Part shown: positions 1 to 64,000 of the stretch, one piece after another
Layout: each line of letters begins with the position of its first letter
Numbering within the stretch: the first letter of the stretch is position 1
NCBI RefSeq assembly: GCF_000003605.2
Contig: NW_003158236.1
Coordinates: 63,008-127,007, forward strand
Direction: 5' to 3'
From: Saccoglossus kowalevskii
Taxonomy: Eukaryota > Hemichordata > Enteropneusta > Harrimaniidae
Length of the DNA stretch: 64,000 nt
Made by a program: the position numbers and the translations under genes
The notes under the pieces: model-generated
What the model was told of the DNA's origin: nothing
Database searches by the model: none
The model's input: the letters and a program-made list of their open reading frames with translations, nothing else

Positions 1-3000
1 ACTTTACTATTTTGTCTACCACCGATGACGTTATAAGATGTCATTTTCTCTTCACGTATTACGGATTACTAGATCATAAAGTACAGAACTCATCCTTCCG
101 CAGATTACGTCATTTTCTGTATATGAGATAGTTACACTTGAATACACAGTGAGAGCGTAATCAACAGGTAGAACACATCGGGTCGTAGCGGGGCATATAG
201 CACAGCTAACATATCAACGATTTGCACAGTGCGGGATTACATCAATCGCCGGATGCCGTCAGTCTGGCGTCTCTTATCGACAGAATGAATGTCATCGGCA
301 ACGATTCAGCAGAATCTATAACACCTGCTTATTGGTATTTAGTAGCTATTCATCCGAGTGACGTGGAGGCAGTACTTTTACATCTTTTCTTACATGCAAG
401 TAATGATAAAATACGCTCTCATTAAAATGGCCGAATTGTTAAAAAAAGACATGAAACTTGTCTCGATTTGCTCGGTTCCTATGTTAGGATGTGGCACAAT
501 AAACCAGACCCAGGAGAAGTCTAAAACAATGGTTCAATTAATATTAACTGAGTCAGACGGCTCAAATAAACCTGAGTCGTACATCCATGCCCATAAACCG
601 TGCATGTACATTTATACATTTGCATAATTCATGACTACTTAATAATATGTGAATAACGTCAAATACATAAATACTATTTCTCAAAAAGTATTGATCGCTG
701 AAACTTGAGTGTACGATTTCATAAATGTTTTTTATTAACGAAATTTTGAAGTTCAAGTTTTTGTATGTTATTTTTTCTGACTGCCGGGTGCTAGTCGTCT
801 TATATGTACATAAACAATAATAACAGTGACGTCAAATCACGTGATATGTTCGCTCTTATTAATTTTATTGAGTCTACTGGTAGACTTCTTTAGACTTGTA
901 TCTCAACTCTATAGAGAGCGCTAGCTCTCCAAGCTTGCCTAGTATATGTAGCAATGTTATGCAGTCTGTGACGTTATTTTAAATTTTGCTCTACGAATAT
1001 TCGTTTCTGAATAAAGTTAATAAATAAAAAATATTGTGTTATTGTATTTTATCATTTCAAATTATCATTTGCACAGGCAAGTCCGAAATACAATTTACCG
1101 TCCGCTCGATCACGATTATTTACGTCACGAAAAAACTTCGCCGCTAGGGGGTGCAACCTATAAAAGCGTGTACTAGTATGTAATTGCCTCCTTGTTTTCA
1201 TTAATATCAACAGAATATCAAAAATAAAATAAAAATATGGTTATGGACAATTTTCATGGTGACATTATTTCGTGTATTATTATTTAAACCTTTAGTCAAT
1301 GGCTCTAGTCATGTGACGGAAAGTGAATTTTTTTTGAAAACTTTTTTAACGTTAATGTATTGCTACTTAATAATCAAAATATCCTGCGATGTGTTAAATA
1401 TGTTCAAATCCACCAAGTGCGAACAATGGGATAATGTCCCAATGATGTTTGCGTATTAAACACAGCAGAAACGTTTACAACTTGTAGTTTATATAAGTTG
1501 TTATTGAGTTCATCGTCATTGGGTTTGCTTCAGCTGCAAAGGACAGACGTCTTGAGTACATTTCATATACGCACAAGTCTACTGCATATACGGTGTATCA
1601 ATTGTACTAGCATCCAGTGAAGGTTACTTAAATCTTGGTCGTCAAATCGTTGGTTACTTCGTTTCGTTTAGTGACCTCACTATGGACAATCGGTAATATC
1701 ATGCTATGTTCAGTTCTGAGATACTCGTGGGTTGAACATAATGTAAGCGCGCCCTCAACATTGGCAAGTAAAACACTGATAATGCCACAGGTATAAATTT
1801 TAATAAAATAATATCACATGATATGGTACTGTGTTGTTTCAACCAGTGACACTAATTTGTGCCCGAATACAGATGGGCACAAATCCAATGCGCAGCTATA
1901 ATCAGTATTCGCATCTTGCTCNNNNNNNNNNNNNNNNNNNNNNNNNNNNNNNNNNNNNNNNNNNNNNNNNNAATTCTTATCGATTATAGTAATAGTAGCA
2001 CACAGCAGTTTAGTAAGTCTAATGTATCAAATCTTTGTGATTGAAACGTAATCAGTGACGTCAGATAAACATGAGAACTAGATTTACCAATCAAATGCCG
2101 AGACGATTACTAGTTATTAGCCTCGTGTTGTTTATGCGCCATGACATTTGAGGGCGGTAGAATACTTTGCAAGCGTGTTCATCACATTACTCACGCTGGT
2201 GTTGATATATTGCGATATTATTACCACAGAATTTCGATTGTTGCTTGAAATCAATAACACCTTGCAGTAGATCAAAATATATAGTAACACTTTAGGGCAC
2301 ATATTTAGTTCATGTTTGTGCGCTACGTCATCAATAACGAAATATTGTCTTTAATATCCATCACTTAAATAGTATCGCACACATGTAATTACTTGTGAAT
2401 GTCTGAACAACGTAGTTACATCTAACACGCAATTAATTTTAAATCCAGAAATATGCTTTTTTCAAAATACGCACATAATAAAAATACTTCTGCAGCATGC
2501 ACGTCGAAAATCACGTGACGAAGATATCAATTTAATTTTAAATTCATTTATACTGTAAAATTTCACGGGAGAGCGGATACTTTAATTTCAATCTTTTCTT
2601 ATAAACACAATAATCCGATTATTGTATGTGCTGATTTGACACAATGGCGATGCGTGACGTCGCTCATCGAGGTCAATGTAAGGCCAGCAACTCATGCTGG
2701 CGCCTTAATAAATCTAAATGTCGCCCTCAGTGGGCAAGACTAGATATTTCAGAGATTACATCTTTCGCAACATTTTGTTTCGTTTTGGTAGGAGTAGTAC
2801 AGATGCTAGCTACCAGCAAATAAATAAATAAATTGTATGCCATTTTGATTCGTGTTCAATTTATTGAATCTCTGACATGTGTTCATATTTAGAAGTTATG
2901 TACTCACGAATATAAATTGCATCCATAAGCAAGGTCACACATTGGGTCACAAATGAGGTCACAGATGTTATTCCCACAGTTCGTATGTTTTTTTAAATAT

Positions 3001-3374
3001 AATCACAGAATTATCGAAACACCGCTATACACAAATCACTCTATCATTGAAAATATTGTTCAGATGAAATTAACATTTTTAAATATCATTTGTTTGTGAT
3101 TTTGATAATTTACTAGGGCTTTGAAAAATAGTGTTATTTTTTCTTCACACAGTATGCGTAAATAGAGGGCGTGTGTTTAAATAGCAGTCTGATGGGAAAA
3201 TTGAGCTATACGTCATCGGTCATACGACATCCGCGTCTTTACTGTGCTATCGTTTCATTTCATTTCGGTGGAATATAGTCTTTGCATGGGGTCAGAAAGT
3301 TCGCGAACATATTTCATGAATCTTAGGCATTTACTTCCAGTAAACTTGATTTAACATAGAACTAATGTACTACA
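1..3374. other. AT-rich flank without a recognised gene
   Basis: I see short simple runs, an AATAAAGTTAATAAATAAAA string near 1010 and scattered TGACGTCA sites (about 828 and 2056), but no supported gene on either strand. Confidence 0.6.
1922..1971. other. Assembly gap (50 N)
   Basis: Run of N; exact size may be a placeholder. Confidence 1.
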
Positions 3375-3595
3375 ATGGATTTCCAATCTTATCATTCCTC
3401 GCCTTGGCTGGCTGCCTTGTATTCATGTGTATATCACCCCTCGCCTCAGACAGCTATCCAGTGTCCAGTATTTCACTTCTTCGAACCTAGTCCCGGATTG
3501 CTGTTCATCCTTCCAGTTTTTATCATACATAGCCCCGGCTGGTTGTTCGAATTCCAATCTCTGTCACACCACTCTTTACCTGACCAGTATTACAA
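3375..3595 (+). repeat. Degenerate tandem repeat of about 45 bp, about five units
   Basis: Units share TTCCAATCT or TTCCAGT, then a TATCA/GTCAC core, then a CCTCGCCT-like and GGCTGG-like part. Two plus frames stay open here because the units are C/T-rich, giving Ser/Pro/His-rich conceptual peptides that I do not consider genes. Confidence 0.4.
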
Positions 3596-4568
3596 TTTGT
3601 ATAATTTACTTTATTACACCCGTGATAGAGTCACATGGGCATGGACTGGAATCCATTCTAACACATTCTTCGACCTCACGTTTACATAGTATGTGTTCTA
3701 TGTGCTCTTTGAATATTCATTAAATATTATAGTATGCATATGTCCATAACTAAGTGGTGCACCTGTAACGCAGTATATTGTGTGGGGATGTCCACTCTCG
3801 AAAAAGGTTCTTTTTAGACGTAATTGTGGTTAAAGAAAACACAACGTTTACTATTTAAATTCACATAGAGTGTTAATGGCTTTACAGTCACATGATTGTA
3901 TCAACTCAATCTCGTTCTAAGAATGAAATCGTAAAAATTAACTACATTCGGCATCCACCAAACGATGATGTCATTAATTTCAAGATCAAATCTTTTGTTG
4001 CCGTCTGTGTCCACGCCAGGAATGGCCTAATGAAACATGTCTCATATATTAATCTTCTATATGTGCATATAGATTTTCCTCGACTGAAAGCACGAACTGA
4101 GTATCTATAATTCAATTATTTAGTTCAAATTACCCAGTATCATGGTATAGGCCTTGGGGCATAAATTCCATTGTATTCCTCAAAAGCCGCGCCTATTCAT
4201 GTTCCTATTGCCATTGATATTTCGGTTTAAATGAATTTCAGCAAATTGGACGTTGGTATTTCACTCACTGTGTTAAAATAGACGTGACACTATTTATATA
4301 AGAATACATGTTTTATTATTTTAAGTCATCTATTTAATCAAATATATCAACTAGGACATCTGTACACGCACATATTTATGTTCCACGATACAGACGGGAA
4401 TGCACGTACGTGATGTTTTACTTAGCGGCAATTCCAGGTTAACAATATTTAATAAAACTTCTCTGCATTCAATCGATAAAAGGTAATTTACTACATGGTT
4501 CATGTAAATTGTCAACATTTTTGACAATTTTTTTACAGATACTTTTGTTTAGTGCAATACTTTATATC

Positions 4569-4700
4569 CGACAGTGTAGTTGGATTTGTGCGACAATCGC
4601 ATTCGACTGTGTAGCTGGATTTGTGCGATAATCACATTCGACAGTGTAGCTGGATTTGTGCGATAATCACATTCGACAGTGTAGTTGGATTTGTGCGATA
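4569..4700 (+). repeat. 35-bp tandem repeat, 3.8 copies
   Basis: Units start CGACAGTGTAGCTGGATTTG and continue TGCGATAATCACATT. Copies differ by a few substitutions (GCTGG/GTTGG, ACA/CTG). Confidence 0.85.
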
Positions 4701-5967
4701 CGTCATTTTGGATAACCTAGTTTGATCAAGGTCGTTATATTGGTTTCATACTGTGCAGAGTGTGATCACGAATTTCGCTTTACTATGGCATAGCTCTATA
4801 ACCGAAAAGACCGCTGGTCATTGCCAGTAATTGACGAATCTATGAACGGCCAATTGTTGTTTATGTTGTCCCGTTTGATTGGCTAAGAATGATTACCATG
4901 AATGCCTTGAATATATGTGTACACTGGCCAAGTGATAGCAGTAATCAACCAATCAGCAATCGAGCCAAGCCATGATGTTACTAGTCATAATTCAACACTG
5001 TAAACTTTAAAGCAGCTGGGCTAAAATGTCAGTGTGTTCAGGAGGAGATTTTTTAAGCAGTGAAGTCTTAAAGCAGGTCTGGTTTTGATCCTCAGTGGTT
5101 AGTGTGAGCAGATGATGGGAATTAGAGAATGATATTTGGATAGAAAGAATATGTTGACGTTGTCTAGTGCTGCAAATTGAATGGAAGAAGCCAGTGCAAA
5201 AGTAGCTTATACCATGGGGTCTCGGGAGTTGTTTAGAGCCACGCTTTCACAACATTCTACTGTCCCGTGGTGTTTCCTACACATATTTATTCAGTGACAT
5301 ATTAAATTAAAATCTTTTATTCAACAGTTGTTGCTTATTGCTCATTATTGGAGTCGCAACAGTGTTCCCAGGCAACAATAGCCTACCGGGAAATCACGTG
5401 ATCGATCGTTACATTGCTAAGCAAGCGAAACTCGTGCAAAATCATTAATAAAACACAGAAACACAGCCGGTTGAATCTGATGTCATCAATGTCTCAACTA
5501 CAACTCGAATCTTGACTGTCTCACTACTATTCTTATTTTCTAGTTATGTTTAAGTATTTATGTTAAATGTTTGTTTGGAATAAACATCTATATTACCATA
5601 CGACTTCACCTGGAGACCTTTGGTTGTCATGACTCACCGGCACAATGTCGACGTAAGACATGGCACTCAGAGCAATAAATAGAATGTGCCCGTAATAATT
5701 GAACGAAAGTAGTCGAGTTCGAGGTACCCCAAGGCGAATTATGGAACGATTTGATTTTAACGATACGTCACGGCAGGCGGATTGCTTTGTGCGATAGACG
5801 TAGGATCCCAGATGCATCGATGGACAGAGCCTTGTCTATAATTAGGGGAACGTTCAAGAATTAATGTTAAAGTCAAGTACTTATTAATTAGCCGCAATGG
5901 GAAGCAATATGCAACGGAGGAATAAAGTTGTCATATTCATCTTAGAGAAAGTATCATTAGGAGACAT

Positions 5968-6169
<202 letters not shown>

Positions 6170-6548
6170 TTGGAAAGTACATCAGTAATGTCACTAAAAC
6201 TACAAGACAATAAAAAAGTAACAGTCAAATTAACAGTAAAAGATAAAAAGTGTACACAAGTTACAAAATTACATTTACAAATTAAGAGATTCACATACAA
6301 AAATACATTACAATACATCTATAATTATACTATGGGGTACAACCGTCTTATTTTAATGCAATGTTTAAAATGATTGTGGCTATGCAAAGCCAACAAGAGA
6401 TGTTACTGTCTTATAATCTATTTGTTTTTTTTATAAATTTGGCCAATGTAATATTCATTGCAATGATTTTATGTCATTTATCAGTATAATTTTGTTCGCT
6501 TCTGTTAAATTTGTGAAATCATTTATTTGCTTCCAGACGTTTTGGAAG

Positions 6549-6700
6549 CCTGCCTGTTTCGATTTCGAGGTCGTGGTTACCTAAACGGAACCGAGAGATT
6601 GACTCTCGTAGATAAATATTGTTGAATAATTTTCCATTTCAAACATTTTCTGCGGAATTGTCTATATGCCCTCAGTTTGTTTTTCCCGGGTTTGTTATTT
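6549..6700 (-). pseudogene. LINE C-terminal motif remnants (out of frame with the previous piece)
   Basis: Two short matches to the LINE protein C-terminus lie in different minus-strand frames. KPGKNKLRAYRQFRR resembles the KLRTY-x-x-FK segment and SRFRLGNHDLEIETGR resembles the R-x-R-x-GNH-x-LEIE-x-GR segment. A stop follows LEANK near 6530, about where the element's protein usually ends, leading to a 3' UTR of about 350 bases before the tail. Confidence 0.65.
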
Positions 6701-6817
6701 TTAATGTTATCGGAATTACGTTTTTTTCCAATGAGAGATGGATATTTTTCCTACGTTTTTTGTCAATTATCGTTTAGTTTTGTTATTGTAACGTCTGTGT
6801 CTATTAATTGCGTTTTA

Positions 6818-7112
6818 TTAATCATGTCTACTTGGGAAGTTATAAGCACAATACCATTTACTATTTAGGTTGCTATTTAATAACTCTGCTTCCTTCACAA
6901 ATTTGTTTAGTGTGTTCATTACTCGGTTATAGTATTTAATCATTTGTCTTTTGATACAAATATCTATTGGAAATTGAGCAAAGTCTTCATAAATTGATAT
7001 TATGGGAGTGTTTGTCCTCACTCCTAGGATGAATCGTAAAGTGTGGAGCATCTTGTCAGATTTGTAAGAGCTCTCGTCTCCCCAAATATCACTACCGCAT
7101 ACTAGTACTAGT
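6818..7112 (-). pseudogene. Fragment of LINE reverse-transcriptase C-terminal region
   Basis: On the minus strand the frame opens at the insertion boundary with LVLVCGSDIWG and continues with LRFILGVRTNT, then YEDFAQFPIDICIKRQMIKYYNRVM. In non-LTR retrotransposons the same order is seen as YGSEIWG, then F-x-K-x-ILGV-x-x-x-T, then E-x-G-x-x-P-L-x-I, then a basic helix. The frame breaks after about 98 codons. Translation in the other minus frames picks up more of the protein further along: KPGKNKLRAYRQFRR at about 6648-6692 and SRFRLGNHDLEIETGR at 6553-6600, the latter a classic C-terminal LINE motif. Frameshifts between these pieces show long decay. It makes no functional protein. The frame's own first ATG lies inside the inserted element and is not a real start. 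Confidence 0.75.
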
Positions 7113-7291
7113 GCTGTAATAATTACCGACATGTACCATTAACCGTTAATGTAACACAAATTAACCGATATTGTAATAAAAACCAATAATGTAACAAATC
7201 GCAACTGATAATGTAACACAAAATAAGTGATAATGTAATATATTTTTTGAACAACCGTTAATGCAACAAGACGGTAACCGATAATGTAATA
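7113..7291 (-). repeat. Left inverted array of TTACATTATCGGTT-like units
   Basis: Degenerate copies read on the minus strand start near 7290, 7266, 7239, 7217, 7195, 7177 and 7155, with a worn one at the edge. Units differ mainly in the CGG core and are separated by short linkers such as TTTTGTG. Confidence 0.8.
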
Positions 7292-7402
7292 ACATATTTG
7301 CAAGTTTTTTACTGTTTAGAGACGGACGGGACCAACAAATCTGATTTTTTTGCCCTTCTTCTCCGCGAAGCAGCAACTGATTTAGTGCTGTAGGCGAGTC
7401 AA

Positions 7403-8231
7403 TATTAGCGTTCGCGCACAGCTCGTTAGCACGGGGGGGGGGGGGGGCAGATACCTTAGCCTGTGTTAAGGAAACGTGCGTGAACACTCAGCACGGGCTA
7501 CGAATCGCCAAGTCCAGATGACATCTGGTCCGTTTTAAGACCCGCTCGAGATACGCTAAGCGCCCAAAACGCCATTGCATTCTATGTTCATTTGGATGAT
7601 TTACTATTACATTAATAACTATTCATTTCGGTATGTCATTTCCGGCATGACAATCAACGCGAGCACATCAAGAGATGTTGTTCCCAAGAGAAAATGAACC
7701 GACGATGAGACTCCGTGCTACTGAATTTGCTTTGGTATTGTTTTATCACCGTTGAACTTGTACCTTTCTGGTCACTGTACTGAGTAATCATAGTTGAAAT
7801 GACTGAAGATTTGTTATATTCTTAAAGGGCGGTAGTCGCGAGATATATTGCTGGTCTCATATAAACAAAGATGGCGACTTTGACCGTTGCGCAGATCAAC
7901 GAGTACAACTTGAGACGTTTCCAAACTTGAATTAGATAATTTTATGTGATTGGAAGGTAAGGAGTCGTCGGTCGTATTCAGTGCATGTCGGGCCCAGGTC
8001 AAACCTCATACTTGTAATTTCCATTTGAAGAGCGCATTAGATTGTGGGAAAATCAATGTTTATCAACACAAACGTCGTACATGCGCAACGCGACGACCAC
8101 TGCGTTTTAACAAGTGTTTTGAATTCCTCATTAGCTCGTTTTAACCCCTGATTCCTCTCGTGCGTGAACGAAATTGGGTCTATTCGATATGCAGAAATAT
8201 AAGATTAGCTTAAATCTTAGCCCGTACTACG
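7403..8231. mobile_element. Dispersed repeat, copy A (inside the array-ended element)
   Basis: This segment aligns with 16587-17073 in the same orientation. The best shared block is 7568-7672 against 16734-16837 (ends TTCCGGCATGACAATCAACG and CGAGCACATCAAG). Weaker similarity follows to 7826/16990, and both copies close with AGATTAGCTTAAATCTTAGC. Copies of the imperfect palindrome TTAGCCCGTGCTAA (or TTAGCACGGGCTAA) occur near both ends: 7426-7435 partial, 7456-7469 diverged, about 7490-7500 and 8218-8231. Copy A carries about 330 extra bases (7827-8157) and a run of 15 G (7433-7447). No transposase is seen. Non-autonomous DNA transposon is an inference. Confidence 0.6.
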
Positions 8232-8267
8232 TGTAGCGTGGACATTATTACTGTTTTTAGGGTGGAC

Positions 8268-8309
8268 GGACGTTTCGGCCAGGACGTTTCAGCCCCGGAT
8301 ATTTCGGCC
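8268..8309 (+). repeat. Three degenerate GGACGTTTCGGCC units
   Basis: Units at 8268-8280, 8282-8294 and 8297-8309 vary as GGACGTTTCGGCC, GGACGTTTCAGCC and GGATATTTCGGCC. This motif is a familiar short dispersed tandem in marine invertebrate genomes, by recall. Confidence 0.7.
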
Positions 8310-9968
8310 AAGGGTGGAAAGCGAAAATATTTGATTACAGTGGCGTTTTATTTTGGCGTGTTTGGCTATCATAGAGACGAACACCTGTACTATAGTATCG
8401 ATATTCACATGTACTCGTCGCTATAAATGTCTGAACATTTCCTTCCACCATGTTGACAATCCAAAACGATAGCTTCAACTTATTTCCTGTTTTGTAACAC
8501 GGTGTATGCGCATAGCCCCATATGGTCCGTCTGAGAATCGAGAAGTGTTAAGTTAGTATACATCCAACAACTATCTCATCGGAAAAGATCGATCTTGGGT
8601 CGATATTTAGAAAAGAATCCATAGGGAAAAATTTAAACTATGCAATTTAACGCGTTAAGTTATTATCCAATCGCAGCTGTGAATTCACATAGCACGAATC
8701 GATTTATTATCTTTACAATTGCTACGCAGTAGTGGCATTTATGTCGTCAGTTATTTAGTGATGTTCCTCATTTCGTAGCATGCCCGTAGCCAGGAATTTG
8801 CTTGCGGGGTTCTTTTGAAAATTAAACTTTCTGAAATGGCATTTCCTGCTTTTTTGAGAGGATTTCAAAGGACACTCACATAACTGCTTTAGTTTCTGTG
8901 CGTGCCGTGATCACTTCCTTCTCCGAACGTTTTACTGGCTTTGATACCACATTCAATGTGTATTCGACCACCGACAAGAAAACTGAATGCTTTACAACGC
9001 TCTTGTATTTGAAATGCTTATCCTCCTAGAAATGGGTGAAATCACATCATGCCCAGCGGCAGGCTTTATATGACATGAGAGTATCGGCAAAGGGTATTTT
9101 CGTAACCTGTATTCAATTGTGTTTATTTTCGTAATGATGTAATTTAAAGCGAAAGGGTCGCCACCTGCGCACGCGCGGGAATTGAGTCCCAAGCGACGAT
9201 AACAACACACGCAAAAAACGCAAAGACTCATGGGTAGACGCTTGTTTGTAAACATTGACACGCTATGGTCATCTGACGCATGTGCAGGTGACGCCGTACT
9301 TGCAAGGTGCGAGTTATAATTGGTAAATGAATATAAATGCGCGTATGAGTTAAAACCACATGTAAATACATAAAAATTCGCTATTATATTAGTAAATATA
9401 TTTACACTCATTAATTAAATCTAAATATATGTATTATATTATATATATAACTGCAGGAATATAATATAATGTAGGATATAAAACATGGGTGTGGTCGAAA
9501 CTATTTTCGGAGTGGCGAATGGTGGCCGACTCCCGCCCACCGTATATTTCATACATATTACAATTATCTTATTGACATTATCTGTTGTTGGAAGTCACGG
9601 GATCCTCTGAAATACTGATACTAAAGGTCATATTGCAGAAACTATCAGTAAATAAAAATAATACATTTATAAACAAATACAACAACCTAGCAATATCACG
9701 AGCACCTCTGTTTGTGCGTATCTTGGCGAGTGTACGCGGAAGTTCAACATACAAACACTAGTTTGCATGTGATTTATAAATGTTATTATAAATGATAGAC
9801 ATCATTTTGTCTGACGTATACGTGTCGCATTATTTTTTTGTAGTTCAACTATTCTATTGTTTTACTAGAATAAATGTGAAAAAGTTGTCTCTTCTAGTTC
9901 CCTCCTATTGATAATTCCACAAACATCTCAAGAATGATCTCGTATCATAAAAAAATAATCGGAAAAAA

Positions 9969-10187
9969 TACATTACATTGTCAGTTATTTTGTGTCACAT
10001 TATCGGTTGAAAAATCAATCTAATACATTATCGGTTATTTTGTGTTACATTATCGGTTGCCATTTTTGTTACATTATTGGTTGCGAGTTGTTACATTATC
10101 GGGTTTTATTACAATATCGGTTAATTTGTGTTACATTATCGGTTAATAATACAATATCAGAAATTTATTACATTATCGGGTCCAACA
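9969..10187 (+). repeat. Right inverted array of TTACATTATCGGTT-like units
   Basis: About ten units appear on the plus strand with spacing of 15-25 bases. The most faithful copies (TTACATTATCGGTTG or TTACATTATCGGTTA) are at about 10044 and 10131. The open frame through them (LHYRL/YIIG repeats) is a translation of the array, not a gene. Confidence 0.8.
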
Positions 10188-10193
10188 ACTAGT

Positions 10194-10271
10194 CTAATTA
10201 ATTTATCGAAGTGGAACGACATTGTCTTTAAATGCAGATTAGATTTATCGTCAACTTTTTCTTTCACAAAC
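10194..10271 (-). pseudogene. Upstream part of the split LINE coding region
   Basis: On the minus strand this reads KEKVDDKSNLHLKTMSFHF then DKLIRLV, ending at the ACTAGT that flanks the inserted element. Joining it to 7112 across one ACTAGT gives HFDKLIRLVLVCGSDIWG, which has the spacing of the family consensus (LFDKLI-x-PVLLYGSEIWG). Upstream it runs into the perfect 45-bp tandem repeat at 10272-10460, which has either expanded inside the relic or replaced part of it. Confidence 0.65.
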
Positions 10272-10460
10272 ATGGAGACATTGTGTGAACCTCCTATACC
10301 TGCCATATACTCAGTGATGGAGACATTGTGTGAACCTCCTATACCTGCCATATACTCAGTGATGGAGACATTGTGTGAACCTCCTATACCTGCCATATAC
10401 TCAGTGATGGAGACATTGTGTGAACCTCCTATACCTGCCATATACTCAGTGATGGAGACA
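10272..10460 (+). repeat. Perfect 45-bp tandem repeat, 4.2 copies
   Basis: The unit begins ATGGAGACATTGTGTGAACC and ends CATATACTCAGTG. Four copies are identical, followed by nine bases of a fifth. Because 45 is a multiple of three, both strands stay open and give 15-residue peptide repeats. Identity of all copies points to recent expansion within an otherwise decayed LINE relic. Confidence 0.9.
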
Positions 10461-10560
10461 GGTCAAAGTATAGCATCGATGGAAATGTACAACTGTGCCT
10501 TAATGCGTTGTAATGTCTTAACTCTAAATAGTTTATCGTCTAAACTCTGTCTTAAACTCT

Positions 10561-13500
10561 GTCTTCATCAAGTTACAAAGTGATGTTCGGTAATTGCGGA
10601 AAAAGTACAGTTCTCATTATATCGTAATTAGGTCGTTATAAGCCACGCTTCGTCGATAATTATAATCTATGTAGCAGTCAATGTGATATTTATCTTTTCA
10701 GACGATAAATCGTGGCAGTTGATTCAATGTTTTTTAACATAGCCACATTAAGGTGTCCATTAAGTATTTTAAAAGAACCCAGAGATTGGTTAATATTCAA
10801 AATCCAGTTACAAAGTTCTCGATGCTTTATTACGAGTCCGACTCTCATATAAAGATAATCTTACTTATTATTTGTTGTTGTTGCTGATGAGCGTAAACCA
10901 CAAATAGTTGATGGTAGTTGACGAACATCATTTTCGTAAATGACCATGCCCATATTTTAAAAAAACCACGCTCACTATCTTTAAAACCACATTCAAATTG
11001 TGACTCGATGTTCAATTACCGAAAATCCAGTTACGAGCAACACAAATTTGCGTTGTTGTATAACGTCCACATTTAGTAACTTGAACAGTTAACCTAATTT
11101 TGAGTTAATAACTGGGAATTTAATATCAATGATGAATTACCATAAGCGGACGTAACTCTAAATTAAAATTCGAATTAAAAAATGAGAACGTTAAACAACA
11201 CCAACAATCTGTGTTGCCCTTTATTCTAGGTTCGAAGCCCGAGCAATGTATCATAGCTATTCTCAGTGCACTGACTGTCTCTATTGGCAGTAGAAGAGAG
11301 AAGCTACTTGTACAAAGCATATATCTCGTCAAGATTTGAAGTAGAGCTGACGTCTATCACTTGCAATAACAATATTTGTCGTTCAGGGAGTTCGAATAAC
11401 TGGTATAGGATGCTCCAATTACATTCATATTTCTATTCTCACGGTCTAACGGAATCGAATGCGACGCAGACACTTTTTCCGTGCGTTGTTTTACAGTTCA
11501 CGTAAAGGTCACGACATTTTTTATCGGCTGCTGTCCTTTTATAGGTGCAATATTTTGTTTATAATATATTGTTTGATTCCGCCTGTTGATGAATACTTCG
11601 AGAGTATTAATCCATGAGATATAGTGTCGCATCATTTTTTATTATTTCCTTTGAAACCAGATGCCCGCACCATACGTGCATTGTTAAGCATACTGCAAAC
11701 TGAGGTGATGCAGACGCTCAATCATAAACTAACAATGTCATTTTGCTGATCAAGGGTGCTTGTGGTCTTCAGGAAACTATTCCCGTAACAATTTTAGAAA
11801 GTGTTTATTTCTTAACATGCGGTTTGGATACCTTGCGCAATCAAAGGAATATCTTGATGAAAGTAGATACAAAGTTATAATAACATCACGTTCCAGGTGT
11901 GACGCGGTATTTTGCGCTGTTCAATTTTCTGTTTGATTACTAGTTCTTGCTCAACTGTGGCATGTCTGCATGAACATATGCGAAGTAGACAAAATATACA
12001 GTTGTCGACCAGAAGTCATAAACAGTTGTAAAAACAACGTTAAAACACGCCGTGGTCGAGCTATTAACATGCGTAGTGATTACAAATAAATAGCTCAGAC
12101 CGCACAGTGAAAATATTTTGCGCATTTAGGATTAGAGGCATCACTAGCTCCATTTATAAACAAAAATGTATTATGATATATCATAAACAATCGCTGCACA
12201 AGCGTATCGACAACAAAAAAATGCCATACAGTGTGCTACAAAATAATTTAGTTTACAATAAATCATATTTTAATTTGGTCTAAATATATATATATACAAT
12301 ATAAAACAACAGCAGCATAAAAGCTTGGCTATATTACATCCCTAAATGGTGAGCAGAATACGAAAACGGAATTTATGATACGTTTCTAAATTATGTCTTT
12401 TGAATGCAAAGGCAGTCACGTTATCATCAAAACAGATTTGAAGTCATCAAGAATCACAGAACAGAACATATTATGGTTTGACGAGTGCGCATTGAAATTC
12501 GCAGAACATAATGTAGCATGGTTTGATTAGTGCGCATTGATATGCAAAGACAACACTCATGGGTAGTCGGGATCATCGCTTTTAACGATAGCCTTCTTAT
12601 GTGGAGAGTTCCTTTGGGAAAACTGTGCTCCACTTCATGACAGTCTGATCTATTTATTCTTCAGCAGTTGCACATTAGAATAACTGTCTTCTAAATTACT
12701 TAAATTGTACTTGGACTCTCTCCTCAATATTCAGTAGAAATAACGTTACACCAACTAATCTTGAAACATTTTCATTTGCATGATTTCACGTAATGTCGAA
12801 ATTTAATATTTGTCTCTCAAACTCAACATTTATTCATTTATTTATGAATTTCCTTACTTATTTTTTAAAGATACACACACATGTAGGCATCCTACCCATG
12901 GTGAAAATGCCATTTATATATTAGACGTAATATCGCGTGTTAGATGGTCTTGGGAGAACGCGCTTACCGGATTAAAAACAAAAGCAAACATATTTAACAT
13001 ATATCAAATAAAACAGACGTATTTTTTCAACTGCATAAATGAATGGAATTAAATTCCTCGAAACGTATATAAGATATACATTGTATTTAAAACACTCTAA
13101 TTTAAATGCACCTGAGCTAAGTCACCAATCAAAGGGAATATGTTTTACTCCTTGAATGAATATTACTCCTCACACAAAATATCCAAGTTACAATAGGTGT
13201 ATTTAAAAGATATTTCAGACACATCAATTTGAATAGTGAATCTTATTCCCAAGTCTCAAATTATGTCTTAAAATCGCGTCCCTATGTTAATTTATAAAAT
13301 AAAAATAGCCCACATTCATGATTGTGTAGTTGTTATGAACTACCTAGTTTGAATAATTTAAAACGAGAGAGCCTCGTGAACAAACGTGTGTGAAGTTAGG
13401 TGGGTAGTTTCCATGGAGGTGAGAATCACCTTCGAAACATACATCCGGGGTTTTACGTGACGACATTTCCTGTGATTGTTATAAACAAAACGAGTTCAGT

Positions 13501-14540
13501 CTCGGGCTATTCGACATTTGCCAGTGTTGTACATTATAGTGAAGCACATTAAGGTAGAAGCCTTGTTATAATTTTTGACAAAATTAGTCATAAATCGCAT
13601 GACAATGTTCATTACTTTATTATGTACAATCATGAAGTTAATGTCTCATGGTACAATTAAATAGCATTATTTTGTGTTTTACAGTTAAGCTGTTTGAGAA
13701 TCGTGTTCTAATATTTCTTGAAAATTTATATTTTTAGAACAATTCCATAGAACACAATGTTCAAGAAAAATTGCATTTTCACACTTTTTAAAACCCAGAT
13801 TTTTTAAATAATTCAGAACAACAAAAAGTAATCTATCATTAACAATATATGATTTCTTCAGCCCATGTCACCAGGCTAGATTTTGAGATATTGCATATTT
13901 TTGCCATAAGAACCTATAGTAAAATTGTTATAATAGTGTCAAAATGGCGATTTTCCACTAAAATACAACCATCACTTCTCGAGAAAAAACAAAAGGCTGG
14001 TGAACCCCTACTTTTTGTAGGTCAATATTGCTTTGGAGTAGTTTGGAGTACAAATTGAATACATTCTGGGTATTTAAATTTATTAGTAGGCTTTCACCTT
14101 AAAATGAATATCTAGGAACTGGGCTTCGAGCCATACAGTACTGCTGTCACATAGGCTTTGGTTTATTTGACTTTCGCATAAACAAAAGTTCGCTGCATTG
14201 TGGCATCAGATCGTTTGAGAACACAACTAGAACTATCGGACCCATTTGATACGTGATTCGGATAATTGTATTTATTTTGTCTCAGAGTGATGAGCTATAC
14301 CCAAAAGCTCAGTACTCTATGGAATGGTAAGCATCTGTTTTCAGTGTACTTTCAGCGTTAATTGTCTTTTAGGTGTAACAGGATTATCTTTCGAAATTGC
14401 TGTGTCCGGACTGTAAGCAAAATACTCTGTGGGCAATTTTCCTATTAACATTGCTTTTTATAGCAGGCTTTGCTTATTGTCATATTTACATCACAGAATA
14501 ATCCAAATCTTCTCTGAATTACAAGATGTAAGATTCTAGA
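10561..14540. other. AT-rich stretch without a recognised gene
   Basis: Apart from the 40-bp duplication at 12462-12546, nothing was identified. Open frames are short and lack known motifs. Confidence 0.6.
12462..12546 (+). repeat. Tandem duplication of about 40 bp
   Basis: Two adjacent copies contain CAGAACATA, then ATGGTTTGA, then AGTGCGCATTGA. They differ by a short insertion and a few substitutions. Confidence 0.7.
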
Positions 14541-15645
14541 TTGCAGGCTGCAGTGTTCTTGAACGGTACTGCAAAACGCTTAGCTTCAGAATGCAGGCTA
14601 CATAATGCTTGAACAGCACTGCAACACGTGTGGCTCCGGTTTGTAGGCTGCAGTGTACTTGAACGGCACTGTAACACGCTCAGCTCTGGGATGCAGGCTG
14701 CAGAGTACTCGAACGGCACTGTAACACGCGCAGCTCTGGGATGCAGGCTGCAGAGTACTCGAACGGCACTGTAACACGCGCAGCTCTGGGATACAGGCTG
14801 CAGTGTACTTGAACGGCACTGTAACACGCGCAGCTCTGGGATGCAGGCTGCAGTGTACTTGAACGGCACTGTAACACGCGCAGCTCTGTATTGCAGGCTG
14901 CAGTGTACTTGAACGGCAGTGTAACACGCGCAGCTCTGGGATGCAGGCTGCAGTGTACTTGAACGGCACTGTAACACGCTCAGCTCTGTATTGCAGGCTG
15001 CAGTGTACTTGAACGGCACTGTAACACGCGCAGCTCTGTATTACAGGCTGCAGTGTACTTGAACGGCACTGCAACACGCGCAGCTCTGGGATGCAGGCTG
15101 CAGTGTACTTGAACGGCACTGTAACACGCTGAACTCTGTTTTGCAGGCTGCAGAGTACTTGAACGGCACTGTAACACTCACAGCTCTGGGATGCAGGCTG
15201 CAGTGTACTTGAACGGCACTGTAACACTCACAGCTCTGGAATGTAGGCTGCAGAGTACTTGAACGGCACTGTAACACGCGCAGCTCTGGAATGCAGGCAG
15301 CAGTGTACTTGAACGGCACTGTAACACGCGCAGCTCTGTATTGCAGGCTGCAGTGTACAGTGTACTTGAACGGCACTGTAACACGCGCAGCTCTGGGATG
15401 CAGGCTGCAGAGTACTCGAACGGCACTGTAACACGCGCAGCTCTGGGATGCAGGCTGCAGTGTACTTGAACGGCACTGTAACACGCGCAGCTCTGGGATG
15501 CAGGCTGCAGTGTACTTGAACGGCACTGTAACACGCGCAGCTCTGGAATGCAGGCTGCAGTGTACTTGAACGGCACTGTAACACTCACAGCTCTGTATTG
15601 CAGGCTGCAGTGTACTTGAAACATACTGTAACCGGCTCAGCTCTG
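14541..15645 (+). repeat. 50-bp satellite-like tandem array, about 22 copies
   Basis: The core unit contains GCAGGCTGCAG, then GTACTTGAACGGCACTGTAA, then CACGCGCAGCTCTG. Each good unit carries a PstI-type CTGCAG. The central copies are nearly identical and the first two and last copies are strongly diverged. One unit near 15351-15360 has a 10-bp slip (TGTACAG repeated). Since 50 is not a multiple of three, several minus-strand frames stay open (Cys/Ser/Gln-rich repeats of 118 to 210 residues). These are translations of the array and I leave them out as genes. Confidence 0.95.
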
Positions 15646-16586
15646 GCTTTGAATGACATATCCTGTTAAACAATTTTGAATGCTTAATACGTAATTACGT
15701 CCTATTAATTTTGAACCGTATGCAATATTTTGAAGACAATAGTGGAGACCTCCTTTTAACCTACTGCCGTTACATCACGACTTACATATGTCATACTTCA
15801 AGACAGACACCAAATAGGTGTTGAGTAGTTTTTCACCGACGTGAACGTATTTTACTATTCAAACCGCTATAATTACGTTTCCATACAGTGACATTTTCAT
15901 TGCACCCTGAACGGAAGGAACAGACGATCCAATGTAATATGACATTTCCGCATTTCCATGGCAACCGCTTTAACACACTACTGAAACATATATTTTCACC
16001 AGTGCATATAACATTACGTTTTATATCTTTCCTTCCTTGCTGACATACTTTAAGAGTATGTTATTTTTTACATTATGTTAACTCAATATCTAATGGCAAT
16101 ATATATCACGTGCAAGTCATGTGACGACGTATTTCTCGCAGAGACTTTCGGCCTTTTTTAAAATCAACTCAATATATAACAATTTTAGATACTAGTAGTT
16201 CTGAAAATGACACCTACAAACTTTGAAAGAAACCCGATCCTAGATGCCATATCGGGCCAGTGTATCAATGGCATGAGGTTATTTTTCTGACAATGACAAG
16301 AAAACTATGTAACATTTTAATTTTAAACGGGGTTTCAAGCTGTTCTGACACTGAACAATCTACGAGATGTAAACTGTTGTGATTTTATTTTCACGTGAAA
16401 ATATAACTTCAATGGAGTTCGCTTCGGAAATCTTATTAAAATAGAATAGAATTTAGTGTGAACTAAAACAAATATTATATAATTATTATTCACAACGTTA
16501 GCAGACGATAGCGACAACTCAAACTGCCTTACTTACATTTTCTGAGATTTCTTTTGCATCTCATGTTCGTTTGTTATCATTGCTTT

Positions 16587-17073
16587 TACTAGCGTTCACG
16601 GGCAGCTCCTTAACACAGGCCAATAATGTAAAATGTCTTAGCCCGTGCTAAATAACGCTAAGTACGTATTGAATCTTACCCGTTTTTTATTTTAATTAGC
16701 ACGGGCTAATAAAGTGGCTCTGGTTAAGCTTCCAAAACGCCATCGTCAATGTTCATTTGGACGATTTATTATTATATTCATAACTATTCATATCGGTATG
16801 CCTTTTCCGGCATGACAATCAACGCGAGCACATCAAGTGCAATGTGCTACTTCCTGTTATTCAGCAATTGACACCTCTGAATTTGCTTTGCCGTTGTTTT
16901 AAAACTGTAGAACTAACATGTACACCTTCCTTGTTACTGTACTGAGTAATTATAGTTAAAAGGATTGGTTATTTTTGTATATTCTTAACAAGTGTGTGCG
17001 TTCCTTAGCCCGTGCTAACTACTGGTCTATCCGATAAAGATATGAGATTAGCTTAAATCTTAGCCCGTACCTA
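16587..17073. mobile_element. Dispersed repeat, copy B
   Basis: This copy is shorter than copy A because it lacks the 330-base interior block. It carries three perfect palindrome units: TTAGCCCGTGCTAA at 16638-16651, TTAGCACGGGCTAA at 16696-16709 and TTAGCCCGTGCTAA at 17005-17018, plus a diverged one at 17060-17073. It is not flanked by the TTACATTATCGG arrays, so the family moves or spreads independently of the element that contains copy A, or was copied out of it. Confidence 0.6.
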
Positions 17074-17920
17074 GTGTATCTTCTACTGTTATTTCAACTC
17101 TACACTAGTTATATATGCGTCTGTAGCTATTCTAGTTTCTGTTTACTTGTTTGTTCGAATCGAGTGTCTTCTCGAATAGTTGCTGTAAAATACTTTATTG
17201 AAAAAAAAATCACTGAATTGATTTTTGGGGTGTTTTGTATGGAGTTGAATGTAAAATATTGAAACAACGGTATATTCGCTGGATTTTGTTTTCATTGAAT
17301 CATTCCTTCAACGAAAATAGCGACAATTTATTTCAAGCGAGTATAAAATATTCCACAGTAATCACAATACGTAAATCCTAGAGAAAGCATTTGAAACACA
17401 CGCTATTGATTCACGGATGTACGTATATTCCGAACTATACAAATATGTGTACGGTACTGGAGAATACAACAATGCTAGAATATCAGCTGTTTGGTCTGAT
17501 AGCTGTAATATGAGGCACATTTTATTGGCTTAAATTTAAGTATTTGGAAAATATACATCACGTTTTTAGAAAATGAAAAGTTGAATCAGGATACGTTGAG
17601 GGGTGATCAGATCGAATAGTGGCTACTTGAAGTAATTTGTTTAAACATACTTAACACGTTGAGTGTGACGTGGCATCTGCCATTCTACGAAGTCAACTAA
17701 TAGACCATTTGCCGGTTTCTAGTGCTCGTGATAATCTGTCTGATTACGTCACCATCCTGCAGTCTCGTTCGATGACGATTCATAACGCGCGTGATAACCA
17801 GTGTTTGTATGCAAAAACAAATGCACATAAAGACTACAGTTTTCCCACAATGCAACAGCATTTCAAATAAACATGTAATTTGCAAATATGATATGATGTA
17901 ATAGTTACATATTTTAAATA

Positions 17921-18095
17921 TTTTATCACGACATGCTACGAAGTTACGATGAAAAAAAATGGTAGACTTTATGAGGTATTTTATCACAGATCGATATTTA
18001 GAGGAGTACTACTTAATTTTATCACAACTAGCTACGAGCTATGATGAAGAGATGGTAGACCTACTTCACCATAGGTATATATTTAAAAGAGAAAT
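17921..18095 (+). repeat. Two-copy 96-bp tandem duplication with an open frame
   Basis: TTTTATCAC...GCTACGA...ATGGTAGAC recurs at 17921 and 18017. A plus frame from 17959 to 18279 runs through both copies. The conceptual peptides keep YDEE-MVD and RY-x-x-KRE-like strings in both, with a frame slip at the A-run (17952-17959) of the first copy. No family is recognised. This could be decayed coding DNA or chance openness. Confidence 0.5.
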
Positions 18096-18279
18096 TACCA
18101 AATTATATCAAATACCGGATTTGATGATGCACCCGGACGAACATACCATACCTACTACAACTTCATCTAATAACTACATGGAGCAGAATCACAGTTGTTG
18201 TAAACTCGGAACTAAAAAAAAAAACAGGCATTCACAAGTACAGTATACAACATGTGAGCTTGTTTATCTCACTATATAG

Positions 18280-21200
18280 GCCTAGTATATAATTTCCATA
18301 CCAAGAACTTCAATACGCAGTCTGCTCAGTTGTGACAAACCGTCTTCGCTTTTCAGGTTTTTATAAACTGTGTATCTCATTATCCTGTATATGAAATCAC
18401 TTGCTTGTTACGACATTTCACCAAGCCGAGATTTCTTCCCACTTGTCATCCGTGTTAGAAGGCGTTTAATAAACATGTCAGTGCTGTCCACTTGAAATAC
18501 ATCAAACTAGAGTAATAACGATTCAAGCCTAGACCTGTCACATAATTCATCAATTTCACCAGATTTCACTGTTTTCTTTCTACTTGAATCGTCTTAGATT
18601 GTAAAACATCGCAAAATACTTGCTCATCCTAAATTGACAATTTAATTTTTAATCAGTGATGTCAGAGGGCTTGTGTCGGAATTTATTGCAATGTAGGACA
18701 TGCTTATTGCTCTCAGTGCGTGCAGCAAGGAAAGACGATACGCCTCACGGGAAGATCGGACCTCATCCAAAGATAACACCGCGCGGAACTGAGCTGTCCA
18801 GTTAATGAAACGAGATATCGACCTGTATTTTAAATATTTTAGAAGTAGTCGAAACATATCATCACATTTCGGTTGAACTTAGATATAATACGGAATATCA
18901 ACAGGGTACAGTTTATATAAAACCTACCTTTAATACTTACATTATGAATGAATGTGTTGTGTGATACTCTTGATCAGAGCCATATGTCTAAAGTATTCAG
19001 TTTTGACGCCTCCAACACGTGTTGGTCTGAAACAGACGTTGTCGCATGGCATTATGGGCAATACGTGTATGAATAAACGAAGTCAGATGGAGAGGGGCAT
19101 GTCCCGTAGCTTCACCGTATGCGACTCTGACATGTGTTCAGTGAAATTGAAAGACCCGCGGATTTGCCGCTGAGATGCATTCCATGGTAACTCACTATGA
19201 GCGAATTCCCAGTGTATAGACAGTCGCAATTTCTTGGCAAACCTACGTGATAAATAACACCGCCAAAACACACATGGTCATAAATCCATACATGTTTCAA
19301 ATCAGTAAACAAATCCAAATCCCGGGACTAACAAAACAGATAACGGATTTACCAAATCGATGATATTTGACTGATCAGCTTATAACCTTTGCGTAATGAG
19401 CTCAAGTAGTTTCCGTTTTGCTTCTAGCAATTATAATAATAAATCACATTTTAATTATTCTGTGTTATAAAAATATTAACTATACAATGATTTATGTGTT
19501 ATAAATAATGAATACGTACAGCTTGGTGAAAGCTTTCATTGGCGCCCCGGGAACTAAGTCGCGGCCACAACGCCTGCCCCAAAGTGACCTTGAAATCTCG
19601 TATATAAATAACAAAATCAATATGCGATGATGTAAATTGTCCCCTTGGAACGAACACAGCTGAATAAAATATGTTAAAAAGTGGTGATAATGGGAACTCT
19701 TCCAGAATGTTTAATGATGCCGGTGTGTGGCAGGTCAATGGCAAAGTGTCCCACGGCTTAACAAAATGGTATTATTTGATTGTAATGTTTTTACTGGAAG
19801 CCCAACAAAAAACAACAACAACAACAAAACAATCAAACAAAGAGAGTAAATAAACATTGTATAAGTAAAAAATGTCAATTATACTCAGCATAAATGTCAC
19901 TGTATTACCATAACTAGATGTGCCCTTTTCACTGTATTCTAAAAATCATGTTAGAGCGCCAGCAGCAGTCGAAAATTCACAATATAATATATGGTTTGTA
20001 ATACACAGTAACGCATGCGCAGGGCTTCTTAATAGTTTATATTATTCGCTCGAAGCTATACGTGTATGCGCAATGAGATGCACAGAAACGCGGGGACGCA
20101 AGTAGGCGACATCTTTATTAAGAGCGTACGTAAAAAAAATCGTAAAACCCCCCAAATCAAACAGAGTAGACTGCTAGCTCCACATCCCAGATTGAATGAC
20201 CTGTGCAATGGCGGATTGCATAACAACAGGGAGCCGCAAATGCAAACTCGGTAAAAGTCATTTGATACGTAGTATGCTGAGAGTACATCTACAACGACGT
20301 TAATTATTCGAGTAGGATTCGTAATGTATGGGCAATTTACTGCACTGCTCGCCGCCGATAAGCGGTATGAGAGTATCAGTGCCGGCAAATATATTATGAA
20401 TACCACTATTTGTACGTAATTTGTGTGTAATCACAGTAGGCAAAGAAAGCAACCACCGTAAATGAAATTTCAAAAACGCTAGTCGGCATCTCTAGTGTAA
20501 TTATAATTCATCGACGAGTTTTTTTTCTGTTAGATGTCATACTGTTGCTTTTCTAACCTGGATTGCAGTCATTTTCCTTTTAATGCGCGGACGCTAGACG
20601 TGCAAACAAACAACAAACAAACACACCCAGGTGTAAAAGACAGTCGAAAAAGGTCAAATTATTAAATACAGACCGTGTAGATAACCCTGGTGAAAAGCCA
20701 AACGGCAATAATTGTCACCGTCATGTAGCGCCACACTCGACGAATTGTACGTAACATTTTTCTTTCACGCAATGAATGAAACTTTTGGCGAAACGATCGA
20801 AACATATTGAGTACGAATGCATGCATGAGACTCACTCCTTACAAAATGACGATCTTTGCGCACAATGTTGCGCAACAGCGCCGTATAACAGGACATAACA
20901 TTGTAACATAGTTCAACGAACAATTTGTACAACGACCTGCATTTTTAATCTGTGTCAATAATGACGTCACTTTTTGTCAATATTTGATTAGAGAGAATAT
21001 AGCCAACGACGTGACAGTGCTCTAATTTCAATGCGAAATAGTCAAATAATTTACCAATACGTTTCCAGCTCAACTTAAATCACGACGAGCTCACGCTGCC
21101 AGCGCCACAGCTACATTTCATAAAATTATCACGCGACTGACGTTAAACATAAAGTTCATTAAAAATGTCCTCTCACTAAAGGTTTGCTTGGCTGACGTTC

Positions 21201-22500
21201 AGCGCGTACTCTTCAACACGTTGTAGTCTTTAGATCACCGTTCCACTACCATCTCCGCTCCCAAAGTGGTTCTAGCTCGGATTTATCGAACATCATTTCA
21301 TTGTGGCTGCTGATTTTCCACTATCATTAGCCAATGAGTGGTTCTTGCTGATCTTCGTGTTTTTGTCCTGAGAGCGTCCACTGTATGTCGCTCGTCGCAA
21401 AATATGGGTTCTCATATTACCCAAACAGGTTAGTTGTTCATGTATTTGCATCTACTTCCATTTATCCATCTTTATTTCCCTCTCCGATCTATCTAGGTGG
21501 TCGGGTATATTTCACTCCCAGTATTCCCTGCCGGCAATTCCGCCATGGATCACTGACGTATCAACTGAATACCAATTCTAAACAGACTCATTGACGCTCG
21601 TCGTTCGTCACTTGGACTAAACACAGAAACTGTAACTAAGATTTTGACCATACTTTATTGCTGAAGTTTTGTTAGCTGGCATTTAAAATCAGCAAGATAA
21701 ACTTGAAAATAGCTGTCGATATGAGAATCCTGTTAGAAAACGTAAGTGTTTTTGAGTTGTGTACTTCGACGGTAGCAGAAACGAGTTGTCACACTCACGG
21801 TTTTTATGAATCGAGAGGTACTTTCAAGGAACACTTTAAGGCGTCGAACTCGAACGTACAAGGCGACGGTGCTTATTTCAGATAGCGATAACAAATCATT
21901 AATTACATCATATCATGTGTGCTAAGGATGATGAGTCTATTTCAGGCTATTAATTGGCCTTCTAAATAATTACATTCAAAAAATTCCTAAAGATAAGGTT
22001 CTGTCTTTACATGGCCCAACAATACAATGGCATTCGGGAAACACTACATCCACCACACCACCACCAAGGCCATATGGTACGTCTTCACTAGAACCGCGCT
22101 ACTATTGGACAGCTTGGTATGAACTGATATTCAGCTTCAACAGAAATCTTCGTTACTAAGGTAACTTGGATAAATTGATCCTCATCACACCTATCAATGA
22201 CGTAACCAAGACGTTGAGCACGTGTTTGGTATATCTGAAGTTTCCAACCAACTTTTTGAGAACGCAATGTAATCATTTTGAAGTGATTTGAGACTCTCAT
22301 ATCTGTTTTGCAATCATTGCACAATGCACATATGTCGTATTTAATTATCCTTGAGGTAGAAAGTCTGAGATCACCGTTCGCTTTCACGCACGTAACCAAT
22401 TTCCTTACTCAGGTTTCACAACGGTACATATTGGTAAGACAAAAGACATGTCAAACGCCTGTGCTCTGTGAGGAATTGTAATACTGTTTAACATGTGCGT
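18280..22500. other. Upstream flank of the receptor gene
   Basis: This stretch has a slightly more even base composition around 19.9-21.6 kb. No conserved exon is recognised. A minus-strand frame at 22088-22399 is discussed under findings. Distal promoter elements are expected here but none can be named from sequence alone. Confidence 0.4.
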
Positions 22501-22510
22501 TATATAATTT
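22501..22510 (+). promoter_or_regulatory. Possible TATA-like element upstream of the receptor start codon
   Basis: TATATAATTT lies 45 to 54 bases before the ATG. If it were a TATA box, transcription would start near 22530 and the 5' UTR would be about 25 bases. Such strings are common in this AT-rich DNA, so the call is weak. Confidence 0.2.
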
Positions 22511-22554
22511 GAATCATAGCTCCAAGACCGTGAAGTAGAAAGCAATAAGTCAAG

Positions 22555-22630
22555 ATGGCTGCCGTGCAGAAGTTTTGTCGCCAAGGATTATGCTTGCTAA
22601 TTTGCATATTCACGTCCAACCTTATACGAG
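22555..22630 (+). CDS. Nicotinic acetylcholine receptor subunit, coding exon 1 (start codon and signal peptide)
   Basis: This exon encodes the N-terminal signal peptide that would send the receptor subunit into the secretory pathway. The ATG has a strong context (A at -3, G at +4) and an in-frame TAA just upstream at 22546-22548, which supports this start. It encodes 25 codons plus one base. A short basic n-region (K6, R9) is followed by a hydrophobic core (LCLLICIFT), and the exon ends at a GTAAGC donor. The phase-1 end joins exactly to the exon at 43256, creating a Gly codon across the junction. A first exon holding only the signal peptide and ending in phase 1 is usual for this family. A TATA-like string (TATATAATTT) sits at 22501-22510, about 50 bases upstream, so the 5' UTR may be very short. 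Signal peptides are not conserved in sequence, so this exon rests on structure, phase and position. Another upstream start or first exon remains possible. Confidence 0.75.
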
Positions 22631-25600
22631 GTAAGCATTTCTATTCAAAGCATGTAACGTTGTGTTTACGAATTGTTCATTAGTGGTAAGCCCATAGCGT
22701 TTATATTGCTAAAATTTGCTACTGTCTTGTGGGCTAGGTTTTTAAACAAGACATTTATACTACTCGGGGGAAAATACAAGCTTATTTTGACTTCATACCA
22801 AAGGTTCGATGGACATTCCGTATAAGATACGGCCACAGTCGTATTGTACACATTGTCGTCTAGTTGCTGAATCTACATTACATCCCTAAAAACCATAATA
22901 AAGGCGTACTTGTTGTTACTAGTCCGCCGGATGGCGTAAAGAGGGCTAGGGGGACTCGTGACATTGAGTACAGCTTACCAATCGTTCATTCCCAATGTAT
23001 CATTTCATCTTTAGTTCAATTCTAAATGTCGCCGTTTTATGTCTTTCACATACTATTGAATACCACTGATACGACCACATGTGTCGCCTTTGGCATTATT
23101 CAATCCGGCATTCAATCACCAACACTCGCTTTTATTATTGTGATATCACCAAGGCAACGAATTACATGAAAGAGCATAAAAATGGGCGGACCCATAATTT
23201 GCTTCTGAACCAACCAGCGTATAATCCCTTAGACAAGATTGATCGAGAATAGATGGCGTTGATATGGGAGACACAGCAGGATAACTAATTATAGAAGTGG
23301 GGATAGCGTTTCTTTCAATATCAATCTTAAAAGTTCAATTGTCCAAACGCTACTGTGTGTGCATGCTATTTGATTTTTAGAACTTTCTTTCTTTTGTCAC
23401 GTATCACCTGATTTCCAAAAATCGTGTGAGCATCCCATCCCATCGAAGGCTACGCACACGAACTAATTTCACAGTCCATTTTATCGCAAGTGTCGACAAA
23501 ATGTCCATGCTTGGTATGTGTATTCATCTATTCATTGTCATATGTTAAATATTGCAAAATTTAAATGCGCTGCATGTTACCCTCTCTTTGCTCAGAACGT
23601 AGTAAGATATAACACAGTTAAGCAAGTTGCTCCAATGTTACCCCAAATGCTAGGAAGACAATATGGTAGTACAACCATTATACATGAAACAAATCTAGCT
23701 TCGTTGTCGTCACTGATGACATCGACACTTGGAGTCGGTACTTTGATCAATTAACGTAATGATTGTGTGACGTAGTTTACAGAAAGATCAAACGTTAAAA
23801 GTCATCGTATGCATAAGTAGGGATAACAAATCACTTGCAGCAATTATTGCAATTTGTCCATATATCAGCATATTAATGACCATTATATGCCATCCCACCT
23901 ACCAGTATGACCATGACACTTGAAAAAATAAATAACAGTCACAATCATGCCGACTTTACAGAAGTGCTCAAAAATTAGAGATCTGTATTTACTTCCGTTC
24001 GCATAAAAACGAGGGGGTGATCAATACTATTTTCGAATGTCGTAGCTGCAAATGACGCTTTTTTAGGATCGTATTAGCCTACCTAATTAATTATGCTTAA
24101 TGATCCATCTGCCCATATGATCACGAATAACGAGCCAGTACAATACTTACTGCTGAAATTAATTCCTCGTTTTCATTCCCGGAAGGTGATATTCAAAACT
24201 CAGAATAAGTGAAATACTATTTTGGTTTTGCACTCCACGATGTTCTGTTCAGACTGCCAACGAGTTGTTAATGGCTAGCATTAACATTCATCCAACGTCA
24301 ACTCCGGAATCGGAAAATTTCCGCATCCCTTTCTCTAAATACCCTGTCAGTTGAAAAAACATCAGTGAGCAAAGCGTTATGGGGATGACTACGTGGGAAG
24401 CGTTCTATATGTTGTATATAAACCCTCGTGATGCATTTCGAATATACTGCATTGTTTAAAAAGGATTGTGAAGTGTGCTTCTTTTTTGATTAAATACAAC
24501 GAAGTTTAAGATACGAAAAAATAATCAGATTCGTTCCTTTAAAATCAAAGCTTGAAATCAGGAATATTGTGTCAACGACAGTAGATTATCAAAGGTCGTA
24601 CTTTATTGTAATGTCTACCTTTGTATAAACTCGTGATTGCTTTTAGTGTTGAGAGATGCTATCGCGTTACCATTCAGTCTACATGTGTATTAGTGCCTAT
24701 TTGAAAACCATAAATAAACCACGGCAACGACACCAATCAATGTATGCATAGACCACGGGGTGTATAAATCTTCAGAACACAACTCCAAAACACCGTGTGT
24801 ACTTACTTGATCCTGACACCCTCCGAAATTAAACTTCTGTCGCTTCGTCTTGAAGTACAAATACACACCTAGATTGAAATGCGTATGGACATATCGCAAT
24901 GTAACAACTGCTTTCGATATTCCGGCAATTTTGCAAGGTTTCTTTGTAGAACTATTTGAAACACTGACAAGTATAGGGACTGCAATAAACTTTATGCAAC
25001 TTTATGCGGACTGTTAAACATATATAGATTATGAGACGCTGCTGCAGTGAGCCGCATCAGTATCATGACAATTAATAAGTTACTTTAATATATTTCGTTC
25101 TGATTTAGTCGTGCACGTCATAAAATGTTTACGATCGTTGATCATCAGCTGTCTAGTCTAGTATGCAAACTGACACGCGCTCTTCCTACCTATGTACCAA
25201 ACATTACATAAACACATTTTCACAATCATATATGTTCACGAAGAGAAAAACAATTTATAACACTAAAGAGAAAATAACTAAATGTTACATCAATAAATAT
25301 AAATAAAAAAGATATTATATTTATAATAATTTCACTACCAAATAGAAAAAAAGTGTATTTGTTTCTTGGCACAAATTTGTGTATGACGCATGTATGACGT
25401 CATAATAATCTCGTGAGGCTTCTATGTCTATAATCATCCATCAATTCAACGAAAACCACTTTCATCAATATTTCTATTGGCCGAATTAAGTTGAAGTTCC
25501 AAGAAAACAATTAACCAACATTCGTAAATTAGACAACATTAACGCAGTAAGTATCCTGTGTAACATATAACGACTAACTTGCGCATACAAACTAGTATAT

Positions 25601-27097
25601 GACATTTTATCACTGTAAATACCCTTGTGAGGTACAGAAGTCCTTGTAAGCGTTTAGCAAAACGTGTATAACTATTGAAGCGTGTCATATTATTATGTCT
25701 AAATTATGACGAATGAGACATGTTAGTTGAAAAGAAAATACAATGTAAAACAAATTATTTTGTTTATTGAAATGATAACTTGTACAACCTTGATTAAATA
25801 GAATTAAAATGAAGGAAACAATAGCGAAAACTACGAGACCCGGATGTCCAATATCCTGCGTTACCGGGGAACAATAAGGTCACTTCCGCGTAATACGAAG
25901 TTTGCATAAATGACTTCACTATTAATTGTATACATTCATGGCGTTATTGAAAACACGGTTAATAATGTTTAACTAAACGTATTCTAGTCATATTTCAGAA
26001 AAAGCCATCCTGTCTGCCAATGAGTACTTATTGTATTACCTAATATTGCCATGGTAACGTATAAAATGAAACTTTTTATTTAAAGTTTAAATCATATATA
26101 ACATCAAAACACAGCGATTTGTAAGAACCGACATTCGTACAGTTATAGTCGTACATTGCTAAGAGTATAACTGAACGGAATGCCTTAGACAGTTAGATTC
26201 ATAAACTAAATAGTATGTTAATGCACAGTCAACAAGAGTTTATATACAATCACAGCTTGAATTTAACATTAATTAACAACATTTTCAGTCACATAATATT
26301 AGTTCTACATCTTTCAACTTGACCTGGTTGAACTTGTATTCTATTAACGTATTCCGTCAAAAAAAAATGAAATAGCTTTCACACCACGAAAGCTGCTAAT
26401 GTGACTTAAATCAGTCATTTTGATTATGTCATTTAGTACTTAATATTACCACACATAGAGCAGGTATATTGAGTACGTCTTGTTTCGCACAGTGGGTTGT
26501 ATGAATGCCTACCTCATCAAAACGGCCACACCTATTTATAAGGTTAACAAAAAACGCTTTTCAATTTTGATTGGAACGCGAACACAATTTTAATAAAACG
26601 TTATGTTTTTCTGCCGAAATATATGTAAAATTTGAAAACGGCAAGTCTAAACTAAATCTACGTCGCGTGTTGCATGATTGGATTGCATCAATATATGTAA
26701 TATATAGCCGGTGACATTATTTCGGAGTTGGCTGAGTTTTATTTGAAATATTGGATGTGCTATAACGGGTCACTGACAAATTACAAACTTATAGTGACGT
26801 TAGTTAATGATTAATTAACACATTATTCAAATAAACGTAGACATATCAAAATATATTGTATATGAAATTAGACAAGGTGACCTGAGTAGACTGATTTTAT
26901 TTAAGTTAATCACCGAATACACTGAAGGTGATGACTGTGATGCACTGATGTGTGCTGTAGTCTAATTTACTCATAAATATTACACAACGCATAGTGCTAA
27001 GCATTTTTTTATTTAACATTTGGCTGTGACGGGAATTCATAATGAGATTAGAGAAATTTTAGGTAAAAAGTCAAATACGTTAAGCAGTACATATGGT

Positions 27098-27270
27098 ATG
27101 ATATGTTATGATTATGATATGATATGATATGATATGACATGATATGACATGACATGACATGACATGACATGACATGATATGATATGATATGATATGATAT
27201 GATATGATATGATATGATATGATATGATATGATACGATACGATACGATTCGATACGATACGATATGATAA
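27098..27270 (+). repeat. Pentanucleotide microsatellite (GATAT/GACAT/GATAC)n
   Basis: About 33 five-base units are arranged in blocks by variant: mostly GATAT, then GACAT, then GATAT again, then GATAC. The minus-strand frame (SYHII repeats) is an artefact. Confidence 0.95.
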
Positions 27271-30200
27271 AATTAAAGACCGAAGCAATAACTGGTATGG
27301 GACATTAATGGACAGCTCTTTCGGGTCAATTTTCCAAGACATATTTGTGTGTTGTTTTGGCAGGAGGTTATAATCTTTCATGAGTTAATACGGCTTGTCA
27401 AGATTTCATATCAAATTTCAAGAGATAACACATCGTTTCTAACCCGTCAAAATTGGCTATGTACATTTAAAAATTCTGAGTACCTTTGAATGCTATACTG
27501 TAACACCTTTGACCAATTCACCGCACTCATAATAAACTCTCCAGCGTGAGATGCAGGACAACAGATAGTTGTAATGATCAGAATACATAATGAGAAACAA
27601 GAAAAAGATCAACGGGTAACAATAACGGTGAGAATAAAATGACTAGTGATAACAATTTATTGATATCTATATGCGTGATGGGAAGCATCAACATAAAACC
27701 CCTTCAGACAGGAGGCCTTGAATCAAAATCAGATTGTCATTAACAATAGTGTATATGTTTATATTAAGTGTGGCTCCTTTCTCTTATTTCTTGTTAACAT
27801 TTATGTCTGTAGGGCATAGGGGAATTTCAAATTCGGGTTGCAAGCAATGGCAATTTATAAGCCTGACACATACACTAGCAAAAGCATAATTTGCATACTA
27901 TTATCATATTGCAATGTAACCACAAAAATACTGTGTTATCTACGTATACCCGTGACGCGTGGCTTTGGGCAATCCGATTTTAAGGTGAATTATTGAATAT
28001 TTGTGTAGTGATTTCGTTTAATGTTTCACGTTGATATACACTTGTAAATTATGAACGTTGGCTGAGGGCATATAGTATTCGGTTGATACAATACGTATGC
28101 GTATCGAAATAGCGATGCGTACCAAATTCAGTTGATGAACTCAATTAATGTACGCTGGTGAAATTGATAACAATTGCGTAGCAAACTGCAATGTGTGTAT
28201 TTCCTGCAAATATGACAGCTAACTTTATGCAGATAAAGATCAATTTAATATATTTTGAGTGTATTACATTTTAAATTCTCAAATCGCCTTGTATGGGGTA
28301 ATGCAAACGCGTTAAAGAAAAACGTAAATACCCTTTGATCAGTTGATAAAAAAGACAATGTGAAATATATCATATTGGTTATTGAAATCATAACTTGCAC
28401 ATCCTACAGAGGAATAAAATAAAAAAAAATGAGGGGATGGATGTCCAATATCATGTTCCATCAGGGAAATAAGATGACTTTCTCGTAACCAACAAATTCA
28501 CGAAGTAATTTCTCAACACTGTCGCCGAATTTCGCCCCTTTTAACCATATTGGATTAATGTGACTGTTAGCCATAACATTATTTTGTTTTGGTTGTAATC
28601 GTCTAAAAAGCTTAAATACAAGTGATGTGTAGTATTAATTTAGTCTATTCGTCATACGTTTGTGAAATATTATTTAAGAAGACATATCCCAGGGTAATGT
28701 ATTATGTCCGCGGGTGATATAACATTTTGTTGATGTGATTGTGCAATTATTTAAGCACTTTTAAATACCTTTAAGACAACACAACACCAGGGTTCATCAG
28801 TTCTATAACAATTGTCCATGCACCGTTAATAAAGCGATGTACTTTTATCCGGTAATCCTTTTATTATATAACTCATTGTAACAGTATGTTATCCTGATTT
28901 ATGGGTGACATGTATCGTACTAAAAGTTTTGAAAACTATAGTAAACGTTAATATCTTGCTACAGTGTTGAATGGCACATTGCTACGTATTTAAGGGTTGT
29001 TAAAATTCTTGAACTTGAATTAATATTTCATTTTAATGTCCACACGATGCTACTTGCTATTTGTTAAATATTGTATAAAAAAAACTCAATTTGGTCACAT
29101 TTTATTTTTAATGTAACAGCAAACAGTAAAACGTACATGAAATGTTCGATAACGAAGTAATAGTTTATAATAACGTCAATTACATAAACTTCATGTTGTT
29201 ATAGTGCGATCTCGAAGGGCACATATATTGGAATTGCACCATCGTAATTTAATTACTTGAATTCGAATTATTTGTATTGGGCACTTACTCTTATACTTAC
29301 TTTTCAATCCTTGCTTATTATTGACAAATGTTACATTCAGTATAATGATATATACATGAACATATTTAAGCAGGTCATTATACACTATAATATTATCATA
29401 TAGAATATTTGTTTTATTGACTAACAGAATGACCTTCCGCACTATAGCATACATTCGTAATATAATATTTTTCTAATTGATTAAACCGAAAACCGAGAAA
29501 TTACAAGTCAGAGCATATTGCACGAATTGTTCGTTTATTTGGTATGAATCATAACGTGTAAAACGTGTAAAAGAAAAGACATCGCTCTTTAATTGTCTTG
29601 TACTTGCCTTACCGGCAATGGTATTGCTGGTAATTATGTTAAAAACAAAGCACATTAGAACATTAAGGGATATAAAACATGAAATTAACTAGAGTAGCCA
29701 AGATTACATGGTCAATAGATTAAAATAAATCGTACACTATTCTACATTACAACTTATCTTTAATAATTTAACATGAGAATTTCCATCGCAATTGAGACAT
29801 CAAAAACACAACTGTAATATTTTGTTTTTCAGTTTTACTTGGCAGTATGCTTAGAGTATCACTGTAAATCCAGTTATTTAGCGTATTAAAGTATTGTACA
29901 CAATAGAATATTGAAATTGAACACCGAAAATACAATTTGTCGCATAAATATAGTCACAATTGTATATATCTACATTCACAGTTTTCGAGTAGATAGATAA
30001 ATGAATAATCATACAAATCTTAATTGACAAACTTTAGCTTGTGATCACATGGAAGCTATTTAATATATCAAATTAATTCACGGGCTTGATGGAACTGGAC
30101 AGACAATATTCATAATAGTCAAAGTTTTTTAGAAAAAAAATGCTGTCACACTCCTTTTGGGGCAATGCTCATTACATATCTGATATACTAACACGGATCC

Positions 30201-33200
30201 TATCAATCACTCGAATGTCATAACGAATCTCCCTACATTTTCCCAAAACTCTTAGGACAACATAATATGCATTTTACTATTTTAAAACACTTAATCTACA
30301 CTTAAAGCAACGTGATTACCGGTTTGTGTTTGTTCTGAATTGTAAGCAATGGTGTCTGTAAAATACTGTAAAGCATTATCTAGGTTAAGCTGGGTTTCAT
30401 AATGAACATGCATTCGTGAGAGCAAACGTGCTTCATTGCACACTCTAGTCATCTGTATTGTAGACTCCCTAAGTTCACATTGTAAGCAAATTGAATCGTA
30501 TTGTGCGACTCCTGTTTAAGCCTTTTTAGTAGTGGCATTATTACACACAGGGCGTCTCGGCTATTACATGTTTGCACAGTAAGGCTACAGACATTTAAAA
30601 CCACAGCGTGTTACAATACAACTAGCCGGCATATGTCAATCATTATATTGGAAAAACTGATAGTGCTAGAAAACGATTGAAAATAACTCTTTAATATCAA
30701 GTTGTGGGGTTTTACATTATTATACTCACTCAAGCATGATGTTTCACTGCCAGGTGACTGTCCTTATGTAATTTAAAGCTTACAGATACAGTTCACGTTT
30801 ATCACTTCCGGATTGGAAATAATACTGTTTTTTAGACTCTATATCTCTTGCTGTGCCTAATTAGACCTTCGTCTGATTCGTTTAGAATTACAAAGACCGC
30901 ACAATGTGGCAGATGTGGGCAAACGGAATACTTGTGTTTAATTATTTAGATTTATATGTACAAATGTTAAATTCATCCTCCCCAGAACTGTCATTAGTCC
31001 AATGCTCTTAATGGATATTTTTACTATTCATATGTATGTCTTTACTACGTGACATTATACACATTGCATTCATTAACATAAAGCATTATATCACTCGTGG
31101 ATTTTCATTTCATGCCCTAAGGGTGATCGTGTAGGTGTCAGATATTTAAATATTTCATCAGAATATATTGGCGATTGGGAATGCGGTAACTTTGGTTTCA
31201 ATACTTACTCATTAACATGCCAGCAATAAGCCACTGGCTAAGTTTAGACGCATAAAACGCCCAGTACGTCGCAAATACACCGGGCTAGTAGTACTATAAT
31301 TCAATATGGAAAGCAATTTATGAAGACATTTGCTCCATGATATCAATGCAAACCCTAATTACGTATGTATTATGTCATTATGGAGATATTTTTCTTGATT
31401 CAAACTCATACTAGTATCCCTTACTTTCCACCATGTTAGTGGGATACACTATGCAGTATAGTACTTCATCTAATATTACTCGTGAAATATTATAAAGCGC
31501 GGCTGTATAAGAGAGTTTATTTTAGTTAAATATCACGACGTGGGAAAAACTTAGTCGCCGCTTAATTTGGAAGATTGTACCGAATATGATATACTGGAAT
31601 AAATGTGTTAATATGCGTATAATTTCAATATAATGACAAGTGTAAAATGACATGATACGAGTGCCTTCTGTAATATACATATTGGTTAATATATGCCAAC
31701 TGATGGATATTCTATTTAAACGCCGAAATTACAATGAACGCGTAGGGAAAACTTTGGAAGTAGCGTTCTATCTCATTTGCATACATATGGTTACTGTTCC
31801 CACATTGTACCATCATTTACCCTCGTGGAATGTCGGGAATTTTACACATCCAATGTGAACGCAATCAGAAGCGTTGTTACGTTGAGTTGCGCGATTGAAA
31901 ATGGTAGAGCCAGTAAATACAAGAACCTTCATTGGCTGATATCCAAATCTACCAGCAATATTGAGTTTTACTATGATTTCAAATCATCAAACCAGTTGAA
32001 TTGTGACGTAGTTCACGTATTCGTATATATATTTTTATCATTTGACGTCGAAGTATCAAGTTTCTAGCTTCTAATACCATATTAAAGGGGCATATAGTCT
32101 TGTCCTATGACGGCTCAATCACATTGAACTGTCATGGTCATGAAATACAATTTTATACTATTAATTTACGAAAATTACTCGTCCTTGTATTTAATGGCTG
32201 GTTACGCATATATTACTGCTGAATGTATTGATTCCTAAATCCAGCAGCACGTATGCATGCGACGCCTTGAATGGATCGTTTGTGAACGCATTGACGCTTT
32301 GTGATAAAAATTTAGTTATCGTTTTAATGATTAAGAGAATCACATCACGTGTCTATAATTTACCGCATTGTAATTCAAAAATCATTGCAACAGATTGTAT
32401 GAACATTTTACGACTGAATGTCTGGAAGCATAATTGCAGAATGTATGTATGTTTCATGACGTAATCTATGGACGTTTTACGACGAACATTGTATGGATTC
32501 TTCACTATGCAATCAACATAACAAAATAAATGAAGAATATAAGACAAATGTTAGGACACTTTACGACATTTGTATTGATGATGAATAATACAATATAGAG
32601 ACTTGTTTGAAGGTTATTCGAGGTTAATCCTTGAGAGTGCGTAGATTATATATGTTTTTATAAGGACATGAACAACTGAGCGATCGTGCAATGACGAGAA
32701 AAATGACATGCTTTGTACCAGTGAGGACAGAGATGGAGAGAGAATGTCTTCGTACTACACTCCACTCACTTGTTATTGGTGTGAAATACACTAATATTAT
32801 TTTGGGGGACTACTGTGGAATATCACGCGATTTGATTCACTGAATCAAAATAAATCCTAAATTTGCATTTTCTGGATTTATTTTTATTGCTAATTGCTAT
32901 GTTAATTAGAATGCGTATGTTCATTTTTAGTGAATCTACACATTTCAAATATATCCAAATTAGGGAATGGATTCGACCGAGTCATAAAACAAAATTATAG
33001 TTCACTTTTAAATGTCGACTCCATCCCTTCTGATTGTCACTCTATCATAGGTGGATTAAAGCGGCGGTTAACGAAAACAAGTGAAATAAGTCCCATAAAA
33101 GGGTTAGCTTAATTTTTGTTAATCTCATACGATTCAATAGATTAGCATTATATATCGGTGTCAAACGTATTTTTGGGTAATATACATATTAATTTAATTT

Positions 33201-34751
33201 AAAATACCTCAGAATCAGGTTAATTAACTTTAAAACTATCGTTGAAAAATAATCCAAACTACTTCAAAGTTAAAGATATTATGACCAGAAATATCATGGT
33301 CTGTCTCTTAATAATGCCAGAAAACACCAGCAGCAACGCGATCGCTGATTGGTTACTAGCAAAACAAACTGCCCTCGGCGTTGGAAATATTCTGAATATT
33401 AGCTCCGTATATTCATTTCGGTCAAGTGTTTAATGCCAAAAGACATTTCTAACTAAAAAACTATGTTTTATTTATTATTTCATAACATCATTGTAATTAA
33501 TAATTCATATCATGTCTCAACGTACGGAGATTTGTTGTAAAATATATATTAACCATCTTATAACCAATGGCTCACAATGAATGCTCTGTGATTAAGCAAT
33601 ATTTGCAATATTATGTTATTCTAACAAAAAACACGTTTTCCATATTTATGTTTTCATTTGCTACAAAATGGAATAAATTCAAACGTTGGAAATGTATATC
33701 AAGAGTGCATCAAACATTGTTTTTCATAATTAATTATGCATGTTAACACATATCAATGCATATTATATCATTTAGTGAACACGAGTGTGTATAAATGTTG
33801 GCATTAATAACTCGCATGATAACTACAATATTTATTGAGGTTACGACAGCATAATAATAATGTAAATTTGGTGGCACTTAGTTAATTGTTTACGGATGTT
33901 CGAATAATGTTGTTGTTACGTACAAAAGGTGATATTTTTTATTACAATAACAATAACAATTGATAATCACGTAATGAGTCAACAATGAGGATATGAAACT
34001 AGCATTAGTATGACGCTTTGAAACACGTATCTTATAAAAACAAAGGAACAACGAATTTTATTGTTTTCAACTATTGTTTTCTAAAATGAGATTTTGCAAA
34101 TAACATTAACACATTATTATAATTTTAGATACGTAGTTTTATGAAAATAAATAAATGTTATCAATGTCATAGCCTGCAAATAAGTCACTATACTAATTAA
34201 TTAATATATCAATTATCCCATATAATAATATATATATATTATAAAACTGTAATAACTGTCTCCATACGATACGAATCCCGGTAATCGGATTGGTTCAAGC
34301 AAATAAAAAGATTGAACTTTGACATACAACGAGGATGACTATGCGTCATTATCTCAATACGTTGGTAGTTATATTTTGTTAAATAATTATTATATTAATA
34401 TGAATATTTCCGGTAGTTTAATCTAAAACGCGCGTGTGATGTAAAGCGCATATATTTCATCAATTTCTCTCTAGAAATAGGCTTCACCAATGTCTAGTGG
34501 CATTTTGTGACATCTCTAAAAATAACCGTAATCATTAGTCAAAATTCGTTAAACTAACGGCATACGTGTCAGTTGTCGAGCGATCCTTTATGCAAATGAG
34601 TTAAGGCGCTCTAGGTTGTTTTGAATACGCCCTCACAAATTACAATTATTGTTGGGTTTAAAGATTGCAAAAACGGATATACAGGCTATCCAACTGTGAC
34701 CGTATAATAACGGAAAGAATGAACATTTTTACATTCTAAAGTCACTCATGA

Positions 34752-34931
34752 GGTATGTATATAAATTCTCACAATATTTTATCTAAGATTGACATCAGCA
34801 GACACGAGTGATTAATGTCAAAGTTGTGTATCAAGGCGAGCCGCAGGCGAGGATTAATGCTACTCTGGTGGTAATCACGAGTATCTGTTAATGTCAACTT
34901 AAAAGTAATATCGCGAGATTATATACTTACC
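34752..34931. mobile_element. 180-bp hairpin (MITE-like) element
   Basis: Imperfect inverted arms of about 60 bases (34752-34814 and 34872-34931) flank a short centre containing GGCGAGCCGCAGGCGAG. The arms share GGTA-GTATATAA at the outside and GACA-CGAGTGATTA at the inside. No coding capacity. The termini and target duplication are not certain. Confidence 0.55.
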
Positions 34932-37900
34932 ACAGGCATATATCCACAGTCTAAAAAAGTAAAACGGTGGATTTGTAGAACTATTGCCGAAACACAAAAT
35001 ACATATTTAATACTCACTTCTCGAATGTCACTGTGTCCTATTTTACGCGAACACATTGCTCATACCATGCGGCAATGGACTTTTTTTATTTGAAATCTTT
35101 AATTTCAAGACTGAATGCTAGTAAAAAAAATCACGCACATGGGATTGTCAAAAATGAACCACACTTCACAGTTTCGGACCGTATATAAATCCGGAAGCAA
35201 ATGAATTCGGCAGTATATGACGTAAAATCTGTGACATGAACTGTATTACGTCACAATGTAGAGATACGTACGCAATGCTTGTGATACACTTTGAGTACAG
35301 ATTTGAGTTTTACAGATCAATGAACTTTAAAAAGACAAGAAAAGGTATGAGGTCTTGTGTGAAATGTCTGGACATGAATGTTCTGCTGACTATGGTACCT
35401 TCGCTATTTTTATTCTAGTTTGATATAAGTTGGTGATGCATCCACCAATAATTCAGAACAGTGTCGGATTTTTCTGCTTTGGATATTGGGCACCACAATT
35501 ACATTATTTCAATAAATGGCGTACCAACTCCTTGAATAAAAAATACAACATATAATTTATATAATATTAAACTTATTTTACGCGACATTCATGTTTATAT
35601 GCGCATATGTATACTTTCCTTCACTTAATTCAATTCAATTCTTCAATATAACAATCACAGGCGCCCCAGCCCGCCGTTTCAATTTAGAAAATTTATATCT
35701 AACACCAATAAAATACATCTGTTTGTGTTACGAGACCTGCTAAACGCAACCTTTGGTATGTTGACCTGTCTTCCCGAGATGCAGTTTTACTACAGTGTTG
35801 AACATTCAACCCTCTATGCTGTTCTATATCTTGTCCTTCTACAGTCGCAAACAAAAATCAGGAGTTGTAACCATGACACTATATTCTTACCAAAAGAACA
35901 GACAAACACCTTAGAACGTAAGCGAATTATTAGGATAAAACACATACTTTATTGTACTGTGAAGTATTCTTTATTTTAGAATGGTCACAAATGTTCTATA
36001 TATTAATTTTTACTAAAGTGTCTCAATATAGGTTAAGTAATAACACTGTAAATCAATATTTACTGTTTCCACAGTAATACCATTTAGTGTTGTATACTGT
36101 TACTTGAGGTAACACACAAGAAACTGTTACAAAGCTTGGCTGCTTACATATATATTTCATTCGAAATATTTGCTGAACAAATCTGTTTTAATATGTTATT
36201 TCATATTATTACGTACATAATTATCACACTAGTAGGTGTAACACTTTGAAAAGCCAAATGTCAATGACACATGGTGTAACATCGACTCAAGTGAAGACGT
36301 CGTAAACGTGTTTATTACAGTAGTTAATCAGGATGTTTTCACGTCCTCAGTAAATGGCCGCCATAGTTGCGCCTACGCTAAAGCACAGCGGTATTAAATC
36401 GCCTAGCACAACGTTTCAATATGGCAGATTTACAATACAAACATATCCCGTAAAATGTATTCAAGGAGACGAGTGTTAGACATATCACTCCATGATGAAT
36501 TTACAAAAAAGATACTATATGATGTATTAACACCAAAATATACTTTCGGAATCGCCTGTTGACAGGCAATTTGCACCATTGGTAGATGTAGACGTATTTT
36601 AAAACTATAAATGAATAATAATTTATCAGAAAATCGAACATTCTTGTGGTCGTCATCGTGCGTTATCTATCGAATTAATAGGTGCATTAATTAGAGAATT
36701 ATGTTTTCCGTTGTCACCCTTTCTTGTGAGAATCATTTCTCAACAATTAAATTTCAAAGAATCGAGAAATACTAAACATCACGTACTACAATCATCATGG
36801 CTATATACTTAGAAGTAATAGTGATGCTAGTATGCATCAGTAAAAGTTTAGCAACCCCAGTCGAGTAATTATCAGTATTATAATAATCTTCAGTAATACC
36901 TATGTATTGTCTTGTCTTTAAATAGGAAAAATGTACACAATATATATATTTTTTAACATTATTTAATGCGAAAATGTGTCTGACCGGAATATAATAAACT
37001 TATTAACGCCTTTAAAGGTGGACACTATGTTGCAGTCGATAGCAGACATGAAACTGGCACACACGTCATATTTTAAAATATGTAAGTAATGTTCTACGCA
37101 CGAAATACACAAAAATACACTTCTTTTTAAATGTCTTATGTGTAGGTGTTTGCATTTGTTATCGAGAGTGTGAACGTGCTAAGGAATACTACATATTATA
37201 TTTTGATAGGAGTATTACGAATTAGTTATCGGAGTTCACTGCCATCAATGATAAACAGTGATCAAATTGACTGTGGGTTGAGCCATTACATAAACTAGTC
37301 GTGCTGAGTTACAATAATTGAAGATTAATTACTAATATAAATTTATAGAAGCACTCTGATGTATTGACAGCAATACTCCAATTATATACATTTTTATATG
37401 AAATATATAAAATCGCAAAATATATTCAGCATAATACGTGAACATTTTTTTTATAATAAGAATGAATAGAACGCTCAGAATGGATTGTAATACCCCGGTT
37501 TGTACCGTTGTCATCACATCCTATGTGGTCCATTTCATGAGATACGCGCATTGCTTTTCAATTTTGTAACGCCGTAATTACAATGATGAATTATATACAC
37601 TGTAGAAACCATAGGAACCAGTAGGAACAACGAGCATCACCAGACCGACGACCGTCCTTCATGGCATGCAATACATTTTGTAAAATATCGAAAAAAAATA
37701 AAAGTGGAAATTACAATTCCGATATTTCAATTGACGGTTGAAATCTAAAGTAGCTTTTGTGAATATGCCCGGAAGCACCTGAATATATTTATGGGTCACA
37801 ACGTAGTTCTTATTACAAACATTGCATTTTGTGGCCCACGTGAACCGCTTTGGGACGCATAATATTTGATGTGTCAGGGAAAACTATATATCATTCCAAC

Positions 37901-39497
37901 GAGTTTCAATGGCGTATTTATGAAGGCTCAACAGATCGCTAGTCAAAATTTTCATATATTGTAAATATATTGGGAACATATCATTAAATGGAATATACAT
38001 TTATGAATGCCTGGCCATACTCGTTAATTCCAATTTGCGAATCTCTTAATAATTGCGACGCTGACGTACAAAACAGGGTAATTCAACTGATAGTAAAATT
38101 ATGGATGTTAAATTAAGTATACATCAGGAATCACGCGTTTGTACAGTAACTTGTCGTCCATTAAGGAGAACACAGCTGACGTACCGCTTTTATATTTTTA
38201 CATTTAAGCAAATCAAAATGTTAAAAATCAAGTAAACGAACTTCCCCTGACCCATGTTACGGTAGAATAGTTTTATTGAGTTCTAACTGATTTCTAATTA
38301 GTAGTGTTGGATTTATTCTGCCTTTATGCAAATATTAATTTTTGTAATTTACATTGTAAAGCCTTGACCCAATCTAATTAAAATTCATAGGCTTCATATA
38401 TATATAAATAACCTTATAGATAGTTCTATTGTCATTTATGTGTATTTTTGCGACCGAACTAGTATATATAAAAAACGGTAAGTAAAACCAACAAAATATT
38501 CATAAATATGGGATTGTTATCATATTGTCGTTGACCATGTTTAGATTGTAGCATGCCTGGTCATCACACCAATATCCGTTGCGGTTCATTTAATTTATTA
38601 CTTTCACAGAAAAGCTATTAAGAAGTCATCGAACCATTATACGGTCACCTTAACTACTGTTTTAACACAGTACTCTGATGAATGCAGCTGGTTTGACTTC
38701 TTGTGAAATTAAGTTGTATACTCGCTAAAACGTAATATATGAAAGGTACCCACGCCTCACATTCCTGCTTATTTCATTCTGGGAGCACTGGAGAGTGGGC
38801 AAATATACGTACAACCGACATATTGGTGTATGTATTGGTTTGTGGATCGTACCTCGCCACTTTAACGTTAGAGTTACATTCTATTAAACTTGCATCAGCG
38901 ATTGAAACACAAATAACACAGCTAAGCAATCACTGTGAGTCATCAAGCATGTAAAAATATTGTGGAAATTTTTTTTTTAACACGAACCATTTTTGCAATG
39001 CCATTCATCTGAAAAAAAGATATTAATATATAGTATGAATTATTGTTGGTGTCCAGGTTCCGGAAAATAAATGTTCTCATTGTGCAATGACACGAAATAC
39101 TATTATAAAATCAATATTATTTGTACATGCACCTAAGTGTTATACGAGATTGTGACACAGACTCATCTTGAATAATTGCTCATGCTTAATATGTATTGTA
39201 TTGACTTAAGTGTGAGAAAGCGAAGGCAGATACTAGTTGGGAAAGTTGTAATACATACTCTATCCTTGCAACCGTTACGACAACTTTTACAAATTGCAAG
39301 AACTATATTCTTAATACATCCTATTGTTGTGATGAGTCGATAACACTTCATTAATTTAAATTAATACACATAACATATGTAACATTAACACTCTAATGCT
39401 ACAAGCAGATTAGATGCAAGACTGACGTCACGGATCGGGCCGTTAACGATAATTACGAACTGAAATGTTGATGGGAGAACGTTGTCCCCAGACGGGG

Positions 39498-39866
39498 NNN
39501 NNNNNNNNNNNNNNNNNNNNNNNNNNNNNNNNNNNNNNNNNNNNNNNNNNNNNNNNNNNNNNNNNNNNNNNNNNNNNNNNNNNNNNNNNNNNNNNNNNNN
39601 NNNNNNNNNNNNNNNNNNNNNNNNNNNNNNNNNNNNNNNNNNNNNNNNNNNNNNNNNNNNNNNNNNNNNNNNNNNNNNNNNNNNNNNNNNNNNNNNNNNN
39701 NNNNNNNNNNNNNNNNNNNNNNNNNNNNNNNNNNNNNNNNNNNNNNNNNNNNNNNNNNNNNNNNNNNNNNNNNNNNNNNNNNNNNNNNNNNNNNNNNNNN
39801 NNNNNNNNNNNNNNNNNNNNNNNNNNNNNNNNNNNNNNNNNNNNNNNNNNNNNNNNNNNNNNNNNN
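39498..39866. other. Assembly gap (369 N)
   Basis: Run of N inside receptor intron 1. Open frames across it are meaningless. Confidence 1.
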
Positions 39867-40058
39867 CAACACCGTATAAAATACAGTATGACCACTAAAT
39901 GGCACTCATTGTATATTCAGGGGGGTAATTGTTGTACTGTAACAATCATTTTCCAATATATATTTTTGGCAAAGAAAACTTTTTTTTTTATTTCAATTAT
40001 TCCTGCCTGATTTTGTCGGGGGAGATACTTATTGTTAGAGAATTCATCATCAAGGAAA

Positions 40059-40200
40059 GTACCAGGATGTGTGACCTATTGTGGTCACAGGTAAGTACCA
40101 GGATGTGTGACCTATTGGGGTCATAGGTAAATACCAGATTTTGTAACGCTTTTGGAGTCACATACTTATCAGGATGTATAACATGTTTGGGTTCATGGGT
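40059..40200 (+). repeat. 35-bp tandem repeat, about four copies, decaying
   Basis: Copies begin at 40059, 40094, 40130 and about 40165. The first two are close (AGTACCAGGATGTGTGACCT) and the last two are eroded. Confidence 0.7.
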
Positions 40201-43200
40201 TCAAGGCCTACACTTGTGTGTTCTGAGAGAAGTCGCTGCAAAGTAAAGTTAACGACTCCAAAGAACTACTACATAACCGTTATTGGTGTGTCAGGCGGTG
40301 TATCCGTCAATATGAATCGTCTTTTATTTTGTGGGCAAATACATTGACTTACATGGCGCCAATGTAATCCAGATAAACCTAAAAAAACACCAAGCGTAGT
40401 CAAACAGTATTGTACGTAGGACTATATTTCATTGCTGCAGCTCAGTCGTTGTCAGCTGTGCCTCTCGTATTGCAAACAGTTAAAATACGATTAACCTTCG
40501 ACGGAAAATATTTACGAGGTTGCACTATATTTGTGTTTTTACACTCATACACATATATATTACACATGATTTACTAAGAATTTGCATTATGCTCAATCAT
40601 AATGACGTATTAATGCATTCATTAAATAATTAATTAATTAACTGCTAAAATAATAGTTAATTTGCAGCTACATTTATATAGTTTTGCATGTTTTAAAAAT
40701 ATATATAGTCAATAAATGTTGTCATTAATAACGGATTAATGTTTTATGGTATTCTTGACAATATATTCTATGCCCTTTGATCAGAAAATCATATCTGGTA
40801 GACAATTCATTTCAATTATTCGTAAATGTTCAATTCTAATTATAGGATTGCCAAATTTTGAATTGCATAAATATATTGCTGATACCAGGGATACACTGTC
40901 TGTGTGTTATTTTCGATTAGTGCCGAGTTGTTTGTGGCCCTTCAAAATTCAGTCGCGCTGAAAATATTTGTACATGTTATTTATTAAATTTGACAGATAT
41001 ATTTTAATCGCTGTTACATCATGAATATCTGGCGTCTATCTCTTATCAAACTAATACTATTTTTATTAGTTATACGTACATGGGGATAATCTGCTGTTAC
41101 AGACACGTCTACTACTTCTATAATTATAAACGTGACGTCATTGAAGCTTGTCGTCGACTCTCATTTTGATAACACATCCTCAGAATTTGAAATGAAAGAT
41201 ATGTCAATTATTATATAGAAAATATCATGCAAATATTTGACATGCTTATTGTGGGATTATGTTAAATTAACGATCTTATCATTTTCTATACCAATAACAG
41301 CTGGTTGGCAATCCCCAACTTAGACAGCGGAGAGTTGTTTATGAGAGTCACAGGTCAAATAGGTTACGTCGGGAGTCTCCCAGGGCTCACTACTGGTGCC
41401 ACTACGTTCTATCATGTATATTATTAACATTTTGGTGTTACATAATTCAACCAAAAACAGTCACATCTCCCACAGAATGTGACTTGCTGCAGTGGGATTT
41501 TAATATACTTGCTGATGTGGAAATTTATATTACAAAATTGAATTTTATTAATTTTACTTTGAAAAAAAATGCTATCTCAAGCACTGACTACTTTATCTAT
41601 CAGTTGTATACAACATATGTATGTATGTACGAACTTGTGTTTGTACGAACTTGTGTATGTATGTACGAACATGTGTTTGAGCTTGTGTACATAACGTATA
41701 TTTGTCGAATATTATATTTATATTGTAGAACGTTCAGTTATCCACTTTAGCGTAATATACTGAACATTCTAATGTTATCTGATAGATAATCTATTCTAGT
41801 CTGTGCTTTTAATCCACACTTGTCACTCACATTATGTCATATCGAACGATTTAAATCAAATCCATTTTTAGAATTCTACGCAAACACTTTTAAAACCAGA
41901 TTTGCGCTCAGTAAATATTGCAAATAGTTTCTAATACTGGTTTAGAAATTTCTCCTTTAATATACTCCTTTCATCAGCTATTCTAATGGTACTACATTAA
42001 CGTTAACATTAACGTATTGTAAATGGGAATGTCACGACTGGGGAGATTTCGATTCCTTACAAAGCAACACAATGTTGTTAGGTCCGTGGGATGTAGATAA
42101 CTAACTAACAATCATGAGTTGTCTCGTACATGTGTGTGACGTCTCAAATGTCTACATAAATCTGTATAATAAACAGGAAAAAAACTATTGAAGATACCTT
42201 AAGGGTCAGTGACCTGTTTTAGAGTCACCGTTAAACCACAGTAATAAACGCCATAGTACTAAAAAAATATCCGAAACCATATGATCTATGAAAGCAATTT
42301 GAGCATGACATAATATCCAATAAAATAAAATGATTAGGATTGAACTAGGTATCTGATTGGATATCTAATTAGTAGTACGTACATCTTCTCAGCAGTCTTA
42401 AGACATTGTTTACATAACTCATCAAACATAAGTCTACAATCTAGACATGCTGATTAAATCTCTATGCGACCACCAAATAATCTTGTGTGGTTGTTATAGT
42501 ATTTAGACAGTAATAAGTAAACATAGAAAGTTGAATTTCAGAATACCATTCGAGGCGCTAGTTAATCGACTTGCAGCCGCACGTTTTTGCTTGAGTGGTG
42601 CCTGCCAGTGGGGAATACGATGTTGTTTAGCCATCAATGTATTCAGAAAAAAAAACATGATAGTGTTTACTGTGTTGATATCTAAAAAAAATACTCAAAC
42701 CTAATAGTGAATGAATCATGACTACGACAGGTTTAAATTTTCGCTACGACTCGGTGTATCAAAAATGTGGAATTCTAGTTTCTCGTTGTAGTTTTTTCTC
42801 TATTTTGCGGCGTTTTGTGTTTTGTTTGTTAAAAGTTACATCATAGTTATACCTAGTAAAAATAATAACAGCACATACCACTCGAACCGGCAAAGAAGCA
42901 TACAAACTCGCGTGGATATGTCGTTTTCTAATGAAATATGGGAGTGGGATAGTGTGCCGGTCGATTAGTTATAAGTATCCTGAAAAATACCGATAACCGC
43001 GACATATGTAAACGTGCGATAATACATGCCCTGTAAATTGACATATGATTGGTACAGATATTTCCAGTAATTTGGTAATTAGTAGTTTATACACGAGCAT
43101 AAATCCACTTATACCATCACTCGTATCAACACGCTATACGAAACATAGCATCGGCGATTCCCCCATAAATATACTAAACAGTATCTTTACTGTTGCAATA

Positions 43201-43255
43201 ATCTTGCAATAACCCGTTTTCCATTTACTAAATTGTAATGTCTGTTTACTTGCAG

Positions 43256-43398
43256 GAAGTTATCAATCTTCCGAAGATCGTTTACTGAAGGAAGTATTCC
43301 AAAATCGAAATTATTCAACACGAACAAGACCTGTTGGTAACATTACTGATACCGTTAATGTAACATTCTCTATGTCAATCACACAACTGATAGATGTG
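43256..43398 (+). CDS. Nicotinic acetylcholine receptor subunit, coding exon 2 (start of extracellular ligand-binding domain)
   Basis: This exon encodes the N-terminal helix and first beta strands of the extracellular domain of a pentameric acetylcholine-gated cation channel subunit. It begins after a pyrimidine-rich tract ending TTGCAG and ends at a GTGAGT donor. It carries two bases completing a Gly codon, then 47 codons. The reading contains EDRLLKEVF (family: E-x-R-L-x-x-x-L-F helix), TRPV (family RPV motif), DTVNVTF and SITQLIDV, which is the usual run into the DEK motif of the next exon. Three N-glycosylation sequons are visible: NYS, NIT and NVT. The EDRLL and QLIDV forms look nearer to the heteromeric alpha2/4 and beta2/4-like branch than to alpha7 or alpha9, by recall of those families only. 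The NRNYSTRTRPV stretch seems a little longer than the usual NYN-x-x-x-RPV. The alpha versus non-alpha test (paired cysteines in loop C) lies outside the window. Confidence 0.92.
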
Positions 43399-46300
43399 GT
43401 GAGTGTACAATATATATTTAACACAGTTAACCAGCACGTCCAGTATTGATGAAAACAAATTAATATTATTATTTTACACGTACGAATATGGCGAATCGCA
43501 AAATCATATCACTCTCTCAACAGTGCTGTGACACGCTTTTAGAAAATGTCTTTAAAAGAATGTGCGCGAGTTTTGTTTAAATCGAAGACATGATATACAA
43601 TGGAAGATGAGTTGAATTAGTTTTCTGAATACTTATTTGTTATTTTACTGACATCAATGCGTAACACTCGTACGTAATAGAAGCACTGATGCTTCATTGA
43701 TCGTAAGATATCATTGTTAATAACGTAATTATATCATACAATAGCTTAATAGTTTAGTTAAATAATACGAAACTGTACAATGCAAAGCACTTCATTTCCG
43801 GTTATCCGATGAGTGCGATTATCGCAAGTGTCGCACCACACCTGTTGCAGATGGTATATGTGTGTTTCAGCGTTGTTCAGCAAAACTGCCTATACGACGT
43901 ACAGCTAGACCATATTACCTATAGTTAAGATAGAATGGTTAATTGAGTAGAGACTCCTAAACGACGACGAATTGATCGCAATGTTGTTAATTCAACAGCT
44001 TCATTGGCTGCCTATATGGCATCTATACAAACTCTGAACTGAGTGATTTTATTTTCGATTTAAACATAATTGAAACAAGATCATAGCCCAAAATATAACA
44101 ATCATATATAAAATAAGACAATTATTTCTCGAAAGTAATTCGTCCGTTGGGCATGGAATTAATCAGGATAAGGTGAGTGTTAAAAAAAAATATTACCCAA
44201 TTGCACATTTTATAAAGGACACATTTTTATTTGGCCTGATTTGCAAACATGGCACGGGAATAACCTGATAACTAAATCATTTGGAAGTACGGGTGTAACG
44301 TGATATTGGTGTCCGAGTATTCAATCAAATCCACCATTTTGTAAATCCTTCCAGGTTTTGTAGCAAGTCCCCTTAAAAAGTTCATTGCACTAGTGTGTGT
44401 AAATGAAGACATACGAGTACACGTCGCGATCTAATCTGTATTATTAGCAATATTTTAGCATATCAAGTACACCAGAATCATATTTGATAAACCATATCAA
44501 CACACCTTATGCCGGTTTTAATATTGACACATATTCCAGATCGTATCTAAGCAGTGCATTCGCAGTGTATAAACTATAAATATGTACATATTTAAATACA
44601 TAAAACTTTTAACACGAGGAACAATACACATTTGTCGAAGTGTTAGCTTTGCTTTGATTTGGAGAGACCAATGTTGAATTATTTTTCGTAGAATTATCCC
44701 CTGATTGTAATCGGAAGGTCATAAATGCATTTTGTTATTTTATAGTAGCTGACTGTGCGTGTTTTAATGAATCTAGCTAGCCACTACTATGAAATGTAAT
44801 GGTTCAGAGAAGATAATGGCTTCACTTTTAGAAGTCAAGCGTTTCCGGCGCCGTGGGTCTCTATATCTCAGTGGAAATGATTTCAAACAGCGTCATCGTT
44901 TCTATAGTAAGACTGCTATGCGAAACAATATAATGTACTTTCAAGTATTGTTTCCATTGTCTTGTTTACAAAACCGGGTTTTTATGCTAATTTTAACTAC
45001 ACAACTTTAACCGCCCAATGGGTTTGGCACTATTTTGGCTTCAATAGACTTGAGAAACAGGTCGTTTCAGAAAGTGAAATCCACAGAGATAGTGTCACTT
45101 GCACATTTATCACGTTATTAAACCTCGGTCGTCGACTTTTCTACATATACACTTTACTGAATACGGTCTCAAAGGAATAACGACCTGCAATTGTACACAT
45201 TATATTGTCACACGATAGCAAATTGATGTAACTACGCGTTTTGAGCAATTTATTTTGAAATAGGATGGTACCATGATTCCCTAGTGATACATACCTATTA
45301 GATCAGGTCATCTGGAATACATGTGATCTGACAACTATAATATCGTGATATATGAATCGAAAACCATTTTCCTGTGAGCCATTTCAAGGTACACTGACAC
45401 TTTCTTAACTATTCTTGTACGGGACTAGGAAATGTGTTAGTGTGGTAATTGTTTTCAAATATATTGTATAAGAACAAGGATGTTTGATTTGAGCGATGAT
45501 TAGGAGGACATGTTTCAAACCGAATGTTCAGTTAATATATATTCAGGGGTCTCAGAACCGACTATTTTATATTTGTTTCTGGCCGTAGGTGTAAGTAAGT
45601 TAAATTTACAGAATATAATATGAGATTTATTAAGGCAAATGAATGAACATGATTAAATTCGTTTTATAAACATGATATTTTAAGATAACAAATTTAAAAA
45701 TCAACGTTTCACACACACTTATTACTGCCACCGTGACGTAATCACCCAGACGAATGAGAAATATGTTTATTTCAGAGCCGCCAACGATTTGACGCTTTTT
45801 ATGTAATGAATCCAATACGCGATTTTCCATAGAAAGTTGGAGCAGGAGGAATTATAAAACAATGTTGCCTATTATAAATAACATAATGAATCACATTGGA
45901 TAGACTAATACGATACCTGGGTTTGTTATTAAATGTCATGATATATGGAATATAATGGTACTTAACACATGGATGGTTATTCCTCTTCATATTATACAGT
46001 CAACAACATTTCTGTCACATTTTATTTTGTGTTTTAATATTTCAATAGCGGAAAATACGTCACACAAAATCTCATCCAACAACTGACATAAACAGCTTAC
46101 CTGGCAATGGGTACGTAATTACAATCGAAAGACGAGTTACGGTGTAAACTCTGAATTCGTGTTAATTAATTTTGAAAATTTGCATTTTTAAAGGACAGCA
46201 AAAGTAACATTGAACATTATTAAAAAACACGGCGAAGTTTGCGTTATTCTAAAATGTAATATTCGAGTGTCCTCAATTGTAAGTATTGTGTGCACACCAT

Positions 46301-48011
46301 TCCATGTCGTGGCGATGATTTTTAGTATCTGTTTGCATAGATTAAACGTCTGTCGATCAATCGCAATGCTGAATTAGGCTTAACACAATGATTATTACAT
46401 TACACTACATTGCGTTCTCTATATCAATTCGTGTAACCGGAAAATAAACAACACGACTATGTGCTCTAACCAAACAGCCTCTTCTGTGCGTACGTGACGA
46501 GGCATGAATCGCTACTTTTGACATGGAATTCAGGACTTCTTGTTTTGTTCTTTTATTTACATCATAAAATTGATTTTATGACTACTTGTGTATTGTGCGC
46601 TCTTGTGAGATTAATTTTTATCGGAAGCTTGTCATTTGTGTGCATTTTTTGTGTGCGAGAGACTCCAGTGTATGCGCGGCGTCTGACGTATCAGACCGTC
46701 GCTCATAGTTAGTTTACCAAATTCCTAAAATATGACAACTGTGTCGCGGAAGATATTTAAGTATAATACCTAGTAGCCAATCAGATTCACTCACTAGCCT
46801 GTCAATAGAAACACGTAAAAGCTATTTTTGGCTTTGAGCATGCGCGGACGTGACGAGTGCTGATCTGAAAATGGCACGCCTTTTATTTCAATGGATCATC
46901 TGTAACTTGTGAACAGATCGAACAACTACAACATTCTCTTCTCACAAAGGTGTCTTGCTTTACTTGTACTGAGTTGTGTGTTATATAAATACATGAGACC
47001 AGGAGTTGGGCAGTCGCCACACTGCGTACGTGGCTAGCGCACGGTATTTGAGGATCTAAAATGTGATATATTCGAAATTTGCATAATCGAACGCGTCACA
47101 CGTGCTCACTTGGAATGACACAACTCCTGATCTATTGTTTCGGAGATTGTTATGGCCCGTTTTTTTGTTCTCCATGCATGTCAGGCTATTCTATTTAAGT
47201 AGTCGATAGCGAATACCTTAGAAATATATTATGCATTCAATATTGACCACGAGAAACTGATATCGCCTGCCAACATTTCATCGTTTGTAAGTTATAAGGT
47301 ATAAGGTCATAATCAGTCTACAAATTATACAATTTTGAATCATCTACATTTTATATAGAATACAAAATTATTAACTCACATGAGATCTGACATGGTAGGT
47401 ATTTTTGTTGTGGTTACGTTAATCAAGCGATGATGCCAAACGGTAATGCGCATTTCAGTAACGTCGTTAAATGTTTATCAGTATCGGCTGCAAATATTGA
47501 AAATGATTTTATTCATACAACTCCATAAGTTCCAAATGTATAACGTTGTGTGTAATTCCTAGTTAATGTATGCATGTATGCACTGTCCCGATTCGGAAAA
47601 CCAGTTCATTACATATTAGTTAATTATATTTAAACGGTTGGTGGATTTGGGCCCTTTTTTATATCAGTAAACCTAACGAGACAATAATTGTAACCTTTGG
47701 TGGTTTATCTCAGCCTACAGAGCTTATCTCATTAAAGACCGACATAGCATCCCGTATCTACGTATCGCTCAATTGCGATTGTCTTATGTACAAGTTATCA
47801 ATTCCTTTCACTGTGTACTGAGAATTCTTTACACACACAAAGCTATCTAAAATAAGCGTTATCTCCATGTTTGTATACAACTCAAGGTCACGATCATAAT
47901 TGTACGTAGGTGTATTATATCGACAATGATAAAACCGTTCCTTTAGCAGCAGTTTTGTCTGTTGTATTGCTGTTAATGACAATTACTCGTAAAGATAGTA
48001 TCAATAGCTTA

Positions 48012-48942
48012 AGCCCCTTTCACAATTGGCGCCTCACTCGTGCGATAATTTTTTTTTTTCGAAAATATTTTTTTCCGTCCTGTTGTAGAAGTGTTGTATT
48101 TGAGTCGCCAGCAATATATAAAATCGTACGAGAGGTGAACGACCACTGCACCAGGATACAACAGTCGTGAGACGTAATCGTGCGATTATTTTCATGTTTC
48201 CGGGTGCAACAGTCGTACAACGGCTGCAACGGTTGAACGATGATGCGACCAAGTCGCACGACATATGCGTTTTGTAGCGCCATATGTCGCGCGAACTAGC
48301 GACCCGTTGTACGACTACTACAACCGATCGTACAAGGCTACGACCCATTGTGCGACACACCGCACCACCTGTCGCGCGAGGTGTTGGCCTATAAATACGA
48401 CACGCGATGCGACTTTCTTCATTACAACCGCTGATGCCTGACGAGACGCTGCTACAGTGAACAAGACACAACCAAAATACAAGCATCGGCATGACCCCCA
48501 AAGAAGTCAAGGAAAAAGAGAAAACATCAGCCTGATGAAAGCTCAGGAGTTCTCGAGCTTATATTGGGGGTGAAAAAAATCGTACAACGTTGCAAAGGGG
48601 GCAAGACAGGTCTTCCAATAGTCTTAGGGTGGTACAACGGACTCGTACGACAGGACGCATCATCGTACGACATGAAAATACTCGTGCAACACTCGTTCGG
48701 GGTCTTACGAGTGCGTGCAAAGTCGCACAACACTCGTACTGCCTGTCGTGCAATTATTTTTCATCGCGTCAGTCGCTCAAAATATCGGAGCAGCACGGTT
48801 TTTTTCCCGACCGAGATGCGACCATTTTGTCGCATCTGGATCGTATAATAAGTGGTACAACGGCTACAACGAGCCGTACAACGGGAAAAATTTCGAGTCG
48901 CAAGCCGTTGTAGTCTGTTTGGCACCAATTGTGAAAGGGGCT
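48012..48942. mobile_element. 931-bp non-autonomous DNA transposon with 22-bp TIRs and TTA duplication (PIF/Harbinger-like)
   Basis: The left terminus (48012-48033) starts AGCCCCTTTCACAATTGG. The right terminus (48921-48942) is its reverse complement with one mismatch in 22. TTA flanks both sides (48009-48011 and 48943-48945). A 3-bp T-W-A duplication is the hallmark of PIF/Harbinger transposons. The interior is unusually rich in TCGTACAAC/TCGCACAAC-type strings in both orientations, and the subterminal regions show weaker inverted similarity (GTTGTA...GTTGTA after an A/T-run), so a long imperfect foldback is likely. Open frames inside are Arg/Ser-rich translations of these motifs and match no transposase. 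Family assignment rests on the duplication size and TIR alone. Confidence 0.7.
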
Positions 48943-49205
48943 TTATAGATATGCAGGTTCAAATATCACGTGACTTATTTCATATAATACGCCTATTTAT
49001 TTGTCAAGTTCAAAACTGCAATGTTTCCGTGTTATAATCTCCACAATACCACCCCCCCAATAAATATTAATCACACAACTGTAGGTCACTGTAGGATTAC
49101 CAAGAAATTTGAAACAATTGCCGTGTGCAAATATACGTGTATATTATTATTGGGAAGTGTAAGAAGTTTAAAGCGCGGCTCCGCAATCCCAGGAATTGCA
49201 CCAGT

Positions 49206-49224
49206 GCATCATGGGAAATGTAAT
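49206..49224 (+). promoter_or_regulatory. ZNF143/SBS-like site
   Basis: GCATCATGGGAAATGTAAT is close to the reverse of the vertebrate SBS motif ACTACAATTCCCATGATGC, two mismatches as I recall it, and is followed by TTTGCAT. No gene is evident beside it. It may be a chance or transposon-borne match. Confidence 0.25.
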
Positions 49225-52200
49225 TTGCATGGTCCGCCCAGTTGTTTACTTGGTATCATACCCAGCAGTACTTGGTGATCAATCGACAGTGTCATATCCA
49301 TACTATATACATGAGGGAATGTTTTAGCGGTAACCGTAGTATACAATAGGTCATTGGGCAGGTACCGGCTCCAAAATGATGTCCATCCGTTTATTGCTTA
49401 ATTGTTCGGTATGCAAGAACAATGCAAGATTCTTGACACGATGAAAATCGTAAAACAATTCTATGAGTCAGACACGAATGTATTGATGTGCTCGAAATTT
49501 TCACACGCAATTAAAACTATTTTAAAAATTCAAAGTTACCTCAAAAACACGTCTATATCGGTAAATCCCAGAGATCTTGTTTAAATATAAATTGTATACA
49601 ACCACCCGGTTACGTTCAACACAATAATAAACATATAGTTAGCAAATTATGATATAGGCATCAGCCAATGAGACAAGAGGTACTAAATCACGTTAATATA
49701 ACTCTGCTATGAAATCAGCATAATTTCACATCTGTCAAATATTTTGGAAAATATTGAGAAATAAATACATTATGTTTGACATCTGGCCCCATCAATGCGT
49801 TGGAGTTGTTTTAGTAAATTAGAAAACACATACATGCCTTTATTTTTACCCAAATGTGAAACATGGGTTACAGTAGATATTTTCAGTCCATTAATTCAAA
49901 TTGTTCGTTGTTACTTGCCACTCTTCTACCCAAAGCAATGCATACAAAGCTGATAATACAGACTGTATTCATATGGACAATCGCCAATATTCACTGTGAA
50001 TTCCGACTATTCCATGCTTAATACATATAAGTATTATCTCTGAATGAAAACAAAAATAAAAAATTAAAGTAGGAAATGCAAGCCTGTATTAAGCTGTATT
50101 TTCCCTGGATGCATGTTTGGATCCATTTGCATTCTTGCCCACTAACAACTTGAGTCACCTGTACATAATAAAGATACTCTGTATTCTGTATTATACAGTT
50201 GTAGAAATATTGTTTAAAGATCAACTTAACTATTATTATATCTAAATATTTTTAGAAAGTAATCGTGACGCGTATCGCCTGTGAAGCATGTAATACAAAT
50301 ATTACAGTAATATATAATATTACATGTACTTCCATATTTGCAATTCATTGATACATTAGATTGTATTTATACATTACATATATACATTATAACGCAGAAT
50401 GAACTCAACGCAGATAATAATGAAATTAGTTACGCTCACTTGAACCATTATTACAAATTGAATATTCTAACAAAATTATCAATAGGTTAAATATACGTTA
50501 GTATGTCATCTTTCTCTATTAATAAACACTCAAAATGGAGTGCAGGTCTTCACGGAACACTCTTCATCTAGGTTATCGGGTATGCGCCGAGACTTTCTTA
50601 TTACAATGTGATTTGATTGTGATCAAAACAGGTCGGATTTGTTAAAAGCGTGTTTCAACTTTTATTTGTTCCAACACTTTGGAAAAGATCAATTAGAAAT
50701 GTCATCGCACGTAGTTACAGATGAGACTTATTTGCATAGTCTTCCTTTTAGGATTAAATGTCAACTTCCATAAAAGCCAACGATAAAATGACCGAAAGCG
50801 AAATGTGTTGTCGGTGTTGATTAAACTCGGGAATAAGCATTCAGAGACGTGTGGTGTTTGCACGAAAAAAACATAAACTACAATATTCTATGAAGTGAAC
50901 TCTTCTACCCCCGGGAATTTACTTGAGGTAACGTGGCAAATATAATGACTCAGCTGGCCTATGTTGTTGTGGCCATCAATTCACGCTTGGTAACTATACA
51001 TGATGCACATTACATTATTTGTCAAGTGCGTCAGCCAAGTTTACACTTAAACGTCAGGAGAACGTATTATAGACTCGGACCATTACTTATTATAACAAAG
51101 TACATCAAGATTGTTAAATGTAGTGCTACACTATGCAAAACAAAACATTTTAGGAAATATGCCTTACAATTTATATAACAATCGCACTATTCAATCCGTA
51201 CCGAATACACCCTTTACAATACTGGTAAAAATTCTATGATGGAGTATTATTTTGGTGAATGTTTGATGCATCTAATAAAATATGAAGACTGAAACATGAC
51301 TGTTGTTTCTTGCTTACTCAATTAACCATGGATTATGACACTAGACTGAAAATGGCGATGCTCTCATTTGGTGTTTCTCATTACACCAATATGGCTGAAA
51401 CAAGGTGCTTGGTGTAGGTAGCTTGGATCTTCCTTCTATTTATTTATCTTTTTAATGTTGAACAATTTGAACAAACAGCCAAGTATATTTGTTGTTTGGA
51501 TGTTGACGCACGTACGCAACATACAAATACACATATCTTATCTAGGGACTTTTCTTGCAAAAAATCAATGATGACATTTTCCTGTCACCTGGTGAGTTCC
51601 GCCATCAATCAATAATTCGTTAAAATAAAAGGTGCAGTCCATCTTCGTTATATATATTGAGTGACATTCAGACACAATTTCGGATAAATCACATTTAACA
51701 CGACAGTTCCGATATTACATATTGGTACTTCGGTAACAGTGCAAATGGGCTATTTGCAAACTAATACAATCACGAACACCATATGATGTAATTCATTGAC
51801 ACCGGCACATACTAGTCGCTAGTCTGACATGGACTAACCACCCATTATTTAATGAGTGCGTATTTCCTACTTATTCCCGCCATCCCACGGGCGGGTATTC
51901 ATCTGACACGGTATATATTGCAGACAAACTACGCAAGAATATTATACGTCATAAAAATAACACAACAATAGTAGACGGTAATACGTGGCGTGTATACATT
52001 AATGTCAGTCGTTAATACTATCAGAGTGCTTCAAATCAGTTTGTGAAATCGAGGCAATTGTTAAACATGGCACATTGATACCCTGCAGGGTGATTGATAT
52101 CACTGTTAAACAAGCTGAATTACTGACTGGACAAATGCGGACTTCCATGGCAACCTTAAAGTTAATTGGAAACCAAAGCACGACTGGTCTATTCTCCTCT

Positions 52201-52560
52201 ACATAAACTTGGCAACAGCTTGACTCTTCTCCATGCCATGGGCTACAGTTTTATGAAGCATGTATGATTATTGATGGCATTACATTCGGATATTATCAGA
52301 TATGAAACCAGTGGGTTTATACATATACATTAGTTACTGAAACGACATTGAATAAACACTGAAGGTTTTGTTCTATTCTATATACACTTGTCTTGTTCGG
52401 TTATAAGATCACAACCCATATGGACTGGGAGACGTTGGTCCCTGTTAAGATTCTCAAGAGATACAATACTTTTATTTTGAGCAAAGATAGCTCGAGGTGT
52501 AACACACCAATGACGAGCGCTGTTAGTTTAATAGTAATTAGCGCTGCGAGTGAGAGAGAA

Positions 52561-52596
52561 CAGGGGCGGATACAGGATTTGTTATGGGGGGGGGGG
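52561..52596 (+). mobile_element. Possible transposon-end fragment with G11 tract
   Basis: CAGGGGCGGATACAGGATTT followed by a run of 11 G resembles the end of repeats I recall as common in invertebrate genomes (CAGGGGCGGATCCAGGA). No opposite terminus was found nearby, so at most this is a truncated copy. Confidence 0.3.
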
Positions 52597-53387
52597 CAAA
52601 CTTTAAAATCGCCAGACTAAGTCAATGATTTTTTTATATTATACAAAAACAAATTGAATACATTTTTCAACGGGGGTGGGGGCGGTTTCTCATGAAATGG
52701 TTTCTCATGAAATGTCCAGTAGAGGTTGTCTTGGACATCAAGGGAAAATTATTACTAAACCTTCAGGAGCGAAATCCGTTGATGCATTTCAAAACCAATT
52801 AAATGTTGGTACAGATGTGTACCTGGTTGCCATGATAAGAGAAATTTTAAACTTAAAAATGCAACGATAGATTATCGTGAAATTATCAAAATGAATCGCC
52901 ATTGATTAATTTACTAAATATTGCCCGAAATTTAGATAAGGCTGCTATAATTCGTAGTTAATTGGGTCGTTATCCGATTCTTGAAACCAAGACTCAATTT
53001 GTTCGTGTTTCTTGTTTTTCGGTAACATTGGTATATATTGTCTCAATCGACATAAACAATACATACGCCGATTGATGTTGTATTGAGAACCGACAATACG
53101 ACTTCACGAGCCAGGCACTGCAGACGCCAACTTTTATTGTGTGTCGTTTGCGTAATTCTAAAAAAAATATTTTTATCATGCCTCACTTTTGAACCCAAAA
53201 TATCCGATGCCTCGCGTTCGTAACATTTTGCCGATTTCCGTTGACAGAAGGATTTAACCCTTCTGTGCATTATTAATGTTTGGGAATACTTCTAAACCAT
53301 TGTATATGGTCTATTGAACCACGGCTTGCATAATTAAAAAAACACGCTCTCAGCCAATCAAAACACATTCCGGCAATTGAAATGTAT

Positions 53388-53548
53388 GATGTTTGTATAA
53401 TATGAGGTTATTACGAGAATACCTTAAAGCATGCTCGAAGACAGTACAGCGAGAGTAATGAGCGACGCGCACCAGAGGTCGATGTCACGGTGTACTATCT
53501 GAGTGAATACTTTGAGGTATCCTCGTAGTAACCTTATTCTTATACATC
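53388..53548. mobile_element. 161-bp hairpin (MITE-like) element
   Basis: Imperfect inverted arms lie at 53388-53432 and 53507-53548, sharing GATGT, AAGGTT-ACTACGAG and ATACCT-AAAG strings. The centre is GC-richer. A related single arm (GGGTATTACGAGGCTACC) occurs at about 53677-53694, suggesting a second broken copy. Confidence 0.5.
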
Positions 53549-56500
53549 TTTTTCCTTCCAAGGATACACCATGGGAATGCCGTAATTCAAAATGTTTAGA
53601 ACAGAATCAGCGAACTTTGTGTGACAGATGTATAATAATATAATATAATATATGGGCCGTTTAGCTGTTATCATGAGGGTATTACGAGGCTACCAAAAAG
53701 TGTAAAGTGTATCGACTGATGACCAATGTAATAATGTTTTAATTTAGAAATAACCACCCCAGAAACAAGTACACCACTAGATGTTTCACAACATATACAC
53801 ACGAGTGATACCCGATGTGTTTATGTAGTGAAATGATCAAAATCAAGTGGTATACTCCGCCTCTGAGGATGGCTTTTTCTATTGTATTGTCTCAGCTTCA
53901 CGTTAAAGGTAATTCTGAGATACAGAAATAACTTGAAAGCATTACAAACCATGACTCCAGTGCACTGTGCTGTATTGGTTTATACGCACGCAATAATATA
54001 TGATGAACAGTGGTACATACTTGAAATATTGGTTTTGATATTGTATGATATTTTGATATTCGATGCAATTATGCAATATTGCGATAATCACAAACATCTT
54101 TTGGATAAGCATCAAATAATGGATTACCCTCACAACAACATGTTATTATTTGAATATATAATTATAATAACGACGAATTGATATATGCATGTATTGTAGT
54201 CAGATCACATGACACAACAATAAAATTAAGACAATAACTTTGTAGTAATGCTTCATACCAATATTTCATAAAGTAACAGTGACGTATTTGTTAAAAAAGG
54301 TAGACCCCGTGGCCCCAGGATAATTCTGTACAACGATTAATAATGACACAACACGTCATTCAATGGGATGGTACATCCTTGATGTAGATGTATCATACAT
54401 CCATTACCAACTTCACATTAATATATCATGTTGTACACACGTTGAAATGACTCTCCAAGGGCCAGACTATGGCAACGGTAGTTTCATAGTTCTATATCCA
54501 TGTAATTCCCCATACACAGAATTCCTAAAGGATGGTGTTTGCTAATTATTTGAAGATCGATGTCTTGGTGCGATATCGTAATTAGAGAGCAACGTGATGA
54601 CACGTCTGGTTGAAAGTATTGTGTCTCAAGACCAACTCTTGTTTACCCAATTACAAATACCAATTAGTGCATGGGTTCCGGTGCACTAATTGTCTCGTGT
54701 TACGTTTTTAATATTGTAGAAGAAACTAACGCATTCCATTCAACTCAAACATGACATGTCGCGATATACAACAGGCCACCTGCAATTACAAGCGAAACAC
54801 TATCTATGTTGTTGCATCAAATGGTGTGATTCGTTTGAGAGATCCATTTCAAGCAGTGCGAGTTGTGTTTTTTTACTTGTCAATGACTCAAAGGGTACGA
54901 TGTTCGGTCTTCTATGCAACATGTTTTATTTCGACGATGCAAGGTTTTGAATTGCATTTACTGTGTTGCACGCTGTTTCCGTATTCAGCAGGCAGTAACA
55001 TATGCGGTGTACAAACGTAATGATGTAAAAGTTATAAGATCAAATTTGGATGGCTTCATTGCCATGACAACACATATCGTTTACTGAGCGCCTAATTTCG
55101 TCAGAATAGAATGGCATCATATATCAGAAAAAAGCTTAACGGCTCAAGCAATCGTACATCCATTGTATTTATCATTCAACTATATTTCTAAGAGCAATTC
55201 ATCTTACCTTTGCACTTAAAATGTACCTGTAAATTATAGATTAGAATATTAGTTTTCAATTCGCACCCAATAACATCGAAATAAATTATGCCAACGGTGC
55301 AACTATCGGCTGATAGTGCCATTAACGCGGAGCAGGGTCGCAAATCATATGCCTGTCACTTTCTACATTGGATACTATTACTAACCAAACCAGTTACAAT
55401 GTCGTCAATTTTACTCTGCTAATGTGAATTTCGCGGCGATTTTTATATCATGCTGGCCGAGCAAGGCGTATAATTGTGCCGAGCATCGACATAATTAACC
55501 ACATGCCGTGCTGTAACTGTATATCCGCTAGAATTTCCAGAATCACCATGTAGTCATTGTTATCCAAGTGACAGTGGTTTGCAACTTCACTTTCACAGTG
55601 TTAATATATTCAAATCAAAATAGTGTGTATGACGCATATGAGAAAAAAACAAGTTGTGTGTTACGTCACTAGCTTGGTGATTGGCAACATTCGTTGTCGT
55701 ACAGTTTTATACTGTTTATTGGACATCCCGATATTATTACACCTGCGATTGTTGTCCAACACGTGATACATATGTCAAACGTGTTGACAAATACGGCACG
55801 ACAGTTTGTTTTCAATCATTTGTGTGATACATATGTGTGATACATATGTGTGTTACAAACGGTATTTCAATTGAAATACGGAGTACATTTTTACGGATGT
55901 ATGACGAGAAAATGATAGCGTTTACATTACTCTTGATATCTGTAAAGATGAACTCTTTACTTCTACATGTATGACTCATGAGATGAGGGAGATTTTAACA
56001 AAATAAATAATGCGTATATTGTCATGCGTAGGTATCTTATCGGAGATCGTTCAATTATACTATCCAACAATTCCACATAGCTTTCACTACTACCACTTGA
56101 AAGAAAACAAATGTTGCGCAACTCAATGTAGTTCCAAAGTAAGGTTTTGATTTATTTTATTTATATTCAGTACTACTATATATTAAAGCTGACTACACGT
56201 ATCAGCACACTTTTATGCGCAAGGTTGATCAAGGATGACGTAATTGTCGTGAAGCCTGCAGGCGTTTGAACTAGCATACTGTTTTTGTTAGCACTTCGGT
56301 AAATTTAGGATACAGTCCACATCCCATAATCTCATGTTTGCACTTAAATAATGGCTCTGCATTTCCTCATCTAATAAGTCACATACGTGAGCTTTGTGCT
56401 TGAGTAGAAAGGTGATATCTAATAGAAAAAAAATGGTCAAACGTAGAAGTCTAGTTGTCTGTTTAGCATTCGTGGCGCTCATAAATTATGCACTGACTGT

Positions 56501-58149
56501 TATTTGTTTTAGTATTTATCATGTCGCACTACTCTGGAATAAATATTAAATGTACAAAATGTGCTTTGATAGAAAGAAACGACAAAGTATAATACATGGT
56601 CATATCCGTGCGAAAACAAGACATTATTAAATGAAACAAAATACATTGACATCTTTTCGAAAAGTGTGAGCGTTTTTAGTTCCCGTCAGAGGAAATCCGT
56701 AACGGGGACGAGTAATTTGGGTGCTGTTCGTGTGTGTGCGTGTGTGTGCTTTCGTCCGTCCGTTTAGGGGGTAATTTCTCGAACATTCCGCAACCAGTTT
56801 AATTATAAGTGAGTAAGGTGGCAAATCATAATTAGTTGACGTGTCTTCAATTTTTTTTTCATAAATGCCTGGGCTAATTTCTTGAAAACTTGGTGTGAAG
56901 GTTGTATTTATTAGCTAATTTATGCACATTTTCACGTGCTAATTTAAAATGGCAGGGTGACAGCACAAAAACACAATACACAAATATACTGGCACCAGTT
57001 TGTATCATATATGTTATATGAGTGTCAGTCATGAAGGCAATAAAGACAGGAATGTCTTGTGCCCGCCACCAGCAAGGACAAGACGCCATTGTAATTTTAA
57101 CAATCTATGTAAATATGTCGATGCTAATTGCATCTACATATGCATGAAATTGTTCCCTTCATAGTCAAACCTCAAGTTGTGATTTAAATAAATATTGCTG
57201 AGTGGGGGCCTTTTTTTTCTGTTTTTACGGGTTCCAAACAAGTTTCCATTTCTGTTCACTCACATTACTAGAATATCAATAGATAGTATGAACCTTAAAA
57301 TTTACTGTGATTTGGTGATTTGCGTGATTTTAGTTTTTTTTTTCTCCAAAAAATGTTATTCAAAAGACAATCGACTCGATTTACATACTAATTTCAGCTG
57401 TTTCACATAATTAATGTTCTTGAAAAAATTTGTTGCACGCCAGTTTGTTCAAGTTATCACTCACTCTAGCTGAGGTTGTTAATTTTTTGCGGTGACACCC
57501 CACCGCATTTATGTTCACAAAATAACAGTCTTAGTAGATCAAATACTTATATATTTATAATGTGTGATTAAAAAGACATACACACGACTATATATTACTT
57601 CGTGACCAATTAAACAACCGTGATATTGTATTTCTACAAAAAATCATCTTTGACTATCGTAGCTATTGAAAATGTCATCCTGTAATACATTTCTTTCTGC
57701 GGAATGATGCATAAATTACACCGCCATTCACACCAAAATGGACTAAAAATAAAGTTCTCGAAGTTTTTTGTTGGTTTCTGATTTTGAGTTATGACCACAA
57801 GATGGTAGTCCTGTCTTTAGAATTGAGTTTGACGGATTATTTTTCCTTAATTAAATGGAATGTCATGAATTTGTTTTTGCGTATCTGTTGACCGACTTAA
57901 TTAGTTGATTATTAGCGAATTGCTGTGTTATGTCTGTCATCGTTCAGGCCTATTTGAAGTTTTGGACGGAACTTGGCTCAGTGATTTGAAACTAATTACG
58001 AAATATCCGTCGCGATTCTGACAGTTGGTATCCATAGTTATTAATGTAGTGAACGATTAATCAAAAGATATGACGTATTCAGTACTTAGTGTGATTGGCT
58101 TTATGATTGAAAGTTACGCCTTAGAGTCTTTTTACTGTTTTGTAATTGG

Positions 58150-58530
58150 TTAGAGTTTTGAAAATGAATAAAGAGAGTTTGAGTTGGTCTTGGGGAGCAC
58201 AGCACGATAGACGAGTCGAGAGCAGTCCTGGAGAGCCTTGGGGCGAGTGTTGACGCAGTCTAAGAGAGTCTTGGGTCAGCCTTGCAATAGTCTTGGGGAC
58301 TTTTCCCCAGGGCGCCGTGTCTTATAGAGTGCTCGATTGACCGACTAAGACGAGAGTTGAACCGTATTTCGTTGTGTGTGTCTTATTTGACCGTAAAGTA
58401 TAAGTGACATTCCCGATCCCGTACCTCAAGGGGACGAGATATAGAGACGAGACGAGATTCCCCCCTGACAAGTGTGGAGAAACCTGTGGAGAGAATTACC
58501 CCCTGATAGGAACAAAAAATTTCGAGACCT
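58150..58530 (+). other. Purine/G-rich block with recurrent AGTCTTGGG motifs
   Basis: Composition shifts sharply from the AT-rich surroundings. Strings such as GTCTTGGGGA, GTCTTGGGTC and GTCCTGGAGA recur, an AATAAAGAGAG string precedes them at about 58166, and a CCCCCTGA-type string is repeated near 58463 and 58499. The arrangement could be the R/U5 part of an LTR, but no flanking duplication, second LTR or primer-binding site was found. Unassigned. Confidence 0.3.
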
Positions 58531-59510
58531 ACTTTCAAAGATTATCATCTTGTAAGATAACGGAGAAAATATAAAAAACGAGCCGCAAAAAAAAAATCTC
58601 ACAAAAAGTTAATATATTAATACCAACATAAATAAATAAATAAATGAATGAACTTCTGTTACCTATTCTTCTAAGCTAATATAACTACAACAATAAACCA
58701 TCGTATTCTCACTTATTCATTGCAAGATTTCTGAAAACTTATAGGAGAATACAATGGTGTAATTGCGGTGAATGAATATTTCTCTGCTAATAATATACAG
58801 AAGAATACAGCACAATACATAAATAACTAATTCTTGACAAAAAACAATAAGATAATTTCAAATTATTTAAATTCATGTGTTCTTAATCACGTTGTTTTGA
58901 ACAAAATACGTACAGCGACCAATTATGAAAATGACACCTAAATACAGTGTCAATGTTATCCAATTGGTTTATAGTGCAGTAATGAGCTAGGTCTAACATG
59001 TACGATGCAATTTCAGGTCAGTTTCATTCCGCGGCATTCTCTCATCTATAATTGTTGGCCACACTTAATTTTTTACAATACAGCACGTTTAAATTACGAC
59101 AGAAAATTTATGGTCATTGGATGGAATAATCGATCGCATCATCTGCCACATTTAAATGAACGGATGAGTACACATCTTAACTGCAAGCCAGTTAATCCCT
59201 TTTACCTTTAAATTGCCAGCAATTTTCCATCATGGATTATCTTTAAATGAGGTCCGTGACATTTATCTTACATGCAAAACAATACACACATGTTGATTGC
59301 AGGAAGAGAACAGATAATGGTATTGGGTTTTGTCAAAATATAGCATAATACATCACTTCTTTAATGGTCATCGTACATTGACATAAAGAAGTGTTTATAT
59401 GCCTAAATAGTTTGGATAAAGTATACACTGGTTTCTAAACAACATATTCCGTAGTTGGCAATTTGTTTGAACTTGATAATTCACAGGGAAAATATGCCGT
59501 ATCATTACCG

Positions 59511-59846
59511 TCATTATGGATGTATTTCATATGACGTCATTATGGATGTATTTTATATGACGTCATTATGGATGTATTTCATATGACTTCATTATGAATG
59601 TATTTCATATGCCATCATTATGGATGTATTTCATATGACGTCATTATGAATGTATTTCATATGACTTCATTATGGATGTATATCACATGACTTCATTATG
59701 GATGTATATCATATGACGTCATTATGGAAGTATTTCATATGACGTCATTATGGATGTATTTCATATGACTTCACTATGGATGTATATCATATGACTTCAT
59801 TATGAATGTATATCATATGACGTCATTATGGATGTATATCATTATG
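59511..59846 (+). repeat. 26-bp tandem array, about 13 units, six with a perfect CRE (TGACGTCA)
   Basis: The unit is CATTATGGATGTATTTCATA plus TGACGT. Perfect TGACGTCA palindromes span unit junctions at 59532, 59558, 59636, 59714, 59740 and 59818. Most other junctions read TGACTTCA. The array lies about 0.9 kb upstream of receptor exon 3. TGACGTCA is the consensus site of CREB/ATF bZIP factors; function here is inference. Confidence 0.9.
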
Positions 59847-60776
59847 TACATATGAATAACTTGTTGGCCGATCGTTGACTGTGTAATTGTTGTTCGAATT
59901 ATACTTGCAGTTGAACGCTAATAATGAGAACAATAATACGACGGATATGACGTAGTTGCGATTGTTAAACCAAACCTTATTGACACTGGTCTCGTACAAT
60001 GAAATGACAATCATGATAGGAAAAAAATGGGACTTGCTTTTATTTTTTTCGTTACATATCGCTTGTTATTACTGAGTAGACGATGACTGTTTATATGTCA
60101 CAAGTTAGGCTAAAATCGATAAAATGTGATGAAACCACCGAATTTAAATTGAAGTGAAATTATAGGTACGCACCATTAATTCAACATGCATTACTTACAC
60201 TGTACATTACTCGCGTTATTCTCTCTATCGCAGAATGATCACATGCAAAGATGTCGGCAATTAGGAGGATTATATGGACGTTTCATATTGCATGATTATG
60301 ACAATCACATTTGTATATAACCAACAAACCCACCGATATGTGACTCTGTCAGGGACAGGCTTTGTTACTCTCATTGACTGTATAAGGCCTGCAAAAAGCG
60401 CACCAGAGGATTTAAGTGTACGTGTTACTATCAGCCAAAAAAAGACAAAAACCAACCAAAACAGCAGTTTTAAAGAACATTAACATAATACAAACTTACA
60501 GCGCCGAGTTCAGAATGCGAATATTCGTTACTATTAAGAATAAACATTCATCTTGCTGATAGTTTGTTTGAGGGCGTGTTCCAAGCAACAATTTACATAT
60601 TACAGAAATATACACAGCTATTATATTTCTTGATATTATAGTTAATTTGGTAATAATGCAGTATAGGTATCGTTGCACCTGTTATTGGAATTATTAATGC
60701 ATTATACATAATCAAAATTGAAATAAGAATCATTTTTCTTACCACCATTAACGATGCTAATTTTGTGTTTTTGCAG

Positions 60777-60821
60777 GATGAAAAGTCACAGATTATCACA
60801 ACAAACGTCTGGATATACCAG
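60777..60821 (+). CDS. Nicotinic acetylcholine receptor subunit, coding exon 3 (loop D, 45 nt)
   Basis: This exon encodes 15 residues, DEKSQIITTNVWIYQ, which match the family signature DEKNQ-x-x-TTN-x-W. The tryptophan corresponds to the loop-D residue (Trp55 in alpha7 numbering) that lines the complementary face of the agonist pocket, so this subunit could supply that face. The exon starts after a T-rich tract ending TTTTTGCAG and ends at GTTAGT. It is in phase 0 at both ends and exactly 45 nt long, the size known for this exon in other animal nicotinic receptor genes. It continues the frame from 43398, where QLIDV runs straight into DEK as expected. The usual next exon (about 110 nt, beginning W-x-D-x-x-L-x-W-x-P) was searched for by eye to 64000 and not found. 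The gene therefore continues past the window edge. Joined, the three exons give an 88-residue N-terminus. Confidence 0.92.
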
Positions 60822-63800
60822 GTTAGTGTCTTAGCCAAAATAACCCTGCAAGTAAATAACATTAACTTCAATCTACCAATGGATGGTTACCATAATAAGA
60901 GACGATTTCTGTTTTCTCTGCAATATTTGCAAATAATTGACCCATTACAATCTGTATGATTAAATGACGAAAATTACAGCGCTATTTACGCTTAATGTTT
61001 ACGGAAACGAATTGATGGGAAAGCGAGACTCAGCCCGGGGATACAATCAATGAATTGAGTTAGCTGATGAGAATTTATAACTCTTATCCAAACTAATTTT
61101 GTTTGAATTCCCGAATAGTTTTTAATCTAGACGGTACCAAAACTACAAACGGCATATTGGATCTCATTACGTCAGTCATACACCACAAATCAAATAAAAC
61201 AAATTGGAAATGTGTAGACATTCCATTCGATACTGGTAACTGAAATTTAAAAACTGTTCATGAAACAGTGTTTGGGTGATTTATTCCTCTAATCTTTAAG
61301 TTCCGATCTCGACTAGTCTCTAGCAGTATCGTCATCATGAAAACAAATCATAATGACAAACTGGTGGATTCATTTGATTGATGTTCAGAGACATACAATG
61401 ACTTAGTATCACAGAGCCACGTAATCTAAAATACAAAGTCTATGTTATTACGCAAAATATAATACGAATAGCTTATACCAAACTACATCGCGTAGAGTGA
61501 GTGTCAATCAAAATAGCAAACATAGCCCCACTTCAATGCATTGTTTGCTCAGTGTACACACACCGTTACAACGTGCATACACTACATGCCTACTGTAGCA
61601 CTAAACACTCATTGACTGCCTACTGTAGCACTAAACACTCATTGACTGCCTACTGTAGTACTAAAAACTCATTGACTGCCTACTGTAGCACTAAACACTC
61701 ATTGACTGCCTACTGTAGAACTAAATACACATTGCCTGCCTACTGGAGCACTAAACACTCATTGACTGCCTACTGTAGCACTAAACACTCATTGACTGCC
61801 TACTGTAGCACTAAACACTCATTGACTGCCTACTGTAGCACTAAACACTTATTGACTGCCTACTGTAGCACTAAACACTCATTGACTGCCTACTATAGTG
61901 CTAAACACTCATTGGCTGCTTACTGTAGCACTATACACTCATTTCCTGCCTACTGTAGCACTGTATTTTATTATGTTTCTTGTGATTTTTTTCCTTGGAG
62001 CCCAGACTTGGCGAACTTCTAATAAATCTGATTACGATGTAGCTTTATTGTCCCATATACAGTGCATATGATGTGTTGTTTAATTTGTATTTGTGAATGA
62101 GTGATAGTCTAACCCGGATTCCATATTCAGCTGCATGTGTTCGCATTCATGGGAGATTATATTATATAGAGTATAAGTCAATGTATGATTGTCTTGATGA
62201 AACGATTATAGTTTATGAGAATAAATGCATACTATATTACGCATGTTTACATCTGGCAGCAAAAGCAAATTAACCGACCCTTAACAACCGTATTAACGTA
62301 TTTTTTTCTCTTTACAAAAATGTGCGTCACCATTGAACACGTTCTATTGTTTTGTATGATCACATCAATAATTTAGCGAATGACAGGAAATGGAGTGTAA
62401 ACGTAAATGATCGCATAAATGTTATTTTTATAATACATTATTCTTATTTGCTGGTACTACGGTCTGTTATCTCTCATTAGAGATGCATAGTAATGAGACT
62501 ATTACCCAATAATATATAAGTACACATACTTGCAATGTAAAATGTAATATACATCACAAGTGGTGATTTAATTATGGTTATTCATGAAAAGCATACCCCA
62601 ATGGAGGAAAAGTTACGTCATTGTCTTATTTACCTACCTTTTCACTTGAATCAAAACTGACATGCGTTTTTATATTTGGAAGAGAAATAGCGTAAACTCA
62701 AGATATGCAAGATATGTGTACCCATAATATGTAATGTAACAAGGCAAATGACTAGCACTGTGAGCAGAGATATTTTAACATTGACGTGGAACGTCTTTAA
62801 TACATTAGACCAGGTATAATGTATTGATGTACTGAGAAAGATAAAAAAAAAAATTTCCGTATTACGTTTCAGACACGGATATTTATGTTTAGATAATTGT
62901 ATTTCCATGAAAGTAAATTAGTTTTTATTGAAATACAGCCTTCTACGGGTTGTGTGTAAGCCGGATTGCCACACGTATTAGAAATTACTAAAAAGGCACT
63001 TGTAGCACGCATCTTAGATCTTACACAATTATGTCACTGTGTGCTTAGTATGAATGGAGCATAATATTCAGAACACGAAGTGAAGACAGCACTTGATTTA
63101 ATCGGGATCTTTCAGATTTGAAGGTAATGCACAACTCAATTTTGTCAATTCGAAGATGTTTTGACTATCCAGCCCATTCAGATAGTGCATCATTTGATGA
63201 CGATTATTATTGTTTTAAAAGTATCACTCAAACTAGTATAATGGAGACTTGTGGTTTCGATGATTAGGCATAAATTTATTAATGATTGTGTTAAATGTTT
63301 AATTTTGCAAATGAGATCCCGATTCACGGAGAAAACCTATTGTTTACAAAACAAAATAATTAAACGCTTTTAAAATAATATCCAGTACATTCACAGTATG
63401 TAAGTGTAAATAATTACAGGAAAACGAACATACACATAACAACACGAAACACAGATCTTAGTGGTACGCACACTCGGCGTAATGCCTCGCCACTGATTGT
63501 GTCAAATTATGAATTGTATTATAACTTAACAGGTTTTGGTACCTCAATTTTTATTTACACATTTATTTAATGGAACATTTCCCTCGAATAAAATAGCAAA
63601 CATGTGTATTGCTTCATAAGAGTCCACATGTTTTACTAGTTAAATCTGTGTTCATCATAGATATGTGTAGCTGATAATATAATTAACTAAATGACAAATT
63701 AGAATATTGTTTGCTTAATTTCAAACTGTTTACACGAATATTACTGTGTTAAAGTCGTCGAATTATTCAGTTCAAGGCCACCCTTCTGATGATTGTCCTT

Positions 63801-64000
63801 CGCAACAGGAACACGACTGTCATGTAAGACTAGGCCAAGCTGACAGCTCGGTAAATTGATGCATTGAAAACCTTTGACGGGAAAGCTACAATTATTTTTC
63901 ATTCTTGTACAAATTTCCTCGAGTCTTTTCAATATCACATCTTACAACGAAGAAATAACGCAGTCAGCCATTTCCTTTTATTACCAAATTATGATCTGAT
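60822..64000 (+). other. Receptor intron 3, 5' part (continues past the window)
   Basis: The intron begins with GTTAGT after the 45-nt exon. Apart from the 30-bp minisatellite at 61591-61962 I see only AT-rich single-copy-looking sequence. No candidate for the next receptor exon is visible to the window end. Confidence 0.7.
61591..61962 (+). repeat. 30-bp minisatellite, 12.4 copies
   Basis: The unit is TACTGTAGCACTAAACACTC followed by ATTGACTGCC. Most copies are identical. Copies near 61711-61770 and 61891-61950 are more diverged. The length is a multiple of three, so a plus frame (61501-62022) reads a 10-residue repeat, AYCSTKHSLT. The frame sits inside receptor intron 3 with no domain or splice support, so I treat it as non-coding. 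Confidence 0.95.

Follow-up and report, generated by a model that had tools for sequence, protein, structure and literature searches.

A transposon nested within a LINE remnant of Saccoglossus kowalevskii, its insertion site read against empty relatives

Ginger2/Tdd elements, in the passages of PMC2836005 that describe them, possess 5' ends of the form TGTNR, terminal inverted repeats (TIRs) of 45-297 bp and lengths of 2.7-6.7 kb, with short non-autonomous forms occurring as well. The same passages give target-site duplications of 5 bp for TDD-4/5, and of 4 bp, in RTATAY targets, for metazoan Ginger2. IS3EU/GingerRoot elements, going by an excerpt of PMC10045372, make duplications of 6 bp, with GingerRoot ends occasionally being TG..CA. 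Galileo, a Foldback-like member of the P superfamily, is described in part of PMC3688188 as having long, internally repeated TIRs with secondary transposase-binding sites. The Tm1 Mutator/Foldback elements, in an extract of PMC3169594, combine composite TIRs of variable length with non-autonomous members, TE nesting and 9-bp duplications. Lastly, Dada elements make duplications of 6-7 bp, and Dada-U6 and Dada-U1, which are without TIRs, target small RNA genes (from a portion of PMC3706591).

The locus to be compared with these groups lies within a 64,000-nucleotide stretch of the S. kowalevskii genome (contig NW_003158236.1, positions 63,008 to 127,007), referred to here as the window, and all positions are those of the window unless noted. 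The inserted element occupies 7112..10187, i.e., 3,076 bp, or 3,075 bp should it begin instead at 7113, and no gene was detected within it. With a probability of about 93%, this is a DNA transposon without detected transposase that was inserted by cut-and-paste into an already existing, 5'-truncated LINE copy. It is, that is, a nested insertion of ordinary kind, whose right border is known to the base and whose left border to within one base. Three layers of TE are present (LINE, TIR transposon and TTAA MITE), with two insertion sites checked by empty relatives, all within one genome. Such nesting is biologically routine and here is unusually well resolved, and the family end that it supplies would let annotators locate an autonomous partner.

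The host LINE remnant and its empty relatives

The LINE remnant is read from the minus strand and is in two parts. The upstream part (MFVKEKVDDKSNLHLKTMSFHFDKLIR) is found at 10193..10273, with at least three non-self loci matching it from 10192/10196 to 10260/10266 at 78-85%. The downstream part (6172..7111) is seen in translation of the joined flanks, and parts of 6171-7112 match three other loci (L062, L063 and L064). It begins with LVLVCGSDIWG at 7079-7111, carries a IYLRESISRFRLGNHDLEIETGR motif at approximately 6549-6617 and reaches its C-terminal end, LAKFIKKTNRL followed by a stop, at 6411-6446, after which comes an apparent 3' UTR. A minus-strand simple repeat, (TTTG/TTTA)n with a period of 4 and 50.5 copies, at 5969..6171 would be, going by its position, the LINE's 3' tail. 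Joining 7112 to 10194 yields the reading frame FDKLIRLVLVCGSDIWG in a single minus-strand frame, with translation of the joined flanks starting MFVKEKVDDKSNLHLKTMSFHFDKLIRLVLVCGSDIWGDESS. An earlier, sequence-only reading had the upstream part ending at 10194 with FDKLIRLV. That detail has to be corrected as the R codon spans 10193-10195 and the last letters come from the duplicated repeat.

A reverse transcriptase domain (RVT_1) was not found by Pfam scan in the minus-strand LINE flanks, presumably because the LINE is 5'-truncated near 10273. Adjoining that apparent truncation, and in the LINE frame, are four identical 45-bp tandem repeats (10272-10460).

Scoring of the join employed as its reference the 17-mer FDKLVKPILLYGCEVWG, which we take to be a conserved LINE motif. 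This motif scores 56/97 on the join given a net deletion of 3081 bases, versus 29 for the best unjoined 17-mer (of 126,858 in the window). When 20 other in-frame net deletions between 3051 and 3111 are tried instead, the score is at most 41, and that score draws on residues of the insert. For FRTSNHRLPIETGRW, presumably a second LINE motif, the top match in the window is at 6590 on the minus strand, scoring 48 versus 23 for the runner-up. A degenerate pattern of the LINE motif had no occurrences in viral contigs, genome contigs or the window, and LINE motif strings were not found in literature text. The LINE piece itself gave eight pattern stretches in viral contigs, none of them confirmed, along with three matches in PDB that were not meaningful (best E 0.5).

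More direct is comparison with other copies of the LINE. Querying of the organism's own genome (572,110,611 bases in 4,830 contigs) with 10188-10800 returned, besides the window itself, at least three non-self LINE loci, which are the three loci named above. These and the window copy are 84-87% identical pairwise, and the dispersed relatives keep the same coding frame (e.g., NLHLKTMLSLFDKLIRPILVYGSE as translated from L062). All three listed loci align with the joined flank over the join (942/943), at query positions 919-1009, 383-1009 and 632-1015, and cross it at the length that had been predicted. Around the join L062 and L063 are ungapped, with L063 having a 4-base gap further to the left, and L064 carries two additional bases, which lie 11-12 bases leftward of the 12-base site considered next. 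The net insertion is 3081 bases, as given by three empty paralogues and independently of the motif scored above. Removal of the insert together with one ACTAGT thus restores the LINE as had been claimed, i.e., as an uninterrupted sequence in at least three paralogues (3/3 of those listed).

The 12-base site is ACTAGTACTAGT in the window copy, which is the target site that had been proposed, and is ACTAGTATTGGT in two of the paralogues and ACTAGTATTGAT in one, the paralogues differing in the second hexamer. With more of its context, the join reads TATACTAGTATTGGT followed by CTAATT in L062 and L064, TATACTAGTATTGAT followed by GCAATT in L063, and CATACTAGTACTAGT followed by CTAATT in the window copy. 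The hexamer ACTAGT is found in the window copy at 7101-7106, 7107-7112 and 10188-10193. Paralogues possess one ACTAGT, followed by ATTGGT (two paralogues) or ATTGAT (one). The ACTAGT at 7101..7106, being present in all three empty paralogues, therefore is LINE sequence, and the second ACTAGT is private to the window's LINE copy. Relative to ATTGGT, both of the copies flanking the insert share two private changes, and this sharing is what a duplication predicts.

Borders of the insert and length of the duplication

Within 7085-7134, and at an offset of 3081, the sole identity run of six is 7107-7112 versus 10188-10193. Runs of six or more within 18 nt at a fixed offset occur with a frequency of 0.0044 in random window pairs. 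At any offset, a 6-mer is shared by two 30-nt flanks with a frequency of 0.17, so the ACTAGT repeat by itself is weak evidence.

The right border is instead supplied by the transposon family. Matches to the right arm number 35 in the organism's own genome, with 32 outside of the window element and 15 of those extending to the final query base, 10187. The family end TGTTGGACCCGATAATG, given also as TGTTGGACCCGATAATGTAA, begins at 10187, and 15 of 20 fetched ends open with TGTT exactly at the base equivalent to 10187 (TGTTGGACCC and onward). Their fifth base is G in 14 and A in one, and the right end in the window is TGTTG. As to the remaining five, the end apparently is present with a base substituted in L065, L081 and L084, has decayed or been cut in L083, and is absent from L082. 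Among 16 ends, i.e., the 15 chosen for their TGTT start plus the window's right end, pairwise identity is 89.7% over the first 20 nt inside (the first four columns being 100% by selection) versus 28.6% over the 50 nt outside. The flanks thus are unrelated outside of this point, and the proposed right border at 10187 is borne out as the family's terminus. By eye, two different copies, L066 and L067, have the outer flank ATATTTTCACA in common, perhaps representing insertions into the same repeat.

At the left border the outermost approximately 12 nt are absent from the arm of the window copy, with the family end TGTTGGACCCGATAATGTAATAA shrunk to TGCTGTAATAA from 7112. The T at 7112 probably is the first base of the element. 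If it is the element's own, then the duplication is ACTAG, at 7107..7111 and 10188..10192, and the sixth matching base is coincidental. A perfect repeat at a junction, that is, may overstate a duplication by one base if the element's first base matches the target. A duplication of 5 bp, with the element at 7112-10187, is more likely than one of 6 bp.

The latter, with ACTAGT duplicated through to 7112 and 10193 and the element starting at 7113 with GC, is the less probable reading, though one to be given some weight: The perfect direct repeat at the join is 6 bp, and duplications of that length are made by IS3EU/GingerRoot, as the excerpt of PMC10045372 indicates, and by others. It requires, however, that terminal bases were lost precisely at the duplication, and the window copy when counted from 7112 retains the TG of the family's TGTT. 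Other members of the family bear upon this as well. Four other inverted pairs were found, constituting elements of 732, 3,049, 3,110 and 3,771 bp, and their 5-bp flanks agree at 4, 0, 3 and 3 of 5 positions, i.e., 10/20, given a mean of 1.25 per pair under mismatched pairing. For 6-bp flanks matches are 8/24 (mismatched-pairing mean, 2.08 per pair), for 4-bp flanks 5/16 (mean, 0.92 per pair), and for 9-bp flanks 10/36. The pair with no agreement is L067/L068, in which a duplication was not seen across its 5-bp flanks. These counts in four other pairs favor 5 bp weakly, the duplication being clean in the window copy only and decayed or absent in the four. The claim that both borders and a 6-bp duplication are fixed consequently stands for the right border; it does not for the left, where the end is eroded and 5 bp is the likelier length.

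The hexamer ACTAGT also is its own reverse complement, such that from the window copy alone direct and inverted copies are indistinguishable. The two copies could then represent the outermost parts of the inverted repeats, with no duplication and an element of 7107-10193. Removal of those 3087 bases, though, makes the LINE six bases shorter than its empty copies, which have 12 bases there, and ACTAGT is not carried outside of TGTTGG by other family members. Unless the paralogues are misaligned, these two results refute such a reading, which is the least probable of those considered here, and a duplication of ACTAG is retained in what follows.

The transposon, its family and its nested MITE

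The arms of the element are built from iterated units. The left arm (7112..7292, plus strand), whose outer end is eroded, consists of seven units of the core AACCGATAATGTAACA and the right arm (9963..10187, minus strand), with the family terminus intact, of nine, in both cases allowing up to four mismatches. Units are approximately 22 nt, with the core, of approximately 16 nt, recurring mostly every 18-28 nt. Allowing up to three mismatches, the core has 16 matches in the window, 15 of them within the arms, versus a mean of 1.73 and a maximum of 6 in shuffles. As inverted repeats, 7115-7238 and 10172-10045 are 85% identical, and the arms overall are 85-90% alike. Together with the multicopy family and the empty LINE relatives, these inverted arms uphold the basic claim of a transposon inside of a LINE.

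Pfam domains were not found in the insert (six frames, E up to 1). Nor was a transposase found by six-frame Pfam scans, with X at stops, of the window copy, L085, L086, L087 and L093, which are the five copies scanned, L088-L092 having been left out. Given this result for the scanned copies, transposase would have been supplied in trans. The insert had no match in a phage collection. Single exact 16-mers of the arm core occurred in 34 stretches of viral contigs (one stretch with two), and these are not taken as relatives. Arm and interior strings gave in the literature 11-mer matches only, under titles unrelated to transposons.

Sequence of the element's interior is found also in L085, L086, L091 and L093. 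Partner ends were not found for the single-arm copies L089-L092 within up to 3.5 kb fetched, L089 being partly masked. It might be supposed that unrelated DNA came by chance to be enclosed through two independent events, for instance by fold-back rearrangement or by separate insertion of the two arms. Of the interior, approximately 8695-9962 indeed is unmatched in L085-L093, the arms aside, and a reverse-transcriptase segment is carried instead by L085 and L086. Against this, the left arm and interior are continuous with L086 from 7115 to 7826 (82.6% over 763 columns), 8112-8316 matches L086 and 8322-8694 matches L093, and an empty site of exact length is simplest with one insertion. Two events thus are very improbable, and insertion of a single element is the reading kept here.

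Among scanned copies, RVT_1 is found in L085 (E 1.2e-12) and L086 (E 4.9e-8) only. The segment is at the same internal position in both, i.e., 1129-2470 in L085 and 1291-2490 in L086, as if a single LINE insertion or capture had later been moved with the TIRs. That the family is an undescribed, Ginger2-like TG..CA lineage with minisatellite-like arms, its TIRs mobilizing a captured LINE reverse-transcriptase segment, is a tentative suggestion, one that is rather more apt to be wrong than right.

The transposon has itself been inserted into. A 281-bp MITE-like sequence at 7826..8106 is bounded by TTAA at 7822-7825 and 8107-8110. A relative of the transposon's interior (7557-8235) that lacks arms is found elsewhere in the window, at 16725..17078, and is without this insert. 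Three empty relatives in fact resolve the MITE: the window's own, with one TTAA at 16985-16988, L085, with TTAA, and L086, with a changed TTAA. The end sequence of the MITE recurs at 253 in L037, where the stretch likewise is between TTAA copies. The sequence at 7826-8106 is, then, a TTAA-type MITE within a transposon within a LINE.

Other repeats are present as well. Inside of the transposon are a dispersed repeat (9144..9292), with a second copy at 7498-7643 of L037 (81%), and three near-copies of the 15-nt unit GGACGTTTCGGCC (8264-8312). Elsewhere in the window are a tandem repeat of 50 bp with 22 copies and 88% matches (14542-15646), shorter tandem arrays with units of 26 bp (59509-59842) and 30 bp (61587-61962), and a dispersed repeat, 17183-17360, with matches in L037, L053, L056, L058 and L060. 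The last is probably abundant, as those five sampled loci fall within 77,148 readable bases. Arm or LINE copies were not found in these 77,148 bases, out of 251,000 sampled from the organism's own genome, apart from one weak match to an arm over 26 nt (E 0.049). Scanned with Rfam and for tRNAs, the window yielded nothing.

Proposed history and comparison with described groups

The events leading to this arrangement may be envisaged as follows. Transposase from an autonomous relative would have acted in trans, binding the iterated, approximately 22-nt subterminal units. The TG..CA ends would then have been paired and joined to a staggered cut in ACTAG, with gap repair giving rise to the 5-bp duplication (or to one of 6 bp). 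Later, approximately 12 nt would have gone from the left end, the simplest path being a deletion from one TG dinucleotide to another together with one T-to-C change. Either before or after insertion of the transposon, a TTAA-specific MITE would have entered its interior.

TIRs, a multicopy fixed end, a duplication and no transposase in the scanned copies together are what characterize a non-autonomous TIR DNA transposon. Assignment to a described group is a separate matter. Against Dada are the long TIRs and the LINE target found here, as judged from the portion of PMC3706591 cited above. Ginger1 needs a 4-bp duplication of CCGG/CCGT, and the duplication here is ACTAG or ACTAGT. With IS3EU, the ends are TA..TA in the excerpt of PMC10045372 rather than TG..CA as here, and the duplication here is more likely of 5 bp.

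Likeness to Tm1, within the extract of PMC3169594, is in composite TIRs, non-autonomous members and nested TEs; the difference is in its duplications of 9 bp, a length at which flanks of the four other pairs match at 10/36 positions. Galileo is alike in that a model of binding to repeated TIRs is proposed here too: By analogy, the iterated arm units probably bind the trans-supplied transposase. Galileo nonetheless has TIRs exceeding 1 kb and a P-like transposase, at least as the cited part of PMC3688188 has it, and the likeness is one of description.

Ginger2/Tdd differs in that the passages of PMC2836005 describing it do not include iterated arm units such as those of approximately 22 nt seen here, and the target here, ACTAG within ATACTAGTACTAGTCTAATT, is not the RTATAY which they give for metazoan Ginger2. 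An integrase-like DDE transposase of the Ginger2/Tdd type was not found in the five scanned copies. As the RTATAY target is lacking and transposase was not found in those copies, the element is not filed here as Ginger2. Its TGTTG ends nevertheless fit the TGTNR of those passages, as do its TIRs and overall length, and its short duplication may fit as well. The window copy's own duplication matches the 5-bp length of TDD if the element starts at 7112, with other pairs matching at 10/20 positions for 5 bp and 5/16 for 4 bp. From its TG..CA ends, then, a Ginger2/Tdd-like affinity, although unproven, is the best lead.
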